A DNA stretch of 64,000 bases from Tomitella biformata AHU 1821 (lineage in GTDB: Bacteria > Actinomycetota > Actinomycetes > Mycobacteriales > Mycobacteriaceae): NCBI RefSeq assembly GCF_000524475.1, contig NZ_BAVQ01000023.1, positions 125,962-189,961 of the forward strand, given 5' to 3'. The translations under genes were made by a program, and so were the position numbers. This document shows, one piece after another, positions 1-64,000 of the stretch; position 1 is the first letter of the stretch; each line of letters begins with the position of its first letter. The notes under the pieces were generated by a model that made no database searches, had not been told where the DNA came from, and saw nothing but the letters and a program-made list of their open reading frames with translations.

Positions 1-933
1 GAGCACCGCCTCGTATAGCTCCCGCTTGGACACCCCGAACTCCGAGCCGACCGCCGCGCAGGCGTCCTTGAGCCGCTCGCCGTCGTCGACCCTGCGGTTG
101 ACCATGTCCACGAAGGAGGCGGGGTCATGCACCACCGGCGCCGCGCCCTCGAGCACCACGGAGATCTCCCCGCGCACACCCTCCGCGGCCCAGGCGGCGA
201 GCTCGCCGAGGGTGCCGCGCTTGACCTCTTCATACGTCTTAGTCAGTTCGCGGCACACCGCGGCGCGGCGCAGCGGCCCCAGCACCCCGACGGCATCGGC
301 CAAGCAGTCGGCGAGCCGGTGCGGCGCCTCGAAGAACACGCAGGCGCGGGGCTCGTGCAGCAGGTCGCGGAAGAAGGCCTTGCGCGGGCCGGGCTTCCGG
401 GGCGCGAAACCGTCGAAGCAGAACCGCTCGACCGGCAGCCCGGACAGCGCCAGTGCGGTCGTGACGGCGGAGGGTCCGGGCAGGCAGGTCACGCGCAGGC
501 CCGCGGTGATGCACGCGTCGACCAGGCGGTAACCGGGGTCGCTCACCGATGGCATGCCAGCGTCGGTGACCAGGAGAACCGTCTTGCCGGACGCGACTGC
601 CTCGACGAGCCCGGGCAGCCGCGCGGCCTCCACCTGGTCGTAGAAGCTGATGACGCGCCCGCCGATGTGGATGCCCAGCGCGCTCGCGAGGGAACGCGTG
701 CGGCGGGTGTCCTCGGCGGCCACGACATCCGCGGTCTCCAGTGCGCTGCGCAGGCGCGCGGACGCGTCGCCGATCTCCCCCAGCGGGGTCGCCGCCAGCA
801 CGAGGCAGCCGCCGAAACTTTCGCCGTCGAAGGACCCGCGGAAGGCGCCGCGGACCGAGCCGCCGCTGGTCGCCGCCTCGTCGTCCACAACCTCGCTATC
901 CGCTGTGCTGTCTCCTGCCGTGTTGCCGTCCAT
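1..933 (-). CDS. rsmI: 16S rRNA (cytidine(1402)-2'-O)-methyltransferase RsmI, partial at the window edge
   Basis: Methylates the 2'-hydroxyl of C1402 in the ribosomal decoding centre, using S-adenosylmethionine (SAM). The frame from ATG 933 reads 311 codons to the left edge without a stop, so the C-terminus is missing. After a ~40-residue acidic, low-complexity N-terminal extension comes the family core: VLAATPLGEIGDASARL, then VVAAEDTRRTRSLASALGI, then VTDAGMPSVSDPGYRLV, then LPGPSAVTTALALSGLP and FFEAPHRL. These are the SAM-binding and active-site blocks of RsmI. The gene is divergent from pmt with a ~42-bp gap, an arrangement also known from mycobacteria. The identification is firm; only the N-terminal extension is unusual. 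Confidence 0.95.
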   Translation of the reverse strand, partial: MDGNTAGDSTADSEVVDDEAATSGGSVRGAFRGSFDGESFGGCLVLAATPLGEIGDASARLRSALETADVVAAEDTRRTRSLASALGIHIGGRVISFYDQVEAARLPGLVEAVASGKTVLLVTDAGMPSVSDPGYRLVDACITAGLRVTCLPGPSAVTTALALSGLPVERFCFDGFAPRKPGPRKAFFRDLLHEPRACVFFEAPHRLADCLADAVGVLGPLRRAAVCRELTKTYEEVKRGTLGELAAWAAEGVRGEISVVLEGAAPVVHDPASFVDMVNRRVDDGERLKDACAAVGSEFGVSKRELYEAVL

Positions 934-975
934 GGCCACGCTCCCGTTCGTCGGCCCACAGCCTACGATCATCGT

Positions 976-2508
976 GTGCCTCCGCTGACCAGCGCCGCCG
1001 ACGTGCGTGCCGACGAAGCCCCCGACCGTGGGCACATCAATCACGACGACCGCTTCCGCGGCTGGGTCACGACGCTGGTCATCACCCTTATCGCGGCGCT
1101 CACCCGCTTCGCGAACCTCGGGTATCCGACGGACGCCGGCACACCGATCTTCGATGAGAAGCACTACGCCCCACAGGCCTGGCAGGTGCTGCAGAACGGC
1201 GGTATCGAGGACAACCCCGGCTATGAGCTGATTGTGCATCCACCGTTGGCGAAGCAGCTGATCGCGATCGGCCACGCCATGTTCGGTTACACCGGGTTTG
1301 GATGGCGGTTCGCCTCGGCGGTGGCGGGCACCGTCCTGGTGCTGCTGATCGTGCGGATCGCGCGCCGCATGACGGGCTCGACCCTGCTGGGCGCCGTCGC
1401 CGGCCTGCTGCTGATCGCGGACGGCGTCGCGATGGTCGCCTCGCGCACAGCCCTGCTGGACATCTTCATGACCGTGTTCATCGTGGGGGCATTCGGCGCG
1501 CTGTTGGTGGACCGCCAACAGGTGATTGACCGCCTCGAGATCGTCCGGGCCCAGGGCCGCATCTCGGACAGCCCATTCGGCCCACGGCTGGGCTTCCGAT
1601 GGTGGCGATTCGGCGGGGGCGTGTTGCTGGGTCTGGCGTGTGCGTCGAAGTGGGGCGGGCTGTATTACGTCGCGTTCTTCGGGCTGCTGTGCGTGATGTC
1701 GGACGTCGCCGCCCGACGCGCCGCCGGGGTACCGCGGCCGTGGCTGGGCGCGCTCCGCAGGGACACTCCGGCTGCGTTGGCCAGCCTCGTCCTGGTACCG
1801 ATCGGCCTCTATCTGGCAAGCTTCTGGGCGTGGTTCGCGTCGGAGACCGGGGTGGACCGCCACATCGTCGGGATCAAGGTGGGGACCGACGGCCCCTTCA
1901 CCTGGGTGCCCGACGCGCTGCGCAGCCTCTGGTTCTACAGCGCGCACGTCCTGTCGTTCCACGAGTCGCTGACCAACTCCGCGGGCAACCACCACGGCTG
2001 GGAGTCGAAGCCGTGGACGTGGCCGATGAGCCTGCGGCCGCTGCTGTATTACATCTCGGACGACGGCTCGCTGACCAGCTGTGGCGCGGAAAAGTGTGTC
2101 AGCGCGGTCATGATCATCGGGACGCCGGCCATGTGGTGGCTGGCGCTGCCTGTGCTGGGCTGGGCGCTGTGGCGGATCGCGACACGTCGAGATTGGCGCT
2201 ACGCCTGGATCCTGGTGGGCTACGGCGCAGGCTTCCTGCCGTGGTTCTTGAACCTGGATCGGCAGATGTACTTCTTCTACGCCGTCCCGCTCGCACCGTT
2301 TCTGATACTGGGATTGACGATGGTGCTGGGCGAGGTACTCGGGCCACAATCCGCGGGGGCAGAGCGCCGCAAACTGGGCCTGATGTTGGTCTCCGGCTAT
2401 GTGGCACTCGTGGTGGTGAATTTCCTGTGGCTATGGCCGATACTCACGGGAGACGTTATCTCCGACCAACGCTGGCAGATGGAATTGTGGCTTCCCAGCT
2501 GGAAGTGA
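976..2508 (+). CDS. pmt: Polyprenol-phosphate-mannose protein O-mannosyltransferase
   Basis: Integral membrane GT39-type enzyme that transfers mannose from polyprenol-phosphate-mannose to Ser/Thr of proteins during Sec export. At 510 aa it matches mycobacterial Pmt (Rv1002c, about 500 aa). The first periplasmic loop carries the acidic catalytic-type motif in FDEKHYAPQAW (residues ~58-68), followed by the loop LIVHPPLAKQLIAIG and about ten further hydrophobic segments, with YYISDDGS and LNLDRQMYFFYAVPLAPF near the C-terminus. GTG 976 is chosen because the open frame upstream (from 127) only overlaps rsmI antisense, and because this start gives the family length. Thr/Ser-rich exported proteins encoded at 18.9-20 kb and 16.4-18.9 kb are plausible substrates (inference). 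Confidence 0.93.
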   Translation: MPPLTSAADVRADEAPDRGHINHDDRFRGWVTTLVITLIAALTRFANLGYPTDAGTPIFDEKHYAPQAWQVLQNGGIEDNPGYELIVHPPLAKQLIAIGHAMFGYTGFGWRFASAVAGTVLVLLIVRIARRMTGSTLLGAVAGLLLIADGVAMVASRTALLDIFMTVFIVGAFGALLVDRQQVIDRLEIVRAQGRISDSPFGPRLGFRWWRFGGGVLLGLACASKWGGLYYVAFFGLLCVMSDVAARRAAGVPRPWLGALRRDTPAALASLVLVPIGLYLASFWAWFASETGVDRHIVGIKVGTDGPFTWVPDALRSLWFYSAHVLSFHESLTNSAGNHHGWESKPWTWPMSLRPLLYYISDDGSLTSCGAEKCVSAVMIIGTPAMWWLALPVLGWALWRIATRRDWRYAWILVGYGAGFLPWFLNLDRQMYFFYAVPLAPFLILGLTMVLGEVLGPQSAGAERRKLGLMLVSGYVALVVVNFLWLWPILTGDVISDQRWQMELWLPSWK

Positions 2509-2535
2509 CCTGGCACCCCGACCTGGAGGATCCCC

Positions 2536-2916
2536 GTGACCCTTGCCGCTTCGATCGTCCTGCAGCCCAACATCGCGCCCGCGCTCTACGAGCAGTTGCG
2601 TCTGCAGATCATTGCGCAGGTTCGCGCCGGGGAGTTGCCCTCGGGTGCTCGGCTGCCCACCGTGCGGGCCCTGGCCGCGGACCTCGAGATCGCCCCGCAC
2701 ACCGTCGCGCGCGCCTATAAGGAGCTGGAGGCGGGCGGGGTGATCGTCACGCGCGGCAAGCAGGGCTCCTTCATCGCGGAAACCGGCGATGTGACGCGCG
2801 AGCAGGCACAGCGCGCGGCGGTCGAATATGTGCGCGCCGCGCGGGCCCTCGGCTTCGACGACGCCGCCACCCGCGCGATGGTCGACGCCGCCCTCCGCGT
2901 CGACCCCGCCCACTAG
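2536..2916 (+). CDS. GntR-family regulator, YtrA type
   Basis: Short one-domain GntR repressor of 126 aa. The winged helix occupies residues ~10-80 with the signature LYEQLRLQIIAQV, LPSGARLPTVRALA and APHTVARAYKELEAGGVI. The ~45-residue tail is the short all-helical dimerisation segment of the YtrA group, not a full effector domain. GTG 2536 has a GGAGG-type ribosome site 6-8 nt upstream. YtrA regulators usually precede ABC-transporter genes, but the next gene here is a glyoxalase-fold protein, so this copy looks orphaned, and its position 27 bp after pmt may be fortuitous. Its target is unknown. Confidence 0.88.
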   Translation: MTLAASIVLQPNIAPALYEQLRLQIIAQVRAGELPSGARLPTVRALAADLEIAPHTVARAYKELEAGGVIVTRGKQGSFIAETGDVTREQAQRAAVEYVRAARALGFDDAATRAMVDAALRVDPAH

Positions 2917-2993
2917 CGTCCCAGATTAAACCTAGCAAAATTCCTTCGGATGATTGTGCCTATAGCCCCGCCCCGCGACGCACAATTGGGGGC

Positions 2994-3407
2994 ATGACCA
3001 AACGACTGAATCCGTACCTGATTTTCCGTGATGGCGCGCGCGAGGCTATGACCTTCTATCAGTCCGTGTTCGGCGGCGAGCTGGAGATCAGCACCTTCGA
3101 GAGCATGCAGGCCAGCGAGGACCCGGCCGAGGCTCAGAAGGTGATGCACTCGATGCTCGATATCGGCGGCGGGCTGACCCTGATGGGCGCCGATACCCCG
3201 AACAGCATGGAGTTCAGCCCGCGGGCTAATGCCCCGATCTCGCTCAGCGGCGATGAGGAGCCACTACTCCGCAGCTGGTGGGAGGGACTATCTGACGGCG
3301 GCGAGATCACTATGCCGCTCAATAAGGCACCGTGGGGCGACTATTTCGGCATGTGCGTCGACAAATACGGCGTCGAGTGGATGATCGACATCGGCACCGC
3401 CGACTAG
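2994..3407 (+). CDS. VOC-superfamily protein, PhnB/YdcE-like glyoxalase fold
   Basis: Cytosolic 137-aa protein of the vicinal-oxygen-chelate fold. The start NPYLIFRDGAREAMTFYQSVFGGEL and the end MCVDKYGVEWMIDIG are the two beta-alpha-beta-beta-beta halves typical of PhnB-like (3-demethylubiquinone methyltransferase-like) proteins. No complete metal triad of a known enzyme is obvious, so no reaction is assigned. ATG 2994 follows a GGGGGC-type site. The AT-rich gap before it (2917-2993) may hold a promoter. The gene converges on the NAD(P)-binding gene at 3404, with the stop codons overlapping by 4 bp. Confidence 0.85.
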   Translation: MTKRLNPYLIFRDGAREAMTFYQSVFGGELEISTFESMQASEDPAEAQKVMHSMLDIGGGLTLMGADTPNSMEFSPRANAPISLSGDEEPLLRSWWEGLSDGGEITMPLNKAPWGDYFGMCVDKYGVEWMIDIGTAD

Positions 3408-4087
3408 TTGTCCAGCGCAGTCAGTGCGGCGAGGATCGGTGTGGTGCCGTCGGCGAGGTGCAGGATCTTGCCGACCGCCACATTCGACTCCAGAAGCTCC
3501 AGCAGGACGGTGGCCGCGTCGAAGATGGTCACCTGGCCGGAGGCTGCCGCTGACTCCGGCGACGCCTCCTCGAGCCGCACTGTGCCTGACGGCTCCAGAT
3601 CGCTGAGCGGGCTCACCCGCACGATGGTCCAGTCCAAATCCGTCCGCCTCTGGAGGTCCTGCTCTGCCGCGAGGTACTCGGCGAGCCGCGCGTCCGCCCC
3701 ATCCTGGTTTGGCGATCCGGACCCGGTGGCGCTGATCTGGATGAACCTGCGCACGCCCGCGACCTCGGCCGCGTCCGCCAGCATTCTGGCCGCGATGCGA
3801 TTCGCCGAGGCCATACTGCCGCCTTCGACACCGTCCTCGCCGGCGCCCGACGAGAAGACCACCGCACCGGCCTCCTCCAGGTTCTGCTCCAACTCGGAGA
3901 GCTTGACCTGCTCGAGGTCGATGTAGACCGGCTCGGCACCCAGCGCTTGCAGCTCGGTCGAGTGATTGGGATTGCGCAGGAGGCTGACGACTTGGTCGCC
4001 ATGGTCGATGAGAAGTTGCGTCAGAATCAGCGCGACCGGTCCGTGGCCACCCGCGATCACGACCCGCTGCGGAACGTGCTCTGGCAT
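3404..4087 (-). CDS. NAD(P)H-binding atypical SDR (SDR_a5/YhfK-like), copy 1
   Basis: Rossmann-fold protein of 227 aa. The dinucleotide loop is VVIAGGHGPVALIL near the N-terminus; RFIQISATGSG and DLDWTIVRVSPLSD correspond to the central strand and the substrate loop of NmrA/SDR_a5 proteins. These lack the usual YxxxK and often act as NAD(P)-sensing or flavin/quinone-related reductases. ATG 4087 is chosen over ATG 4111 because AGGAG lies 8 nt before it. A paralogue (4739-5416) sits on the same strand behind the DinB gene; the two share the GGHG loop, the ALGAEPV.LDLE segment and the LDWTIVR motif. The substrate is unknown. Confidence 0.85.
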   Translation of the reverse strand: MPEHVPQRVVIAGGHGPVALILTQLLIDHGDQVVSLLRNPNHSTELQALGAEPVYIDLEQVKLSELEQNLEEAGAVVFSSGAGEDGVEGGSMASANRIAARMLADAAEVAGVRRFIQISATGSGSPNQDGADARLAEYLAAEQDLQRRTDLDWTIVRVSPLSDLEPSGTVRLEEASPESAAASGQVTIFDAATVLLELLESNVAVGKILHLADGTTPILAALTALDN

Positions 4088-4188
4088 CTCGGACTCTCCT
4101 CGCGTTGTCATGACTCAAGCCACATTATGCCGGGGCAATTATCCTCGCTAAATCCTGTACCCGAAACTTCAGTGCCAGTATTGAGCCT

Positions 4189-4725
4189 ATGAACCCAGAC
4201 GCCTCGACACCAACCCCCCTGGAGACCCGCGATTGGACCTTCGTGGTTCGCCAACCATGCGCGGAATGCGGCTTCAATCCCGCCAGATTGCGGTCCGCCG
4301 ATGTCCCCCGTCGAATCCTCACAACCATTGATCCGTGGTCCGCGGTGCTGGCCCGCCCCGCCCTCACCGCCCGCCCTACGCAGGGGGTGTGGTCGCCGCT
4401 CGAATACGCCTGCCACGTGCGCGACGTGTGCGGCACGTTCACCGCCAGGCTCGCCTTGATCCTCGCCTCGGCTGGCGACGCGCAATTCGCCGATTGGGAC
4501 CAGAACAGCGCCCAGGTCGAGGGCCGATACAACGACTCCGACCCGGCAGCCGTTGCCGCCCAGTACCGCGCTGCCGCCACCACCTTGGCCAATAAATTCG
4601 CGGGAGTTCTTGGCACCCAATGGGACCTAGAGGGCAGGCGCGGGGATGGCGCGGTCTTCACAACCCGCACATTGGCCGCGTACCTAGTCCACGATCTCGA
4701 GCATCACCTGGTGGACATTGGTTGA
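4189..4725 (+). CDS. DinB-like (YfiT/mycothiol-type four-helix) protein
   Basis: 178-aa protein with DinB-fold helices. The metal-site signature is visible as WSPLEYACHVRDV (His in helix 2) and VHDLEHHLVDI at the C-terminus (second and third His). In actinobacteria many DinB proteins are mycothiol-dependent enzymes or thiol-stress proteins; which applies here cannot be told from sequence. The gene lies between two tail-on NAD(P)-binding paralogues transcribed the other way, which suggests that the three genes were moved or duplicated as a block (inference). Confidence 0.82.
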   Translation: MNPDASTPTPLETRDWTFVVRQPCAECGFNPARLRSADVPRRILTTIDPWSAVLARPALTARPTQGVWSPLEYACHVRDVCGTFTARLALILASAGDAQFADWDQNSAQVEGRYNDSDPAAVAAQYRAAATTLANKFAGVLGTQWDLEGRRGDGAVFTTRTLAAYLVHDLEHHLVDIG

Positions 4726-4738
4726 CCGCACTCCCCCA

Positions 4739-5416
4739 CTATGCCAATGCGGAAACGGCGTCCTCGACCGCCATGTCCCCGCCCAGCAGTGTCAGGATCT
4801 TGCCGACGGCGGCGGGCGCGGCGAGCAACTCTGCGATCACCGCGGCCACGTCAGCCCGGGTGACATTCCCGCGCACAGTCGACGGCCCCGTCAGCGACAC
4901 CAAGCCCGTGGGTGCGTCATCGGTGAGCAGGCCGGGCCGCACGATGGTCCAGTCCAGCTCGTCTCGCTTGACCAGGTCCTGCTCTGCTGCGGTCTTCGCC
5001 ACCAGATAGGCCGCGAACACCTCGTCCACGGAATCGGGAATCGGCTCCCCCGCGCCCATGGCGCTGATCTGCACAAACCGGGTGACACCTGCCGCATCGG
5101 CGGCGTCGGCCAACAGCACAGCCGCCGCGCGGTCCACCGAGTCCTTGCGGACCACCCCGCTGCCGGGGCCCGCGCCCGCGGCGAACACGACGGCGTCCGC
5201 GTCCTGCAGCGCCTCGACGACGTCCTCGAAATCTGCGTGCTCCAGGTCCAGCAGCACCGGCTCGGCACCGAGCGCCTGGATATCGGCCGTGTGGTCGAGA
5301 TTTCGAATCAGCCCCACCACCTGGTCGCCGCGATCAGTGAGCAGTTCGGTAAGAATCTGCGCGATCTTCCCGTGCCCGCCAGCGATAACGATCCGCTTCG
5401 AATCCTGTGCGCCCAT
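4739..5416 (-). CDS. NAD(P)H-binding atypical SDR (SDR_a5/YhfK-like), copy 2
   Basis: 225-aa paralogue of the protein at 3404-4087. The dinucleotide loop is RIVIAGGHGKIAQILTELL, followed by QALGAEPVLLDLEH, RFVQISAMGAG and ELDWTIVRPGLLTDD. ATG 5416 is used because GAGGAG lies 7 nt upstream; a start at 5431 would add five residues without a ribosome site. Like its relative it lacks the classical SDR catalytic tetrad, so it may sense the redox state or reduce a small quinone- or flavin-like molecule. The stop lies 13 bp from that of the DinB gene (convergent). Confidence 0.85.
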   Translation of the reverse strand: MGAQDSKRIVIAGGHGKIAQILTELLTDRGDQVVGLIRNLDHTADIQALGAEPVLLDLEHADFEDVVEALQDADAVVFAAGAGPGSGVVRKDSVDRAAAVLLADAADAAGVTRFVQISAMGAGEPIPDSVDEVFAAYLVAKTAAEQDLVKRDELDWTIVRPGLLTDDAPTGLVSLTGPSTVRGNVTRADVAAVIAELLAAPAAVGKILTLLGGDMAVEDAVSALA

Positions 5417-5542
5417 GGCCGTGCTCCTCAACGTTTGCCGGTTGTCCCTCCTACCAGTGTGTCGAGGTCACCGCATGGCTGCAAGCCATGCCCCGGCAGA
5501 TCACTGGCAGAGGGCCAACCGGACAAAGTTGGTAGCGCAGTC

Positions 5543-6406
5543 CTACTTGGCGGGGTACTTATAGATGCCCTCGCCAGTGCTCAGTCCGAGCTTGCCCTGG
5601 TCGATGTACTGCTCTTTGAGCAGCTTCGCCCACTTCTGCTGCGCCGAGGCGGGGTTCGTGGCCGCGATCTCGTAGACCGTGTTCAGGCCCACCATGTCGA
5701 TGATCTGGAATGGCCCCATCGGCGCACCGGTGCTGACCCGCCAGGCCTTGTCGACCGTCTCCGGGTCGGCGTAGCCATCCACATACAGCTCACTTGCCGC
5801 GTCCAGCCACGGCACGAGGAGTGAGTTCAGCAGGTAACCTGCCTTCTCCTTCTTGATCTCGATCGGCACCATCCCCATGTCCGTGGCGTACTCGACGACG
5901 GTCGCGAACACCTCGGGCGAGGTGTCGGGCGTGACCATGACCTCGGCGGTCTTGTTGACCCAGAGCATGTTCGCGAAGTGCAGCGCGAGGAAGCGGTCCG
6001 GGCGGCCGCTGGAATCCTTGATATCACTCGGCAGAAGCGTGGACGTGTTGGTGGCGAAGATCGTCTTGGCGGGGGCCGCGGCACCGATCTCGGCGAAGAT
6101 CGACTGCTTGAGCGCCAACTTCTCGGGGACCGCCTCGATCACCAGGTCCGCATCCTTGACTGACTCGGCGAGGACGCACGAGTAGGAGACGCGGGCGTAC
6201 GCCGCGTCGGCCTTCCCGTCCGCGGCGCCCTCCACCTGCTCCTTGTAGGTCTCGACAAGGCCCTGGAACGTGGCCTTCGCCTTGTCCAGCGCCGCCTCGT
6301 TGATGTCATACGCGACGACGGTGAATCCGGCATAGGCAGCCTGGAATGCGATCTGCGCGCCCAGCACACCGGTGCCGAGCACAGTGACATTATTCAATTT
6401 CGCCAT
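5543..6406 (-). CDS. 3-hydroxyacyl-CoA dehydrogenase (3-hydroxybutyryl-CoA type)
   Basis: Oxidises (S)-3-hydroxyacyl-CoA to 3-oxoacyl-CoA with NAD+ in beta-oxidation or the butyryl-CoA route. 287 aa, the usual single-function length. The Rossmann loop is VLGTGVLGAQIA (residues ~8-19). The catalytic His is in RFLALHFANMLWVNKTAEVM, followed by the C-terminal helical domain (KEKAGYLLNSLLVPWLDAA, TGAPMGPFQIIDMVGLNTV). ATG 6406 has AAGGAG 7 nt upstream. It lies 101 bp behind oleate hydratase on the same strand, but a hairpin (6489-6506) and another dyad (6425-6445) separate them, so independent expression is likely. The pairing fits fatty-acid use. Confidence 0.9.
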   Translation of the reverse strand: MAKLNNVTVLGTGVLGAQIAFQAAYAGFTVVAYDINEAALDKAKATFQGLVETYKEQVEGAADGKADAAYARVSYSCVLAESVKDADLVIEAVPEKLALKQSIFAEIGAAAPAKTIFATNTSTLLPSDIKDSSGRPDRFLALHFANMLWVNKTAEVMVTPDTSPEVFATVVEYATDMGMVPIEIKKEKAGYLLNSLLVPWLDAASELYVDGYADPETVDKAWRVSTGAPMGPFQIIDMVGLNTVYEIAATNPASAQQKWAKLLKEQYIDQGKLGLSTGEGIYKYPAK

Positions 6407-6424
6407 GAATACTCCTTCAGGCGA

Positions 6425-6445
6425 CGACTCGACCAATTCGAGTCG
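6425..6445 (-). promoter_or_regulatory. Dyad in the leader of the hydroxyacyl-CoA dehydrogenase gene
   Basis: Eight-base perfect inverted repeat CGACTCGA / TCGAGTCG with a 5-base loop, 19 nt ahead of the ATG at 6406. It could be an operator or an mRNA hairpin close to the ribosome site. Function is inferred from position only. Confidence 0.4.
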
Positions 6446-6488
6446 CCGAGTTAGCGAACAGCGGATGACGAACTATTTATTTCACCGG

Positions 6489-6506
6489 GGGTGCCAAATG
6501 GCACCC
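6489..6506 (-). terminator. Hairpin directly after oleate hydratase
   Basis: GGGTGCC / GGCACCC stem with a 4-base loop, starting one base after the oleate hydratase stop codon. On the minus strand it is followed by an A/T-rich run. Probable intrinsic terminator, or a partial one allowing some read-through to the gene at 6406. Confidence 0.5.
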
Positions 6507-6507
6507 G

Positions 6508-8256
6508 TCAGATGACGCCAAACTCATTGAGTAGCGTGCCCATCTCATTATTGAGCAGGTGCTTGCGGAAAATATGCGGCAGCTCGACCTTATTTCCGTC
6601 GCGCATGACCGACGACGCGTGCAGCAACTCGCGCACGTCGTAGATGGAGCCGAAGACCTCGGGCACGCCGCGCTCCACACCCAGTAGTTGGTAGACGGCC
6701 TCCATCGCGGTGCGCACCGAGTATTCGGTGGTGAAGATCGTGTCCCGCGAGCCGGTCTCCGCGAACTGTCCCAGGAAGGCGAAGTTCACGACGTTGTCCG
6801 GGACGACGTTCGGCCGGTCGCCGGGGCGACGCGGCAGGAAGAACGACGTGACGAAGGGCATCATGCACGGACGGGTGATGGCGCCGGTCTTGGCCAGCTC
6901 ATCGATCTCCTCGAGCGGCACACCCATGTGGTAGAGCCACTCCTGGGTGATCTCCTCGCCGGTGCAATCGCGCATCGCCTTCTTGACGTAGTCGCCCGGG
7001 CGGTCGGTGAACAGGCCGTAGACCCACACGACGGTCTGGTCGTCGGGCTGCGCCTTGAAGTGGGGCTGGCGGTTGACGGTGTAGCTCATGAGCCACGACG
7101 AGTCATGGGCCGTGATGATGCCGCCGGTGACGACGCGCCCAGTGCGGGTGCCGCGGCCGCAGATCTTCTCGATATACGCGGGGATGCGCGGGTCGAGGGT
7201 CGTGACGGTCGCCGACTCCCACTGGGACTTCTCGGGCGTGGTGCAGTACTTGTCCGGTCGGCCGAAGGACGGGTCCTGCGCAGCGATCTCACGCCAGAGC
7301 TGCCAGCTGTTGCCCTCCTTGATTTCCGTGTTGAACGTGGCCGGCGTGGCATGGTCACCCCAGCTGGAGTTCTCGACGAGGGAGCCATTGGTGACCATGA
7401 CCAGGTCGTTCTCGGTGACGTCCAGGCCGCCAGCCTCGCCGTCGCGTACCCACGCGATGTGCTTGGCGACCTTGCGGGTGGCGGTGATGTCGAACTCGAC
7501 GTTGGTGACGCGGGTGCCGTTCTGCATCGTGACACCCTTGTCCAGCAGCCAGGTCAGCAGCGGCAGCACCAGGGACTCGTACTGGTTGTACTTGGTGAAC
7601 TTGAGGGTGCTGAAGTCCGCTAGGCCCTTGATGTGGTGGATGAACCGCTGGATGTAGAGCTTCATCTCGAGGGCGCTGTGCCACTCCTCGAACGCGAACA
7701 TCGTGCGCCAGTACAGCCAGAAGTGCGACTTGAGGAAGTCCTTGCCCATGACCTCGTTGATGCGCTTGTCGTAGAGGTCCTCCTCGTTGTCCATCACCAA
7801 CTTCATGATGTCCATCTGGGCCTTCTGGGACAGGCCCAGCTTGCCCTCTGTGCCGCCGTCCTCGCCACGGTTCTGCGTGGTGCGCATCATCGAGTAGTTC
7901 GGGTCGTCCTTGTTCAGCCAGTAGAACTCGTCCAGCACCGACGCGTTCTCGACCTCCAGCGACGGGATCGAGCGGTAGAGATCCCACAGGCACTCGAAGT
8001 GGTTCTCCATCTCGCGGCCGCCCCGGATCAGCCAGCCAGTCTCCGGGTTGCCCGCACCGTCGAGCGCGCCGCCGGTATCGGCAGAGGCTTCCAGAATGGT
8101 GATACGGTCGCCCGCCATCTGCCCGTCCCGGATAAGGAATGCCGCCGCCGCCAGTGAGGCCAGCCCCCCACCCACCAGATATGCGGACTTTTTATCTACC
8201 CCTGCGGGCTTCCGCGGCTTGGCGAACGCCTCATAATTGCCATTGCTGTAGTACAT
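6508..8256 (-). CDS. ohyA: Oleate hydratase (MCRA family)
   Basis: FAD-binding enzyme adding water to the cis-9 double bond of oleate to give 10-hydroxystearate (EC 4.2.1.53). 582 aa, the normal length. The FAD loop is LVGGGLASLAAAAFLIRDG (residues 27-45). The family block ETGWLIRGGREMENHFECLWDL (split here as GWLIRGGREME and NHFECLWDL, residues ~73-95), PFVTSFFLPRRPGDRP and FAETGSRDTIFTTEYSVRTA are diagnostic. ATG 8256 gives the expected N-terminus (MYYSNGNYEA). Such enzymes detoxify unsaturated fatty acids or prepare them for oxidation; the downstream hydroxyacyl-CoA dehydrogenase gene fits this setting. No regulator is adjacent: the IclR gene upstream is on the same strand, 220 bp away. 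Confidence 0.95.
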   Translation of the reverse strand: MYYSNGNYEAFAKPRKPAGVDKKSAYLVGGGLASLAAAAFLIRDGQMAGDRITILEASADTGGALDGAGNPETGWLIRGGREMENHFECLWDLYRSIPSLEVENASVLDEFYWLNKDDPNYSMMRTTQNRGEDGGTEGKLGLSQKAQMDIMKLVMDNEEDLYDKRINEVMGKDFLKSHFWLYWRTMFAFEEWHSALEMKLYIQRFIHHIKGLADFSTLKFTKYNQYESLVLPLLTWLLDKGVTMQNGTRVTNVEFDITATRKVAKHIAWVRDGEAGGLDVTENDLVMVTNGSLVENSSWGDHATPATFNTEIKEGNSWQLWREIAAQDPSFGRPDKYCTTPEKSQWESATVTTLDPRIPAYIEKICGRGTRTGRVVTGGIITAHDSSWLMSYTVNRQPHFKAQPDDQTVVWVYGLFTDRPGDYVKKAMRDCTGEEITQEWLYHMGVPLEEIDELAKTGAITRPCMMPFVTSFFLPRRPGDRPNVVPDNVVNFAFLGQFAETGSRDTIFTTEYSVRTAMEAVYQLLGVERGVPEVFGSIYDVRELLHASSVMRDGNKVELPHIFRKHLLNNEMGTLLNEFGVI

Positions 8257-8476
8257 ATACCCCTCCGCGCAGAAGTTTCCTAACGATATGCAACGCTAGT
8301 CGATCTTCGCGCAGCCGACTGCACATTCTCAAGTTTTGCGAAGACACCCCCACTCGACGATCCCTTATCTAAACAGCGATTTATCCAGAAACCCCGTTCA
8401 CGCAACTTCACAGGCACTGTCAACACCAATAAGTTCTCCCCACACCGACCATGAATGTCCGCCTTTACGCTCTGCC

Positions 8477-9364
8477 TCAAACGCGCAAGCCGCCCGCCGC
8501 CACCGTCACGGCCTGCGCCGCCGCGACAAGGGCTACTGCCCGACGCCGTATCTCCGCCGCGCTAATCTCCGCCCCCACATACAGGGTCAGCACCATGGAT
8601 TGCCGGCCGGCGGAGTCGAAGGTCGGGGCGGCGATGACGCTTACGCTGTGCGAGCCCTCATCGCCCGACGCCAGATACACCCGCTCCCCCAGGCTGGAGA
8701 CCATCGCGCCAACGAGTTCGCGAACTTCCGCGGGCAGCTCATCCACCGCGACGCCCTCCATCAACCGATAGAGCTGCTGGCCCACGGGGGTCAGTGATTC
8801 CACGAGGTAACCGTCGGCCCGGCACTGTGCGACCACGCGGCGCAGGTGGTCTCTGTCCAGTCGCACAGGCAAGGCCGGCTCGACCTCCAGCCAGCGCTCA
8901 AACACGTCGGCCGGCTCCCACAGCACGTACATCAGCCCGACGGGCGGCGCGAATGGGTACACCCGCCCCAGCCCCGCGTTGCCCACGTGGCCCACGGACT
9001 CCAGCAGCACGATCTTGTCGCCGGCCACAGCCGAGGCGGAGCACACCGCACCGAACTCGTCACTCAACTTTTCCAGGTGCCGACGGGCCAGCGCGCCGAG
9101 CGCGTACCCGTTGTGAGCCGCCCGGCCGGCCACGATCAGCGCCGGACCCAAACCGTATTTCGCCTCGTCATCGCGGGTGAGGTAGCCGGCCGCGGTCAGC
9201 TCGTTGAGGATGCCCAGGCAGGTCGGTTTGCTCAACCCCACCGACCGCGCCAGCTCGGAGAGGCCGAGGCGCTCCCGCGGGTTGCGCACCAAATGGTCCA
9301 GCACCGAGATGACGCGGGCGGCCGGCGGCGACTGACGACCAGGCACTGTCGACTCCTCAGACAT
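8477..9364 (-). CDS. IclR-family transcriptional regulator
   Basis: 295-aa regulator. The winged helix is at residues ~18-80 (VISVLDHLVRNPRERLGLSELARSVGL split as VISVLDHLVRN and LGLSELARSVGLSKPTCLGIL). The IclR effector domain follows at ~90-260, with the GAVCSASAVAGDKIVLLES and GRVYPFAPPVGLMYV segments. ATG 9364 has GGAGG 8 nt upstream; a GTG at 9397 would lie in the divergent promoter. The gene is divergent from the DUF1214 operon (9462-13566) and very probably controls it through the sites at 9404-9431. The natural ligand is unknown; an aromatic, steroid or terpenoid acid would fit the family and the operon (inference). Confidence 0.9.
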   Translation of the reverse strand: MSEESTVPGRQSPPAARVISVLDHLVRNPRERLGLSELARSVGLSKPTCLGILNELTAAGYLTRDDEAKYGLGPALIVAGRAAHNGYALGALARRHLEKLSDEFGAVCSASAVAGDKIVLLESVGHVGNAGLGRVYPFAPPVGLMYVLWEPADVFERWLEVEPALPVRLDRDHLRRVVAQCRADGYLVESLTPVGQQLYRLMEGVAVDELPAEVRELVGAMVSSLGERVYLASGDEGSHSVSVIAAPTFDSAGRQSMVLTLYVGAEISAAEIRRRAVALVAAAQAVTVAAGGLRV

Positions 9365-9403
9365 TGACGAACCCCTCCTCGTGGTGACACCATCCAATCA
9401 GAA

Positions 9404-9431
9404 ATGTACCACCTCGGTTCAAATATGTACC
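9404..9431. promoter_or_regulatory. Candidate IclR operator between divergent genes
   Basis: Direct repeat ATGTACC at 9404-9410 and 9425-9431, 21 bp apart (two helical turns). The second copy is half of an imperfect dyad at 9416-9431 (GGTTCA ... TGTACC, 6 of 8 pairs). It lies 31 bp before the GTG at 9462 and 40 bp before the IclR start, so it could control both directions. Confidence 0.45.
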
Positions 9432-9461
9432 GCATGGTCGCCGCCCCTAGGGAGTCGAAGA

Positions 9462-10646
9462 GTGCCCACCGAATCACCCACAAGCACAGCCCCGTTCAAC
9501 GAGGCCATCGCCGAGGCCGAGCGCCTCGTCCGCGCCGCCCCGCACATCCAGTCGGAGCAAGACCTCGTCGAGGGCCTGCAGTACCTCGCAGGCGGGATCA
9601 CCTCGATGCTGCACGTGGCCTTCGCCGCCGAACGCACGCACCCGATGCTGATGCAGGGCACCGGCCCGTACACGAAGATGGGCCTGGACAACCCGGACAC
9701 GCTGTACTTCGGGGCCCGCGTCAGCGCGGATCACGAGTACGTCGTCACCGGAACCCGCGGCACCACAGCCGATTTGAGCTTCCAGGTGCTCGCCGGGCAG
9801 TACACCGACGACAACGTGCCCGGCAGCGCCACCGCCTTCGATGACCGTGAGCTGACCATCGCCGACGACGGCTCCTTCACCGTGCGCTTCGGCCCCGGGC
9901 CCGCTGATGGCCGCGAGAACTACTTCACCCTGGCCCCTGACGCCGCGCAGCTGGTGATCCGCGAGGTTTACAGCGACTGGTCGCAGACCCCCGGCACCAT
10001 CCGCATCCACCGCGCGGACACGATCGGCACCGCGCCCCCGCTGCTGTCCGAGACCAGCGCCGCCCGACGCTTCGCCGGCGCAGGAAAGGCACTGGTTACC
10101 CGCGTCAAGACCTGGCTGCAGTTCCCCGAGTGGTTTTACCTCAAGCTGCCCGTGAACACCATGACCGAGCCGCGGCTCACCCCGGGCGGCCTCGCCACGC
10201 AGTTCTCCTCGGTGGGCCATTACGACCTCGCCGACGACCAGGCGATGATCATCACCGTGCCTGCCTCCGACGCCCCCTACCAGGGCTTCCAGCTGGGCAG
10301 CCTGTGGTACGTCTCGTTGGACTACGTCAACCATCAGACCTCGCTGAACAACGCGCAGGCGCAGGTGGATCCAGACGGCATGATCCGCATGGTCGTCAGC
10401 GAGCGTGATCCCGGCATCGTGAACTGGGTGGAGACCGTCGGCCATCCGCGCGGCTACGTCCAGTTCCGCTGGCAGCGCACGTCCCGGGATTTCCTGCCCG
10501 AGGACGGCCCCCAGGTGGAGATCGTCAATCTGGAGGAGGTGTCGGCCAAGCTGCCGTTCCACACTTCCAACACCATCACGGCCGAGGACTGGACCGCGCG
10601 AATCGCGCTGCGCCAGCAGGCCTTCGCAGATCGGATGCCGGCATGA
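9462..10646 (+). CDS. DUF1214-type protein
   Basis: 394-aa protein resembling the DUF1214 group (beta-rich, often tied to lipid or steroid gene sets). The N-terminal third is helical (EAIAEAERLVRAAPHIQSE). Beta-rich segments follow: DTLYFGARVSADHEYVVTG, ELTIADDGSFTVRF, ENYFTLAPDAAQLVIREVYSDW and FQLGSLWYVSLDYVNHQTSL. GTG 9462 is chosen because GGGAG lies 8 nt before it; an upstream GTG (9381) falls in the IclR operator. No catalytic motif is evident. Its stop overlaps the following SDR start (ATGA at 10643), so the two are translationally coupled and probably act on the same substrate (inference). Confidence 0.65.
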   Translation: MPTESPTSTAPFNEAIAEAERLVRAAPHIQSEQDLVEGLQYLAGGITSMLHVAFAAERTHPMLMQGTGPYTKMGLDNPDTLYFGARVSADHEYVVTGTRGTTADLSFQVLAGQYTDDNVPGSATAFDDRELTIADDGSFTVRFGPGPADGRENYFTLAPDAAQLVIREVYSDWSQTPGTIRIHRADTIGTAPPLLSETSAARRFAGAGKALVTRVKTWLQFPEWFYLKLPVNTMTEPRLTPGGLATQFSSVGHYDLADDQAMIITVPASDAPYQGFQLGSLWYVSLDYVNHQTSLNNAQAQVDPDGMIRMVVSERDPGIVNWVETVGHPRGYVQFRWQRTSRDFLPEDGPQVEIVNLEEVSAKLPFHTSNTITAEDWTARIALRQQAFADRMPA

Positions 10647-11440
10647 GCACCCCCGTCACAAGCTCTCTCTTGAAGGGCCAGACCGTCGTTGTCTCGGGCA
10701 TCGGCCCGGGCCTCGGCTCCGCCATCGCGCTGCGCTGCGCCGCCAATGGCGCGAACGTCGTGCTCGCCGCGCGCACGCAGTCACGTCTCGATGAACTCGC
10801 CGCCCAGGTGCGGGATTTGGGTGTCCGGGCCCTGACCGTCGCCACCGACATCACGGATGAGGCCGCCGCGATCAACCTGCGCGACGCCGCCCTCGCCGAG
10901 TTCGGCCGCGTCGACACCCTGGTCAACAACGCCTTCGTGATCCCGTCACGGAAGCCGTTCGCGGAGACCGACTTCCAGCACATCCGCGACGCTCTAGAGC
11001 TGACGGTCTTCGGCGCCCTGCGACTAACGCAGCTATTCACCCCGGCACTCGAGGAGTCCAAGGGCTCGGTCGTCAACATCAACTCGATGGTGCTGCGCCA
11101 CTCGCAGGAGCGCTTCGGCAGCTACAAGTTGGCGAAGACCGCGCTGCTGTCGATGTCCCAGTCTCTCGCCACCGAGCTCGGCCCCAAGGGCATCCGCGTG
11201 AACTCCGTTGCTCCCGGCTACATCTGGGGTCCTATGCTCCAGTCCTACTTTGCGCACCAGGCCGGCAAGTACGGCACCACGGTGGAGCAGATCTACGAGC
11301 ACACCGCGTCGGCCTCGGACCTCAAGCGGCTCCCAGAACCGGACCAGATCGCGGACGCCGTGGTCTTCCTGGCCTCCCCCATGGCCATCGCCATCACCGG
11401 GCAGTGCCTAGACGTCAACTGCGGCGAATACCACAACTAA
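10643..11440 (+). CDS. Short-chain dehydrogenase/reductase
   Basis: 265-aa classical SDR. The cofactor loop is SGIGPGLGSAIA (residues ~18-29), a variant with Ser in place of the first Thr. Also visible are DTLVNNAF, the catalytic block VNINSMV, and YKLAK with the active Tyr and Lys. The C-terminus VFLASPMAIAITGQCLDVNCGEY is typical. It overlaps the DUF1214 gene by 4 bp and precedes the sulfotransferase by 37 bp. It probably oxidises or reduces an alicyclic or steroid-like alcohol in this pathway; the substrate is not readable from sequence. Confidence 0.9.
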   Translation: MSTPVTSSLLKGQTVVVSGIGPGLGSAIALRCAANGANVVLAARTQSRLDELAAQVRDLGVRALTVATDITDEAAAINLRDAALAEFGRVDTLVNNAFVIPSRKPFAETDFQHIRDALELTVFGALRLTQLFTPALEESKGSVVNINSMVLRHSQERFGSYKLAKTALLSMSQSLATELGPKGIRVNSVAPGYIWGPMLQSYFAHQAGKYGTTVEQIYEHTASASDLKRLPEPDQIADAVVFLASPMAIAITGQCLDVNCGEYHN

Positions 11441-11477
11441 CGACTGCACCATCTAGCGAAAGCTCGAGAGCCACATC

Positions 11478-12629
11478 ATGACTGAACGCACGACTGTCGG
11501 CACCGTCCAGGATCTGCACGCTTCTGCCACCAAGATGACAGGCCTGGACGACTACGGGTCCGGCGATTCCGCCTCCGATAATTACGTTGAAGCGCTTGAG
11601 GTCCTGCTCGAGTCCTATGCGCGCGACGAGGACCTGACTCCCCTCGGTAGCAAAATCTCCCGCGTGTTCCTGCGCGGCGCTCTGGTCGCCCGGCTCCTCA
11701 GCGAGGCAGCGTGGAAGGCCAATCCGGAGCACCTGGAGGTCAAGATCGAGCGGCCGATCTTCGTCACCGGCCTGCCTCGGACCGGCACCACCGCGCTGCA
11801 CCGGCTGCTCACCGCGGACCCCGGCCACCAGGGCCTGGAGATGTGGCTAACCGAGATGCCCCAGCCGCGCCCGCCACGCGAGACCTGGTCCGAGAACCCG
11901 GTTTTCCAGGCGATCGAGGCCCGGTTCAGTCAGCACCATGTGGAGAGCCCCGAGTTCATGGGTGTGCACTACATGTCCGCCAGCGAGGTCGAGGAGTGCT
12001 GGCAGCTGCTGCGCCAGACGTTCAAGTCGATCTCCTACGAGTCCCTCGCCCACCTGCCGACGTACTCGAATTGGCTGGCCGGACAGGACTGGACCAATGC
12101 CTACGCGCGGCACAAGAAGAACCTGCAGCTGATCGGCCTGCCGGACCAGGATCGCCGATGGGTGCTCAAGAACCCCAGCCACTTGTTCGCGCTCGACGAG
12201 CTGATGGCGATCTACCCCGACGCGTTGATCGTGCAGACCCATCGCGAGCCGTCGACAATCATCCCGTCGGTATGCAGCCTCGGCGAGCAGGCCACCGCAG
12301 GCTGGTCCAACAAGTTCCGGGGCGACGTGATCGGCGCGGACCAACTTGAGCTGTGGGCCCGCGGGTTGGAGAAGTTCGACGCGGCCCGGCCCAAGTACGA
12401 CGCCGCGCAGTTCATCGACGTCGACTACCACGATTTCGTCGCCGACCCCCTCAAAGCAGTTGGCGGGATCTACGACCACTTCGGGATCGAACTCGACGCG
12501 CCCGCCCAGACTGCGATGGAGGCCATGCACGCCGAGAGCCGGTCCGGCGCCCGCAAGCCCTCGCACAAGTACACTCTGGAGGAGTTCGGGCTCACGAAGG
12601 CACAGGTGGACGAGCGTTTCGGGCGGTAG
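11478..12629 (+). CDS. Sulfotransferase-family protein
   Basis: 383-aa member of the Sulfotransfer_3-like family that uses PAPS to sulfate hydroxyls. The 5'-phosphosulfate loop is PIFVTGLPRTGTTALHRLL (residues ~93-111). The 3'-phosphate-binding segment is ALIVQTHREPSTIIPSVCSL (residues ~248-267). Also present are WVLKNPSHLFALDELMAIYP and VDYHDFVADPLKAV. Actinobacteria carry many such paralogues next to SDR and DUF1214 genes. Context (IclR, SDR, HMG-CoA lyase) suggests modification or breakdown of a lipid or terpenoid, but whether this member is an active sulfotransferase is unproven. Confidence 0.85.
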   Translation: MTERTTVGTVQDLHASATKMTGLDDYGSGDSASDNYVEALEVLLESYARDEDLTPLGSKISRVFLRGALVARLLSEAAWKANPEHLEVKIERPIFVTGLPRTGTTALHRLLTADPGHQGLEMWLTEMPQPRPPRETWSENPVFQAIEARFSQHHVESPEFMGVHYMSASEVEECWQLLRQTFKSISYESLAHLPTYSNWLAGQDWTNAYARHKKNLQLIGLPDQDRRWVLKNPSHLFALDELMAIYPDALIVQTHREPSTIIPSVCSLGEQATAGWSNKFRGDVIGADQLELWARGLEKFDAARPKYDAAQFIDVDYHDFVADPLKAVGGIYDHFGIELDAPAQTAMEAMHAESRSGARKPSHKYTLEEFGLTKAQVDERFGR

Positions 12630-12672
12630 TCGGCCGGTCGCCGCCTCACCCGATAGTCAGGAGCGAAAGCAC

Positions 12673-13566
12673 ATGGCGCACATCGAGATCGTCGAGGTCG
12701 GCCCTCGTGACGGGTTGCAGAACGAGTCCACGCTGGTGTCCACCGACGCCAAGATCGAGCTGATCGAGCGTTCCATCGCCGCGGGCGCGCGACGCATCGA
12801 GGCGACCAGCTTCGTGCACCCGCGCCTGGTCCCGCACATGGCGGACGCCGAGGCCGTGATGGCCGGCGTCCCTCGGCGCGCGGACGTGTCCTATATCGGC
12901 CTCGTGCTCAACCGACGCGGGTTCGACAGGGCCGCGGTGGCCGGGGTCGACGAGGTGAACATCGTCGTCGTCGCCTCCGAGACCTTCGCCCAACGCAACC
13001 AGTCGGCCACCGTGCAGGAGACCGTCGACGCCTGCGTCGCCATCGCCCAGTCCGCCCGTGAAGCTGGGATCAAGTCCACGGCCACGATCGCGGTGGCGTT
13101 CGGTTGCCCCTTCGAGGGCGAGGTGGATCCCGCAGGGGTGCTGGGTCTCGTCGGGCAGGTGGCGGACGCGGGCGTCGACGAGATCGCGCTGGCGGACACC
13201 ATCGGCGTCGGCACGCCCAACCAGGTGCGCCACCTCGTCGCGGGTTCCGCGGCCCGCGCACCCGGAGTCCCGCTGCGCATGCACTTCCACAACACCCGAA
13301 ACACCGGCTACGCCAACGCGATCGCCGCACTGGAGGCTGGCGTGCCGGTCCTCGACGCGTCCACCGGCGGCATCGGTGGCTGCCCCTTCGCGCCTGCGGC
13401 CACTGGCAACATCGCCACCGAGGACCTTGTCTACATGCTCGAGCGAATGGGCGTCGAGACGGGACTCGATGCGGCGAGCCTCATCTCCACGGCCCAGTGG
13501 CTCGGGGGTTATCTGGGCGACGAGGTGCCGAGTCTGCTCACCAAGGCGGGGCTCTTCCCCAGGTAG
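12673..13566 (+). CDS. Hydroxymethylglutaryl-CoA lyase family protein
   Basis: Cleaves 3-hydroxy-3-methylglutaryl-CoA or a related 3-hydroxyacyl-CoA to acetyl-CoA plus a keto product. 297 aa, the family length. Present are the substrate-binding VGPRDGLQNE at the N-terminus, IEATSFVHPRLVPHMADA, the metal ligands in MHFHNTRNTGYANA, and the active-site Cys loop GGIGGCPFAPAATGN. ATG 12673 follows GGAGCG; the same frame is open upstream only because it lies antisense or out of frame to the sulfotransferase gene. It is the last gene of the IclR-linked operon. HMG-CoA lyases outside leucine genes often serve terpenoid or branched-chain degradation, which fits here. Confidence 0.9.
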   Translation: MAHIEIVEVGPRDGLQNESTLVSTDAKIELIERSIAAGARRIEATSFVHPRLVPHMADAEAVMAGVPRRADVSYIGLVLNRRGFDRAAVAGVDEVNIVVVASETFAQRNQSATVQETVDACVAIAQSAREAGIKSTATIAVAFGCPFEGEVDPAGVLGLVGQVADAGVDEIALADTIGVGTPNQVRHLVAGSAARAPGVPLRMHFHNTRNTGYANAIAALEAGVPVLDASTGGIGGCPFAPAATGNIATEDLVYMLERMGVETGLDAASLISTAQWLGGYLGDEVPSLLTKAGLFPR

Positions 13567-13726
13567 ACGTCTGGCCCAACATCACAACCCGTCTGTGTCG
13601 TCGTCACATATTTGTGGGTATCCGTCCCTTCCGTGGCTCTCCAGCCATTACGTTCACTCCGTCAGATCTAGTTGGGTATCTGGATTCATAAATTCGGCCG
13701 ATCACCCGGCCACGGAAGGTTTGTCA

Positions 13727-14380
13727 ATGACGAGTTCGAAGCTGCACAGGATTCTGGGTGCCGGCGGCGCGATCGCCCTGGCCGCGGGCATGGCCGCCAC
13801 CCTCGGCATGGGGGCCGCACAGGCAGAGTCCATCTCCTCCGACGAGATCGACGCCAGCTCCATCACCTTCACCCGCACCGTCGCCGGCGACGCCGTTGTC
13901 AACGGTGAGGTCACCACCGGCGACGAGATTCAGATCACCAACACCATCAACCGCAAGCTGCTCTGGCTCGTCTACTCGGCACAGGACAACCACCCCACCT
14001 GCATCGAGGCCGTCCCGAACACCTCGGCGTGGACCGTGGGCGGAAAGACGTACTCCAACAGCGGCGACACCGAGGACGGCACTATCCAGAAGCCCGACGA
14101 GGTCACCACCGGCGAGGGCTGGGCCAAGATCGACGCTGCGGGAATTAGCTCGTGGGAGGCCACTCCCCTGACCTGGACCCAGACCTACACGGTCAACTGC
14201 GACCCGGGCACGCTGAACACCGGTGGCTTGCAGTCGGACAGCACCGGCGGCAAAGACAACAAGGCCGACGTCGGCCCCACCATCACCGTGAAGGCCAAGC
14301 CGGTCATCCCGGGCCCTGGCGGCGGTGACGGCGCCGGGTCGCTCGGCAGCCTGTTCTCGATTTTCGGATCGCTGAGCTAA
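13727..14380 (+). CDS. Secreted HPTC-domain protein with GSLGSL tail (1 of 4)
   Basis: 217-aa exported protein. Residues 1-31 form a Sec signal peptide (KLHRI, then a hydrophobic core, then GAAQAES). The single beta-rich domain (residues ~40-180) has EIQITNTI, a Cys in DNHPTCIEAVP and a second Cys in WTQTYTVNC; the same layout occurs in the proteins at 16369 and 18093. A Gly/Pro linker (PGPGGGDGAG) leads to the C-terminal tail GSLGSLFSIFGSLS. ATG 13727 gives a perfect signal peptide. It is the only plus-strand member and ends in a strong terminator. The function is unknown; a role in the cell envelope is inferred. Confidence 0.8.
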   Translation: MTSSKLHRILGAGGAIALAAGMAATLGMGAAQAESISSDEIDASSITFTRTVAGDAVVNGEVTTGDEIQITNTINRKLLWLVYSAQDNHPTCIEAVPNTSAWTVGGKTYSNSGDTEDGTIQKPDEVTTGEGWAKIDAAGISSWEATPLTWTQTYTVNCDPGTLNTGGLQSDSTGGKDNKADVGPTITVKAKPVIPGPGGGDGAGSLGSLFSIFGSLS

Positions 14381-14393
14381 CGTCGCGATTCCA

Positions 14394-14427
14394 GTGAGGG
14401 ACCCGTCGGGCTCGACGGGTCCCTCAC
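14394..14427. terminator. Bidirectional terminator between convergent genes
   Basis: Perfect 15-bp stem (GTGAGGGACCCGTCG and its complement) with a 4-base loop, 13 bp after the stop at 14380 and 6 bp before the end of the convergent MFS gene. It can serve both transcripts. Confidence 0.8.
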
Positions 14428-14432
14428 TGTTC

Positions 14433-16007
14433 TCAGGTCCCGTTCTCAACCCGCTGCTGCCGCAAGGGACCCCGGTCTCGCTGGTCCTTCACCGCGACCG
14501 CCAGCGCCAGCATCACCACCACCGACACGATGCCGAATCCGACGGCCACCGCCACCGCCCACGAGGTCACGTCGAGCATCCCGAACACGGCCGCGGTGAT
14601 GACGGCGATGCCGATGGAGGTTCCGATCCGCTGCCCCGTCTGCATAATCGCCCCAGAGCTGCCGGCGTAGGCCAGCGGCACATCGGCGAGGGTGAGCGTC
14701 TGGTTGGGGCTGATCACAGACCCCTGTGCCACCCCGATGAGCGAGAGCGAGAGCACCAGCCACCACTCGCTCAGGTGCCCGGCCTCGCGCAGGAGCACCA
14801 CGGCGATGCTCAGCCCCAGCCCGGCCAGCGCGAAGAGCAGGCCGACGATGACGATTTTGCGCCCGTACCGCATGACCCGCTTGCCTGCCCAGTTCGCGGC
14901 CACCGCGGAGATCAGCGCCGACGGCACCCCCACGGCGCCCGCCGCCAGCGCGGACCCGCCGACCCCGTCCTGGATGTAGAGGGCGACCAGCACCCAGATG
15001 CTCGTCATCCCCAGGAAATACAACGTGACGATGACGCTGCCGTTGGTGAAGCTGCGGATAGAGAAAATGCCCAGGTCCACCATCGGGCTGCGGCCCCTGC
15101 CGGCATACCAACGCTCCCACCGCACCCACGTCCACACCAGGGCCAGGCCCAGCGGTATCAGCAGCCAGATCAGCGGCGACCGCCCGGATTCCATGAACGG
15201 GAACAGCACCGCCAGCACGGCCAGCCCCAGCAGAATGGCGCCGACGGGATCTAGCGATGGCCGCGGACCGGAAGACCCCTGCCCGACGGACTCAGGCCCG
15301 ACGGACTCAGGCCCGACGGACTCAGGCCCGACGGACTCAGGCCCGACGGCAGATGCCTTCGGCATCCGGCGGATCAACGGGCGTGGAAACCACCTCAGCG
15401 CCAACGCGATACAGATGATGCCGATGGGCACGTTCACGAGGAACGTCAGCCGCCAGCCGAGGTCCGGCCCGCCAGCGCCGATCAGCAGCCCGCCGATAAC
15501 CGGTCCGATGCCCACCGCGACGCCGACAACGCTGCCGAAGTAGCCGAACGCCCGGCCGCGGTCCGAGCCGCGGAAGTACTGCTGGATCATGCCGACGCCC
15601 TGCGGGTTCAGCAACCCCGAGCCGAGGCCCTGGGCGAAGCGTGCGGCGTTGAGGGCCTCCGCATTTGGGGCGAGCCCCGCGGCCACGGAGGACGCCGTGA
15701 AGATAAGCACCCCGAGGATGAAGATTCCGCCGCGGCCCATGAGGTCCCCGGCGCGGCCAGCGGCGACGAGGAAGATGCCGAAGGTCAGCGCGTAGCCGGA
15801 GAGCACCCATTGCAGGTCGGATTGTGTTGCGTCCAGGCCGGTTTGGATGGACGGCAGCGCGACGTTGACGATACTCACGCTCATCAGCGACATGAAGATG
15901 GCGATGAGCAGCACGGCCAGGATCCGCCAGCGCACGGGGTCGTTGGGGTCGCCAGAGTTTGGATCGGCAGCCGAAGGCTCCGCGGTGATGGGATTGGAGT
16001 CGGCCAT
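14433..16007 (-). CDS. MFS drug-efflux-type transporter (DHA2, 14 TM)
   Basis: 524-aa proton-coupled exporter of the EmrB/QacA class. The N-half carries FMSLMSVSIVNVALPSI (TM1), SDLQWVLSGYALTFG and AGRAGDLMGRGGIF (the loop 2-3 motif), with the 14-TM pattern ending in AVAVAVGFGIVSVVVMLAL. The central cytoplasmic loop holds five-residue VGPES repeats from a 15-bp tandem repeat (15281-15349), an unusual expansion. ATG 16007 has AAGGA 10 nt upstream; GTG 16025 is an alternative start. No regulator is adjacent, and the substrate is unknown. Confidence 0.9.
   Translation of the reverse strand: MADSNPITAEPSAADPNSGDPNDPVRWRILAVLLIAIFMSLMSVSIVNVALPSIQTGLDATQSDLQWVLSGYALTFGIFLVAAGRAGDLMGRGGIFILGVLIFTASSVAAGLAPNAEALNAARFAQGLGSGLLNPQGVGMIQQYFRGSDRGRAFGYFGSVVGVAVGIGPVIGGLLIGAGGPDLGWRLTFLVNVPIGIICIALALRWFPRPLIRRMPKASAVGPESVGPESVGPESVGPESVGQGSSGPRPSLDPVGAILLGLAVLAVLFPFMESGRSPLIWLLIPLGLALVWTWVRWERWYAGRGRSPMVDLGIFSIRSFTNGSVIVTLYFLGMTSIWVLVALYIQDGVGGSALAAGAVGVPSALISAVAANWAGKRVMRYGRKIVIVGLLFALAGLGLSIAVVLLREAGHLSEWWLVLSLSLIGVAQGSVISPNQTLTLADVPLAYAGSSGAIMQTGQRIGTSIGIAVITAAVFGMLDVTSWAVAVAVGFGIVSVVVMLALAVAVKDQRDRGPLRQQRVENGT
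15281..15349. repeat. 15-bp tandem repeat inside the MFS gene
   Basis: Four perfect copies of GCCCGACGGACTCAG (15281-15340) plus 9 bp of a fifth. It is in frame, so each copy adds Val-Gly-Pro-Glu-Ser to the large cytoplasmic loop of the transporter. Copy number could vary by slippage without breaking the frame. Confidence 0.9.
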
Positions 16008-16218
16008 GTCGGGCTGTTCCTTCACCTCCGCACCTCGACGCTCCGTGCGGTGCTAAGGCACCAGTGCTCTCCGCACTCGATCATCCGTACTGTCGCCATG
16101 CGTGCCACGGTAGCGCGCCCTGTCCGCGACGCTCGAAGTGATAGTTGAAAAATGGATGGTCGGCAGCGGCCCCCAAACAGATGACACCAACTCAGTGGCT
16201 CCGACACCAAAATGGGTC

Positions 16219-16247
16219 ATGCCCCGAGTCCGGAGGCTCGGGGCATG
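16219..16247. terminator. Hairpin A, CATGCCCCGAG stem
   Basis: Perfect 11-bp stem with a 7-base loop, followed on the plus strand by ATTTTCG. Resembles an intrinsic terminator but has no plus-strand gene before it. Related in sequence to the hairpin at 16305. Confidence 0.5.
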
Positions 16248-16304
16248 ATTTTCGAATGAGCGGCTATTTATCGCCGATGAGTTATGCACCGACCCGACGC
16301 ACGG

Positions 16305-16338
16305 CTGTGCCCCCGAGTCGAGGGACTCGGGGGCACAG
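16305..16338 (-). terminator. Terminator after the 529-aa GSLGSL protein
   Basis: Perfect 15-bp stem (CTGTGCCCCCGAGTC and its complement) with a 4-base loop, 30 bp past the stop at 16369. There is no U-run, as is common for actinobacterial terminators. Confidence 0.7.
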
Positions 16339-16368
16339 TTCAGGGCCTGGCGTTATCAACTGCGTCGG

Positions 16369-17958
16369 TTAGCAGCCCATCAGGGAGCCGAGCGAGCCAA
16401 GGCTGCCGAACACGTCCAGCGAGCCGAGGCTGCCCGCGTTGCACTCGTCGCCGCCTCCGTTGCCGTCGTCGCCGCCGTTGCCGCCGTTGCCATCACCGGG
16501 ATCGCCGCCCTCGGCGGGCTTCTCGGCGACATTGACCGTGGTGCTCACAGCGGTCCCATCGCCCACCTGGACAACCAGCGTGTGATCGCCGTGGTCCAAT
16601 GCGGACGTGATGCAACTGGCCGTGCCGTTCGCGCCCAGCGCGGCGTCCTGGCAGATCTCCACGCCGTCGACCTTGATCGACACAGCAGCGCCTTCGACGC
16701 CGTCCGGCTGTGTGACGGTGACCGTCACCGTCTCGCCGTCAATGGGCGCCTCCGGGCTGATTGCCACCGTCGGCTCACCGGCCTGGGGCTTCGCGTTGAC
16801 GGTGATCGACTTCTCGCTGGCCGGCGACGTGCCCGCGTTGTTGGTGGCGGTCACCTTGACGGTGGGAGTGCCCTCCGTCAGCGGACCAACCTGGCAGGAG
16901 AAATTCCCGTCGCTGGCGGCAGTGGCCTCGCACGTCTTGCCTGCGATATCGATATTCACAGTGGAGCCGGATGCGGCCTTACCGGAGACGGTGACAGTGT
17001 CGCCATCGTGGATCGGCTGCGGGCTGACCGCGATGCCGGTCGGCTTGCCCGGCGCCGCGGGGGCAGCCGCAACGGTGAAGTCCACCGTTGCGGATGGGCT
17101 GCCCGCCGTGTTGGTGGCGGTGACCGTCGCGGTGTGCGGGCCCGCGCCGAACGTGGCGGTGTCGATGGCGAACTCGCCGTTGATGTCAGAGTTGCCGGTG
17201 AACTCCTGGCCGCCGATCTTCACCGTCACAGCGGTATTCGGCGACGTTTTGCCCGTCACCTTCACCACATCGTTGCTGTTCGGACTCTGCGGGGAGACCA
17301 CGACATTCGACGGCGTGGCCGGGGCGGACTCAGCGACAGCGATGGTGGGGCCGGCGGACGTCAGACCACCCGCGTTGCCACCAGCCGTGCTGTTCCAGGT
17401 CAGGCCGCCTGTGGCCAGGGCCGACTGCACGGCACACTCCACCCGATAATCAGTCGACCAGGTAGCGGAATAGTTCGTGCCGAAGCCGTTGGTCAACTGC
17501 CAATCAGTCGGACCGTCGATCCGACTGACCTGCGTAACACCATCGTTGCGGTAATCGGCCGTGTACTCCTTGGACCCCAACTGCGGATCGCTGTCCCCAT
17601 CGTTTGAGTACGTTTGATATTTACCGTCGGACCACACCGTCAACTTCACAGATTCCGGCACCGGCACCAAGCACGTCGGATGGTGATCCTCCATCCAAGA
17701 CAAGCCATGCGCCGGCGCCGTGCCGGAGTTCGTCAGCTTATTGGTGATCGTCACCACCTCCCCCACCTTCGGCGCGTCATCACTGACCGACCGACTCCAA
17801 TCGATCTTCATCCCCGCGACATTGGTATTGATGGTCCCCGATGCCGATACCTCTGCCGCCGACGCCACCCCCGCACTCAAACCAACACCCAACGACGCCG
17901 CCAACACGGACGCCCCCACACCGGCGATGACCCGATGGATCACAATTCTCCTGGACAT
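16369..17958 (-). CDS. Secreted multi-Ig-like protein with HPTC domain and GSLGSL tail (2 of 4)
   Basis: 529-aa surface protein. Signal peptide at residues 1-34 (core VLAASLGVGLSAGVASAAE). The HPTC domain (residues ~38-210) has IDWSRSVSDDAPKVGEVVTI, Cys in EDHHPTCLVPVPESV and Cys in STDYRVECAV. It is followed by three to four bacterial Ig-like modules (residues ~215-480) of the type VTVSGKAASGSTVNIDIAGK, ending in VTATN. A Gly/Asn/Asp-rich linker leads to the tail AGSLGSLDVFGSLGSLGSLM-GC. ATG 17958 has AGAGG 7 nt upstream. The first 210 residues are nearly identical to the protein at 18093, so this is an Ig-extended duplicate. Adhesion or a structural role is inferred. No LPXTG motif is present. 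Confidence 0.85.
   Translation of the reverse strand: MSRRIVIHRVIAGVGASVLAASLGVGLSAGVASAAEVSASGTINTNVAGMKIDWSRSVSDDAPKVGEVVTITNKLTNSGTAPAHGLSWMEDHHPTCLVPVPESVKLTVWSDGKYQTYSNDGDSDPQLGSKEYTADYRNDGVTQVSRIDGPTDWQLTNGFGTNYSATWSTDYRVECAVQSALATGGLTWNSTAGGNAGGLTSAGPTIAVAESAPATPSNVVVSPQSPNSNDVVKVTGKTSPNTAVTVKIGGQEFTGNSDINGEFAIDTATFGAGPHTATVTATNTAGSPSATVDFTVAAAPAAPGKPTGIAVSPQPIHDGDTVTVSGKAASGSTVNIDIAGKTCEATAASDGNFSCQVGPLTEGTPTVKVTATNNAGTSPASEKSITVNAKPQAGEPTVAISPEAPIDGETVTVTVTQPDGVEGAAVSIKVDGVEICQDAALGANGTASCITSALDHGDHTLVVQVGDGTAVSTTVNVAEKPAEGGDPGDGNGGNGGDDGNGGGDECNAGSLGSLDVFGSLGSLGSLMGC
17739..17828 (-). repeat. 90-bp perfect direct repeat, copy 1
   Basis: Identical base for base to 18644-18733, and embedded in about 600 bp of high similarity. 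Encodes the NTNVAGMKIDWSRSVSDDAP-KVGEVVTITN part of the HPTC domain. Marks a recent gene duplication or gene conversion. Confidence 0.9.
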
Positions 17959-18092
17959 TAATTACCTCTCAAAGATTTGGTGGTACAGGAACCGAACGAA
18001 GCCCTCGAGGGGCCGAACGAGAGTTGACATCCGTGCGGGGGTCGGCCCTGGGAAGGCCCCTCATCCCGATCGACGACGTCAGCCGAGTGCGA

Positions 18093-18863
18093 CTACTTCA
18101 AGCCGAGCGAGCCGAACAGATCCAGGCTGCCGAGGCTGCCGGTACCGCCGGAGCTATCGCCCGGCAGATTGCCTCCACTGCCATTGCCCCCGCCGTCATT
18201 CCCGCCATCACCGGGATTGGGATCTGAGTCCTTCGCCAGGACCGCGATGGTGGGGCCAGCGGACGTCAGAACACCCGCATTGCCACCAGCCGTGCTGTTC
18301 CAGGTCAGGCCGCCCGTCGCCAGGGCCGGCTGAACCGCACAGTCGACTCGATAATCAGTCGACCAGGTAGCGGAATAGCTCTTGGTGCTGCCGTTGGTCA
18401 ACTGCCAATCATTCAGCCCGTCGATCCGGCTGACCTGCGTAACCCCATCGTTGCGGTAATCAGCCGTGTACTCACCGGCCTCCAACTGCGGACCGCTGCC
18501 CCCATCGTTGAAGTACGTCTTGTCCTTGCCACTTGATATCACCGTCAACTCCACCGATTCCGGCAACGGCACCAGGCACGTCGGATGGTGATCCTCCATC
18601 CACTTCAGGCCATGAAGCGTCTTCGTACCAGAGTTCGTCAGCGTATTGGTGATCGTCACCACCTCCCCCACCTTCGGCGCGTCATCACTGACCGACCGAC
18701 TCCAATCGATCTTCATCCCCGCGACATTGGTATCGAAGGTCCCCGATGCCGACGCCTCATCCGCCGACGCCACCCCCGCACCCAACCCGACACCCAACGA
18801 CGCCGCCAACACGGACGCCCCCACACCGGCGACTGCCCGGCGGAACCAAATATTCTGAGTCAT
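18093..18863 (-). CDS. Secreted HPTC-domain protein with GSLGSL tail (3 of 4)
   Basis: 256-aa exported protein. Signal peptide (VLAASLGVGLGAGVASADE) and HPTC domain (residues ~38-205: WMEDHHPTCLVPLPESVELT, YTADYRNDGVTQVSRIDG, STDYRVDCAVQPALATGGLT). A Gly/Asp/Asn-rich linker then leads to the tail GSLGSLDLFGSLGLK. It lacks the Ig-like modules of its neighbour at 16369 but is otherwise its twin. ATG 18863 is chosen because AAGGGG lies 6 nt upstream; ATG 18869 would touch that site. It starts 26 bp after the stop of the Thr-rich surface protein (18889), so it may be the seventh gene of the SipW operon. Confidence 0.82.
   Translation of the reverse strand: MTQNIWFRRAVAGVGASVLAASLGVGLGAGVASADEASASGTFDTNVAGMKIDWSRSVSDDAPKVGEVVTITNTLTNSGTKTLHGLKWMEDHHPTCLVPLPESVELTVISSGKDKTYFNDGGSGPQLEAGEYTADYRNDGVTQVSRIDGLNDWQLTNGSTKSYSATWSTDYRVDCAVQPALATGGLTWNSTAGGNAGVLTSAGPTIAVLAKDSDPNPGDGGNDGGGNGSGGNLPGDSSGGTGSLGSLDLFGSLGLK
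18644..18733 (-). repeat. 90-bp perfect direct repeat, copy 2
   Basis: Identical to 17739-17828; see that entry. The copies are 905 bp apart in the same orientation, so recombination between them would delete one linker/tail region and fuse the two genes in frame. Confidence 0.9.
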
Positions 18864-18888
18864 GCGCATCCCCTTCTAGGACTATTGG

Positions 18889-19956
18889 CTAACCGAAGTT
18901 GGGCATGTTCTGCCCGCTGTCCTTGTAGAACTTCCACGTGCCGTCCTGGGGCGACTCCATGATTCGGTACACCTCGGTGTCGCCGACGATCCACAGTTGG
19001 CCGTTGTGCCAGTGCAGGTCCGAACCCTTCTCGACGCGTCCGCTGGCGAGCTCGTTGCCCTCGGCATCGACGACGGCGATCTTGTTGCCGCCCTTCATCC
19101 AGCCTGCGGTCAGCTCGCCATTCTCGACGGTGTCGCTGAGCACGGGCTTCGGGTCCTCTGTCGGAGTGGTCTCCGGCGTGGTCGTGGTGGTGCTGGGCGG
19201 AGTCATCGTCAGGGTGGTCGACGTCGGCGGGGTGCTCGTCGACGCCTCAGCGGAGGTTGTCGGAGCCTCCGTGGTTGAGGTCGGGGCCTCCGTCGTCGTG
19301 GTCTCGTCAGCCTCGGAGTCCTCAGTCACGTCCTGCTGCGGAGCCATCCGCATTACTTCCGGTGCGCCCCCACCCGCCTGGATGCCACTTGGCACTGGAG
19401 CGCTCGGGTCCCAGGTATGGGTGTTCTCCCACGGTTCATTGATTGCCCAGTCGGAGAGTCCGCCCGAGCAATAGGTGTCCGCTACTGTCGAAGTATAAAT
19501 CCCTTGCCCAATCCAACCGGAAGAAATCTGCCTCGTTGCATCCGTTTCACCACTCGCGATATTCACGGTGTGGACGCGCGCGATGAACGTTTGAGCAGTC
19601 CTGCTGAAATTGAACTTCTTGCTTGTGCCACTCTCGAAAGTATCTGAAATAACTTCACCGTTGCTGCGCACCACGACAACCCTGTATTTCATGCCTGGCC
19701 CAGCGCTAGGCCAGGAGATGTTGGCACTGCGAAAGCCAAGGGTTCCGCTATTTGAACACGTCGCCGTTGACGGCAGCGGCGTCGGATAAAAGTTCCCCGT
19801 CGCCACCTGGGACCCCGTGGTAGTGACGTCATCAGTCGGGTTGGCCATCGTCCCCGTAGCTTGGGCCAGTCCAAAGGTCGCCGCGGCGACGCCGCCGATG
19901 GCTATCAAAGACCGCACCGACAACTTGCGGGTGCGCGCACGTCGCAGATCAAACAT
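18889..19956 (-). CDS. Thr-rich stalked surface protein, SipW-operon cargo
   Basis: 355-aa exported protein with no family I recognise. The N-terminus is a SipW-like signal (basic FDLRRARTRK, hydrophobic IAIGGVAAATFGLAQATGT, then DVTTTGSQVATGNFY). An Ig/fibronectin-like domain (residues ~55-190, FRSANISWPSAGPGMKYRVV, IARVHTV) has Cys in TATCSNSG and DTYCSGG. A Thr/Ser/Pro/Glu stalk (residues ~215-275) is a likely O-mannosylation target. The C-terminal domain (residues ~280-355) is IAVVDAEGNELASGRVEKG plus LHWHNGQLWIVGDTEVYRI. ATG 19956 overlaps the stop of the upstream SipW-type peptidase by 8 bp, so the two are translationally coupled. Confidence 0.75.
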   Translation of the reverse strand: MFDLRRARTRKLSVRSLIAIGGVAAATFGLAQATGTMANPTDDVTTTGSQVATGNFYPTPLPSTATCSNSGTLGFRSANISWPSAGPGMKYRVVVVRSNGEVISDTFESGTSKKFNFSRTAQTFIARVHTVNIASGETDATRQISSGWIGQGIYTSTVADTYCSGGLSDWAINEPWENTHTWDPSAPVPSGIQAGGGAPEVMRMAPQQDVTEDSEADETTTTEAPTSTTEAPTTSAEASTSTPPTSTTLTMTPPSTTTTTPETTPTEDPKPVLSDTVENGELTAGWMKGGNKIAVVDAEGNELASGRVEKGSDLHWHNGQLWIVGDTEVYRIMESPQDGTWKFYKDSGQNMPNFG

Positions 19957-20560
19957 TGTGAGCCTCCTGAAGGTCCCCGCGGGTTTCGTGAGTGTCGACG
20001 GGGGCGTCGTTCGAAGTGCCGGCACCGGTGAGGGCCAAGCGTCGGTCTTTGGTTCTTCCGAATGCGATGACAAGCACAGCGCCTACCAAGCCGCCGCCGA
20101 GGAAGATGGCGAGCGGGCTAGACAGCCAGGCGACGATATATCCGAGTCCTCCAACGCTGAAGAACACCCGATCCGCTTCGGTGATCGTGTAGGGCAGGCG
20201 GTCAGGGGCGTTGTTGTCGTCGCCCTTGAGGGTGGCGACAACCGCTTCCCCGCCCGTCGGCTCGAGGCTGTACACCCTGTGCGTGATCCGCACGCCATGG
20301 TCGTTGTTCACACTGACCACATCGCCGACGGCCAGATCGGTCGCGGGAACGGTCTTGGCCAGCGCCAGCGCGCCGGTGGAGATCTGCGGCGACATCGAGC
20401 CCGAGCGGAACACCAGGGGCTTAATGCCGAACAGCAGCGAGGCCAGCGTGGCGATGATGCAGATCAGCCCGGCGGTCGCGGCAACATTCAGCGCGATCTC
20501 CTTGCCTCGGCTGCGTGCCGGCGACGCCGACTCATCGGTGAATGTCATCGCGCTGGTCAC
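19949..20560 (-). CDS. SipW-type signal peptidase I, copy B
   Basis: 203-aa signal peptidase of the S26B (archaeal/ER, SipW) type, which uses Ser-His rather than Ser-Lys. Two membrane helices frame the catalytic region: TAGLICIIATLASLLFGI (residues ~30-47) and YIVAWLSSPLAIFLGGGLVG (residues ~143-162). The nucleophile Ser is in FRSGSMSPQISTG and the His is in VRITHRVYSL. The C-terminal tail is cytoplasmic and hydrophilic. The start is GTG 20560, overlapping the TGA of the preceding TasA-like gene (GTGA); an ATG five codons on is possible. It lies immediately upstream of the Thr-rich protein and downstream of TasA-like protein 3, its likely substrates. Confidence 0.85.
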   Translation of the reverse strand: MTSAMTFTDESASPARSRGKEIALNVAATAGLICIIATLASLLFGIKPLVFRSGSMSPQISTGALALAKTVPATDLAVGDVVSVNNDHGVRITHRVYSLEPTGGEAVVATLKGDDNNAPDRLPYTITEADRVFFSVGGLGYIVAWLSSPLAIFLGGGLVGAVLVIAFGRTKDRRLALTGAGTSNDAPVDTHETRGDLQEAHNV

Positions 20561-21162
20561 TGCCCTTCGGCGGTGAAGTCGAAGCCGAGGTCGGCGATCT
20601 TGAACTGCTCGGCTTGGCCAGCGCCCGGCGCGACGGCAACCTGAATGCAGACGGTGTCCGTGGCACCGGAAACCAGCGTCCGTTCCGAGACGAGCGTCGG
20701 GTTGCTACCGACAATCCCCTCGTCACCGATGCGGTCACCCGAGCACTCGCTGCCATTTTTGACGCCCGCCTCATGCACGCTCACAGTGAGCTTGCCGAGC
20801 AGCTCCGACGAGCCCGAACCCGATGCGGACACGGCCCACTTGTAGTCAATAGTTCCGGTGTTCTCGACCGTGATCTCGCCAGCCGTGCTCTGACCAGGCT
20901 GCATGCTCGTCTGGTTGAGATTCGTGAAGGTGGCAGTGGGCCGCTGGCCATCGACCTTCATCTGGATCGACGCGGTGCTGAACATGCCGGTGGTCGCGGT
21001 GGCGGTGTCGGACCAGGCCGCCATCGTGCCAACAGCGCCCAAGCCCAGGACCATGCCGAGCGAGAGGACGGCTCGGGTGCGGGTCCAGCCGGTTTCCCCC
21101 AGGCGTCCGCGCATCCCCGCACCGACACGCGCGTCGGCGCGCGATTGCTGATTGTTAGACAT
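20557..21162 (-). CDS. SipW-dependent exported protein, TasA/camelysin-like (3)
   Basis: 201-aa exported protein with the alternate signal peptide recognised by SipW. After a basic stretch (MRGRLGETGWTRTR) comes AVLSLGMVLGLGAVGTMAAW, then SDTATATTGMFSTASIQMKV; the AAWSD after the core is the hallmark of SipW substrates. The mature domain is the TasA-type jellyroll (QPGQSTAGEITVENTGTIDY, then TVCIQVAVAPGAGQ, then FDFTAEGQ). ATG 21162 overlaps the stop of SipW-type peptidase A by 8 bp (ATGTCTAA). TasA-fold proteins form fibres in Bacillus; fibre formation here is inferred. Confidence 0.8.
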   Translation of the reverse strand: MSNNQQSRADARVGAGMRGRLGETGWTRTRAVLSLGMVLGLGAVGTMAAWSDTATATTGMFSTASIQMKVDGQRPTATFTNLNQTSMQPGQSTAGEITVENTGTIDYKWAVSASGSGSSELLGKLTVSVHEAGVKNGSECSGDRIGDEGIVGSNPTLVSERTLVSGATDTVCIQVAVAPGAGQAEQFKIADLGFDFTAEGQ

Positions 21163-21868
21163 TCTGCTGTCCCATTTTCGTTTCAGTGGTTGATGCCGGC
21201 GTGGAACCAGCATGCGAATCGTCTGAGTCGGTTTCACGCCGCTTGTCCCGGAGCCCGCTGATCACCATCCACACCGCGTATCCGCCCAGGCCCGCCGCAG
21301 CGACCGTGATGAGGATCGAACGCGATTGGCCGTTGATCACCGTGTTCACCCGGCCGAGGTACGGCACTGAGTAGATGACGCGGCCGTGGATCTGCTCGGG
21401 CACCAGCGACCAGGAGTCAGAGATGGGGTTGTTATCGCCCTTGGTGTGGATCCGCCGCTCACCTTCGCCGGTGTAGTAGATGCCGTCGATGCGGTGGGTG
21501 ACCACCGCGGGATCGCCGGACACCGGCTGGAACGTGATGACGTCCCCCGTCGACAGTTCGTCGTTGGGGATCGGCTTGACCACGATGAGCGTGCCCGGCG
21601 GCATCGTCGGTTCCATCGAGCCGGTGAGCACCGTGTACGCCGTCGACCCAGTGAGCCGTGGAATAACGACCATCACCGCGAGAAAGCCGACCATCAACAG
21701 CAATGCCACCCAGGAGACGACGGTACGAACCCACCACCAGATGGTGGTCTGCTCGTCCGCGTCCTTTTCGGGCTGGGGCTGCTGATCCGATGCTTCTGCG
21801 TGGGCTGAGTGCCGAGGAATGTACTCGACAGTGTCGCCCTCACCGTGGCTGCTCGCGGTGATCGTCAT
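21155..21868 (-). CDS. SipW-type signal peptidase I, copy A
   Basis: 237-aa signal peptidase of the S26B type with an N-terminal acidic cytoplasmic extension (~40 residues). TM1 is VVSWVALLLMVGFLAVMVV. The catalytic Ser is in VLTGSMEPTMPPGTL, the catalytic-type His in AVVTHRIDGIYYTG, and the acidic KGDNNP box completes the family pattern. TM2 is ILITVAAAGLGGYAVWMVI. ATG 21868 overlaps the TGA of TasA-like gene 2 by 4 bp, and its own stop overlaps TasA-like gene 3. A dedicated enzyme wedged between its presumed substrates is the standard SipW/TasA arrangement. Confidence 0.88.
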   Translation of the reverse strand: MTITASSHGEGDTVEYIPRHSAHAEASDQQPQPEKDADEQTTIWWWVRTVVSWVALLLMVGFLAVMVVIPRLTGSTAYTVLTGSMEPTMPPGTLIVVKPIPNDELSTGDVITFQPVSGDPAVVTHRIDGIYYTGEGERRIHTKGDNNPISDSWSLVPEQIHGRVIYSVPYLGRVNTVINGQSRSILITVAAAGLGGYAVWMVISGLRDKRRETDSDDSHAGSTPASTTETKMGQQNV

Positions 21869-22410
21869 GACTGGCTAACCGAGCTGGCGTCGAAGGTGAA
21901 CGTGGCGTTGGTTCCCGTGCTGGCACCCGCAGAATTGCCCAGCGTGGCCCGCAGGCACAAGATCTGCATCTGCCCCGCCGGCACGAGCTGCTCAGAGAAC
22001 CCCGCGCCGTCCATGGGCCCGTCGTAAATCTCCGTGCCCACGTCGCCCGTCTCCGTGCAGGCGGCCTCGTTCGCGACCGTCGCCACCCGCAAGCTCAACG
22101 GCGGCGGAGTGGCGCTGTTGAGGATGACATCCGACAACAGATAGCTCATCTGCACGTTGCCGGAGTTGATCACCGGAAGCGGCATCTGGACACTATCGCC
22201 CGGGCCCTTGTTCTCCAGGCTGAAGCCGTCGAGGTTGAACTGCTTGACCCCGTCGGTGCCAGCGGAGATATCGAGCAGGCCGGCGGTGATGGTGCCGCCG
22301 CCGGACGCTTCTACTGAATCGCGCCACAGCGCGCCGGTCTGCTGCACCGAGACGAACCCGATGAGCAGAGCCGACGACGCTGCGATCGCCCATTTGTACT
22401 GGGACTTCAC
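21865..22410 (-). CDS. SipW-dependent exported protein, TasA/camelysin-like (2)
   Basis: 181-aa exported protein. The alternate signal peptide reads KWAIAASSALLIGFVSVQQT then GALWRDSVEASGGGTITAGL: a hydrophobic core followed by ALW-x-D and a Gly/Thr-rich stretch ending in AGLLDI, as in SipW substrates. The mature jellyroll (FSLENKGPGDSVQMPLPVIN, SGNVQMSYLLSDVIL) contains two Cys (EAACTETG, ILCLRAT) that could form a disulfide. ATG 22410 follows GAAGGTC. It is separated from TasA-like gene 1 by 46 bp containing the direct repeat CTACTAGTTG, and coupled to peptidase A by a 4-bp overlap. Confidence 0.8.
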   Translation of the reverse strand: MKSQYKWAIAASSALLIGFVSVQQTGALWRDSVEASGGGTITAGLLDISAGTDGVKQFNLDGFSLENKGPGDSVQMPLPVINSGNVQMSYLLSDVILNSATPPPLSLRVATVANEAACTETGDVGTEIYDGPMDGAGFSEQLVPAGQMQILCLRATLGNSAGASTGTNATFTFDASSVSQS

Positions 22411-22456
22411 GTGACCTTCTGACTACTAGTTGATGACCTACTAGTTGTGGAGCTGA

Positions 22457-22972
22457 CTACGGGGTGAGTACCTGCTCGAGCAGGACCGTTCCGGCACCGA
22501 TGGTGGCCGTCTCGTTGAAGCCATCCTGACCCGTGGTGTCCGACTTGAACTCCACCTCGGTGGTGAACGAGACGGGACCGGACGCGATGATCGGCGAGGC
22601 GTTGGTGTCCGACGAGCTCACAGTGAGCCGATCGTTGGTCTTCAGGTCGCCAGTCAGGTTGCCGAGCGAGGGAATGAGCTCAGCCTTCAGGTTGGTGCCG
22701 CTCAGGGTCACGTTGTACGTGGAGGTGTACTTGACCTTGTCTCCCGGCACGAGCTTGTCGTTGACCTGGTCGAACGCCGTGTTGACCTTGCTGCCGCTGG
22801 CCCACGTCCAAACACCGGCCGAGGTCTCGGCAACCGCCATCGAGCCAGCTGTGACCGTGCCAGCACCCGTGGTGTTGCCGGATGCGTTCCATGCGGCGAA
22901 CGAGCCGGCACCGCCAGCGAGGAGCAGTGCGGCTGCACCGGCGGCGACGGCGCCCTTGGTGGTCTTCTTCAT
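22457..22972 (-). CDS. SipW-dependent exported protein, TasA/camelysin-like (1)
   Basis: 171-aa exported protein and first gene of the operon. It shows the clearest alternate signal peptide: MKKTTKGAVAAGAAALLLAG, then GAGSFAAWNASGNTTGAGTV, with the SFAAW motif after the core. This matches my memory of the NCBIfam group named alternate signal-mediated exported protein, RER_14450 family (not checked). The mature part is Cys-free, with KLVPGDKVKYTSTYNVTLSG as the conserved TasA-type strand pair. ATG 22972 has AAAGGA 8 nt upstream; GTG 22993 would place the start before that site. As first gene with its own ribosome site it is probably the most abundant subunit (inference). Confidence 0.82.
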   Translation of the reverse strand: MKKTTKGAVAAGAAALLLAGGAGSFAAWNASGNTTGAGTVTAGSMAVAETSAGVWTWASGSKVNTAFDQVNDKLVPGDKVKYTSTYNVTLSGTNLKAELIPSLGNLTGDLKTNDRLTVSSSDTNASPIIASGPVSFTTEVEFKSDTTGQDGFNETATIGAGTVLLEQVLTP

Positions 22973-23137
22973 CTGATTTGTCCTTTGCTTCACAACCGAC
23001 GCCGGTGCGGGACTGCACAGGCGATAGATCGAGAGTTCGGCCTGCTATGCGGCCATCCCCCTGGTCCAACCCGATTTCCCGGGCCGGGTCAGCTGCACAA
23101 CGCGCCGGAGCGCATCAGCTGAAGTTCTTGTGTGCCG

Positions 23138-23150
23138 CGGGGCTCGGCCC
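23138..23150 (-). terminator. Short GC hairpin after the 296-aa GSLGS protein
   Basis: GGGGC-TCG-GCCCC stem (7 bp with flanking CG pairs), 18 bp beyond the stop at 23168, with no U-run. Weak terminator candidate separating that gene from the SipW operon. Confidence 0.35.
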
Positions 23151-23167
23151 CGTCGGGTGGATCCTGG

Positions 23168-24058
23168 TTAGCTGCCGAGGCTGCCGAGGCTGCCGAGCGA
23201 GCCGGAACTGCTCCCGGCACTGCCACTACCGCCCACCGGCGTCACCTTCACGGTTCCGGCGTTGGCGGATGGGCCAGTCCCGCCATCGTTCTTCGCAGTG
23301 ACGCTGACCTGGTGGTCACCCGGCGAGGTGATCGTGAGGTCGCAGCTGAAGGCACCCGTCGTCGCGTCGGCCTCAGTGGTGCATGTCGCTCCCCCGCCGC
23401 TCACCGTGACGGTGCTGCCGGGCTCGGCCTTGCCGGAGACCGTGACAGGAGTGCCCGCCTCGACCTGGGAGCCACTGAGCGTCAGATCCGTCGGGGCACC
23501 CGGTGCGACGGCAGCGGGCGCGTCCTCGGTCAGCTGGAAGCCCCAACCTGGGGTGATCCCGAAGCCCTGCTTCGTTTCGCTCCCCGGCAGACCGAGGAGG
23601 TACTCGACCGGGGTGCCGACATTCTTCGGGAGCGCCTTCTGCTGCAGAACGATCCGAGTCGTCGCTTCCGCACCCGGCCCGATGACGACCTGCTGGCCCT
23701 TCTGGCCGTCGATCGCTCCTCGCACAGTCGCGGTGCCGTCATCGGTCACAGACCAATTCTGGCTGTAGATGGTGAGCGTGGCCGGGACGTCGCAGATGTT
23801 GCGGACGTCGAACGCCAGGTGTGTGGCCTCATAGCCTGGGATCGGGTTGATGGTGTTCCAAGTTGGGTCGAACTCGTCCAGCCCCACCCACGGGCTTCCG
23901 CCCTGAGACGTCTCGAGGCAATCTGCGGTGATGTCATCGCCCGGCGCGGCCGAGGCGACGCCAGACGCGAGGCCCGCGACGAGCAGCGCCGCCGGCAGTG
24001 TGGCGAACATCGCAGCGATGCGCCGCGGGAGATGAAAAACACGATCGTTCAGATGCAT
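23168..24058 (-). CDS. Secreted protein with Ig-like module and GSLGS tail (4 of 4)
   Basis: 296-aa exported protein upstream of the SipW operon on the same strand. Signal peptide: PRRIAAMFATLPAALLVAGL then ASGVASAAPGDD. The N-terminal domain (residues ~40-180) has Cys in ITADCLET and DVRNICDVPATLTIYSQNW, the latter strand resembling TasA-like folds. One bacterial Ig-like module follows (residues ~190-265: VSGKAEPGSTVTVSGGGATC, ending VSVTAKNDGG). A Gly/Ser linker leads to the tail SGSLGSLGSLGS. ATG 24058 is my choice; ATG 24070 is four codons upstream and neither has a clear ribosome site. The domain differs from the HPTC type, so the tail is shared across unrelated ectodomains. Confidence 0.78.
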   Translation of the reverse strand: MHLNDRVFHLPRRIAAMFATLPAALLVAGLASGVASAAPGDDITADCLETSQGGSPWVGLDEFDPTWNTINPIPGYEATHLAFDVRNICDVPATLTIYSQNWSVTDDGTATVRGAIDGQKGQQVVIGPGAEATTRIVLQQKALPKNVGTPVEYLLGLPGSETKQGFGITPGWGFQLTEDAPAAVAPGAPTDLTLSGSQVEAGTPVTVSGKAEPGSTVTVSGGGATCTTEADATTGAFSCDLTITSPGDHQVSVTAKNDGGTGPSANAGTVKVTPVGGSGSAGSSSGSLGSLGSLGS

Positions 24059-24485
24059 GCCGATGATCATGCGTCTAGGACTACCGTCTTGTCCAGCTTT
24101 TGCTGAACTCAGGACCAAAATTAGACCGTTTGGATGACAAACCCGGGTCGATTCAGCATTTTACGACATGCATCCAATAATTTTGCGCGTGAGAAAGTTT
24201 CCACGATCCGCGAGGGATTAACCTCTCGCGACCAATCGCGCGCTCACCTGCGCCGTTTGTAGCTGCCTTCAGGCTCGCACGCCACCGAGATGATTCCTGA
24301 TTGAACTTCCTCCGCTATCGAAAACGGATTAGACGTACCAATTTCTAAGCTAGGCGAACTACCGGTCGACGGTACGGCCCGACCATTAATTGAAATGCGC
24401 GCACATAAACGTACTCTCGCGCCATGAAAGAAGACAGCGCGGGCAACGGAGGAGGGGCGGGCCGCCGCACCCGAGCGCGCGTGGG
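24059..24485. other. A/T-richer intergenic region
   Basis: No credible gene. Lower GC than its surroundings, with a 6-bp dyad CGCGAG ... CTCGCG at 24209-24230 that could be an operator for the gene at 24058. It also lies past the end of the BASS transporter gene. No clear terminator was found. Confidence 0.5.
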
Positions 24486-25364
24486 TCAGGCTGAGACCCT
24501 CTCGCCCAGCTTGTCGCCGCGGGTGATCAGGAACCCGAACGCCGCCGCGAAGATATACATCACCACGCTATAAACCGCCGCCGGCACCGCCAACTCCACA
24601 CTGTCCATAACGGCGATCGCGATCGTCATCGCCACCGTCGTGTTGTGAATGCCGATCTCCATCGCGGACGCAATCGCCAGGCCCTCCCGGATCCCGAACG
24701 CCCGCGGCACGAAGTAGCCGATCGACAGGCTGATCACACAGAACAAGATCGCGACCGCCCCGATGGACGCAAAGTAGTCCATCACGTTCTCGCGCTCGCC
24801 GATGATCGCGCCGAACACCAGCGCCACCAGCATCACCACCGACGCGATCCGCACCGGCTTGTCCATGCGATCCGCAAAGCCCGGGGCCTTCGCACGGGTG
24901 AGCATGCCCAGGACCACCGGGATCAGCACCACGGCGAACACCTGGACCACCTTGTCGAACTGCAGAGTCAGCTCGTTGGCGTTTGCAGAGTCGAAGTAGG
25001 CGATCGCCATGTTCGTGATCACCGGCAGCGTCACCACCGCCAGCACCGAGTTGATCGCCGTCAACGAGACGTTCAGCGCCACATCCCCCCGAAAAAGATG
25101 GCTGTAGAGGTTCGCAGTGGTCCCGCCCGGCGAGGCGGCCAGCAGCATGAAGCCAATAGCCAGGATCGGGTCGAGCTTGAACGCCCACGCCAGACCGAAC
25201 GCAACGGCCGGCAACACCAGCACCTGGCAGATCAGCGCGATGAGCACCGCCTTGGGCTGAGTGGCCACTCGCCGGAAATCCGCGGTGGTCAAGGACAGGC
25301 CCAGCCCGTACATGACGACCGCGAGCATGAGGGGCAGGCCAACGCTGAGAATCGGTGAGTCCAT
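24486..25364 (-). CDS. Bile acid:sodium symporter family (BASS) transporter
   Basis: 292-aa secondary transporter with ten predicted TM helices, of the BASS/SBF family that imports organic acids with Na+. Visible are MYGLGLSLTTADFRRV (TM1-2), FMLLAASPGGTTANLYSHL (the conserved substrate/Na+ crossover region of TM4), LNVSLTAINSVLAV (TM5), and the second crossover SAMEIGIHNTTVAMTIAIA in TM9. The substrate could be a sulfated or carboxylated organic anion or a 2-oxo acid; it cannot be told here. It has a ~200-nt leader with a promoter (25572-25599) and a terminator-like hairpin (25511-25536), which suggests attenuation. Confidence 0.9.
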   Translation of the reverse strand: MDSPILSVGLPLMLAVVMYGLGLSLTTADFRRVATQPKAVLIALICQVLVLPAVAFGLAWAFKLDPILAIGFMLLAASPGGTTANLYSHLFRGDVALNVSLTAINSVLAVVTLPVITNMAIAYFDSANANELTLQFDKVVQVFAVVLIPVVLGMLTRAKAPGFADRMDKPVRIASVVMLVALVFGAIIGERENVMDYFASIGAVAILFCVISLSIGYFVPRAFGIREGLAIASAMEIGIHNTTVAMTIAIAVMDSVELAVPAAVYSVVMYIFAAAFGFLITRGDKLGERVSA

Positions 25365-25510
25365 GACGGTGATCTAAGCCGAGATGACGCGCGGGCGGTG
25401 GCATTACGGCCGTCGTCGCCGATTCCGCGCCTGCCGTCGACACCAGCAGGAAGCTCGAGCCGAGGCCTGAGGGCAGGACAGCAACCGGCATACCGCCCCG
25501 GAAATGCGAA

Positions 25511-25536
25511 AACCCCGGCGGGGGGGTGCCGGGGTT
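25511..25536 (-). promoter_or_regulatory. Attenuator-like hairpin in the BASS leader
   Basis: On the minus strand AACCCCGGC / GCCGGGGTT forms a 9-bp stem with an 8-base C-rich loop, followed by TTTTCGC. A second small hairpin (GCACAG / CTGTGC, 25548-25564) lies just upstream in the transcript. Resembles a leader terminator about 145 nt before the start codon. Confidence 0.55.
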
Positions 25537-25571
25537 CTCGCCTATCTGCACAGGGGGGCTGTGCGAACGCC

Positions 25572-25599
25572 ACGTTACCTGACCTAGGTCCGCTGTCAA
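25572..25599 (-). promoter_or_regulatory. Promoter of the BASS gene with operator palindrome
   Basis: On the minus strand TTGACA (25599-25594) and TAACGT (25577-25572) are 16 bp apart. The spacer contains a perfect 10-bp palindrome GACCTAGGTC (25581-25590), a likely repressor site. Start of transcription is expected near 25566. Confidence 0.6.
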
Positions 25600-25982
25600 T
25601 AGGCTTTGAGAGATCCACATGATTGCCAAACATAGAACGAGTGTGCGATGATTTCCTCGTCGGGAAGGGAAGCCCGGCAGTGGTATCGGCCCCGCCCCGC
25701 CAAGCCCCCCAGGATCAGCGAGGCGGGGTTGACCCGTCGCCAAAGTTCCTACGCAGAGCCGGATTGACCGGCATCATGCCACAACATTGCGCTTGCGCAA
25801 GCCTCCTGAGGCAATCTCATGTGAGGCTCCCCCGCGCCGAGACAGCCAGCCCGATCGCCGACACGCGCGGGCTGAACACCACGCACCACCCTGACCTGCA
25901 GATATACGTGAGCACCAGGACACAACTCGCTAATTTTTCAAACAGCCTCGCAATATCTCGCAGTCTGCTTTAGTATCGATTC

Positions 25983-26085
25983 TAGCCACGAGAAATCGCC
26001 TTCCCCCCAAGGCGACCGCGGTTACAGGGAAGCGGGGGCCCCTCCCCCCAGGTATAAAATCCTCCGCTTCCCTGGCTCCCATCTC
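25983..26085 (+). ncRNA. 6C-type small RNA
   Basis: Two hairpins with cytosine-rich loops, the defining feature of the actinobacterial 6C RNA. Hairpin 1 (25996-26015) is TCGCCTT-CCCCCC-AAGGCGA. Hairpin 2 (26025-26074) has an 11-bp stem CAGGGAAGCGG / CCGCTTCCCTG with a loop carrying GCCCCTCCCCCC. The order, the loop C-runs and the CTTCCCTGGCTCCC end match what I recall of the family. TAGTAT at 25971-25976 fits a -10 box. C-rich loops act by pairing with G-rich ribosome sites; in mycobacteria and Streptomyces 6C is tied to growth and envelope or sporulation control. Ends are approximate. Confidence 0.85.
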
Positions 26086-26138
26086 CCCGCATTACGACGT
26101 GGGCGGGGGTTTGCGTAGAGCCGCAAGACGGCTCGACC

Positions 26139-26277
26139 TCAACCCCGGGCCGCGATCCTCCGCACGCGGATCATCTCCGCCGGCCAGCCCAGGAACATGA
26201 TCAACAGGGCGTAGAAGTTGACCGCCCGGCACCAGCACTCCAGCCAGCAGAGCCGCGAAGAACAGCACCGTCGTCAC
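26139..26277 (-). pseudogene. Frameshifted small membrane protein
   Basis: GTG 26277 opens MTTVLFFAALLAGVLVPGG, a hydrophobic helix. The same frame then turns into Arg/Gly/Pro-rich nonsense. The next frame, however, continues with VNFYALLIMFLGWPAEMIR then VRRIAARG and a stop at 26139, which looks like a second helix and a basic tail. Removing one G near 26222-26226 joins both into a ~46-aa two-helix protein. Either a recent frameshift mutation or a sequence error. It follows the azoreductase gene by 22 bp on the same strand. Confidence 0.4.
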
Positions 26278-26299
26278 GATGCTTCCGATATCCGCTGTG

Positions 26300-26941
26300 T
26301 CAGCCGAGAGCCCGCGCGAGATGCTGCACGGACTCCTCTGCGGCCGCCAGGCTCTCCGCGGCCTTCGCTGCGAGCGGAGCCATGGGCGCGATGCGCCCCG
26401 CCAGCGTCAACTCCGCGGTCACCACGGTGACGGCCATGCCCAGCGATGTGCCGAGTGTGAGTTCGACCGGCGGCACGGTGTGGTCCTGGCCGCCATTCGG
26501 GCCGTCGGCGGCGTAGGTGTTGCCGCGGCTCGACACCACCACGACGGGCGTGCCGGCCAGCGGCTGGTCGGCGGTGTCGAACGGCACCGTGGTGCCGAGG
26601 ACATGGATGTAGTCCAGCCATGCTTTGAGGGTCGACGGCAGCGACCAGTTGTACATCGGCGCGCCAATTACGACGACGTCGGCGGCGATGACCTCCGCGA
26701 TCAACTCCGCCTGCAATGCCTCGGCCGCCGCGTCGGGCATCTCCTGAGCGGTGCGCAGCCGGCGCGCGTAATGGAGCCCCGCATCTGGCAAGTGCGGCAA
26801 CGGGTCTCGGTGCAGGTCCCGCTCGACCACCGAGTGGCCGGAGCCTTGGCCGCGCCAGGTGTCCGCGAACATCCGCGTCAATCTGCGCGAGACGGAGTTG
26901 TGGAGGTCCGCTGACGAATCGATGTGCAATAGCTGCGGCAC
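26300..26941 (-). CDS. FMN-dependent NADH-azoreductase family
   Basis: Flavodoxin-fold oxidoreductase of 213 aa that reduces quinones or azo compounds with NADH. Present are the FMN phosphate loop [20 protein letters not shown] at the N-terminus, the flavin loop [20 protein letters not shown], and [11 protein letters not shown] further on. The strand order matches AzoR (~200 aa). GTG 26941 is chosen because GAAGGG lies 9 nt upstream; a longer start at 27004 would add a non-conserved stretch. Likely a stress or detoxification enzyme. No regulator is adjacent. Confidence 0.88.
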
Positions 26942-27058
26942 GGCGAGGCCCTTCGATAGGAAAAAGGATGCTGGAGGCACCTTACCGACCTCGCAATCCG
27001 ACACAGATCGGGCCGCGCCGGGCTACCGTTGGTCGACGGACTACTTATGGAGGTCACC

Positions 27059-27223
27059 ATGCTCGGACTCATCGGCTTGCTCCTCGTCATCTGGATCGTG
27101 TGCATCATCATCGGTGCCGTCGTCAAGGGCCTATTCTGGCTCGTGGTCGTGGGGATCATCTTGTTCATCGCCACCGCGGCCTACGGGTGGGTCAAGCGTG
27201 AGGCGACCAGAGACCGCGGCTGA
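27059..27223 (+). CDS. Small two-helix membrane protein
   Basis: 54 aa, almost entirely hydrophobic: LIGLLLVIWIVCIIIGAVV then GLFWLVVVGIILFIATAAYG, ending in the basic KREATRDRG. ATG 27059 has a strong GGAGGT 4-5 nt upstream (an upstream ATG at 27047 is also in frame). Small proteins of this shape are common in actinobacteria near stress genes. No function is assigned. Confidence 0.7.
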   Translation: MLGLIGLLLVIWIVCIIIGAVVKGLFWLVVVGIILFIATAAYGWVKREATRDRG

Positions 27224-27381
27224 ACATCTGCCGGCCGAGCTCACGCGGCAACTCCTCGGCGCATGGCTCCAACGGGTCGGTGCCCGCGCGTAGGGTCCTA
27301 GATATAACCGTCACCTTCCAAGGGGCGAGCAGATCGACCGTCTCTGGCCTTCTCCCCTCGCGACGAGCGGAGAACTGCATC

Positions 27382-28347
27382 ATGGAGTACCGCAAACTAG
27401 GGCAGACCGGGGTCTTCGTCAGCCCCCTCTGCCTGGGCACGATGATGTTCGGCGCGTGGGGCAATGCCGACAAAGCCGACTCCATCCGCATCATCCACCG
27501 CGCCCTCGACGCTGGCATCAACTTCGTCGACACCGCCGACGTGTACTCCGCGGGCGAGTCCGAGCGCATCGTCGGCGAAGCGCTCAAGGGGTGCCGGGAC
27601 GACGTCGTACTCGCCACCAAGTTCTTCATGCCAATGGGCGACGAGGTCAACCAGCACGGCGGCTCCCGCAGATGGATTGTGCGGGCGGTCGAGGACTCCC
27701 TGCGCCGCCTGCAGACCGACCACATCGACCTCTACCAGGTGCATCGCCCCAGCCCAGACACCGACATCGAGGAGACGCTCGGAGCCCTCAGCGACCTCGT
27801 GCACCAGGGCAAGGTCCGTTACCTCGGGTCATCGACCTTCCCGGCCAGCCACATCGTGGAGGCGCAATGGACCGCCCGCGATCGGCACCTGCAACCGTTC
27901 GCCACCGAGCAGCCGTCCTACTCGATCCTGGTACGCGGCATCGAGCAGGACGTGTTGCCCACGATCCAACGACACGGCATGGGCGCCGCTCCCATCTCCA
28001 GCGCCCGCAGCCGGCTGGCCATGGCCAGCCGCTACGACCTCGCGCTCAACGCAAACCAGCGCAAGCTCGACGTGGTCGAGGGCGTCATCGAGGTGGCCGA
28101 CGACGCCGGGCTGACGCTCATCGAGCTCGCCCTCGCCTTCGCCCTCCGGCACCCCGCCGTGACGTCCGCGATCATCGGGCCGCGCACGATGGAGCAGCTC
28201 GAGTCGCAGCTGCCCGCCGCGGACGTCACCCTCGGCGACGACGTCCTCGACCGGACCGACGCGCTCGTCGCGCCCGGGACGGCCGTCAACCCCGCCGACA
28301 ATGGTTACGGCGCTGCGGAATTGGCGGTGAGTGCGCGGCGGCGCTAA
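27382..28347 (+). CDS. Aldo/keto reductase, internally shortened
   Basis: 321-aa NADPH-dependent reductase. The AKR blocks are MEYRKLGQTGVFVSPLCLGT, GINFVDTADVYSAGESERIV (catalytic Asp/Tyr), VVLATKFFMP (catalytic Lys), IDLYQVHRPSPDTDIEETL (catalytic His) and TSAIIGPRTMEQLESQL (NADP site). In close relatives the segment after HGMG continues through a WSPLAGG-type loop. Here HGMGAAPISSARSRLAMASR runs directly into RYDLALNANQRK, so about 20-25 residues are missing in frame near the active-site rim. This may alter specificity or mark decay. ATG 27382 gives the standard N-terminus. Confidence 0.9.
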   Translation: MEYRKLGQTGVFVSPLCLGTMMFGAWGNADKADSIRIIHRALDAGINFVDTADVYSAGESERIVGEALKGCRDDVVLATKFFMPMGDEVNQHGGSRRWIVRAVEDSLRRLQTDHIDLYQVHRPSPDTDIEETLGALSDLVHQGKVRYLGSSTFPASHIVEAQWTARDRHLQPFATEQPSYSILVRGIEQDVLPTIQRHGMGAAPISSARSRLAMASRYDLALNANQRKLDVVEGVIEVADDAGLTLIELALAFALRHPAVTSAIIGPRTMEQLESQLPAADVTLGDDVLDRTDALVAPGTAVNPADNGYGAAELAVSARRR

Positions 28348-28381
28348 CGCTCCAGCTTGAGCAAAGGGGCCGCCACAGTGC

Positions 28382-28425
28382 GGAGCCCGGACGCTGCCGC
28401 ACTAGGCAGCAAGCGTCCGGGCTCC
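28382..28425 (+). terminator. Terminator after the aldo/keto reductase
   Basis: 14-bp perfect stem GGAGCCCGGACGCT / AGCGTCCGGGCTCC whose apex continues as GCTGCC / GGCAGC, followed by GACTTTC. Very stable. It also protects against read-in from the remnant region. Confidence 0.8.
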
Positions 28426-28438
28426 GACTTTCTGGCGA

Positions 28439-28512
28439 CTACTCGCAGGCGACGCCGTCGCCGTCGCGGTCCAGCTTCGAGCTGTAGCCGGGCTCACCGC
28501 GGGTGGACCGCT
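28439..28512 (-). pseudogene. C-terminal remnant of an excalibur-domain protein
   Basis: Minus-strand frame RGEPGYSSKLDRDGDGVACE and stop: the complete DxDxDGxxCE calcium-binding end of an excalibur domain. Upstream the frame breaks off after APERST, where the start of the flavin monooxygenase remnant begins, so the rest of the gene is gone. Confidence 0.7.
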
Positions 28513-29158
28513 CGGGCGCGATCTGCATCATCGGCGGCGGACCCGCAGGACTCAGCGCGGCGCGGATTTTCAAGGCCGCCGGCATCGACTACGACGAGTA
28601 CGAGCGCCATAGCGACGTCGGCGGCATCTGGGACATCGACAACCCGGGCAGCCCGATGAACGAATCGGCGCACTTCATCTCCTCGCGCGCCGCTACCGGG
28701 GCGTCGTCTGCGCCACCGGCACCAACTGGCATCCGCGCATGCCACAGCACCCGGGCGAGTTCAACGGCGAGATCCGCCACACCGCGACCCACCGTAGCGC
28801 CCTGGCCTTCCGGGGCAAGAGGGTGCTGATCGTCGGGCTCGGCAACTCGGGCCCCGACATCGCTTGCGACGCAGCGCAAAACGCGGACGCGTCGTTCATC
28901 AGCGTCCGCCGCGGCCACCACTTCATCCCGCAGCACATCACGGGCATCCCGGCCGACCAGTTCGAGAAGAACGGCTCGTCGCTGCCGCGGTGGCTCGAGC
29001 GGCCCGTCATGACCGCGCTGCTGCGCCTCCGCGTGGGCGACGTCCGCCGGTGGGGCCTGTCCAAGCCGGACCACAAGCTCTTCCTACTCCCGGTTGAAGG
29101 GCCGAGACAGGCGCTGAGCGCGGGCATCCGCACGGGGCGCCGACGCCGCCCTATGTGA
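28503..29158 (+). pseudogene. Flavin-containing monooxygenase remnant
   Basis: Frame 1 (from 28503) gives the FMO N-terminus: ICIIGGGPAGLSAARIFKAA (FAD loop), then VGGIWDIDNPGSPMNESAHF, then ISS. The match then jumps to another frame at about 28690: YRGVVCATGTNWHP, GKRVLIVGLGNSGPDIACDA (NADP loop) and RRGHHFIPQHITGIPADQF, ending abruptly after SKPDHKLF. About 50-60 residues between the parts and the whole C-terminal third are missing, and the frames do not connect. A dead gene. Confidence 0.8.
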
Positions 29159-30023
29159 CGACGGTGTGCAGGCGGCTCAGTCGCATCGCGGCGATCCGCC
29201 AGCCGTCGTCCTCGGCCCTGCGGTATTCCTCGTGGTAGTGGCCGTAGCCACGCAGGTGGCGGAGACCGCTGTCCTCCGGCCACCACAGGTTGTCCTCCAT
29301 CGCCCACAGACCCGTTGCGGTGGTCGACGAGGTCAGGGCGATCTCTGGCGTGTGGCCGTGGTGGACCGTCGTGACCTGCTCGATATTGGCGCGCAGGAAC
29401 GGCATGTACTCGTCCACCGAGCGAGTGATCGCGCCGCCCGTCTCGGTCATGTCGATGACGACGTCGGCCGTGAACACGGAGACGAGACCATCCCAGTCCT
29501 TGGTGTCCATCAGCCGGAAGTAGCGGGCCTTGAGCTGCATGATCGCCTCGATGTCAGCGGTCGGGACGACAGGGCTGCTGTCTGCAGGCGACGGCCCCCC
29601 GAATACCTCGATGGCACCCAACGAGCCGCCCATATTCTTGGCGCGGTGGCTCATCCGCCACACGCCGTCCACTCGGGCCCACTGATCGTGGTAGTCGCCG
29701 AGGGTGCAGAAGGACAGTCCCTCGCGCTTGCCCACGCCAAGGTGCATGTCGCTCACGTAGGTGCGGCTGACCGCCTTGTCTCCGTCGACCTCGATCAGCT
29801 GGTTGCCCAGCAGATGCTGCGTGGGCCCGCAGTTATCGAGGTAAGAGCGGATCAACGCCACCACCTCGGCGGGGCCGTGCAACGTTCCGGTGCCGAGCTC
29901 CGCGGTGGCGTCGGGCAGCAGAATCTCATGCAGCACAGCCCAATCGCGGTCATCCATCGCGCGCGCGAAACGGGTGACCGCGCGGGAGATCTCACGCTCA
30001 GCTAGCAGTGCGTCCAGGGTCAT
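29151..30023 (-). CDS. Double SnoaL-like (NTF2-fold) protein
   Basis: 290-aa protein made of two SnoaL-like domains in tandem. The first (residues ~5-145) has REISRAVTRFARAMDDRDWA, LLPDATAELGTGTLHGPAEV and WRMSHRAKNMGG. The second (residues ~170-285) has KARYFRLMDTKDWDGLVSVF, ADVVIDMTETGG and WRIAAMRLSRLHTV. Such folds act as ring-hydroxylating dehydratases, isomerases or cyclases. A His in the first (MHLG) and conserved acidic residues could be catalytic, but no reaction can be assigned. ATG 30023 has GAAGGA 8 nt upstream; ATG 30083 is in frame but sits on a palindrome and lacks a ribosome site. Confidence 0.82.
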   Translation of the reverse strand: MTLDALLAEREISRAVTRFARAMDDRDWAVLHEILLPDATAELGTGTLHGPAEVVALIRSYLDNCGPTQHLLGNQLIEVDGDKAVSRTYVSDMHLGVGKREGLSFCTLGDYHDQWARVDGVWRMSHRAKNMGGSLGAIEVFGGPSPADSSPVVPTADIEAIMQLKARYFRLMDTKDWDGLVSVFTADVVIDMTETGGAITRSVDEYMPFLRANIEQVTTVHHGHTPEIALTSSTTATGLWAMEDNLWWPEDSGLRHLRGYGHYHEEYRRAEDDGWRIAAMRLSRLHTVVT

Positions 30024-30084
30024 CGGTGTTCCTTCCTTCGCCGCGAGGGCGGCAGCCTCCGCCAGGTTAGTTACCTGCGACATG

Positions 30085-30094
30085 GTCACGTGAC
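30085..30094. promoter_or_regulatory. Perfect palindrome GTCACGTGAC
   Basis: 10-bp perfect palindrome about 60 bp upstream of the SnoaL-like start, between it and the Asp23-like gene. A possible operator. Confidence 0.4.
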
Positions 30095-30169
30095 GTGGTT
30101 TCCACCCGCCGGAACTCTCGCGGGCGGAGCTGCGAGGGCCTCTGCTCAAGACATAGTTTCGGCTCACCC

Positions 30170-30472
30170 CTACGCGGCGAGAGATTCGCCCCGGTCCACC
30201 ACGTTCTCGACGCAAACATCTACAGGACCCTGAACCAGGCGGCACACGGCGACGCGGACATCCTCGGCGACGTTGGACACCGCGCTGCCGTAGGCGACGA
30301 CGATGTGCACCCCCACGCGCTCATACTCGTTGATGTGCACCCCGCGTATGCAGCGGCCGAGCAGATGGGTCTCGGCCTCACCGCGCGATCCGCCATCGAG
30401 TCCGATCACTCCGGGAACGGATAGGGCGGCCGCAACTATCTGATCGGCCAACCCTGCGGTGACAACTGTCAT
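30170..30472 (-). CDS. Asp23/Gls24-like envelope stress protein
   Basis: 100-aa protein with the Asp23 pattern: an N-terminal helix (GLADQIVAAALSVPGVIGLD) and the central strand/helix VHIVVAYGSAVSNVAEDVRV, then AVCRLVQGPVDVCVENVV. Asp23 proteins sit at the membrane and accompany alkaline or cell-wall stress genes. In actinobacteria they often occur near CsbD-like genes, as here (CsbD gene 76 bp upstream, same strand, separated by a strong terminator). ATG 30472 has only a weak ribosome site. Confidence 0.8.
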   Translation of the reverse strand: MTVVTAGLADQIVAAALSVPGVIGLDGGSRGEAETHLLGRCIRGVHINEYERVGVHIVVAYGSAVSNVAEDVRVAVCRLVQGPVDVCVENVVDRGESLAA

Positions 30473-30500
30473 TGTGTACTCGCTTCCACCCGTATTGATA

Positions 30501-30539
30501 GAGCGCGGCCACTCCAGGCTGCCTGGAGTGGCCGCGCTC
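30501..30539 (-). terminator. Terminator of the csbD-like gene
   Basis: Perfect 18-bp stem GAGCGCGGCCACTCCAGG with a 3-base loop, 9 bp after the stop at 30548. It separates the CsbD gene from the Asp23-like gene downstream. Confidence 0.85.
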
Positions 30540-30547
30540 GAGATCGT

Positions 30548-30748
30548 CTACCTGTCGCCAGTGATCTTGGCGGCGATCTCGTTGGCCTTGTCCTTGACCG
30601 TCTCCGCGGCCTTCTTCACACCGGACGACGCCTGGTCCGCCTTGCCCTCATTCTCGAGGTCGTCGTCGCCTGTCTCCGCACCGGCATATTCCTTTGCGCG
30701 GCCCTTCAACTCTTCTGCCTTGTTTTCGAACTTATCCTGAATACCCAT
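30548..30748 (-). CDS. CsbD-family general stress protein
   Basis: 66-aa highly charged, soluble helical protein. GIQDKFENKAEELKGRAKEY is the CsbD signature, followed by an acidic middle and AAETVKDKANEIAAKITGDR. ATG 30748 has AAGGAGG 6-7 nt upstream. CsbD proteins are induced by general stress regulators in many bacteria; their biochemical role is unknown. Monocistronic, closed by the terminator at 30501-30539. Confidence 0.92.
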   Translation of the reverse strand: MGIQDKFENKAEELKGRAKEYAGAETGDDDLENEGKADQASSGVKKAAETVKDKANEIAAKITGDR

Positions 30749-31483
30749 GTCAGGTCCTCCTTGATTGGGAATCTCACTTTCCCGCCTATGAACGGGGGAT
30801 GGCAACTGTGCCGCACCGATCTCTTCCTCTTCGCTGACTACGGCAGCGGATTCGGCTTAACGTCGACGCGCCTACCGGCGAACAGGAGAACGTGCTTTCC
30901 TCACGTCGGTCTCACCAACAGGCCCACAGCGCTTCCGCCATCAGCCAACGCGCACGACCGGAAAAAATTGCCTATCCGGGATCAGAATGTGTGGAGCACT
31001 GGAACGACGCAGTCACAGCGGCCCAGCGATTGCGGCGCGTACTCCGAAGGATCAACTAGATCCAGGTGCGGCGGCCAGCACTCTTCACACGGGCGCTACC
31101 GCGCGGGGTTAATCAGTTGGCGATCAGAGCAGGCTGCCAAGCCCTGCGAGGAGACTAGCCAATGTGAGTGCAAGCGATCCGAGCACCATGATGACGTCCT
31201 TTCGATCGTTGAATGATGCACTCTCGACGTTAGGACATGAAGCCATGCGTTGCAACAACTTTCGGCTGTGGACACCAGGGAAACACGCGCTGCCCTGGTA
31301 TGACACCAACAAAAAATTGCCGTCGATGATGGTGCCGGAAGGGCTGCTCTCCGCCGCGTCGCTCACGCGATGGGCGATGAGTGACCCCCGGCCCCGAGAC
31401 TGCAGGTGCTCCCCAGCAAGGTCTGGGCTGGCGCCCAACGCCCCAGATAATTGGCTGAGCGTCCCGGATCTGCCGGCGGCGGC
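30749..31483. other. Gene-poor region with one micropeptide candidate
   Basis: About 735 bp without a standard gene. It holds the csbD promoter side and the 21-codon candidate at 31124-31189. A 55-codon plus-strand frame (30892-31059) has poor codon bias for this genome and is not annotated. Confidence 0.5.
31124..31189 (-). CDS. Hydrophobic 21-aa micropeptide (candidate)
   Basis: ATG 31189 with AAAGGA 7 nt upstream opens MVLGSLALTLASLLAGLGSL-L and stop. It is a single hydrophobic helix with two GSL motifs, reminiscent of the tails of the secreted GSLGSL proteins at 13.7-24 kb. Could be a membrane micropeptide or type I toxin-like peptide, or chance; the good ribosome site and spacing support translation. 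Confidence 0.4.
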   Translation of the reverse strand: MVLGSLALTLASLLAGLGSLL

Positions 31484-32980
31484 CTAAATTGGCCAGGTGT
31501 GCACGGGGTCCCCCTCTCCCATCAGGGTGAGGTAGTCGCGGAGCATCCCGGTCAGAGCCTCCGAGCGAGACGCTCCTGCGTCTTCTCTCGCCCGCACCGC
31601 ATCCCGCTGCCACCGTGCCCCGTTCCGCTCGGCGGTGCACCGCTGTTCAATGATGCCGAGGTACCGCTCGCGGACCGCGCTGTCGATGCCATAGGAGGCG
31701 AGGCCTGCGTGCGCGATGGGAAGCAGCAGCCGCAGCACCAGATCCCGGGGCTCCACCGAGCCGACGGCCGGCCAATGCAGCCGGGCGTCGAATCCGCCGC
31801 GTGCGGCCGCGGCCAGGTTCTCACCCGCCATGCCGAAGGCCATCTGCGACCACAGCGGCCGATCCGCGTCGACTAGCCCACGCACCAGACCGTAGAAGAA
31901 TGCCGCGTCAGCGAGGGTGTCGGCCACCGACGGACCGGCCGGCAGCACCCGGTTCTCCAGTCGCAGATGGTGTCCGCCATCGGTGATGTCGTAGACGGGC
32001 CGATTCCACCGGTAGATGGTGCCGTTGTGCATCTGGAGCTCGGACAGGAGGGGAGTGCCGCCAGCGGCGAGGACAGCTAGCGGATCCTCGTCGCTGCACA
32101 CCGGCAGCAGTGCCGTGAAGTAGCGGGAGTTCTCCTCGAACAGGTCGAAGACCGACGTGATCCACCGCTCCCCGAACCACACCCGAGGCCGCACCCCCTG
32201 GTTGACGAGCTCGGGCGGGCGTATGTCGGTGGACTGCTCGAATAGGGGCAGACGCGTCTCGTGCCATAGTGCGCGGCCGAACAGAAACGGGGAGTTGGCG
32301 CCGACTGCAACCTGCACCGCGCTGATCGCCTGCGCGGCGTTCCAATGGGCGGCGAACTGATCGGGGGCCACTTGCAGGTGCAGCTGCAGCGACGTGCAGG
32401 CGGCCTCGGGCGCGATGGTCCCGAAGCTGGCGTCCAGCTGTTCGGGCGCGCCCCACCTCGATAGCGGGATGCCCGTGATGTGCAGTTCAATGTCCTCGCC
32501 GCGGGCTCTGAGCATTTGCTCGTTGAGCAGGCCGTAACGGGGGTCGTCGGAGATCGCCTTGCGCGTCAGGTGCTCCTCGCGCAGCGTCGGGAGGATTCCG
32601 ATCATCGCCAGTTCGCGTCCAGAGCGCCGCGCATGCTCGTTCGCCGAATTCAACACGCCGCGCAGGCTCTCTTCGAACTCGAGCAGGTGCCTGCCGCGCA
32701 ACGGATGCGGGGGCATGTTGATCTCGATATTAAACTGACCGAGCTCAGTCTGGAACGTGTCGTCGTTGACCGCGTCCAGCACCTGAGTGTTCGCCATCGC
32801 CGGCTCTGCCGCTGAGTCGACGAGATTCAACTCGACTTCGATGCCGATCCTGGGCTCGGCGACATCGAAGTCGTCCTGCGCCAGCATCTGGGCGAGCGCC
32901 TCGAGGCAACGATTGCCCCGCTCCCGAAAAAGGGATCGATCCTTCCGCGTGAACCTGCGGGGTGCGACGTCTTCACCCAT
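31484..32980 (-). CDS. Glutamate-cysteine ligase family (GCS2) protein
   Basis: 498-aa ATP-dependent carboxylate-amine ligase of the GCS2 superfamily. RIGIEVELNLVD is the Glu-rich Mg/ATP-binding strand; QFNIEINMPPHPLRG, LQLHLQVAPDQFAAHWNAAQ and ANSPFLFGRALWHETRLPLF are the following conserved blocks. GGHHLRLENRVLPAGPSVAD closes the active site. Actinobacteria make mycothiol, not glutathione, so the true substrate pair is probably another amino acid or amine. ATG 32980 has AGAGGGG 9 nt upstream; ATG 33043 is the longer alternative. Ends 295 bp from the micropeptide candidate. Confidence 0.85.
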   Translation of the reverse strand: MGEDVAPRRFTRKDRSLFRERGNRCLEALAQMLAQDDFDVAEPRIGIEVELNLVDSAAEPAMANTQVLDAVNDDTFQTELGQFNIEINMPPHPLRGRHLLEFEESLRGVLNSANEHARRSGRELAMIGILPTLREEHLTRKAISDDPRYGLLNEQMLRARGEDIELHITGIPLSRWGAPEQLDASFGTIAPEAACTSLQLHLQVAPDQFAAHWNAAQAISAVQVAVGANSPFLFGRALWHETRLPLFEQSTDIRPPELVNQGVRPRVWFGERWITSVFDLFEENSRYFTALLPVCSDEDPLAVLAAGGTPLLSELQMHNGTIYRWNRPVYDITDGGHHLRLENRVLPAGPSVADTLADAAFFYGLVRGLVDADRPLWSQMAFGMAGENLAAAARGGFDARLHWPAVGSVEPRDLVLRLLLPIAHAGLASYGIDSAVRERYLGIIEQRCTAERNGARWQRDAVRAREDAGASRSEALTGMLRDYLTLMGEGDPVHTWPI

Positions 32981-33180
32981 TGCGGAGCCCCTCTCATCTA
33001 GCCAAGACCTAGACAACTGACGGTAGTGGCCCGATGCCGACATCGCGTCCCGAACAGTCCAGTTGCGACGTCAATGACTTCGGAGTGTCCGAGGATTCCC
33101 ACACCCCCGGGCACGCGAGGAGAGGCCCGTATCGGCAGGCAAGCAATCGCGCGCAGCGCCGCATAGCCACCGCTATCGGA

Positions 33181-35238
33181 CTACCCCACCCGCCGGCTCA
33201 CCGGCACATTCACAAAGCTTGGCTGATTCGGATCCAGCACCAACCGCTGCGGCTTGAGCCCGCTCTCGTTGAGCATCGGCCCCAGCAGCATCCCCTTGGG
33301 CAGGTTCGCGGCAAACACGTCGACCCGCAGGCGGTGGCCGGGCTGCAGAATGGCCTCGATCGGCGCCATGCCCACGTCCAGGGTCACCGGCTGGCCGGGC
33401 ACCACGGGCTGGCGCGAGGCCAGGGTGAGCTTGTAGAACGGGTCGGTCACGTCGCCGTTCGCGGAGAAGCCGGACTGGGCGGGATCGATCGCCCGCAGCG
33501 ACGAGGTGAGCTGCCCGCTGGTCAGGACCACCGAGGTGCCGTCGGGCGCAACATCATTGAGCGTCGCGGTCCAGTACCCGTCGGTGGCATCGTGCTCGGC
33601 GTTCAGGCGCAGGTTGATCGCGCCGGAGATCTCGGTCGCCTCGGCGACGGGGGCACTGGTGAAGGTCAGCGCGCCGGTCTCGGCCAGCCGGGAGTCGTTG
33701 CCGCAGGCGTCGAAGGCTGCGGCGACGCCGATGGTCTCCTGCGCAGAGTCCCGGGAGCACAGGGTGGTCAGGCCGGGCGCGATGGTCAGCGAGGTCGGCG
33801 CGCCCATGCCGTCAGCGTTGAGGCTGCCGTCGTGCACGGTCCCCGGCGCGGTGCCCGAGGATGCGACGTCGAGATAGAGCCGCTGGTGCGTCATACCCGC
33901 CCGCGGGAAGGAGTCCGCGGTGATCCAGCCGCCGCCCATCTGGTCCATCGTGACCGGGCCCCAGTTCTGGATGCCGTTGTCGATGCCCTTGAGCCAGTGG
34001 TCGAACCACGCGCGCTGCAGCACGTCCAGGCGCGGCGGGTGGTTGGCCTCGCCGAACGCGGAGCCGGGGTTGAGGTGGTAGGTGTCGCCCATGATCAGCT
34101 GCTTCTCGCCGGGCGGCAGCGGGATCTGGTTGTACATCCGCGGCTCGCTGTTGACGAACAGATCGTGCCAGCCGCCGTAGAGCATGGTGGGGGTCTGAAT
34201 GTTCTCCGCGTGGACGATCAAGCCCTTGCGCATCTCGGACTGGTCGTCGAGCAGCTCGGCCATGTTCGAAGGGATGGACTCCACGGTCGGGGTGGTGGCG
34301 CCGGCCCACAGCAGGTCCATAAACGTCAACGGCGACTCCAGCCGGTCGTTCCACCAGGTCGTGTCGAACTCACCCTTGAGCATGGCCTGCACGTCCGGGA
34401 TGAACTTGGTGGCGTTGATCGCGCCCAGCCACAGCGGCATGAAGCCGATGCCGAGGCCGCCGCCGGGGGCGACGACGTCGCGCAGCAAGTCGCCGCCAGG
34501 CTCCACGGGGAAAATCGCCTGCAGCGCCGCGGGGTTCTTCGAGGCCGCCTGCATCTGGTTGATAGCCGAGTAAGAGACCCCGCTCATGCCGACCTTGCCA
34601 TTGGAGAAGCCCTGGGCCGCAGCCCAACTGATGACCTCCACGGTGTCCTGCTGTTCGCGCTCCTGCAGCACCTGCCAGACGCCCTGCGAGAAGCCGGTGC
34701 CGCGGACGTCCACGACCACCTGCGCGTAGCCGCTCTTGACCAACTCCTGATCGATGGTGAACGTGCGCAGCCCGCCGCCGTTGACGGCCTTGACCAGCTC
34801 GGTGATCCCGGTGAACGGCTTCGCGTCCGGGTTGAGGCTGCGCGTGAACTCCATGACGGGGTCTATGAGCTCGGGCATTGAGACCGCCGCGTTGGCGACA
34901 GCCGAGACGAGCTTGGTGTACGGGGTCATGTTGACGATGACGGGCGTCTGGACGTCGACGGGATTACCCGATGCGTCCGCGGGGCGATAGACGTTCGACT
35001 TGAGGACGGTGCCATCGCTCATCGTGATCGGCACGTCCCACTCGACGTGCACGCCCGGGTACTGCTGCGGGCCGTCGTGCGTGGCAGTCCACGCGGCGCC
35101 GGCCGCCCCGCCTTCGGGCTGGGCGGTGTCTGTCGCGGTAATTGACGGGGCCGCGCCGGCGGGGGTCAACAGCCCCACGCCCAGTGCGATCACCGCCGCA
35201 GGCGCGGCAAGAACGGTCCTGAACTTGCGACGACGCAT
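33181..35238 (-). CDS. Secreted CocE/NonD-type (X-Pro dipeptidyl-peptidase S15 fold) hydrolase
   Basis: 685-aa exported serine hydrolase. Signal peptide RRRKFRTVLAAPAAVIALGV then GLLTPAGAAPS. The alpha/beta-hydrolase domain (residues ~90-430) carries PVIVNMTPYTKL, VVVDVRGTGFSQGVW, the nucleophile elbow VGMSGVSYSAINQ (Ser after GV) and GGWHDLFVNSEP (catalytic-loop region). The C-terminal jellyroll (residues ~470-685) has AINLRLNAEHDATDGYWTAT and PGHRLRVDVFAANLP. Family members cleave esters, amides or acyl-peptides; the substrate is unknown. ATG 35238 gives the signal peptide and has GAGGG 8 nt upstream. A palindrome at 35319-35328 may control it. Confidence 0.9.
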   Translation of the reverse strand: MRRRKFRTVLAAPAAVIALGVGLLTPAGAAPSITATDTAQPEGGAAGAAWTATHDGPQQYPGVHVEWDVPITMSDGTVLKSNVYRPADASGNPVDVQTPVIVNMTPYTKLVSAVANAAVSMPELIDPVMEFTRSLNPDAKPFTGITELVKAVNGGGLRTFTIDQELVKSGYAQVVVDVRGTGFSQGVWQVLQEREQQDTVEVISWAAAQGFSNGKVGMSGVSYSAINQMQAASKNPAALQAIFPVEPGGDLLRDVVAPGGGLGIGFMPLWLGAINATKFIPDVQAMLKGEFDTTWWNDRLESPLTFMDLLWAGATTPTVESIPSNMAELLDDQSEMRKGLIVHAENIQTPTMLYGGWHDLFVNSEPRMYNQIPLPPGEKQLIMGDTYHLNPGSAFGEANHPPRLDVLQRAWFDHWLKGIDNGIQNWGPVTMDQMGGGWITADSFPRAGMTHQRLYLDVASSGTAPGTVHDGSLNADGMGAPTSLTIAPGLTTLCSRDSAQETIGVAAAFDACGNDSRLAETGALTFTSAPVAEATEISGAINLRLNAEHDATDGYWTATLNDVAPDGTSVVLTSGQLTSSLRAIDPAQSGFSANGDVTDPFYKLTLASRQPVVPGQPVTLDVGMAPIEAILQPGHRLRVDVFAANLPKGMLLGPMLNESGLKPQRLVLDPNQPSFVNVPVSRRVG

Positions 35239-35318
35239 CGTCTGCTCCCTCTGCTCACATTGCTCGCGTCCCCCGCTTGTGACTTTGCTCGCCCAGCAGA
35301 GGTTCCGTGAGCAAGTTA

Positions 35319-35328
35319 ACTCATGAGT
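35319..35328. promoter_or_regulatory. Palindrome ACTCATGAGT upstream of the secreted hydrolase
   Basis: Perfect 10-bp palindrome about 80 bp before the start at 35238, in A/T-rich DNA; flanks GTTA ... AAC extend it imperfectly. TetR-like operators in mycolata look similar. The regulator is unknown. Confidence 0.45.
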
Positions 35329-35456
35329 AACAAGTTTGCATAACCACACGATGTGTACAGAGATTCCGGTAATTGAGGATTGCACTAGACGTCCAACTAC
35401 AACTTGCACGTCCAGTCCAATCCTCGGGTTCAGCTCCGGCGCTGGCAGCGGCAGCG

Positions 35457-36917
35457 CTATCCGAGCCCCAGCTCCCGAGCCGTGCCCGCCAGCGCGGCGT
35501 CGACCTTCCCCTGGTCTGCGGTGTCCAGGCTGGGCAGGAGCTGCTGCAAGGCCGGTGCCCAGCGGCCGTAGTCCCGGGGGAAACACTGGCCCAGCAGGTC
35601 GGCCATGGCCGACGGAGCGATCGACGCGCCCGGCGAGGCACCGAGCAGTCCCGCGATGGTGCCGTTCGCGCCGGTGACAAGCTCCGTGCCGAACATCAAC
35701 ACTCCCCCACGCTTGCGGTCCGGCTTGATCAGCTGCGCGCGCTGGCCGGCCTGCACCATCTCCCAGTCCCGTGGATCGGCCTCTGGGTAGAAACGCGCGA
35801 GCTGGCGGAACTTTTTACTCGGCGACGCCAGCAGCTGTCCCACGAGGTAGCGGACGAGTGCCAGATTCTGGAGGCCGACCGCCAGCAGCGCAACAATGTT
35901 GCCGGGCCGGATGGTCGTGAACAGGTCGATCAGCTTGCCGTGCTTGAGCAGCCGGGTGCTGAAGGTGGCGTAGGGGCCGAACATGAGCGCCGAGACGCCG
36001 TCGACCTCCCGGCGGTCCAGGTGCGGCACCGACATCGGCGGCGCGCCCACATCGACCTGGCTGTAAACCTTCGCCTCGTGCCGCGCGACCACCTCGGGGT
36101 TCTCCGTGCGCAGGAACTGGGCGCCCAGCGGGAACACCCCGTAGCCACGCACCTCCGGGATCCGCGCCTTCTGCAAGAGCTTGAGCGCGTAGCCGCCGGC
36201 CCCGACGAACACGAACCGCGAGCGCAGCCGGAATCTCGTGCCGCTCTCCAGTTCTCGTCCAGTCACCGTCCACAGCCCATCCGAGCCGCGCTTGAGCCCG
36301 CTCACCTCGTGCCGCAGCGCCACCTGCGCCCCGGAGGCCCGCGCCAGCTCCGTGGTCAGCGCGCCGAAGTCCACGTCGGTGGCCGCGGCGTAGCGGTTCG
36401 CCGCGATGGCCTGCCCCGGCTTACGTCCGGCCATCAGCAGCGGCGCCCACTCGCCAATCACTGCGGGGTCGGTGCTGAACTCCATCGCCGAGAACAGCGG
36501 GGAGCCCTGCAGGCGCTGGTGGCGGCGGCGCAGATACTCGACGTCCGGCTCGCCGAAGACCACATCCATGTGCGGCGTGGGGTTGATGAAGCTGGTCGTG
36601 AGGTCCCCCGCCGCGGCCAGCGAGGCCCAGAACTGGCGGCTCTGGTGGAACTGGCGCGCGATGTCCTCGGCCTGCGAGCCGTTGTCCGGGTCCGGCATGT
36701 AATTCAGCTCGCACAGCCCCGAGTGCCCGGTGCCCGCGTTATTCCACGCGCCGGAGCTCTCACCCGCCAGCTCACCGAGACGCTCGAGCATCGTGATGGA
36801 CCAATCCGGCTCCAGCCGCGCCAGCATCGCGCCAAGCGTGGCGGACATGATGCCCCCGCCGATCAGCACTACGTCCCGCACACTGGCATCCCCGGTCACG
36901 CTCGTGGTGGTTCGCAT
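35457..36917 (-). CDS. mqo: Malate:quinone oxidoreductase
   Basis: FAD-dependent membrane-associated enzyme oxidising malate to oxaloacetate and passing electrons to menaquinone (EC 1.1.5.4), a TCA-cycle step. 486 aa, the normal length. FAD loop DVVLIGGGIMSATLGAMLAR at residues ~15-34. Diagnostic segments are NNAGTGHSGLCELNY, IRPGNIVALLAVGLQNLALV and LLGASPGASIAPSAMADLLG. ATG 36917 is the natural start. It is divergent from a LysR-type gene with a LysR-like dyad in between, so control by that regulator is likely. Confidence 0.95.
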   Translation of the reverse strand: MRTTTSVTGDASVRDVVLIGGGIMSATLGAMLARLEPDWSITMLERLGELAGESSGAWNNAGTGHSGLCELNYMPDPDNGSQAEDIARQFHQSRQFWASLAAAGDLTTSFINPTPHMDVVFGEPDVEYLRRRHQRLQGSPLFSAMEFSTDPAVIGEWAPLLMAGRKPGQAIAANRYAAATDVDFGALTTELARASGAQVALRHEVSGLKRGSDGLWTVTGRELESGTRFRLRSRFVFVGAGGYALKLLQKARIPEVRGYGVFPLGAQFLRTENPEVVARHEAKVYSQVDVGAPPMSVPHLDRREVDGVSALMFGPYATFSTRLLKHGKLIDLFTTIRPGNIVALLAVGLQNLALVRYLVGQLLASPSKKFRQLARFYPEADPRDWEMVQAGQRAQLIKPDRKRGGVLMFGTELVTGANGTIAGLLGASPGASIAPSAMADLLGQCFPRDYGRWAPALQQLLPSLDTADQGKVDAALAGTARELGLG

Positions 36918-36968
36918 CAGGATCGCCCCTCTCGGCTGGTTGTGAACCCATCGTGCGCCCCACCATTC

Positions 36969-36996
36969 AATCCGTCCAATGATATTTAGATGGGTT
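36969..36996. promoter_or_regulatory. LysR-type binding dyad between mqo and lysR-like gene
   Basis: Inverted repeat AATCCGTCCAA (36969-36979) and TTAGATGGGTT (36986-36996), 8 of 11 positions paired, 6-bp A/T spacer. It lies 13 bp before the LysR start and 51 bp before mqo, the usual place for a divergent LysR site. Confidence 0.6.
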
Positions 36997-37008
36997 TACG
37001 ATGCAGAT

Positions 37009-37917
37009 ATGGATCAATTAGCCGGCGGTCTCGGCGAGGTCGCCCCACTGCTCGCCGCCTTCGACGCGGCCGCCCGCGAGGGCCACATCACGCGCGCCGC
37101 GGAGCTCCTGGAGGTCCCGCAGTCCTCCATCAGCCGACGGCTCAAGGCGCTCGAGCGGGCACTCGGCGTGCAACTGTTCCAGCCCGTGGGCCGACGCGTG
37201 GCCCTCACCGTCCAGGGCCGCGACCTGCACGAGCGGACTGCCGGACTGCTCCGGCAGCTCGATGACGCGATCGACGAGGTGCGCGCCGACGCCGACCCCG
37301 CGCACGGCCGCGTCCGCTTCGGGTTCCCCCTGACCCTGGGCCCCGTCAGCATTCCCTCGACGCTCGCGCACTTCCACGCGTCGGCGCCCGGCATCCGGCT
37401 GCACCTGACCCAGGCGCACGGCGAGGCCCTCGCTGAGATGGTGCGCGATGGCAGCCTCGACCTCGCCGTGACCATTCCCCCGCCCGCGGACCTGCCGTTC
37501 ACGATGCTCGGCCGCCAGCGGATCCTGGCCCACGTCGCACTTGGCCACCCCCTCGCCGGCCGCACACGCGTCGACCTGGCCGAGCTCGTGGAGGAGCCCT
37601 TCATTGCCAGCCCGCCCAGCTTCCACCTGCGAATGCTGCTCGACACCTGGTGCGCCGAGGCAGGTTTCACCCCACGTGTCGGCTTCGAGATCAGCGAGTT
37701 CGAGACCATTCGCGAGCTAGCCGCGCAGGGCCTCGGCATCGCTCTGCTACCGGCCGGCGAGACCCCGCGACCGGATCTAGTGGGGATCCCACTCACGGGC
37801 GTCCGCGACCGCGCCGTGGGGCTCACCACTGGGCGCCACCGCCCGACGGCCGCCACCACGCTGCTGCACGCGCACCTGGTGACACATGCGGCCGGGTTCG
37901 TGAATCTGGGCTCGTGA
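37009..37917 (+). CDS. LysR-family transcriptional regulator
   Basis: 302-aa regulator. The N-terminal winged HTH is at residues ~8-65 (LAAFDAAAREGHITRAAELL, then VPQSSISRRLKALERALGVQ). The effector domain (residues ~90-295) has RVRFGFPLTLGPVSIPSTLA and HGEALAEMVRDGSLDLAVTI. ATG 37009 is preferred to ATG 36979, which would place the operator inside the gene. Divergent from mqo, so probably a regulator of malate oxidation or of carbon flux (inference). It ends 11 bp before the convergent pentapeptide gene. Confidence 0.92.
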   Translation: MDQLAGGLGEVAPLLAAFDAAAREGHITRAAELLEVPQSSISRRLKALERALGVQLFQPVGRRVALTVQGRDLHERTAGLLRQLDDAIDEVRADADPAHGRVRFGFPLTLGPVSIPSTLAHFHASAPGIRLHLTQAHGEALAEMVRDGSLDLAVTIPPPADLPFTMLGRQRILAHVALGHPLAGRTRVDLAELVEEPFIASPPSFHLRMLLDTWCAEAGFTPRVGFEISEFETIRELAAQGLGIALLPAGETPRPDLVGIPLTGVRDRAVGLTTGRHRPTAATTLLHAHLVTHAAGFVNLGS

Positions 37918-37928
37918 GCCGGGGCCCG

Positions 37929-38744
37929 TCACCAATGCCCGGGCGTGTCCACTCCCTCGGGCAGGCGCGTGCGTGCATCGCCGCGGCTCGAGTTGGCTTG
38001 GGACTGCGTCAGATACAGCGCGCGAGAGAGATCGGCACCCTCGATGCGGACATCGCGCAGGTCCGCGCCCAGCAGGTCCACCGCAGTGAGGTCGCACCCG
38101 CGCAGATCTGCCGCGATCAGGCAGGCTCCGCGCAGATCTGCCCCGCACAGACTCTGCCCACGCAGGTCCGCTCCCGCCAGATCCTTCGACAAGCTTTGCG
38201 AGCCGTCGGCTTCGTAGGACGACCGGATCTCCGCGCTCACCGCCATGAGCACTGTCCGGACGTCCGCGTGCAGCGCCGCGATGTCGGCCGCGAGCAGTTC
38301 CTCGGCGCTTCCGCCCGTGAGCGCCGCGATGGTCTCGAGGTGCGCCTGCGCCCGGCGGACGAGGTCCCGGTCGTATGCGCGGGACTGGGCCTCGAGGAGG
38401 TGCCAGGCCATCTCGTGCACCTGGGTGACCACCGCGAAGGCGGCGAACATCTGCCCTCGGGTCTGGGGCCTCTCTCGCCAGCCGACGCCGGCGAACAGCC
38501 GCTGGGACACGGTTTGGCCCGCGCCCAGGCAATCGAAGCTGATGCAGCCGCGATAGCCGCGTCCGCGCAGGCTCTCGTGGATTCCGCAGGAGTATGCCGG
38601 CGTCAGATTTGGGCAGGGCGTGCCCGCGGGCTTGTCCACGGGAAAGTCCGCCGACCTCGAAAAGCCCAGGGCGGTGCAGCACAGGGCGAAGCAGTGAGAG
38701 CAATCCGCGCGCAGGTCAGCGCGGCGGAGGGATGGGGCAGGCAT
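37929..38744 (-). CDS. Pentapeptide-repeat protein with Cys-rich N-terminus
   Basis: 271-aa protein. The C-terminal ~70 residues form a short right-handed quadrilateral helix of A(D/N)LRG-type repeats: KDLAGADLRGQSLCGADLRG, then ACLIAADLRGCDLTAVDLLG, then ADLRDVRIEGADLSRALYL. The N-terminal part (residues ~5-85) is Cys-rich (RADCSHCFALCCTAL, PAYSCGIHESLRGRGYRGC) and could bind a metal. A helical middle (VVTQVHEMAWHLLEAQSRAY) links them. ATG 38744 has GGAG 7 nt upstream. The repeats are too few for a full gyrase mimic. The function is unknown. Confidence 0.85.
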   Translation of the reverse strand: MPAPSLRRADLRADCSHCFALCCTALGFSRSADFPVDKPAGTPCPNLTPAYSCGIHESLRGRGYRGCISFDCLGAGQTVSQRLFAGVGWRERPQTRGQMFAAFAVVTQVHEMAWHLLEAQSRAYDRDLVRRAQAHLETIAALTGGSAEELLAADIAALHADVRTVLMAVSAEIRSSYEADGSQSLSKDLAGADLRGQSLCGADLRGACLIAADLRGCDLTAVDLLGADLRDVRIEGADLSRALYLTQSQANSSRGDARTRLPEGVDTPGHW

Positions 38745-39112
38745 GTGAGCTCCAGGGAGTGGTTCCGATGTGGGGCGGAAGCGGGGAACCCACACTGGGG
38801 TTCCCTCCCGAGGCACACGGAATCACCACCGCGCGCAGGCGCGGCGCACAACGGCCGTTCAGGGCCGGATACGCGGTCTGGATCTAGTTCACAGACGAAT
38901 CATGGAAGTCACTGCGCTCAAGATAGCAGCAGGCCGCGCTCACTATTGCCCTTCCCCAGCCCTGCGCCGGGCGGGCAGACGCGCCGGGGCCCAACGCGAA
39001 ACCCCAGAATCTGCCCGCTCGACGTTTTTGGCACTCCTGCGGCAACACAGGCGAATACTTGCCCCTGACACAGTGACAAGGTGTCGAATGGTCGGTGAAG
39101 GAGGTGGTTGTC
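38745..39112. other. Divergent intergenic region with MerR-type promoter
   Basis: No credible gene in 38745-39050. The right end holds the MerR-type promoter at 39059-39089. An A/T-poor hairpin-like stretch near 38945-38990 was seen but could not be resolved into a clear terminator. Confidence 0.5.
39059..39089 (+). promoter_or_regulatory. MerR-type promoter with 19-bp spacer
   Basis: TTGCCC (39059-39064) and TCGAAT (39084-39089) are exactly 19 bp apart. The spacer holds the dyad CCCTGACAC-A-GTGACAAGG (39063-39081, 7 of 9 pairs). The over-long spacer with a central dyad is the hallmark of promoters untwisted by MerR proteins; the MerR gene is the second gene of this operon. Confidence 0.7.
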
Positions 39113-39760
39113 GTGACTGCAACCAAGAACAACCTCGCCGCGCCCACATCGTCGGATCGACTGCACGCGGCCCTGACCGCCGGCACCTATCCCGACGCCC
39201 GCCTCGCGGACACGCTGATCGCCCGATGCGCCGTGGAGCCGGACTTCTACGTCCGCGACATGCTCACCTGGGCCCTCTGCCGTCTCCCCGCGGAGAGCAC
39301 GGTCTTGCGGCTGATCCGCGAGCTCGGCTCGGACACCGCGCAGGCCCGCAGCCAGGCGCTGCACACCCTGTCCAAGATTGGGGATCCGCGCGCGTGGCCC
39401 GCGGCGGCGGCGCTGCTGCACGACGCCGATGACGAGGTCGCGCGCAGCGCGTGGCGGGCCGCCGCGGCGCTCGTCCCGGCCGCCGAGAAACCGGCGCTCG
39501 CAGCTGATCTGGCCACCGCACTCGGCCGGGGCGACCACGAGATGCAGCGCAGTTTGAGTCGCGCGCTGGCGGGACTCGGCGAGGTGGCCCACCCGGTGCT
39601 CAACGCCGCCGCGACCAGTCCCGATCCGCGCGTTCGCGCGCATGCGGAGGCCACCGGGCAGCTCTACGAGGACCCCGACAGCGGGTTCGCCAGCGCGCTG
39701 GAGATCGCCAACCGCGTGGCGGCCCTGGGTGCCGTGCAGCGGGAGGAGGCGGGATGCTGA
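39113..39760 (+). CDS. HEAT-repeat protein
   Basis: 215-aa all-helical protein built of HEAT repeats: YVRDMLTWALCRLPAESTVL, SQALHTLSKIGDPRAWPAAA and ARSAWRAAAALVPAAEKPAL. No enzyme motif is present. GTG 39113 has AAGGAGG 8 nt upstream. It overlaps the MerR-HEAT gene by 7 bp (ATGCTGA), and its repeats resemble those of the MerR fusion, so the two probably bind each other or share a ligand (inference). Confidence 0.82.
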   Translation: MTATKNNLAAPTSSDRLHAALTAGTYPDARLADTLIARCAVEPDFYVRDMLTWALCRLPAESTVLRLIRELGSDTAQARSQALHTLSKIGDPRAWPAAAALLHDADDEVARSAWRAAAALVPAAEKPALAADLATALGRGDHEMQRSLSRALAGLGEVAHPVLNAAATSPDPRVRAHAEATGQLYEDPDSGFASALEIANRVAALGAVQREEAGC

Positions 39761-40743
39761 TCGGCGAGGTCGCACGGCGCTCCGGCGTGAGCACCCGGAT
39801 GCTGCGCCACTACGACACATTGGGACTGGTATCGGCCACTGGCCGCACCGTCGGCGGCTATCGCGAGTACGCCCCCGACGACCTCCGTCGTCTCTTCCAC
39901 GTGGAGAGCCTGCGCACGCTCGGGTTGTCCTTGGGCGAGGCCAAAAGCGCGCTGGACGATCCCGGCTTCGCACCAGCGGACCTGGTCGGCGGCCTGATCC
40001 AGCACACGCGTCAGCGCATCGCGGCCGAGCAGGACCTGCTCACGAAACTCGAACGCGTCGACGCCACGGCCCCCGCAGAGTGGGCGGACGTCTTGCGGAT
40101 CCTATCCCTTCTGCGCGGGCACGAGTCTGAGTCCGCATCGAATCGGCAGCGGGCGGCGCTGTCCCAGACCCCGCTGCCCGGTGCGGTACTGGCCGAGGCC
40201 GCGTTGACTGAGGACGACCCCAACGTGGCCGGAGCCTTGCGGTGGGCTTTGGCGAGGTCCGGTGAAGAGGTGCTCGCGCTGCTGGGGGCCGGCCTGCAGT
40301 CGGGGTCCGTCGAGGTCCGCCGCCGAGCCTCCGCAGCGATCGCCGCCATCGACACCCCTGCGGCCACAGCCCTTCTGCGGCTCGCGCTCGGCGATGCGGA
40401 CGCCACCGTCCGGAACCGGGCTGCCCTGGCACTCGGCTCCCGGCAGGAGGCGGATTCGGCGCCCACGCTGCTGACGATGATCGTCGAGGGCACCAGTGAT
40501 GTCGAGGCCGCCGAGGCACTGGGCAGTGTCGCGTCGGAACCCGGCGCGGCAGGCCGTGTGGTCCAGGCCCTGCAGGACAAACTGGGCGATACCGCAGACC
40601 TGCCCACGCGGTTGCGAATCACCCAGGCCCTCGCGGAGATTCCCGGCCCGGCGGCGCGGGAAGCACTCACCGCGTTGGCCCGCAACGTAGACCGGACCAT
40701 CGCGGCCACCGCGGCGGCGATCCTGGCTACCGAGGACCGCTAG
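39754..40743 (+). CDS. MerR-family regulator fused to HEAT repeats
   Basis: 329-aa regulator. The winged HTH is at residues 1-70 (MLIGEVARRSGVSTRMLRHY, then GLVSATGRTVGGYREYAPDD), with the coiled dimer helix ~80-110. Instead of a small metal- or drug-binding tail it carries ~200 residues of HEAT repeats (SVEVRRRASAAIAAIDTPAA, DADATVRNRAALALGSRQEA, EAAEALGSVASEPGAAGRVV). The sensor is therefore probably a protein or peptide surface, perhaps the co-transcribed HEAT protein. Autoregulation through the promoter at 39059-39089 is likely. Confidence 0.88.
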   Translation: MLIGEVARRSGVSTRMLRHYDTLGLVSATGRTVGGYREYAPDDLRRLFHVESLRTLGLSLGEAKSALDDPGFAPADLVGGLIQHTRQRIAAEQDLLTKLERVDATAPAEWADVLRILSLLRGHESESASNRQRAALSQTPLPGAVLAEAALTEDDPNVAGALRWALARSGEEVLALLGAGLQSGSVEVRRRASAAIAAIDTPAATALLRLALGDADATVRNRAALALGSRQEADSAPTLLTMIVEGTSDVEAAEALGSVASEPGAAGRVVQALQDKLGDTADLPTRLRITQALAEIPGPAAREALTALARNVDRTIAATAAAILATEDR

Positions 40744-40872
40744 CCCCCGCGGAGAGGACGGCCCGCTCCTCGTCGCCGAACGCTATCTCTTGACACTCCC
40801 CCTCCAGGGCGGCAAGCTCACGAGAACTACACGTTACTTTCGGTAACAGATGAATGATTCGGAGTCGCGCCT

Positions 40873-41790
40873 GTGAGCCAGCCCAAACTACATGTGGCGG
40901 ACAACCCCGCCGCACCTATTCGCCGCACCGTCAGCCGCGACGGGTACGACCTCGCCGTGTTCGAGCAGGGCAATCCCGACGGCGAGACCATCGTGATGGT
41001 CCACGGCTGGCCGGACACGCACCACCTCTGGGACGGCGTCGTGCCGCAGCTCGCGGACCGCTATCGCGTCGTCACCTATGACACCCGAGGACATGGGGAG
41101 TCCACCGTGCCCGACAAGATCTCGGGCTTCCGCCTCGAGGAGCTGTCCAAGGACCTCTTCGCCGTGCTTGACGCCGTCAGCCCCGACGCCCCCGTGCACG
41201 TGCTGGCGCATGACTGGGGCTCGGTGCAGGCCTGGGAGTCGGTGTGCGAGCCGGACGCGCACGAGCGCATCGCGTCCTTCACGTCGGTCTCCGGGCCAAA
41301 CCTCGACCACCTCGGCAAGTGGGTCCGCGCCCGGTTTGCCCAGCGCAAGTTCCTGCCGCCGCTCACACAGCTTGTCTCCTCCGCGTACACCGCCTTCTTC
41401 ATGACGCCCGTGCTGCCGCGCCTGTTCTTCGGTGCCGTGGGCCGGCCAGGCGTGTGGCGCCGCTTCCTGCGCGTGCTCGAGGGGACCCCCGCCGCGCAGA
41501 TCCACCTGGCCCCCACCTTCAATAAGGACTCGGTCAGCGGCCTGCGGATCTACAGCGCCAACATCGTCCAGCACGTGCTGCACCCGCGCGACCGCCATAC
41601 CGAGGTGCCCGTCCAGCTCTTGGTGAACCGCCGCGATATCGCCGTGCGCCCCGCCATCTACGACGACGCCGACCAGTGGTGCACGCAGCTCACCCGCATC
41701 GACCTCAAGACCGGGCATTGGCTGCCGTTCTCCAACCCCACCCTCATCGCGCATCGGACCGCCGCCTTCATCGAGGAAGTGAAGTCATGA
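40873..41790 (+). CDS. Alpha/beta hydrolase, epoxide-hydrolase-like
   Basis: 305-aa hydrolase with an Asp nucleophile. Present are the oxyanion motif VMVHGWPDTHHLWDGVVPQL, the nucleophile elbow LAHDWGSVQAWE (Asp), a cap domain in the middle, and the terminal His in LKTGHWLPFSNPT. The Asp elbow fits epoxide hydrolases or dehalogenase-like enzymes rather than esterases. The start is GTG 40873. First gene of a three-gene operon (overlaps of 4 bp and 1 bp) with a PF10118-type hydrolase and a PDR-type reductase. An oxygenase/hydrolase pathway for an organic ether or epoxide is conceivable (inference). Confidence 0.88.
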   Translation: MSQPKLHVADNPAAPIRRTVSRDGYDLAVFEQGNPDGETIVMVHGWPDTHHLWDGVVPQLADRYRVVTYDTRGHGESTVPDKISGFRLEELSKDLFAVLDAVSPDAPVHVLAHDWGSVQAWESVCEPDAHERIASFTSVSGPNLDHLGKWVRARFAQRKFLPPLTQLVSSAYTAFFMTPVLPRLFFGAVGRPGVWRRFLRVLEGTPAAQIHLAPTFNKDSVSGLRIYSANIVQHVLHPRDRHTEVPVQLLVNRRDIAVRPAIYDDADQWCTQLTRIDLKTGHWLPFSNPTLIAHRTAAFIEEVKS

Positions 41791-42677
41791 GCCAGCCAAA
41801 CCCCAGCGCCGTGGATCCCGGCAAGATCGCGCTCCGCGCCCGCAACGTCGAATTCGACTGGGCCGGTGTCCCTTTGCACTGGATGCCTACCGAGGCCTTC
41901 GCCTCGCACACCGTGAGCGCGCTGAACCTCCTGCTGCCAGAGGGCGAGCGCTGGTTCTGCGCCACCTACGCCGAGGCGCTGCCGCTGATCACCGATGAGA
42001 AGCTGCGCGAGGACGTCATCGGCTTCATCGGGCAGGAATCGGTGCACGCCGAGACGCACAACAAGGTGCTCTACGAGTTCCTCGACGCGAACGGCGTGGA
42101 TCCGCGCCCATATGTGCGGCAGTCCGAGTTCATCATGCGGAAGGTTCTCGGCCCCCGCGACGCCTCCTCCCCTCGCGTCCAGCACCAGCAGCTGGTCGAG
42201 CGCCTGGCGTTCATCGGCGCCATCGAGCACATGACGGCGTTCCTCGGCGACTACGCGTTGAACTCGCGTTGGGACGAGTTCAACGCGCACCCGAAGATGG
42301 TCGATCTGTTCCGCTGGCACGGCGCGGAGGAGGTCGAGCACCGCAACGTTGCCCACGAGGTGGCCGAGTATTTCGGCGTCGGATACTTCCGCCGCAACAT
42401 CGCCATGGCGATCACGTATGCCGCCTTTATCCTCCTGCTGATCCGCGGCACACGGTTCATCGCCAATCAGGATCCGGCGTTGCCCCAGGTCGGTGTACTC
42501 GGCACCTGGGGCGGGCTCCTGGGCGCGATGCGTCGCGGATCGCTGCCTTCGCTGTGGAAAATGACGACGGCCGTCGCCGCGTACGTGAACCCGCGGTACT
42601 CCCCCGAGACCATCGGCAACACCGCGCAGGCAGTGGCATATCTCGCGAGCTCCCCCGGCGCGAAGGCCGGCGTGTGA
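41787..42677 (+). CDS. Metal-dependent hydrolase, PF10118 family
   Basis: 296-aa protein of the predicted metal-dependent hydrolase family. It shows the diiron-like helices FIGQESVHAETHNKVLYEFL (ExxH), FIGAIEHMTAFLG (ExxH-like) and WHGAEEVEHRNVAHEVAEYF (EExxH). The pattern resembles ferritin-like diiron proteins, so an oxygenase role is possible despite the name. The hydrophobic segment NIAMAITYAAFILLLIRG suggests membrane contact. ATG 41787 overlaps the hydrolase stop by 4 bp. Pairing with the following [2Fe-2S]/flavin reductase would give it an electron donor. Confidence 0.82.
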   Translation: MSQPNPSAVDPGKIALRARNVEFDWAGVPLHWMPTEAFASHTVSALNLLLPEGERWFCATYAEALPLITDEKLREDVIGFIGQESVHAETHNKVLYEFLDANGVDPRPYVRQSEFIMRKVLGPRDASSPRVQHQQLVERLAFIGAIEHMTAFLGDYALNSRWDEFNAHPKMVDLFRWHGAEEVEHRNVAHEVAEYFGVGYFRRNIAMAITYAAFILLLIRGTRFIANQDPALPQVGVLGTWGGLLGAMRRGSLPSLWKMTTAVAAYVNPRYSPETIGNTAQAVAYLASSPGAKAGV

Positions 42678-43792
42678 TGGTCACCCGACACCATGTGCCC
42701 GCCGCCACCCCGCCGGATTTGTACGGCAAACGCGAGCAGGATCGCGCCATGCGCGTGCTGAACCGGTTGGCCGACGGCTTCCTCGCCGCCGCCCCGTTGC
42801 TCTATCGTCGCCGCGGCCCCGCCGACGGCGTCGTGTCCGCAGATCTCTCCCTGACCCTCGCCGCACGCACCGTGGAGGCCGCAGATCAAGACGTCGTCAG
42901 CCTCGTCCTCCAGGCTGCCGACGGTGCGGAACTCCCCGCCTGGACGCCCGGCGCGCACCTCGACGTGCTGCTCCCGTCCGGACGGCTGCGCCAATACTCC
43001 CTGTGCGGGGATCCCTTCGAGCGCAACACCTATCGGATCGCGGTGCGCCGAGTGCCCGATGGCGGCGGCGGATCCATCGAGATGCACGCGCTGCCCGTGG
43101 GCGCGCACATCACCGTGCGCGGGCCTCGCAATGCGTTCGCGTTCACCGGTGCTGGGCACTTCGGCGCTGGTGAGTCCGGAACTGGGGGCACGAGCCTGCG
43201 GTTCATCGCCGGCGGCATCGGCATCACCCCGATCCTGCCGATGGTGCGCCTGGCGGACCGGATGGGCCTGGACTGGTCGCTGATCTACACCGGCCGCTCC
43301 GCCGAGTCCCTGCCGTTCCTTGGCGAACTGCGCGCTTTGGGCCCGCGGGTGACCGTCCGCACCGACGACGAGGGCGGCGTGCCCTCTGCCGCTGAGCTTG
43401 TGGGCCCGGACCCCGATGCGGCCTTCTACTGCTGTGGCCCCACCGCAATGTCGAGCGCGCTGATGGCCGCGGTGCCGCCTACCGCAGAGTTCCACTCCGA
43501 GCGCTTCTCCGCCCTGCCCGTGGTCAATGGCACGGAGTTCACCGTGGAGCTCGCCCGCACCGGCGAGGTGTTGACCGTGCCCGCCGACCGCACCGCGCTC
43601 GAGGTCATCCGCGAGCGACTCCCCGATGTCCCGTACTCCTGCCAGCAGGGGTTCTGCCACACCTGCGAGGTCAAGGTGCTGCGCGGCGAGGTCGACCACC
43701 GCGACCGCGTCCTCACCGACGACCAGCGCGCGAACGGCGCCATGCTGATTTGCGTGTCCCGGTGCGGAGGCACTCTGTCCCTGGATCTCTGA
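42677..43792 (+). CDS. PDR/VanB-type oxidoreductase (flavin and [2Fe-2S])
   Basis: 371-aa phthalate-dioxygenase-reductase-like protein. The flavin domain has RQYSLCGDPFERNTYRIAV; the NAD domain has FIAGGIGITPILPMVRLA and AAFYCCGPTAMSSAL. The C-terminal plant-type ferredoxin has SCQQGFCHTCEVKVLRG and MLICVSRC, giving the four Cys of the [2Fe-2S] cluster. It carries ~60 extra N-terminal residues compared with the reductase at 48457. It starts on the last base of the previous stop and probably feeds electrons to the diiron-like protein encoded by that gene. Confidence 0.92.
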   Translation: MVTRHHVPAATPPDLYGKREQDRAMRVLNRLADGFLAAAPLLYRRRGPADGVVSADLSLTLAARTVEAADQDVVSLVLQAADGAELPAWTPGAHLDVLLPSGRLRQYSLCGDPFERNTYRIAVRRVPDGGGGSIEMHALPVGAHITVRGPRNAFAFTGAGHFGAGESGTGGTSLRFIAGGIGITPILPMVRLADRMGLDWSLIYTGRSAESLPFLGELRALGPRVTVRTDDEGGVPSAAELVGPDPDAAFYCCGPTAMSSALMAAVPPTAEFHSERFSALPVVNGTEFTVELARTGEVLTVPADRTALEVIRERLPDVPYSCQQGFCHTCEVKVLRGEVDHRDRVLTDDQRANGAMLICVSRCGGTLSLDL

Positions 43793-43806
43793 CCACGCCC
43801 GCACTG

Positions 43807-45537
43807 TCAGTAGACCGTGCCGCCGTGGCCCGAGATGATGCGGCCCATGTTGTCCAGCGCCGGCACCGGCCTGCCGTCCTCGTAGTCCCAGTACTCGTTG
43901 TGCGAGTCCGTGTCGATCCCGTGTGACCGCCCCGAGTCGCCGAAGGTCGCGGTGAACCGCCGCCCGCCAAACCTGTCGGTGTCGGCGGGGTCGACGCCAT
44001 GCGGCCCGCTCCCGTCGTACCCGGACTCGATGACATTGCCCGTCAGATCCATCAACTGTCCGAACACGGTGCCGCCCCCCGGCACGAGCAGTCCCGCGAG
44101 CCATCCCCCTGCATCGAGCGTGTCATTCGCGCGGGGACCCGCGTGCCCAACAAGGCCCACGAGATCCCCTGGGGCCTTGGTCGAGAACACCCGGTCGCCG
44201 ATCTCGCTCGGGTCCACCCCCGTCAACGAGAGGTCGGTGACGTGCCCGACCGTCGATCCGGGGCTCCCCACAAACACCAGCGCGTCCGCGTCCAGCGAAT
44301 GCCCACGAGATGCCGCGTAGGCCACAGTCGTGGCACCGATACTATGCCCCACCACCGTGTTGTAGGAGTCCGAGCCCACGTGCGAGGCCCGCAGCCCGGA
44401 CTGGAATTCCCGCAGCGCCGGCCCGCCCTTCTCGACATAGGACGAGTCCGCCGCCTCAATGAGGTTCGGCGGCGGGTCGAAGCCCATAAAGAGGGCCACC
44501 GAGTGGCGGGCATTCGGAGAGTCGGCCGCACCGACGTCGAGCATCCTTCCGGCTCGATCCATCAGTCCCCCAATCGTCGTCAGGTTCGACCCGGTGCCCG
44601 GCACCAGCGTCGTCACGTGCGTGGCGGTGTCAGGATTGTTGAGCGCGACGGCGGCGTGCCCCCGATCGTCGATGTCCAACAGCAAGGCACGCGGATCTGA
44701 CCTTTGCTCGGCTACGGCCTCATACCCCGCGAGCCGCATTCTCGCGCTCTCCAATTCGAGATCCGGGCCGCCCCCTCCGCCAACGCCGGGCCCCCGGTCG
44801 ACCCCGCCCGCCAATCGATCCCGCTCTGCGGTGGCCTCTGCCACCAGCTCATCGAGCCTCTCCCGGTTGAAGTAGTCACGCGTTGCCGCGGGCATCCCCG
44901 GCCTCGACCCGATCGACGGATCCGCCACTAGCAAGTCCGCCCGATCGCCGACCGAGATCGATTGCCAGTAGTCGCTCAGAGCGGCCGCGTCGGTGGGGAC
45001 TGGCCCCAGTCGCGCGAGGACCTCCTCCCGTGAGGATTGGTGCCCGGAGTCGTACTCCACCACGTTCGCGAATCGCTGCAGCGCCACATTCAGAGACGCA
45101 GCCGACATCCGATCCGCGTCGTCGACTCGGTCCAGAGCCGCGACCAGCCTCGACGCCAGGGCCCGCTCCTCGCGCCGCGTCACACCGCCGAGAATCTCGC
45201 CGTTGTCACCGACGTCCACGCCCATCGACGTCAAACCCAGCTCGATGGCCAGCGCTTCCTTGCGGACCGCCTCGAGACGGGACACCGATTGATTGATGGC
45301 CTCGACCACCTCGAGCCCCGCTACTGCCATGCGGTTCCCGATGGTCGACTCAGCGTCCATCCGGCCGCAAGCACTCTCGGCGGCGACTCCCCGCCAGCTT
45401 TCCGATACCGCCGTCGACGCCCGCCGGACCGCGTCCATCGAATCGTCGAACTCGTCGACCCGCCGCCCCATCCTCGTAGCCGCCGCGATCATGCTCTCCG
45501 GCACCCACGCACGCAGCTGAGTTAGCGTGGGGCGCAT
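43807..45537 (-). CDS. DUF1023 alpha/beta hydrolase with WXG100-like N-terminus
   Basis: 576-aa protein. The N-terminal ~100 residues are helical with ASTAVSESWRGVAAESA, resembling a WXG100/ESX fold. The C-terminal half (residues ~290-540) is the DUF1023 serine hydrolase: VTTLVPGTGSNLTTI, the nucleophile in NTVVGHSIGATTVAYAA, DALVFVGSPGSTVGHV and a C-terminal His in GRSHGIDTDSHNEYWD. Such proteins are common in mycolata and are linked to type VII secretion or its toxins. It overlaps the small helical partner gene by one base (TGATG). Confidence 0.88.
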   Translation of the reverse strand: MRPTLTQLRAWVPESMIAAATRMGRRVDEFDDSMDAVRRASTAVSESWRGVAAESACGRMDAESTIGNRMAVAGLEVVEAINQSVSRLEAVRKEALAIELGLTSMGVDVGDNGEILGGVTRREERALASRLVAALDRVDDADRMSAASLNVALQRFANVVEYDSGHQSSREEVLARLGPVPTDAAALSDYWQSISVGDRADLLVADPSIGSRPGMPAATRDYFNRERLDELVAEATAERDRLAGGVDRGPGVGGGGGPDLELESARMRLAGYEAVAEQRSDPRALLLDIDDRGHAAVALNNPDTATHVTTLVPGTGSNLTTIGGLMDRAGRMLDVGAADSPNARHSVALFMGFDPPPNLIEAADSSYVEKGGPALREFQSGLRASHVGSDSYNTVVGHSIGATTVAYAASRGHSLDADALVFVGSPGSTVGHVTDLSLTGVDPSEIGDRVFSTKAPGDLVGLVGHAGPRANDTLDAGGWLAGLLVPGGGTVFGQLMDLTGNVIESGYDGSGPHGVDPADTDRFGGRRFTATFGDSGRSHGIDTDSHNEYWDYEDGRPVPALDNMGRIISGHGGTVY

Positions 45538-45827
45538 CAGTTTCCACCCCGGAACACATCGGCCATCTCGAAGCTGTCCGCGTTCTCCTGCGCCACTTCG
45601 GATAGTCCCCGCAGCCGGCCCTCCACGGCCTCGAAGGCCGCCTTGACCAGATCCGGAGCTCGCTGCAAGGCAGCGGCGATCTCAGAACCCAACAGGGCCG
45701 CTGCCGCCGCCGCGAATGGCGCCTCCACCTCCAGCGCCGCGACCTCGTCGGCGCCGGTCGCCAGTGCGCTGCTAAATCTCCGCAACTCCCTGGGAATGAC
45801 CACCAGATCGAATAATGGACTAGACAT
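45537..45827 (-). CDS. Small WXG100/EspC-like helical protein
   Basis: 96-aa all-helical, Ala-rich protein (VIPRELRRFSSALATGADEV, AALLGSEIAAALQRAPDLVK, LSEVAQENADSFEMADVF). Size, lack of a signal peptide and position before a DUF1023 hydrolase fit the type VII-associated partner proteins (EspC/DUF2580-like). ATG 45827. The pair probably forms a complex through the helical N-terminus of the hydrolase (inference). Confidence 0.65.
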   Translation of the reverse strand: MSSPLFDLVVIPRELRRFSSALATGADEVAALEVEAPFAAAAAALLGSEIAAALQRAPDLVKAAFEAVEGRLRGLSEVAQENADSFEMADVFRGGN

Positions 45828-46059
45828 GCCTCCCCCTCCCCGTGCGACCCCCTATCGCGAAAGGGAGATTATCACCGGAGCTTCCATGTCGAGTGATTAT
45901 CGACACATTTCACCCAGGCAGAGTGATGTAGTTCGAGAACTCGGAAAATTACTTGACCACTAAGATATTTATCGTAGAATGGTTTCACCGGTACCGAGTC
46001 GAGCCGACTCATCGTGCACTCTCCCGCCACGGAGGCCCGCCTCCAGAATTGAGCCCACA

Positions 46060-46425
46060 ATGACCGCATCCACCTCCGCCGACCCGCACCCGTACAGCCC
46101 GGCCGTCGCCGTCGGCAATCTCGCTTTCGTGTCCGGCGCCCTGTCCATCGACAGCGACGGCATCGCGGTGCCCGGCCGCGCCGAGGCCCTCGACGCCGCC
46201 ATCGACCGCATGGCCGAACGCCTGGCCACCGTCGGCGGCACCCTGGCCGACGTCGCCAAGCTCACCTACTTCGTCACCGATGTCACGCTCCGTGAGGAGG
46301 CCAATCGGCAGTTCGAGCGCCTCTTCGTCCACCCGCGGCCGGCCCGCACCTTCCTCGAGGTGAACGCCCTTCCGTACGGGGCCACGGTCGAAATCGATGC
46401 GATCGCCTCGCTACCCAACGCGTAA
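46060..46425 (+). CDS. RidA-family protein
   Basis: 121-aa member of the RidA/YjgF/UK114 family, which hydrolyses reactive enamines/imines or acts in aromatic pathways. Present are SPAVAVGNLAFVSGALSIDS, TVGGTLADVAKLTYFVTDV, RTFLEVNALPYGATVEIDA. The conserved Arg of the active site is in PRPARTFLEVN. ATG 46060 (a longer frame from 45979 is not conserved). It sits just before the marR-like regulator of the aromatic island, so it may serve imine removal there, as RidA homologues do in aminophenol pathways (inference). Confidence 0.88.
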   Translation: MTASTSADPHPYSPAVAVGNLAFVSGALSIDSDGIAVPGRAEALDAAIDRMAERLATVGGTLADVAKLTYFVTDVTLREEANRQFERLFVHPRPARTFLEVNALPYGATVEIDAIASLPNA

Positions 46426-46598
46426 TCGGACCGCCTCGATCCGGCACGCGAATTCCCGGCCGGGGAAACCGCGGCTATAGACGTGACAGCGCCCCGTCCG
46501 CCCGATATCTTTGTGCTCAATAGCTGAGCCTTTCAGTTGTTGCACAGCAGGCGGCCGGGGTTCTGCCCTGCGACCGCCTCCTTAGATGAGGACGTGAA

Positions 46599-47144
46599 AT
46601 GTCCAACGGTGCCATCGATAGAGACTCTTCCCTGACCAAGCGGGACGCGGTGGACGACATCGTCGACCAGTGGGCGGCACAACGGCCCGACATCGACGTC
46701 TCCCCGCTGCAGGTGTTCGGCCGCCTGCACCGGGTCTACCTGCGCTACCACTCCGCGCTAAACGTCCTCTTCGACGCGCACAACATCAACATGGCGTCGT
46801 TCGATGTCCTCGCCGCGCTGCGCCGCTCCGGCGCGCCGTACCGCATGACCGCCGGCCAGCTCGCGTCGACCTCCCTGGTCACCACGGGCGGCATCACGCT
46901 GCGGGTGGACCGCCTGGAGAAGGCCGGGCTGGTGATCCGGGAGCGCGACGCGGAGGACCGGCGCATCGTCTACACCCAGCTCACCCCGGAGGGCCTGAAG
47001 GTCATCGACGCCGTCGCGGGCGCCCACTTCACCAACGAGTCCAAGCTCCTCGCGGGGCTGAACCAGGGCGAGTCCGCGGAGCTCGCCCGGCTGCTGTCCC
47101 TCCTCGAGCGCTCCATCGACGCAGAGACGGGCGGGGCCTCCTGA
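46599..47144 (+). CDS. MarR-family transcriptional regulator
   Basis: 181-aa regulator. The winged HTH is MTAGQLASTSLVTTGGITLR then VDRLEKAGLVIRERDAEDRR (residues ~85-125), with long dimerisation helices on both sides. ATG 46599. It is convergent with the Rieske gene across a terminator (47171-47188) and is the only regulator in the aromatic island. The shared 27-bp elements at 49495, 56209 and 59219 contain MarR-like dyads, making this protein the best candidate for their binding factor, responding to an aromatic acid or its CoA ester (inference). Confidence 0.9.
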   Translation: MSNGAIDRDSSLTKRDAVDDIVDQWAAQRPDIDVSPLQVFGRLHRVYLRYHSALNVLFDAHNINMASFDVLAALRRSGAPYRMTAGQLASTSLVTTGGITLRVDRLEKAGLVIRERDAEDRRIVYTQLTPEGLKVIDAVAGAHFTNESKLLAGLNQGESAELARLLSLLERSIDAETGGAS

Positions 47145-47170
47145 CCTGGAGACCCCGCCCGCACCCCGCG

Positions 47171-47188
47171 CCGCCCAGCACTGGGCGG
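47171..47188. terminator. Terminator between marR-like and Rieske genes
   Basis: CCGCCCAG / CTGGGCGG stem of 8 bp with a 2-base loop between the convergent ends at 47144 and 47190. Confidence 0.6.
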
Positions 47189-47189
47189 C

Positions 47190-48227
47190 TTATCCGTGCG
47201 CGTCCAGCAGCGCCTTCGCCTGCTCCTCCGCCTGCCCGCGATAGAGCCGTCGCAGCCTGATCACGCCCAGGTCATGCTGGTAGAGGTTCTCGGCCTGGTC
47301 GGCGTCGAGCGCCATCGCCTCGAGCATCACGCGGTCTTGCTCGACGACCGCCCAGTGGCGGGCCTCAATCGTGGTCCGGTACAGGAAGCGCCACACGTCG
47401 CGCTCCCAGCCCTCCACCCGCCGATAGCGCCAGAAGAACACCGCGGTGGTCTCCGCGTCGATCGGCGTCGCCATGCCGATAATGCCGAACCCACCGCCCG
47501 GGCCGGCGCTGGCGGGGTACGGGATCTCCAGGTCCACCCAGTCCGCGCCGGTCCGGCAATACTCGACCCAGTCGAAGTTCTTGCCCCGCTGGTCGGTCTT
47601 CTCGAAGAAAAAGCCGCGGTCAGTCTCCCGGATCCGGAAGCGGGCGGAGGTCTCGCCACCGGACATCGAGTGCGAGTCCGCGTGCAGGTAGGCGCCGTGC
47701 ATCGGGTCTAGGAGGTTCTCGAGGGCATAGCGCCAGGGTGCCTTCCACTCCATGTAGCTGAGGAAGCTGGAGACCTCGGGGTCCGCGAGGGGGTCAGGGA
47801 TCCCCAGCTCTACGGGCTGCGAGTCGGGTGCGCTGGCGAAGAAGGCCAAGATGACCCCGCCGACCTCGCGGGTGGGCAGGCTCGTGACGAGTTGCTGGCC
47901 CTCCATGTTGCAGCCGGGCATGCCGGGCACCTTGACGACGGTGCCGCCGCCGTCGACCTGCACCCCGTGGTAGCGGCACACAATGCGATCCCCCAGGTGC
48001 ATGCCCTGCGAGAGCGGTGCGCCGCGGTGGGGGCAGCGGTCGGCGAGCATGCGGATCTCACCGTCGGATTTGCGGAAGAGCAGCCAGTCCAGGCCCCAAC
48101 GGGTGACCTTCTGCATCGCGCCGCGCTCGACGAAGGTCGACGGGCAGATCGCGTACCACTGGTCGCGAAGTCCGGTGTTGAAAATGTCCTCCGCGGTCAG
48201 ATCCCTCTGCACGTAATGATTCGCCAT
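47190..48227 (-). CDS. Rieske non-haem iron oxygenase, alpha subunit (VanA-like)
   Basis: 345-aa aromatic-ring oxygenase or demethylase component. The Rieske cluster ligands are C65/H67 in DRCPHRGAPLSQG and C84/H87 in IVCRYHGVQ. The mononuclear iron site is in LENLLDPMHGAYLHADSH (H177, H182). Length and lack of a beta subunit fit the VanA/phthalate-oxygenase group that demethylates or hydroxylates aromatic acids. ATG 48227 lies 2 bp after the small helical gene; the frame further upstream is not conserved. The electron donor is the reductase at 48457. Confidence 0.9.
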   Translation of the reverse strand: MANHYVQRDLTAEDIFNTGLRDQWYAICPSTFVERGAMQKVTRWGLDWLLFRKSDGEIRMLADRCPHRGAPLSQGMHLGDRIVCRYHGVQVDGGGTVVKVPGMPGCNMEGQQLVTSLPTREVGGVILAFFASAPDSQPVELGIPDPLADPEVSSFLSYMEWKAPWRYALENLLDPMHGAYLHADSHSMSGGETSARFRIRETDRGFFFEKTDQRGKNFDWVEYCRTGADWVDLEIPYPASAGPGGGFGIIGMATPIDAETTAVFFWRYRRVEGWERDVWRFLYRTTIEARHWAVVEQDRVMLEAMALDADQAENLYQHDLGVIRLRRLYRGQAEEQAKALLDAHG

Positions 48228-48229
48228 GA

Positions 48230-48445
48230 TCAAGCCCCCATCCGGTGGATCTCGGTTGTGAAACTGTCCGCGTCCCACGGCTCTCCGGCCGGGCTGTGCA
48301 TGCCCATCCCGTTGAGCCCGGAGACCACGCCCTCGAGGTCATGCACGCCGGTGCCGAAGACCTCCTCTATCGCGCCCGCCAGCTTCTCCTCATATGGAGT
48401 GGGCGGCGCCGTTCGCGTCTGGATCTCTTGCAGGTAAAGCGTCAT
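48230..48445 (-). CDS. Small recombinase-like helix-turn-helix protein
   Basis: 71-aa protein between oxygenase and reductase: MTLYLQEIQTRTAPPTPYEE, then KLAGAIEEVFGTGVHDLEGV, then a VSGLNGMGMHSPAGEPWDAD segment. The C-terminal half resembles the DNA-contact helix pair of serine recombinases, but no catalytic domain exists. I recall similar small proteins annotated beside Rieske oxygenases, with no assigned function. ATG 48445 has AGGAG 8 nt upstream, and the stop is 2 bp before the oxygenase ATG, so it is certainly co-translated with the oxygenase. Confidence 0.7.
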   Translation of the reverse strand: MTLYLQEIQTRTAPPTPYEEKLAGAIEEVFGTGVHDLEGVVSGLNGMGMHSPAGEPWDADSFTTEIHRMGA

Positions 48446-48456
48446 TCCACTCACTC

Positions 48457-49428
48457 CTAGATGTCGAGTACGAGTTCGTCTGTCAATGCGCGGGAAACGC
48501 AGATCATCATGGTTTTCCCGGACGCCTGTTCGCTGCTGGAGAGCAGCGAGTCCCGGTGGTCCGGGGTCCCGCACAACACGCGGGTCTCGCAGGTGCCGCA
48601 GATGCCCTCGCGGCAGGAGTTCGACACGTCGACGCCGGAGACCTCGAGCGCGTCGAGGATCGACTGATCGGGCCCGACGGTCAGCGCGATCCCGGTCTTC
48701 TCGAGGACCACGCGCACCGATTTCTCCGCGCCGTCGCGCCCCTCGGCCTCCTTGGGCGCGAAGCGCTCGAGCCGGATCGACCCGTCCGGCCAGCCGGCGC
48801 CGCGCTCCTCGACGGCGTCCAGCAGGCCCGCGGGCCCGCAGGTGTAGACGAGGGTGTCTGCGGCCGCCGCGCCGAGCAGCCGGTCGAGGTCCAGGGGTCC
48901 TTCGACGTCTTGGGCCACCAGGCGGACGCGGTCGCCGTAGCACCGCAGCTCGTCCAGGAAGGCCATCGAGGCGTGGGTGCGCCCGCCGTAGTGGAGCTGC
49001 CAGTCCGCGCCCCGGCGCTGTGCTTCGGCCACCATCGACAGGATGGGCGTGATGCCGATGCCGCCGGCGATGAAGAGGTACTTCGGCGAGTCGAGGAGCT
49101 CGAAGTTGTTGCGTGGCTCGCTGGCCTGGATCCGCTGGCCCGGCCGCAGCCGCTCATGCACGTGCCGAGATCCGCCGCGCCCCCCGTCCCGCTCACGCAG
49201 GACCGCGATGCGGTACGTGGCCTTCTCATCAGGGTCCCCGCACAGCGAGTACTGCCGGACGAGGCTGCTGCCGAACTGCTGGTCCAGGTGGATGTCGAGG
49301 TGCGCGCCCGGCTCCCAGTGCGACAGCGCCGCATCGCCGGTGGCCTCGAGGCGCAGCGACAGGACGTCCTCGGACTCCCATCGCATCTGCCGGATCAGCA
49401 GCTCACGTGTGGTGGATTGCATGGACAT
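48457..49428 (-). CDS. VanB-type oxygenase reductase (FMN and [2Fe-2S])
   Basis: 323-aa electron-transfer partner of the Rieske oxygenase. Flavin domain RQYSLCGDPDEKATYRIAVL, NAD domain FIAGGIGITPILSMVAEAQ and VYTCGPAGLLDAV, then a C-terminal ferredoxin with SCREGICGTCETRVLCG and MMICVSRA for the [2Fe-2S] cluster. ATG 49428 follows AAAGGAG. It is the first gene of the operon; the 27-bp element (49495-49521) lies 67 bp upstream. Confidence 0.93.
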   Translation of the reverse strand: MSMQSTTRELLIRQMRWESEDVLSLRLEATGDAALSHWEPGAHLDIHLDQQFGSSLVRQYSLCGDPDEKATYRIAVLRERDGGRGGSRHVHERLRPGQRIQASEPRNNFELLDSPKYLFIAGGIGITPILSMVAEAQRRGADWQLHYGGRTHASMAFLDELRCYGDRVRLVAQDVEGPLDLDRLLGAAAADTLVYTCGPAGLLDAVEERGAGWPDGSIRLERFAPKEAEGRDGAEKSVRVVLEKTGIALTVGPDQSILDALEVSGVDVSNSCREGICGTCETRVLCGTPDHRDSLLSSSEQASGKTMMICVSRALTDELVLDI

Positions 49429-49494
49429 CGGATGACAACTCCTTTGGAACGAGCGCTCCCAGCGCCATTGCCTTAACGTTCAATACCTTGGTGC

Positions 49495-49521
49495 TTAATA
49501 CTTTAGCACTAAGATATGATC
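49495..49521. promoter_or_regulatory. Aromatic-island element A (candidate MarR operator/promoter)
   Basis: TTAATACTTTAGCACTAAGA and following TATGATC. Matches elements B (56209) and C (59219) over 27 bp, with the invariant core TTA-CnCTnAGAT. Contains the dyads CTTAGTGCTAAA and GTGCTTAA ... TTTAGCAC (7 of 8, 49491-49508). Upstream of the Rieske/reductase operon. Confidence 0.65.
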
Positions 49522-49557
49522 TGTGTCACTACCAAGGTGGAATTCGGTGGACCGCCG

Positions 49558-50682
49558 CTAGTGCGTGGGCAGCGGCGTGTGCCAGGCGTCGTAGCCGTAC
49601 ACCCAATCCCCGTTGCCGGCGGACTTGAGCCAGTCGTTCGAGCGCGAGCCCCGCTGGATCCTGTCCGCCCGCTCTCGACGCGCCAGCTCGTAGACGCGCA
49701 GCGCCTCGGCGCGGTCCGCGTGCTCGATCAGGCAGCGGGCCAGCACCACCGCGTCCTCGATCGCCTGGCCTGCGCCCTGCGCCATGAACGGCATCATCGG
49801 ATGGCACGCGTCGCCGAGCAGGGTGACGTGGCCCCGCGACCACTGCGGCAGCGGATCACGCACGTAGAGAGCGGATTTGAGCACCTCGTCGCACGCGTCG
49901 AGCAGTCCCCGGGCCTCCGGGTGGAAGCCGCGGTACAGCTCGCGCAGCTCCGCGACGCTGCCGGGCGAAGTCCAGGACTCCTCGGTCCACTCCTCCTGCG
50001 CGCAGGTCGCGAAGATGAATATCTCCTCGCCCCGACTCAGGGGGAACACGACGATCTGCGTGTCCGGGTCCGGTCCCCACCACTTCGTGAAGGAATCGAG
50101 GCCCGGCGTGCCGGCCACGCGTGCCGCCGGCACCACCGCCCGGAACGCGACCACCCCGGTGAAGTCCGGGTGCTCGGGGCCGAACATCGCGGTCCGCACC
50201 GCGGAGTGGATGCCGTCGGCACCGATCACGAGGTCGGCAGCGACGCTGGTCCCGTCGGTGAAGGAGACCGCCGGTCCAGAGCCGGGCCCGCACTCGACGC
50301 CCGCCACCCGCTTTCCCAGGTGCAGGCGCTCGGGCGGGACCAAGGCCTCGAGCGCGGCCATCAGATCGCCGCGGTGCAGGGTCAGCTGCGGCGCGCCGTA
50401 GCGCTCGTCGGGGTCCGCGCCCATGGGGATGCGGGAGGTCTCCGCCCCGGTGCGGCCGTCGCGGCTGATCCGGAACTGGGGCCGGGCCGCGTTCGCGCGC
50501 AGCATCGGCCCCAGCCCCAGCCCGTCGAGCGCGCGGACGGCATTGGGCGTGAGGTTGATGTCCGCGCCGACCCGGGCGAACCGGCTCGTCTGCTCGTAGA
50601 CGTCCACCTCGATACCGGCCTGGCGCAGTGCGATCGCGGCGGTGAGGCCCCCGATGCCCCCGCCGCACACCGCGATGTCCAT
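49558..50682 (-). CDS. FAD-dependent aromatic monooxygenase (3-hydroxybenzoate 6-hydroxylase / salicylate hydroxylase-like)
   Basis: 374-aa class A flavoprotein hydroxylase. FAD loop IAVCGGGIGGLTAAIALRQA (residues 3-22), then the conserved DG motif LVIGADGIHSAVRTAMFGPE and the GD motif TLLGDACHPMMPFMAQGAGQ. Closest in pattern to hydroxylases acting on hydroxybenzoates, producing a catechol or hydroquinone. ATG 50682 overlaps the stop of the TPP enzyme by one base (TGATG). Last gene of the meta-cleavage operon. Substrate inferred only as a monohydroxylated aromatic. Confidence 0.88.
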   Translation of the reverse strand: MDIAVCGGGIGGLTAAIALRQAGIEVDVYEQTSRFARVGADINLTPNAVRALDGLGLGPMLRANAARPQFRISRDGRTGAETSRIPMGADPDERYGAPQLTLHRGDLMAALEALVPPERLHLGKRVAGVECGPGSGPAVSFTDGTSVAADLVIGADGIHSAVRTAMFGPEHPDFTGVVAFRAVVPAARVAGTPGLDSFTKWWGPDPDTQIVVFPLSRGEEIFIFATCAQEEWTEESWTSPGSVAELRELYRGFHPEARGLLDACDEVLKSALYVRDPLPQWSRGHVTLLGDACHPMMPFMAQGAGQAIEDAVVLARCLIEHADRAEALRVYELARRERADRIQRGSRSNDWLKSAGNGDWVYGYDAWHTPLPTH

Positions 50683-52337
50683 CAGTTCACCTCCGGCACG
50701 GTGACGGGCGGGGTGAACGGAGTCGGCATCTCCCCGTAGGCGGCCAGGTCCACCTCCACGATCACCGGCCCCCGCAGCGCGACGGCCTCGGCGAGCACCT
50801 CGTGCGCCTCTGCGGCCCCGCCGATCCGCCGATACGGCAGGCCCAGCGCCTGTGACAGCAGCGCGAAGTCGGGCGTCACGAGGTCCACCGCGTAGGTCTC
50901 CGCCGGACTGCCAGAACCGCTGCCGCGCTGCATGTTCCGTAGCACCCCGTAGCCGCCGTCGTTGCACACCAGCAGCACCAGCCACGGCTTCTCCTGCGCC
51001 ATGGTGAGCAACTCGCCGAAGTGCACGGCCAGCCCGCCGTCGCCGACGAGCCCGAGCGTGGGCCGGGTCTCGTCGGCCAGGGCCGCGCCGAGCGCCATGC
51101 CCAGGCCCTGCCCGATGCCCCCGCCCCGGGGGAACACATTGGTCTTGGGGTCGTGGATCGGCAGGAGCCGGTTGCCCCAGGAGCTCGACGCGATGGTGAC
51201 GTCGCGGGCGATCACGGCGTCCTTCGGCAGCGCCGCGCGGACGGCGTCGCACAGGACCGCGTGATCGCCGAGGCCCGCGCGCTGAGCGGCCCGCACCTCC
51301 TCCCGCACGCGTCGGGCCCGGTCAGTCCACTCGGGGTCGGCGGCGCCCAAGTTTGCCGCGGCCGCCAGCGCCAGGAACTCGCCGACGTCGGATAGGACAC
51401 CAGCCTGGACGGGGTAGACCCGGCCGATCGCGCGCGCCTCGAGGTCCACCTGCACGTGCACCGCGGGCACCGGCATGGTGTAGTCGCCGGTCTCGTTGGA
51501 GCGGAAGTGGGTGCCCAGGGACAAGATCAGATCGGCGTCCGCCAGCAGCGCCCGACCGCCGGGCAGGTTGCCGTAGTTGCCGATGCACAGCGGATGGTCC
51601 TCGGGGACCGCGCCGCGCCCGGAGTTGCTGGTGAGCAGTGCCGCTCCCCACGTCTCGAGCAGCGCCGCGAGCGCGGGGCCCGCCGAGGTGGTGCCGCCGC
51701 CGGCCCAGATCACGGGCCGCTTGGCCGCCCGCATCAGCGCGATCGCCGCCGCCGCGTCGGGCGCCGGATGGACCGGGGCGGGGGCGGGTGACGACTGGGC
51801 CTCGAGGTCCTGGCGCGCGTACTGCAGGTCGATGGGCCACTCGATGCTCGCGGGACCGCCCGGCGCGGCGAGCGCGCGCTGGACGCCCTCCCGCAGGATC
51901 TTGCCCGCGCCCTCCGCGTCGAGGATCGTCGCGGCGTAGGCGGAGACGGCCTCGAGCATGCCGAGCTGGTCCTTCGTCTCGTGGATGAAGCCTCGGCCCG
52001 AGCCCAGGTAGCGGCTCTCCACGTTGCCCGTCACATGCAGAACGGAGGTGCCCGCGCTGAGCGATTCGATGAGTGAGCCGGCCGCGTTGCCCGCGCCGGT
52101 GCCGGTGCTGGTGAGCGCGCAGCCGAGCCCGCCCGTCGCGCGGGCATAGCCGTCCGCGGCGCTCACGGCCGTCGCCTCGTGCCGCACCGGGACGAACCGC
52201 AGGTGCTTGCTCACCGCCTGCACCAGCGGCTGGTTGTGCACGCTGACGATGCCGAACACCGTCTCCACGCCGGCCTCGCGCAGGACCTGCACCAGCAGAT
52301 CTCCGCCATTGCCCTGGACTGACTTCACTGACGACAT
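50682..52337 (-). CDS. Thiamine-diphosphate-dependent decarboxylase/lyase (benzoylformate decarboxylase-like)
   Basis: 551-aa ThDP enzyme with the three domains in order: PYR (residues ~10-180, PVRHEATAVSAADGYARATG with the activating Glu), central (residues ~195-330) and PP (residues ~370-540, LGLVGDGGLAVHFGELLT ... VCNDGGYG = GDG-x26-N metal/ThDP motif). The pattern fits decarboxylases of aryl-2-oxo acids or acetolactate-synthase relatives. ATG 52337 has GAAGGG 9 nt upstream; longer starts (52370, 52415) overlap the SDR gene and lack one. Together with the aldehyde dehydrogenase it can turn a 2-oxo acid into a carboxylic acid via the aldehyde (inference). Confidence 0.9.
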   Translation of the reverse strand: MSSVKSVQGNGGDLLVQVLREAGVETVFGIVSVHNQPLVQAVSKHLRFVPVRHEATAVSAADGYARATGGLGCALTSTGTGAGNAAGSLIESLSAGTSVLHVTGNVESRYLGSGRGFIHETKDQLGMLEAVSAYAATILDAEGAGKILREGVQRALAAPGGPASIEWPIDLQYARQDLEAQSSPAPAPVHPAPDAAAAIALMRAAKRPVIWAGGGTTSAGPALAALLETWGAALLTSNSGRGAVPEDHPLCIGNYGNLPGGRALLADADLILSLGTHFRSNETGDYTMPVPAVHVQVDLEARAIGRVYPVQAGVLSDVGEFLALAAAANLGAADPEWTDRARRVREEVRAAQRAGLGDHAVLCDAVRAALPKDAVIARDVTIASSSWGNRLLPIHDPKTNVFPRGGGIGQGLGMALGAALADETRPTLGLVGDGGLAVHFGELLTMAQEKPWLVLLVCNDGGYGVLRNMQRGSGSGSPAETYAVDLVTPDFALLSQALGLPYRRIGGAAEAHEVLAEAVALRGPVIVEVDLAAYGEMPTPFTPPVTVPEVN

Positions 52338-52362
52338 TGCGCCGTTCCCTTCAGCTGATTTT

Positions 52363-53145
52363 TCAGACATAACGACCGACCCCGCCATCAACGTCGATGG
52401 TGGCTCCGGTGACATAGGACGAGCGCGCGGACAGCAGCATCGCGATCATGGCCGCGACCTCCTCGGCCCGGCCGAATCGCCCGAGCCCGATGCCCCGGTC
52501 GGCGGCGATCTCCGCCTCCCAGTCGGCATAGGTGCCCGCCACCCCGGACTCGTCATAACGCCGCCGCCACTGCCCGGTGTCGACCAGGCCGAGCGCGACG
52601 GAGTTCACGCGGATGCCCTCGGCGGCGAGCTCGATGGAGAGCGACTTGCTGAGGTTGAGCAGGCCCGCACGCGCCGCGCTGGTGGTGATCAGCCGCGGGT
52701 CGGGCTGCCGGGCGAGCACCGCGTTGATGTTGACGATCGCCGCCGCCGGCGACTGCCGCAGGAGCGGCAGCGCGGCGGTGACGGTGTTGAGGACGCTGGA
52801 GAACTTCAGGTCCAGCTCATCCCGCCAGTCGTTGAGGGTCACCTCGGACCGCGGCTTCATCCGGGATCCGCCGGCATTGTTGACCAGCCCGTCGAGGCCG
52901 CCGAAACGCTCCCGCGCCGCGGCCAGGAGGGCCTCGACCTGCGCGGTGTCGCGGACATCGCACGCGATGGCCGCCAGCCGCTCCCCGCCGCCGAACGGTG
53001 CCAGCGCGGACTCTAGCCGGCCCAGGTCGCGGGCGCAGGCCACCACGTTGGCCCGCTCGGCGAGGAGCAGCTCGACGGTGGCCAGGCCGATGCCCGAGCT
53101 GCCGCCGGTCACCAGGACCGTGCGGTCTTTCAGTTGCAGATCCAC
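52363..53145 (-). CDS. SDR-family protein lacking the canonical YxxxK
   Basis: 260-aa Rossmann protein. Cofactor loop VLVTGGSSGIGLATVELLL, GLVNNAGGSRM and the C-terminal VTGATIDVDGGVGRYV are normal SDR features. At the active site the usual Y-S-A-A-K is T-S-A-A-R (in LITTSAARAGLLNLSKSL), so both catalytic Tyr and Lys are replaced. It may use another mechanism or be a non-catalytic partner. The start is GTG 53145 with AAGGGA 7-8 nt upstream. It sits in a run of five tightly spaced genes. Confidence 0.85.
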   Translation of the reverse strand: MDLQLKDRTVLVTGGSSGIGLATVELLLAERANVVACARDLGRLESALAPFGGGERLAAIACDVRDTAQVEALLAAARERFGGLDGLVNNAGGSRMKPRSEVTLNDWRDELDLKFSSVLNTVTAALPLLRQSPAAAIVNINAVLARQPDPRLITTSAARAGLLNLSKSLSIELAAEGIRVNSVALGLVDTGQWRRRYDESGVAGTYADWEAEIAADRGIGLGRFGRAEEVAAMIAMLLSARSSYVTGATIDVDGGVGRYV

Positions 53146-53158
53146 GAGGTGGTCCCTT

Positions 53159-53917
53159 CTAGTTGAGAACGAAGCCGCCGTTGACAACGAGCTGCTGGCC
53201 GGTGATGAATGAGGCCTCGTCGCCCATCAGGAACGCGACGGCGCCGACGAGGTCCGCGGGCTGCTGCGGCCGGTCCAGGGCCCGGTTCAGGCGGTAGAGC
53301 TCATGCCGCTCAGCCGGAACCATCGATGCGGACTCCGACTCCGTGAGCCCGGGCGAGACCGTGTTCACCGTGATCTGGTGCGGCCCGAGGTCCCTCGACA
53401 TCGCCCGGGTCAGCGCGGACACCCCGCCCTTGGACGCGATGTAGTGGCCCAGGCGCGGGGAGCCGTAGAGCGCGGCGTCGGAGCCGATGGCCACGACGCG
53501 GCCGCCGCCGCCCGCGATGATCGATGGGACAAGCGCCCGGCTGACGAGGAAGGTGCCGCGCAGGTTCACGCCCAGCACCCGGTCCCACTCGGCCACGCTC
53601 AGCTCGTGGATCGCCTTGCCGCCGACCCCGTCCGCGAGCGCCGCGTTGTTGACCAACCCGTAGAGCGGGCGGTCGGCGGTAACCACCTCGGCCATCGCCC
53701 GCACCGAGTCCTCCTGCGCCAGGTCCACCTGGACGAACCGGGCCTTGACGCCGTCGGCCCGCAGGTCCGCGGCGGCCGCCTCGCCCCAGTCGGCCCGGAT
53801 GTCGGCCAGCCACAGGTCCGCGCCGTCCGCGCCGAGGCGGCGGGCGATCGCGAGCCCGAGCCCGCGGCCCGCGCCGGTGACGACGATGGCGCGATCCGCC
53901 AGCGCCCCGGACGACAT
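53159..53917 (-). CDS. Short-chain dehydrogenase/reductase
   Basis: 252-aa classical SDR. Cofactor loop AIVVTGAGRGLGLAIARRLG, GLVNNAALADG, the catalytic Ser region VVAIGSDAALYGSP with Tyr/Lys in HYIASKGGVSALTRA, and the end ITGQQLVVNGGFVLN. In an extradiol pathway an SDR commonly dehydrogenates a cis-dihydrodiol to the catechol, or an alcohol side chain. ATG 53917 overlaps the cupin stop by one base. Confidence 0.92.
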   Translation of the reverse strand: MSSGALADRAIVVTGAGRGLGLAIARRLGADGADLWLADIRADWGEAAAADLRADGVKARFVQVDLAQEDSVRAMAEVVTADRPLYGLVNNAALADGVGGKAIHELSVAEWDRVLGVNLRGTFLVSRALVPSIIAGGGGRVVAIGSDAALYGSPRLGHYIASKGGVSALTRAMSRDLGPHQITVNTVSPGLTESESASMVPAERHELYRLNRALDRPQQPADLVGAVAFLMGDEASFITGQQLVVNGGFVLN

Positions 53918-54444
53918 CAGTCCCGCCCGATCCCGTGCATGACCGACGTCTCCGGGTAGGTGGGGATCTGCGGCTTCTGGGCACCGATGATCACGCAGAA
54001 CAGCGCGTCGGACTCGCCGATGTTCTTCAGGCTGCGCGGCACCCCGGCTGGGACGACGATCATGTCGCGGTAGCCGAGGACGCGCTTGACGACCTGGCCG
54101 TCGCGGTGCACGCCGACCTCGATCTCCCCCTCCAGCACGAAGAACGCTTCCTCGACGTCGTGGTGGGTGTGCTCGGGGCCCTCGCCGCCGGCGGGCAGTC
54201 GCATGTTCGAGAAGGTGAAGCCCTGGGACGGGATGGTGCGGGTGTCGCCCTCGTGGTTGCCCGTCGCGCCGGAGCCGACGTAGCGGATCTGCGCCCGGCG
54301 GAACTGCGGGCCGGCCTTCTCCTGGAAGGCGAGGGTGTCCCAGTCCTCCTTGCGGGACTCCTGGGTGAGGATCAGCGAGTCGGTGTAGGCGGCGAGGTCG
54401 CCGTCCTGGTAGGTCAGGTCGGTGTGGGTGCTCTGGCTGGTCAT
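53917..54444 (-). CDS. Cupin-domain protein
   Basis: 175-aa single cupin (residues ~60-150). The metal motif is PEHTHHDVEEAFFVLEGEIE (His, His and Glu ligands) followed by IVVPAGVPRSLKNIGESDAL (second motif). The size suits a small dioxygenase, isomerase or dehydratase. In aromatic clusters such cupins process ring-cleavage or side-chain intermediates. ATG 54444 has AAGGAGA upstream. The exact step is unknown. Confidence 0.85.
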   Translation of the reverse strand: MTSQSTHTDLTYQDGDLAAYTDSLILTQESRKEDWDTLAFQEKAGPQFRRAQIRYVGSGATGNHEGDTRTIPSQGFTFSNMRLPAGGEGPEHTHHDVEEAFFVLEGEIEVGVHRDGQVVKRVLGYRDMIVVPAGVPRSLKNIGESDALFCVIIGAQKPQIPTYPETSVMHGIGRD

Positions 54445-54464
54445 GATTCTCTCCTTATTGGTGA

Positions 54465-55247
54465 TCACTGGAATTCGCGGAGCCGCTCGCTGATCTGCAC
54501 GAACGACTCGGTCCACGCGTTGAACGCGTCCGGGCACTCCTGGTTGACGAGGTGCCCGCCGCCGCGGATGGTGACGAACACGCCGTTGGGGATGCCGCCG
54601 GCGAGCGCCTGGGAGGCGTCCACGCCGGTGACCGCGTCGAGGTCCCCGCACAGAGCCAGTGCCGGGCAGGCGATCTTCGCCAGGTCCGCTGTGTGGTCCG
54701 TCGCGGCCATCGATTCCGCCGCGTGGCCGTAGCCGGGCAGACGGATCGACTCCGCCATCAGCCGCGTCGCGGCCGCCACTTGCTCTGCGGTCGAGTCGGG
54801 GGCGATCAGCCGCGGGGCCCGCTTTGCGGCGAACGCCGCCGGGCCGAGGTCTGCCAACTCCGCGGCGCGGTTTCGCATCGCGGCAGAGCCCGCCTCGGTG
54901 GCGCCGGAGCCGACGCTCGCGCCGCCCAGGATCAGGCTGCGGGTGAGGCCCGGGTGCTTGAGCGCAAGCCGCGTGGCGATCACCCCGCCCCAGGACATGC
55001 CGAGCACGTGCGCGCCGCCGTCGCCGCAGCGCTCGCGAATGATTGCGGCGGCGACGTCCGCGTAATCGTCCAGGCTCATCGGCCCCGCAGGGTCCGCGCT
55101 GCGGCCGTAGCCCGGCGCGTCCCAGGCGAGCACGCGCAGGTCTGTCATCCCGGCAAATTGGGGGGCGAAGGTGTCCGCACTGCCGCCGATGCCGTGCAGC
55201 ATGAAGATGGGCATGCCCGCGCCGGCGTCGTCGACATGGATGCTCAT
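54465..55247 (-). CDS. Alpha/beta hydrolase, meta-cleavage-product-hydrolase-like
   Basis: 260-aa serine hydrolase. Oxyanion motif MLHGIGGSADTFAPQFAG, nucleophile elbow VLGMSWGGVIATRLALKHPG, acid and His in LCGDLDAVTGVDAS and IRGGGHLVNQECPDAF. Being 4 bp overlapped with an extradiol dioxygenase gene, it most likely hydrolyses the C-C bond of the ring-cleavage product (BphD/MhpC-like step). ATG 55247. Confidence 0.88.
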   Translation of the reverse strand: MSIHVDDAGAGMPIFMLHGIGGSADTFAPQFAGMTDLRVLAWDAPGYGRSADPAGPMSLDDYADVAAAIIRERCGDGGAHVLGMSWGGVIATRLALKHPGLTRSLILGGASVGSGATEAGSAAMRNRAAELADLGPAAFAAKRAPRLIAPDSTAEQVAAATRLMAESIRLPGYGHAAESMAATDHTADLAKIACPALALCGDLDAVTGVDASQALAGGIPNGVFVTIRGGGHLVNQECPDAFNAWTESFVQISERLREFQ

Positions 55248-56185
55248 GACAGCGCTCCCTGCTCGATGGTGGAACCGGGCCGGTCGAAGGCACCGGCGTC
55301 GGGGATGCCCGCCATGTGCTCGCGGACCCGCTGCGACGGCGGACCGGCGGTGCCCCACAGGTCCGACAGTTCGGGGACCCGGCGCCACACCCTGCACAGC
55401 CACTGGTCCTCGACGATTTGCGCGATGCCCGAGGTGTACTCGCACACCAGCCCCGCCGGGTCCGCGAAGTAGGAGAAGGTGTTATCGCCGGGGCCGTGCT
55501 TGCCCGGCCCCCACAGCGGGGTGATGCCGTGGTGGCGCAGCCGGCCGATCCCCCGCATGAAGTGGTCCACAGTCGGCATCTCGTAGGCGACGTGGTTCAC
55601 CGAGGCCCACCCGGACTGGTTGAACGCGATGCTGTGGTGGTCGCTGTTGCAGCGCAGGAACGCCATCTGGTGCTCGGACCAGTCGGAGACCCGCATGCCG
55701 AGCACGTCCTCGTAGAACCGCACGGCCGCGTCTATGTCGACGGTGTTGAGCACCACGTGCGTGACCCCGACTGGGACCGCGTCGTCTCCCCCGATCTTGG
55801 GCACCGCGAGTGTCTCGGCGACGAGCTCGATCACCCGTCCCTCCAGGTCCGCGAACTGCAGCCCGTAGCCGGCGCCCACGTTGCCCGTCGGGCCCGGACC
55901 AGATAGCGGGACTATCCCGTGCTGGGCCAGCCGCCGCGCCGCCTCGTCGATCTCCCGCGGGGTACCGACGGCGAAGGAGATGCGGCCGAGCCCGTTGCGC
56001 TCCGCGTGGGTGAGCTGCAGCGCGTGGTGCTGATCCCCCGTTCCACGCAGCCAGGCGCCGCCGGCGTCGCCGTCCACTAGGCGCAATCCCCACACATTGG
56101 CGTAGAAGTCCGCGGATTCCGCGACGGCGGAGGTGCGGAGCTCCACCGATCGCAGCGAACGCAGTCTGGCAATCGGATGCCTCAT
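55244..56185 (-). CDS. Type I extradiol dioxygenase (two-domain VOC)
   Basis: 313-aa catechol-type meta-cleavage dioxygenase, the usual length. The catalytic C-terminal domain keeps the iron ligands H143 (VTHVVLNTVD), H198 (SVNHVAYEMPTVDHF) and E249 with Y250 (ADPAGLVCEYTSG), plus the second-sphere HHSIAFN. The N-terminal domain (residues ~12-125) is the non-metal copy. Closest in layout to 2,3-dihydroxybiphenyl-like and hydroxyphenyl-alkanoate enzymes. ATG 56185 has AAAGGAG 7 nt upstream; element B (56209-56235) is 23 bp before it. First gene of the operon. Confidence 0.93.
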   Translation of the reverse strand: MRHPIARLRSLRSVELRTSAVAESADFYANVWGLRLVDGDAGGAWLRGTGDQHHALQLTHAERNGLGRISFAVGTPREIDEAARRLAQHGIVPLSGPGPTGNVGAGYGLQFADLEGRVIELVAETLAVPKIGGDDAVPVGVTHVVLNTVDIDAAVRFYEDVLGMRVSDWSEHQMAFLRCNSDHHSIAFNQSGWASVNHVAYEMPTVDHFMRGIGRLRHHGITPLWGPGKHGPGDNTFSYFADPAGLVCEYTSGIAQIVEDQWLCRVWRRVPELSDLWGTAGPPSQRVREHMAGIPDAGAFDRPGSTIEQGALS

Positions 56186-56208
56186 GATCGTCTCCTTTGC
56201 TTAACCTA

Positions 56209-56235
56209 TTAGTATCTTAGCGCTCAGATATATTC
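56209..56235. promoter_or_regulatory. Aromatic-island element B
   Basis: TTAGTATCTTAGCGCTCAGA and following TATATTC. 27-bp match to elements A and C; dyad CTTAG-CG-CTCAG. Upstream of the extradiol dioxygenase operon. Confidence 0.65.
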
Positions 56236-56269
56236 TTATGCGGAGATATCGGGATTCTCGCCCCTCCCG

Positions 56270-57790
56270 TCAGTCGGCCCAGGGGTGAGGCTGGGTGTCC
56301 AGACCCAGGTAGACGCTCTTCTGCCGTGAGTAGGCGGCGATCCCAGCCCGGCCCTTCTCGACGCCGAGTCCGCTCTCCTTCACCCCGCCGAAGGGGGTGG
56401 AGATGCTGAACTGCTTATAGGTGTTGACCCAGACCGTGCCTGCGGCCAGCCTGCGCGCGAGCGGCCAGGCCCGGCGGTAGTCGCCGGTCCAGATGCCCGC
56501 GGCTAGCCCGTAGACGGAATCGTTGGCCATCGCGACCAGGTCCTCCTCGCCGTCGAAGGGCAGCGCCACCAGGACGGGCCCGAAGATCTCCTCCTGGCAG
56601 GCGCGGGCGTCGTTGCCCAGGCCCTCGATGACCGTCGGCGGGTAGTAGGCGCCGCCGCGGAGCCGGTCCTCGTCCGGGATCGCGCCGCCGCACAGCACCC
56701 GCCCGCCCTCGGCGCGGGCCAGGTCCACGTACGCCGCCACGCTGTCGCGGTGTGCCGGGTGCACCATCGGCCCCACCTGGGTGCGCGGGTCCAGGCCCGG
56801 CCCGACGCGCAGCTGGGACGCCTTGCGCGCCAACGTGTCCACGAACTCGCGGTAGATCTTGCGGTCGACGAACAGCCGTGAGCCCGCGACGCAGCTCTGG
56901 CCGGTGGAGGAGAAGATCCCGTACAGCACGCCGTTGACCGCGACGTCGACGTCCGCGTCGTCGAGCACGATGGTCGGCGACTTCCCGCCCAGCTCGAGCG
57001 AGACGGGGATCAGCCGCTCGGCGCCGTGGTGGGCGATCCGCCGGCCGGTGGCCGTGCCGCCGGTGAAGGTCACCTTGCCCACGCCGGGGTGGGTCACGAT
57101 GGCCTCCCCCAACACCGAGCCGCGGCCGGGGAGCACCGAGAGCAGCCCCTTCGGCAGGCCTGACTCGTCGATCAGCCGGCCCAGCGCCAGCGAGACCAGG
57201 GGCGTCCACTCGGCGGGCTTGAGCACGACCGCGTTGCCCGCGGCGAGCGCCGGCGCGATCTTCTGCGCGTCGCTGGCCACCGGCGAGTTCCACGGCGCGA
57301 TCGCCCCGATGACCCCGATCGGCTCATGCACGCTCATCGTCAGGGAGTTGCCCCGGCGCGAGGTCAGCTCGTCGTCGCCGGTCTCGAGCGCCGCCGCGAA
57401 GTAGCGGAACGTGCCGGCCGCGCTTGCGACCAGCGCCGTCGTCTCCGCCAGCGTCTTTCCGGTGTTGTAGGTCTGCAGCAGCGCCAGCCTCGCCGCGCCC
57501 GCCTCGATCGCGTCGGCGATGCGGACCAGGTGGCGGGCCCGCTGATGCGGCAGCAGGTCGCGCCACGCGGGGTCCGCGGCCGCCGCCGCCCCGGCCCGCG
57601 CGGCCGCGTCGACGTCGTCTGCGGTGGCCTGGCCGACGCGCTGGAGCACGTCGCCGGTGGCGGGGTCGAGCACCGCCGACTCGGGGCCGCCACCCCTGCG
57701 CCAGCGGCCGCCAACGAGGATCTCGTCGGGCACCGGCACGAAGGCCTGGCCGGCCGCGGCGGTGGTGGGCTCTGCGATCACGGTGCTCAT
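56270..57790 (-). CDS. Aldehyde dehydrogenase
   Basis: 506-aa NAD(P)-dependent aldehyde dehydrogenase. NAD-domain motifs GVIGAIAPWNSPV and KPAEWTPL, the general base in VSLELGGKSPTIVLDDADV (Glu), and the nucleophile in STGQSCVAGSRLFVDR (Cys). The C-terminus has NTYKQFSISTPFGGVKESGL. ATG 57790 overlaps the MFS stop by 4 bp; the frame continues open upstream but only antisense to sense in the transporter. In this island it would oxidise the aldehyde made by the ThDP decarboxylase or from the ring-cleavage side chain. Confidence 0.93.
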   Translation of the reverse strand: MSTVIAEPTTAAAGQAFVPVPDEILVGGRWRRGGGPESAVLDPATGDVLQRVGQATADDVDAAARAGAAAAADPAWRDLLPHQRARHLVRIADAIEAGAARLALLQTYNTGKTLAETTALVASAAGTFRYFAAALETGDDELTSRRGNSLTMSVHEPIGVIGAIAPWNSPVASDAQKIAPALAAGNAVVLKPAEWTPLVSLALGRLIDESGLPKGLLSVLPGRGSVLGEAIVTHPGVGKVTFTGGTATGRRIAHHGAERLIPVSLELGGKSPTIVLDDADVDVAVNGVLYGIFSSTGQSCVAGSRLFVDRKIYREFVDTLARKASQLRVGPGLDPRTQVGPMVHPAHRDSVAAYVDLARAEGGRVLCGGAIPDEDRLRGGAYYPPTVIEGLGNDARACQEEIFGPVLVALPFDGEEDLVAMANDSVYGLAAGIWTGDYRRAWPLARRLAAGTVWVNTYKQFSISTPFGGVKESGLGVEKGRAGIAAYSRQKSVYLGLDTQPHPWAD

Positions 57791-59166
57791 TGGTTGATCT
57801 CCTCTAGCGTCTTCTCCTTGGTCTCCACCGCGAAGAGTCCGACTGCGACGGCGCCGATCAGCGCGACCACGGCGAACACCCCGAAGACCCAGACCAGCGA
57901 GTTGTCGGTGTGCTGGAGCACCTGCCCCACGACCAGTGGGCCGAGGATGATGCCGAGTCGGCCGCTGGCGCCGCCGAACGCGCAGCCCATCGCCCGCATC
58001 CTGGTGGGGTACAGCTCCGCGGTGTAGACATAGAGCGCCATGTTGACCGCGAAGATGAACAGCGCCGAGCCGGCGGCCCAGAACAGGACGTTCACCGCGG
58101 AGCCCGTGCCGAAGCCGGCGAGCAGGAACAGCAGGATGCTGGACATCATCAGCCCGCCCGCGATGCAGACGCGGCGGCCGGCGTGGTCGATCATGAGCGC
58201 GACGATGATGCAGCCGATCAAACCGGCGACGCTGGTGACGATGCTGTAGTGCAGCGCCGTGGACACGTCGACCTTGAACACCTTGGTGAACAGCGTCGGC
58301 AGCCAGGACGCGATGCCGTAGTTGACGAAGTACGCGGTGAGCCACGCGGCGGAGAGCATCAGCGTCCGGCGCAGGTAGATCCCCTTGAACAGGTCCGAGA
58401 ACGTGGACCTGCCCCCGCCGGCCGAGCCGATGCCCAGCGGTTTCGCCTCCGGCAGCGGCTCGCCGAACTGGTCGATCACCGCCGTCTCGATCCGGCGCAT
58501 CGATGCCTCCGCCTCCTCCATCCGGCCACGGGAGGCGAGCCAGCGCGGGGACTCCGGCAGCCGCCAGAGCAGCGGGGCCAGCACGATCGGCGCGGCGCCC
58601 ATCATGAACAGCACCTTGTAGCCGAGGTTCGGCACCACCCACGAGGACACGATCGCGGAGGCAACGAGGCCGATCGGGAAGATGACCTCGTACATCAAGA
58701 CGAACCGGCCGCGCTTGTGCGCCTTGGTGATCTCGCCGATGTAGCTGGCCGCGATGGGCACCTCCGCGCCCAGGCCGACGCCCTGGATGAAGCGGAAGAT
58801 CAGGAACCACTCGAGGCTATCGGTCCATCCCATCGCGAAGCTCATGATCGCGTAGATGACCAGGGAGACGACGATAACGTGGAGGCGCCCGACCCGGTCC
58901 GCGAGCCAGCCCCCGCCGAGCGCTCCCAGCAGCATGCCGATGCCGCCGATGGCGATCACCCACGCGATGCCGCTGGCGGTCAGGTTCCACTTGGGGACCA
59001 GGACCGGCAGCGAGTAGGCGATCATCAACTGGTCGAATCCGTCGAAGAAGGTGACGGCTCCGACGATCACGCGCGCCTTGATGTGCCAGCGGCTGAGCGG
59101 GAGCCGCTCCAACCGGGCGCTGATCATCTCTTCAGCGCCGGTCACCTGTGGCGAGGTAATAGTCAT
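57787..59166 (-). CDS. MFS transporter, aromatic-acid/sugar-porter type
   Basis: 459-aa, 12-TM importer. TM1 FFDGFDQLMIAYSLPVLVP has the D-G-x-D motif typical of the aromatic acid:H+ symporter group. GGWLADRVGRLHVIVV is the loop 2-3 motif, and YVYTAELYPTRMRAMGCAFG the second-half signature. ATG 59166 follows AAGGATCCCC. It is coupled to the aldehyde dehydrogenase by a 4-bp overlap, and element C (59219-59245) lies upstream. It likely imports the aromatic growth substrate of the island (inference). Confidence 0.9.
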   Translation of the reverse strand: MTITSPQVTGAEEMISARLERLPLSRWHIKARVIVGAVTFFDGFDQLMIAYSLPVLVPKWNLTASGIAWVIAIGGIGMLLGALGGGWLADRVGRLHVIVVSLVIYAIMSFAMGWTDSLEWFLIFRFIQGVGLGAEVPIAASYIGEITKAHKRGRFVLMYEVIFPIGLVASAIVSSWVVPNLGYKVLFMMGAAPIVLAPLLWRLPESPRWLASRGRMEEAEASMRRIETAVIDQFGEPLPEAKPLGIGSAGGGRSTFSDLFKGIYLRRTLMLSAAWLTAYFVNYGIASWLPTLFTKVFKVDVSTALHYSIVTSVAGLIGCIIVALMIDHAGRRVCIAGGLMMSSILLFLLAGFGTGSAVNVLFWAAGSALFIFAVNMALYVYTAELYPTRMRAMGCAFGGASGRLGIILGPLVVGQVLQHTDNSLVWVFGVFAVVALIGAVAVGLFAVETKEKTLEEINQ

Positions 59167-59218
59167 GGGGATCCTTAGCCTGTGCTCGAACCAGAGTCGG
59201 GGTGACTTGTCTTAGCTC

Positions 59219-59245
59219 TAAGTCTTTTACCACTAAGATGTAATC
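59219..59245. promoter_or_regulatory. Aromatic-island element C
   Basis: TAAGTCTTTTACCACTAAGA and following TGTAATC. 27-bp match to elements A and B, with a wider CTTAG ... CTAAG dyad. Between the MFS gene and the divergent permease gene. Confidence 0.6.
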
Positions 59246-59334
59246 TCACACACACCGGTTTCGTCAAGGGTTGATTTTTACACAAGCCTTCTGATATGAC
59301 TATCGCGGCGGCAGGCTGGCCGTACGATGAGTCG

Positions 59335-61308
59335 ATGCCGCACCTTGCGAGGTCTGCTCGTCGGATCTTCCTCGGCCCCGCGCTGCGCGATGACAAACTC
59401 GCCGGGCAATTGCTCACAAAACGTCTGGCCCTGCCCATTTTCGCGTCGGACCCGCTGTCCTCGGTGGCCTACGCGACGCAGGAGATCCTGCTCATCCTCT
59501 CGCTCGGCGGGCTGGCGTATCTGTACCTGACGCCCTACCTTGGCGCGGCCGTCGTGCTGCTCTTGGCCGTCGTGGTGCTGTCCTACCGCCAGGTGGTGCA
59601 CGCGTACCCGAGCGGCGGCGGCTCCTACGAGGTGGCGTCGAAGAACCTCGGGCCGAGCGCTGGCCTGACCGTGGCCAGCGCCCTGCTGATCGACTACGTG
59701 ATGACGGTCGCCGTGTCGGTGGCCGCGGGCGTCGACAATCTGATCTCCGCGGTCCCCGCGCTCAACAGCTACCGGGTGACGTTGGCCGTCGGGTTCATCG
59801 TCATCCTCACGGCCATGAACCTGCGCGGAGCGCGCGAGTCCGGCAAGGCGTTCGCCGTCCCCACCTACGCGTTTATCGCGGGCGTCCTGGCGCTGATCGT
59901 GACGGGGCTGATCCAGCTGGCAGTCGGCTCCGCACCCGTGGCGGAGAGTGCCGGCTACACGATCACCCCGGAGGTCTCGGGCCTGACCGGGCTAGCGCTC
60001 GTGTTCTTCGCGCTACGCGCGTTCTCCTCCGGCTGCACCGCGCTGACCGGCGTCGAGGCCATCTCCAACGGGGTGCCCGCGTTCCGAAAGCCCAAGAGCC
60101 GCAACGCCGCGATGACACTGGTGATCATGGGCACCGCGGCGATCACCATGTTCGCGGGCATCACCGCCCTGGCCATCATCAGCAAGGTCCACATCGCGAG
60201 CAACACCTGCGACCTGGTCGGCTTCGCCGGGGACTGCGCCACCGCGCCGCAGCGCACCGTGATCGCCCAGATCGCGGCCGCGGTCTTCGGCGGGCACTCC
60301 AACGTGGGCTTCTACTACATCCAGGCGGCGACGGTTCTGATCCTCGTCCTCGCCGCGAACACCGCCTACAACGGCTTCCCCCTGCTCGCGTCGGTCCTGG
60401 GCCGGGACCACTACCTACCCCACCAGCTGCACCACCGCGGCGATCGTCTGACCTACAGCAACGGCATCATTTTGTTGGCGCTCGCAGCCGGCGCGCTAAT
60501 CATCGTCTTCCAGGCCTCCGTGACCCACCTGATCCAGATGTACATCCTCGGCGTGTTCACCTCGTTCACCCTCAGCCAGGCCGGGATGGTGCGGCATTGG
60601 ACCCGGCTACTGGCCGGCGAGCAGGACTCCGCCGAGCGTCGCAGGATCCGGGCCCGACGCCTGCTCAACGGCACCGGCTCGATCCTGACCGGCGCCGTCC
60701 TGGTGATCGTCACCATCAGCAAATTCACTGAGGGCGCCTATCTGGTGGTTATCGCGATGCCCATCCTGTTCACCGTCATGCGCGCGGTCCGCAAGCATTA
60801 CGACGGCGTCTCGAAGCAAATGGAGCTCGACGCGGACAGCTTCATCCTCCCCGCCGACGTCCACGCGATCGTGCTGGTCTCCGAGCTGAACAGACCCACC
60901 GCGCAGGCGCTGGCCTATGCCCGCGTCGCCCATCCCTCCGAGCTGGAGGCCGTCACCGTGGAGTCCGAGGGGACGGCCGCGCTGCAGAAGAAGTGGGACA
61001 CGCTGGAGGTACCGGTGCCGCTGAAGGTCCTCGAGTCCTCTTACCGCGAGATGACCCGGCCGATCGTGCGATACGTCAAGTCGCTCAGCAAGTCTGGGAC
61101 GATCGTCACCGTCTATCTGCCCGAGTACATCGTGGGGCATTGGTGGGAGCAGATCCTGCACAACCAGTCCGCGCTGCGCCTGAAGAGTCGACTGCTGTTT
61201 ATGCCAGGCGTGGCGGTGACGAGTGTGCCGTGGCTGCTCGAGTCGGCGCACCGCCGTGGGCCGCCGAAGCCCAAGCCCACGCCGGGCGATGTGCGGCGCG
61301 GGCTCTGA
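59335..61308 (+). CDS. APC-superfamily permease (KimA/Rv2690c-like)
   Basis: 657-aa membrane protein. Twelve TM helices in residues ~35-480 with the APC start FASDPLSSVAYATQEIL, YPSGGGSYEVASKNLGP (TM1-3 region) and SGCTALTGVEAISNGVPAF (TM6 loop). A ~150-residue cytoplasmic C-terminal domain ends with basic PPKPKPTPGDVRRGL. This layout matches actinobacterial Rv2690c-type proteins and Bacillus KimA, a K+ importer; amino-acid transport is the older annotation. ATG 59335 starts in the conserved N-terminus (HLARSARRIFLGPAL). Divergent from the aromatic MFS gene but probably unrelated to it. Confidence 0.88.
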   Translation: MPHLARSARRIFLGPALRDDKLAGQLLTKRLALPIFASDPLSSVAYATQEILLILSLGGLAYLYLTPYLGAAVVLLLAVVVLSYRQVVHAYPSGGGSYEVASKNLGPSAGLTVASALLIDYVMTVAVSVAAGVDNLISAVPALNSYRVTLAVGFIVILTAMNLRGARESGKAFAVPTYAFIAGVLALIVTGLIQLAVGSAPVAESAGYTITPEVSGLTGLALVFFALRAFSSGCTALTGVEAISNGVPAFRKPKSRNAAMTLVIMGTAAITMFAGITALAIISKVHIASNTCDLVGFAGDCATAPQRTVIAQIAAAVFGGHSNVGFYYIQAATVLILVLAANTAYNGFPLLASVLGRDHYLPHQLHHRGDRLTYSNGIILLALAAGALIIVFQASVTHLIQMYILGVFTSFTLSQAGMVRHWTRLLAGEQDSAERRRIRARRLLNGTGSILTGAVLVIVTISKFTEGAYLVVIAMPILFTVMRAVRKHYDGVSKQMELDADSFILPADVHAIVLVSELNRPTAQALAYARVAHPSELEAVTVESEGTAALQKKWDTLEVPVPLKVLESSYREMTRPIVRYVKSLSKSGTIVTVYLPEYIVGHWWEQILHNQSALRLKSRLLFMPGVAVTSVPWLLESAHRRGPPKPKPTPGDVRRGL

Positions 61309-61324
61309 GAACGGAGGATTCGCC

Positions 61325-61825
61325 ATGGCTGAGCACCACAACTCGATCCGTCGCGCAGTATCCGGGACCGCCAGCCGGATGCTGCGCACCCGCTGGCTGG
61401 TGCGCGCACCGATCACCCTGTACCGCGCGCGTCTCGGCTTCCTGATGGGCCCGCGGTTTTTGCTGCTCGAGCACATCGGCCGCAAGTCCGGGCAGACCCG
61501 CTATGTGGTCCTCGAGGTCATTCTGCATCCGAGTGCCAGCACGTACGTAGTGGCATCGGGGTTCGGCGGCCATGCACAGTGGTTCCAGAATATCTCGGCC
61601 AACCCTGCGGTGCGGCTCCACATCGGCAGCCGCGCGCCCCTGCCCGCGACGGCCCGGACGCTGTCGCCCGGCGAGGCCGAGACCGCCCTCGCCCTGTACG
61701 CCCAAGCTCATCCCAAGGCGTGGGCGGCCATCCAGCCGGTGCTGGAGCGGACCCTTGAATGGGGCGAGGCAGCGGGCGGAGCCGGGGACCTGCCGCTGGC
61801 CGAGTTCACGCTCGACGGCCGCTGA
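61325..61825 (+). CDS. Ddn-like F420/deazaflavin-dependent oxidoreductase family protein
   Basis: 166-aa split-barrel protein of the nitroreductase/deazaflavin-dependent family typical of F420-producing actinobacteria. LLEHIGRKSGQTRYVVLEVI is the family hallmark, then YVVASGFGGHAQWFQNISAN and PAVRLHIGSR. ATG 61325 has GGAGG 6 nt upstream; it is 16 bp after the permease gene, so the two may be co-transcribed. Substrate unknown (quinones and many drugs are known for relatives). Confidence 0.88.
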   Translation: MAEHHNSIRRAVSGTASRMLRTRWLVRAPITLYRARLGFLMGPRFLLLEHIGRKSGQTRYVVLEVILHPSASTYVVASGFGGHAQWFQNISANPAVRLHIGSRAPLPATARTLSPGEAETALALYAQAHPKAWAAIQPVLERTLEWGEAAGGAGDLPLAEFTLDGR

Positions 61826-61844
61826 CCCCCAGGCCAAGCGCTGG

Positions 61845-62330
61845 TCAGTCCCGCGGGGGCAGTTGAACCGAAGTTCCGGGGCCGCCAAAGAAGCCCGCCG
61901 AGCCGGTGACACTCTGCGGGGTGATCATCCCGACCGAGGCGCGCACGGGCCCGGCCGCCGGCAGGATCCCGTTGAGCACCACATTCGTCCACTCGGTGGC
62001 GTCGCCGCGGCTAGTCCGGCAGTGGTAGTACACGTCGTACTCGCCGGTGTGCAGGTCGGTGAAGGTGTGCGCGGCGCTGGGGTCCTCCGCGCTGAGCTCG
62101 ATGCGCCCCTCGGCCAACGGCGCCGGATGCCCGAACACCGCGATCGGCTTCTCCGCGCCCCGCGGATACACCGCCACACGGCACACGTCGCCGTCGGACG
62201 CGTGCGGATAGAAAACGCTGACCGTGATGGATTGCGCCGACCCGGCGGCGGTGATCTCGAGTGCTCCGGCGTCGCCCTCGGTCTTCTCCTGCCCGAGGCC
62301 GGTCCGGCCCTGCCCTGCTACGAAAGCCAT
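61845..62330 (-). CDS. Protein of unknown function, beta-rich
   Basis: 161 aa. No family recognised. Predicted beta strands dominate (ITVSVFYPHASDGDVCRVAV, GEYDVYYHCRTSRGDATEWT), with a Gly-rich C-terminus (GSAGFFGGPGTSVQLPPRD) and no signal peptide. It lies 16 bp before (downstream of) the MerR-clamp gene on the same strand, hence probably co-transcribed with it. No function is assigned. Confidence 0.6.
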   Translation of the reverse strand: MAFVAGQGRTGLGQEKTEGDAGALEITAAGSAQSITVSVFYPHASDGDVCRVAVYPRGAEKPIAVFGHPAPLAEGRIELSAEDPSAAHTFTDLHTGEYDVYYHCRTSRGDATEWTNVVLNGILPAAGPVRASVGMITPQSVTGSAGFFGGPGTSVQLPPRD

Positions 62331-62346
62331 TACGCCAGTCTAGCCG

Positions 62347-63390
62347 CTAGGTTGCCGCGGTCGGCATGGCGAGCGTGGTGAGGTCCCCGTGGTCGGCGGA
62401 GCGGATCGTGGCCGGCAAAGCGCTCCCGCGCAGGTCCAGGAGCAGGTCCGCGCCGATCGCGCTGGCGACTCCCGGATACAGCGTCGCCATCTCGAAGGAC
62501 ACGTCCGCATCGGGCCCGTTCACACTCGCCGGCACCGTTACGCCGTCGATCGCGATCTCGCCCGGCCGGGCCCCCAGCGCGATGACTCCGACCGGGTTCT
62601 CCTCCAGCGCGCGGAGCAGGCTGGTCTTCGCGATGACGACGCGGGTGGTCACCTCCGGCAGCGCGTCGAGCATCGCCCGGTAGTCCGGGAACGGCTCCGC
62701 CAGCAGTCGGCAGGGGATGTCGTCGCGGCCGGCCAGGATCAGCCGTAGCTCCTGGCGTCCCGCCGCGAGCACCGCCCGTGGGCTGCGGCGAAGCTGAGGC
62801 AGGCAGCCGCGCAGATCGTCCGCGTCCACCGTCGCCTCCCAGGTCGTGGCGGCCGGCTCGAGGGTCGCGAGAGTGCGGGTGGCGAGGCGGTATCGGTCCG
62901 TGGCGACCAGGGTGACGGCCTCAGGACCGACCACCACGCGCACCCCGTTCAGGACCGCCAGCCCCGGCTCCCGTGTGGTGGCCGTGAGGACCTGCTCGAT
63001 GGCCGCGGCCAGCACTGGACCGCTCAACACCGCCACCGTGGTCCGCGGCTCGCTATCCAATGACGCTGTGATGACGGCGGCCTGCTGCTGGGCCGTCGCG
63101 GCATCGCCGACCACCTTGCGCACATGCTCCTCCACCAGCCGCTGCGCCTCGCCGGGATCGGCCCGCAGGACCGATTCGACGCCGGCGAGGGGCATGCCGA
63201 TCTCCCGCAGCCGCCGCAGGAGGACGGCCCGGTCGAGCTGGCCGGGGTCATAGAAGCGGTAGCCGGAGGAGGCGTCGACCTCCGCGGGGACAAGGACCTG
63301 GGAGTCGGCGTAGAAGCGCAGCGCGCTCGCCGTCAGGCCGCTCTGCTGGGCGAAGGCGCCGATGGACATCAGCTCAGAATTGGTCACCAC
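62347..63390 (-). CDS. MerR HTH fused to DNA-polymerase-III beta-clamp-like domain
   Basis: 347-aa two-part protein. Residues ~8-115: MerR winged helix (MSIGAFAQQSGLTASALRFY, GYRFYDPGQLDRAVLLRRLR) and dimer coil. Residues ~125-340: sliding-clamp-like fold, recognisable by ALTLVATDRYRLATR-type strand (here EAVTLVATDRYRLATRTLAT), LRLILAGRDDIPCRLL and the end PDADVSFEMATLYPGVASAI. Canonical clamps have three such domains; here only one or two remain, so it cannot be the replicative clamp. The clamp-like part probably senses a ligand or partner. The start may be GTG 63390 (near-leaderless from the promoter at 63394-63424) or ATG 63369. Divergent from a hemerythrin gene. Confidence 0.85.
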   Translation of the reverse strand: MVTNSELMSIGAFAQQSGLTASALRFYADSQVLVPAEVDASSGYRFYDPGQLDRAVLLRRLREIGMPLAGVESVLRADPGEAQRLVEEHVRKVVGDAATAQQQAAVITASLDSEPRTTVAVLSGPVLAAAIEQVLTATTREPGLAVLNGVRVVVGPEAVTLVATDRYRLATRTLATLEPAATTWEATVDADDLRGCLPQLRRSPRAVLAAGRQELRLILAGRDDIPCRLLAEPFPDYRAMLDALPEVTTRVVIAKTSLLRALEENPVGVIALGARPGEIAIDGVTVPASVNGPDADVSFEMATLYPGVASAIGADLLLDLRGSALPATIRSADHGDLTTLAMPTAAT

Positions 63391-63393
63391 GCA

Positions 63394-63424
63394 ATCATGG
63401 GCCTTCCACCAGGATGAGGGTCAA
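63394..63424 (-). promoter_or_regulatory. Possible MerR-type promoter of the MerR-clamp gene
   Basis: On the minus strand TTGACC (63424-63419) and CATGAT (63399-63394) are 19 bp apart, the spacing typical of MerR-controlled promoters. On the plus strand TACAAT (63441-63446) is a good -10 box for the hemerythrin gene. Confidence 0.45.
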
Positions 63425-63476
63425 CACATTTAAGTCGGACTACAATCCTCCTATCGTCGACACCCAGGAGCACGCC

Positions 63477-63920
63477 ATGGCCCGCGAGACCCTCAGCAGC
63501 GCCCTCGAACGCGAGCATCAGGAGATCGACGCCGCAATCGAGGCCTATGCCGCCTCGCTCGACCCCGCCGACCTGCGCGCCGCCCTCACCGCCCTACGCC
63601 GGCACATCTACCTCGAGGAGAAGTACCTGTTCCCGCCCCTGCGCGACGGCGGCCTGCTCGGCCCGATCTTCGTGATGCTGCGCGAGCACGGAGAGCTCTG
63701 GGCTGCGATGGCGCTGATCGACGCCCGGCTGGCCGCCGACGAGGACGCGATCGCCGCCTGCCGGGATCTGCTCGCCCGGCTGGCCGCGCACAACGACAAG
63801 GAGGAGCCGATCGTCTATCCGGAGGTCGACAAGATCGCACACGCCGACGCCGTCCTGGAATTGCTCTCCGGTGCGACCATGCCCGACGGCTGGGCGTGCG
63901 AGCGTGCCCCGGCAAACTAG
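63477..63920 (+). CDS. Hemerythrin-domain protein
   Basis: 147-aa four-helix non-haem diiron protein. The ligand set is complete: H14 (LEREHQEID), H43 and E47 (RRHIYLEEKYLFPPL), H71 (REHGELW), and H105 with E109 (AHNDKEEPIVYPEVD). Such proteins bind O2, nitric oxide or peroxide, or repair iron centres. ATG 63477 has CAGGAG 6 nt upstream. Divergent from the MerR-clamp regulator, which is the likely controller. No other redox gene is visible before the window ends. Confidence 0.92.
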   Translation: MARETLSSALEREHQEIDAAIEAYAASLDPADLRAALTALRRHIYLEEKYLFPPLRDGGLLGPIFVMLREHGELWAAMALIDARLAADEDAIAACRDLLARLAAHNDKEEPIVYPEVDKIAHADAVLELLSGATMPDGWACERAPAN

Positions 63921-64000
63921 CCGATCATGACCGAACTCACAAGACCCCCACCTGCAGCGATCCAATCCGACTCCTCTCGTCCACCATGAGGCCCCGGGGA

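Follow-up and report, generated by a model that had tools for sequence, protein, structure and literature searches.

A six-gene operon of a soil actinomycete is, in our judgment, rather likely to form a single export-and-assembly unit for a surface fiber of the TasA class, comparable to that of Bacillus biofilms, in which the second signal peptidase (PB) and the last gene product (G6) would act as one functional unit. The new point here is the physical union of these two proteins. PB and G6 form one open reading frame in 48 of the 84 PB genes examined, with the signal peptide of G6 in an internal position, an arrangement that reads as a peptidase-cargo polyprotein with predicted release of the cargo.

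Organization of the operon

The window, i.e., the whole stretch of 64,000 nucleotides that was analyzed, contains six open reading frames on the minus strand in the order C1-C2-PA-C3-PB-G6, all of which were found present. C1 (22457..22972, ATG start, with an in-frame GTG upstream at 22993) and C3 (20557..21162, ATG start) encode TasA-like cargo proteins with an A-A-W signal, and C2 (21865..22410) encodes one with an A-L-W signal. PA (21155..21868) and PB (19949..20560) are SipW-type signal peptidases, and G6 (18889..19956, ATG start) is a predicted cargo with its own signal peptide, a fibronectin-III (FN3) domain and a Thr/Pro stalk. Gene order, strand and overlap sizes (C2/PA 4 bp, PA/C3 8 bp, C3/PB 4 bp, PB/G6 8 bp) are as given in the first-pass annotation, and the A-A-W and A-L-W signatures described there are present as well. 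Its statement that six genes are linked by overlaps holds for five of them; C1 lies upstream of this chain, 46 bp from C2. A promoter and terminator scan gave no signal exceeding that of shuffles.

Signal peptidases and TasA-like cargo

Both peptidases pass the curated cut-off of TIGR02228 (51.85 bits) with 85.6 (PA) and 62.1 bits (PB), in agreement with their initial designation as SipW-type. A Ser/His pair in place of Ser/Lys defines the S26B (SipW or archaeal-ER type) class, and this trait is found in PA (Ser84, 21617-21619; His125, 21494-21496) and in PB (Ser55, 20396-20398; His94, 20279-20281), all on the minus strand. These motifs, already noted from the window, are conserved among relatives: the Ser in 79/80 PA and 84/84 PB, the His in 79/80 PA and 83/84 PB, with the two gaps corresponding to gene pieces in one frameshift-broken locus (L043). 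Both proteins stay below the cut-off of the Bacillus SipW equivalog NF046067 (78.7 and 52.5 bits versus 190) and are, as far as such profiles can tell, relatives of SipW and not SipW itself. PA and PB form old, well separated clades in the tree (support 100).

The three TasA-like cargos have clearly distinct signal peptides according to signal models trained on the same sequences. C1 passes the cut-off of the alternate-type signal peptide family TIGR04089 (117.8 bits versus 60), with C2 (25.7) and C3 (12.1) below it. C3 passes that of the SipW-dependent signal peptide TIGR04088 (30.9 bits versus 19), for which C1 scores 10.2 and neither C2 nor G6 is matched at E ≤ 1. The predicted cut site of C3 follows Ala48 (21019-21021, minus strand). 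The best match of the AF2 model of C3 is the TasA fiber 8AUR (Foldseek E 1.2e-6; VIA Z 9.3 over 138 residues at 3.3 Å), so that the predicted fold of C3, the one of the three cargos covered by structure comparison, is the TasA beta-sandwich. C2 is homologous to C3 along its whole length (profile match, E 8.8e-24), and the profile matches between C1 and C3 are weaker. The term TasA-like is therefore borne out by the fold of C3 and by the homology of C1 and C2 to it, but not by the Camelysin/TasA profile PF12389 (gathering threshold 22.5), which C3 just misses with 21.6 bits and for which C1 and C2 have no listed match. The genome search revealed no additional SipW-type cargo above cut-off, which supports a cargo system apparently dedicated to this locus.

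G6 and its fusion to the peptidase

G6 consists of a signal peptide with a T-x-A site, an FN3 domain (residues 55-158; 19483..19794), a Thr/Pro stalk and a C-terminal beta domain (about residues 270-350; 18907..19149), which is modeled by AF2 with a pLDDT above 90. The predicted FN3 fold aligns with the lambda tail-tip protein (VIA Z 10.7 over 99 residues). The T36-x-A38 site (19843-19851, minus strand) is among the best-kept columns of 73 aligned G6 sequences with a mean column identity of 20%, T36 being nearly invariant and A38 invariant, and both residues occur together in 37/38 separate and 41/48 fused G6. The aromatic residue at P2′ is absent from most G6 (W/F in 8/38 separate, W/F/Y in 23/48 fused) and is Asn in the window; these fused counts use first pieces only (n = 48). 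G6 signals score only a few bits against the signal models of the three TasA-like cargos, and the C3 model fits best in 19/38 separate and 37/57 fused cases, the latter including 11 second pieces. Judged by its sequence, this Thr-rich protein represents a further putative cargo with a T-x-A site, which the first-pass annotation had missed.

The G6 stretch is a stand-alone gene after PB in 31/84 cases, whereas many Actinomycetia, among them Rhodococcus erythropolis NBRC 15567 (L124), encode both as one polypeptide. In the fused proteins, the internal signal follows the peptidase's second membrane helix. The motif [TS]xAx[WFY] comes after the internal hydrophobic core in 20/48 and 16/25 fused tails, compared with 3% of the remaining windows of these tails. 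The shorter [TS]xA carries no information by itself in tails so rich in Thr and Ala, where 48 to 61% of control windows contain it. TIGR04088 matched the internal signal in one of ten fused proteins, below cut-off. Among 46 fused proteins scanned for hydropathy, the commonest pattern is one hydrophobic segment before the catalytic Ser and at least two after it, which would place the G6 part outside. The window carries the split form with the 8-bp PB/G6 overlap, and the split is probably derived. Our search of open-access papers recognized no SipW-type peptidase fused to its cargo.

We tentatively propose that PB-G6 is a self-releasing polyprotein, of which the internal SipW-type signal would be cut by its own ER-type peptidase, that fusion is the ancestral state in Actinomycetia, with more than one later split and the 8-bp overlap of the window as a remnant, and that each peptidase is matched to its own cargo block. 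Signal peptidase is known to cut internal signals in viral polyproteins. PB-G6 would be a test case for whether a signal peptidase can cut an internal signal of the polypeptide to which it belongs, and the fact that a signal peptidase and its likely cargo are naturally fused suggests an enzyme-substrate pair.

Proposed mechanism and alternatives

C1, C2 and C3 carry SipW-type signals with an aromatic residue right behind the cut, which would make them poor substrates for ordinary signal peptidase I. The membrane peptidases PA and PB would cut these signals at T-x-A, and the N-terminal segment freed in this way probably inserts into the groove of the following subunit, leading to polymerization by donor-strand exchange. 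A fiber of this kind is likely because the C3 model matches a TasA fiber subunit best. G6, with its FN3 domain and stalk behind a related signal, may cap or anchor the fiber or be displayed on it, and PB could free the cargo at its own C-terminus, acting in cis or on a neighboring molecule. The original proposal of a surface fiber or coat thus gains support from the resemblance of C3 to 8AUR, whereas its link to the mycomembrane is rejected. The operon is not tied to this structure, since its order recurs in Arthrobacter; it is also present in Psychromicrobium and Acaricomes, and members of the C3 family are found in further families of the class.

Two other readings concern the products themselves, and we consider both unlikely. 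The cargo could be non-polymerizing beta-sandwich proteins, secreted as a coat or for adhesion: beta sandwiches often give middling Z scores, a sialidase domain takes second place in the VIA list of C3 (Z 8.3), and the score of C3 falls just short of camelysin. However, 8AUR heads both the Foldseek and the VIA list and is the sole Foldseek match below 0.001, and the best match of a sequence search with C3, although sub-threshold (E 0.42), is AbpX of archaeal bundling pili. Alternatively, the G6 part may stay uncut at its hydrophobic segment, as a membrane-tethered peptidase ectodomain (or a signal-anchored protein where separate) that holds the fiber base or the cell wall. The frequent fusion to PB and the loss of the aromatic P2′ in many G6 would fit such a tether, but the strong conservation of T36 and A38 is what is expected for a cut site, and the stand-alone genes also argue against it.

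Relation to known systems

Descriptions of TasA-type fibers, in the parts of the literature available to us, concern Bacillus and archaea. Like the tapA-sipW-tasA operon of Bacillus subtilis, the operon described here places a SipW-type peptidase next to TasA-type cargo, with the peptidase start overlapped by a cargo stop (PMC10151520), and the predicted fold of C3 is that of TasA. The accessible sections on the B. subtilis operon describe one peptidase instead of two and neither an FN3-stalk cargo nor a peptidase-cargo fusion. In the available account of the sipW-tasA/calY/capP region of Bacillus cereus, SipW likewise handles three exported proteins, two of which are TasA homologues (PMC13082335), but there is a single SipW, and transcription units are separate. 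SipW also occurs alongside matrix proteins in the BsaA-SipW system of Clostridium perfringens, according to the portion of the source used here (PMC7395162); the match of C3 to the BsaA profile TIGR04090 is weak and below cut-off (22.7 bits versus 60). Archaeal AbpX bundling pili and CanA cannulae are among the structural or sub-threshold sequence matches of C3, with weak scores. We recognized no two-peptidase SipW operon in actinobacteria in our search of open-access papers. If our reading is true, the two-peptidase system of Rhodococcus, Gordonia, Dietzia, Prescottella, and Arthrobacter is an actinobacterial surface-fiber system amenable to tests by gene deletion.

Conservation of the locus and pairing of peptidases with cargo

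Synteny was examined in 81 loci of the GTDB family (80 fetched loci and the window) and in a second set of 60 named loci, with many contigs common to both. PA and PB genes were assigned according to which window protein they matched best, as iterated profiles merged both. The complete order C1-C2-PA-C3-PB-G6 recurs in 59/81 and 40/60 loci, respectively, and is therefore not due to chance; the run C2-PA-C3-PB, with both peptidases side by side, is found in 63/81.

The suggestion that each peptidase serves the adjoining cargo receives a mixed answer. Linkage favors neighbor pairing, of C2 with PA and of C3 and G6 with PB: C2 precedes PA in 77/79 cases and C3 precedes PB in 81/84, [C1 C2 PA] and [C3 PB G6] are inverted or reordered as whole blocks among loci, and PB is often fused to G6. 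The co-evolution test does not favor it, as the partial correlation of distances gives no preference to the proposed pairs and G6 points to PA, not PB. Judging from gene content, action in trans must also be possible, because L034 and L042 contain additional cargo sets without peptidases, PB is separated from its cargo in L032 and PA is located behind G6 in L052. It is conceivable, though less likely than not, that PA and PB are redundant, each being able to cut all four cargos, or that they are distinguished by timing or amount and not by cargo. Besides the missing pairing signal and these four loci, the T-x-A site common to all four cargo classes is in keeping with redundancy; the age and separation of the two clades, the retention of C2-PA-C3-PB and the clear differences between the three TasA-like signal peptides speak against it.

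Apparent fusions of C2 to PA, i.e., long PA reading frames in L037, L053, L068, L094, L096, L101, and others, look like out-of-frame N-terminal extensions; detailed inspection of L037 revealed C2 as a separate open reading frame. An associated gene, U1 (23168..24118, minus strand), lies directly 5′ of C1 in 19/81 loci including the window and encodes a protein with an ordinary signal peptide, an Ig-like domain and a GSLGS tail.

Organization of the export operon

The genes make up a TasA-class export operon that is conserved, occurs also outside the mycolata and includes two dedicated peptidases. All six lie on the minus strand and encode the TasA-like cargo proteins C1 (22457-22972), C2 (21865-22410) and C3 (20557-21162), each with a SipW-type signal peptide, the SipW-type (Ser/His) signal peptidases PA (21155-21868) and PB (19949-20560), and G6 (18889-19956), a cargo with an FN3 domain and a Thr/Pro stalk. 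Against the signal peptidase model TIGR02228, both peptidases score over the cut-off; C1 does so against TIGR04089 and C3 against TIGR04088, while C2 and G6 reach the cut-off of no model. The first-pass annotation had all six genes linked by overlaps. This holds from C2 to G6 (4, 8, 4, and 8 bp along C2-PA-C3-PB-G6) but not for C1, which ends 46 bp before the start of C2. No promoter or terminator stood out in a scan around the operon, and its reading as one operon is thus based on the overlaps and on conservation.

Predicted folds and cleavage sites of the cargo proteins

The AF2 model of C3 (80 sequences) has a mean pLDDT of 76.6, with a mature core mainly above 80 and a signal region below 50. 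The fibre form of TasA (8AUR) ranks first among its matches, with a Foldseek E of 1.2e-6, the only one below 0.001, and a VIA Z of 9.3 over 138 residues at 3.3 A. A sialidase domain (Z 8.3) ranks next, followed at Z values of about 7 to 8 by cannulae and the Pap and Fim pilins, scores that by themselves would not be evidence. The C2 profile matches that of C3 across its length (E 8.8e-24); the match of C1 to C3 is weaker (E 1.9e-8) and that to C2 is limited to 56 columns at the signal end. In the G6 model (73 sequences), residues 55-158 form an FN3 domain, for which VIA gives Z values of up to 10.7 and Foldseek nothing below 0.001; the Thr/Pro stretch has low confidence and a beta domain from about residue 270 is confident. 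Donor-strand exchange is the assembly mode of TasA (PMC9674648; PMC10151520), and by analogy we infer the same for the window cargo.

Cargo signal peptides share a T-x-A motif before the predicted cut, with T in 78/81 C2 and 90/90 C3 sequences and T or S in all 102 C1 sequences. Trp occupies P2', the second residue after the cut, in 87/102 C1, 80/81 C2, and 90/90 C3 sequences. T and A are both present in 37 of 38 separate G6 proteins and in 41 of 48 that are fused to PB in one open reading frame; P2' is W or F in 8/38 of the separate forms, and 23/48 of the fused ones have W, F or Y there. Across the G6 alignment (73 of 86 sequences, weaker ones excluded), A38 never varies and T36 hardly ever, at a mean column identity of 20%, and the C3 and G6 profiles align over the T-x-A region only (38 columns, E 1.6e-7). 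Sites with an aromatic P2' are cut poorly by E. coli LepB, and that of TasA is cut by SipW in B. subtilis (PMC10269814). It therefore makes sense that C1 to C3 have a dedicated enzyme; the need for one is less clear for the window G6, which has Asn at P2'.

Conservation of gene order and the PB-G6 fusion

We compared the window with 80 stretches taken at the better C3 matches of a family search, a subset of those listed. Since selection by C3 builds its presence into the sample, the joint movement of blocks weighs more than C3 presence. The complete C1-C2-PA-C3-PB-G6 order occurs in 59 of the 81 loci and C2-PA-C3-PB in 63, with C2 ahead of PA in 77/79 cases and C3 ahead of PB in 81/84; of the remaining PB genes, one each lies behind a fragment of its own broken gene, near a contig start and on the opposite strand. 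Four loci (L043, L045, L046, L047) carry [C3 PB G6] and [C1 C2 PA C1] on opposite strands, eight (L042, L048, L049, L050, L055, L056, L057, L059) have [C1 C3 PB=G6], with the fused form, ahead of the C2+PA block, and [C3 PB] is duplicated in L072, L081, L083, and L088. In Prescottella defluvii (L043/L115), each peptidase gene is split into two open frames and the cargo genes remain open.

The most interesting feature of the operon is the peptidase-cargo fusion, which is seen in relatives and absent from the window itself; searches of openly accessible PMC papers gave no description of it that we recognized. Among 84 PB genes, 48 share a single open frame with G6, 31 have G6 as a separate gene behind them and five show neither. 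In the fused protein, a linker joins the peptidase to a hydrophobic segment that has a site such as T-x-A-A-F-T-D; FN3, the Thr-rich stalk and a C-terminal domain come after it. The pattern [TS]xAx[WFY] follows this internal core in 20/48 fused tails from the 80 stretches and in 16/25 of a wider set (in which one locus, L164, belongs to the same family), compared with 3% of other windows from the same tails. Two L042 copies of G6 retain the start of PB and have lost the peptidase part.

We traced the fusion over 73 fused and 31 separate PB rows on a tree with an outgroup of seven PA rows. The quick method used to build it leaves 46 of its 115 inner branches open, and rows that do not come from the 80 stretches were scored as fused if their tail exceeded 130 residues. 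Six changes of state are needed, at least two being forced by starred branches. The deep rows are fused and the separate rows nested, and the fused form is therefore probably the older one, split more than once. The split in the window is common to its nine-row clade, which makes a sequencing error less plausible.

Assignment of peptidases to cargo

It had been proposed that each peptidase serves the neighbouring cargo. Linkage and the PB-G6 fusion favour such pairing, but partial correlations of distances over 69 loci with one each of PA, PB, C2, and C3 do not: C2 correlates with PA at 0.28 and with PB at 0.43, C3 with PB at 0.23 and PA at 0.13, and G6 with PB at 0.11 and PA at 0.29. On bootstrapping, the PA/PB difference has a range that spans zero for C2 and for C3 and runs against PB for G6, so that only linkage and fusion back the pairing. 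A strict form is further countered by loci in which PB lies on the strand opposite to C3-G6 (L032), PA is located behind G6 (L052), C3-G6 has no peptidase within the fetched stretch (L034) or two extra C1-C2-C3-G6 sets lack one (L042). In L042, the cargo block is tandemly repeated, the later copies holding C1, C2, C3, and G6 with no peptidase detected.

In the window's genome (4.7 Mb, 112 contigs), TIGR02228 finds PA and PB only, and a PB search gives one additional weak match (E 0.0126). Cargo searches recover C1, C2, and C3; all other hits are weak, at E 0.09, 0.14, and 1.1. As no strong further peptidase or cargo emerged, both peptidases probably serve this locus.

Distribution and origin of the window copy

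In the GTDB family, TIGR02228 matches 212 of 401 genomes (142 over the cut-off) and C3 matches 131 (20/31 genera); across the class, the C3 profile matches 54/394 genomes (23/138 genera). A scan of named genomes gave 60 loci, mostly from Rhodococcus and Rhodococcoides, with further ones in Prescottella, Gordonia, Dietzia, Tomitella, and Speluncibacter. Seven are non-mycolata (four Arthrobacter, Psychromicrobium, Acaricomes and one Nocardioidaceae MAG), six of them with the fused form and a G6-profile match. The complete order is present in 40 and the fusion in 43 of the 60.

Two of five Tomitella genomes match TIGR02228 over the cut-off. The window C3 shares 65-72% identity with copies in five genomes (G258, G221, G244 and the Rhodococcus genomes G212 and G121, with loci L103 and L104), versus 46% with that of its genus-mate Tomitella cavernea. 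The window PB groups with the loci of these close copies in a nine-member clade with a support of 100, whereas that of T. cavernea (L037) is placed outside it. The window copy, closer to Rhodococcus than to T. cavernea, is thus likely to reflect transfer or differential loss of old paralogues.

Neighbouring secreted proteins

Two tandem paralogous secreted proteins (16369-17958 and 18093-18869) lie directly downstream of G6. The first begins 19 bp past the G6 stop and may therefore be part of the same transcript. Apart from these two, the 80 fetched loci contain one similar protein (L089). GSLGS-type tails occur on secreted proteins around the operon (16369-17958 and, upstream of C1, 23168-24118). 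Genome-wide, the strict repeat pattern is found only at the ends of these two (three overlapping matches in two places, versus one match in the reversed control). Similar tails are found at the end of 18093-18869 and of a plus-strand ORF finishing at 14380.
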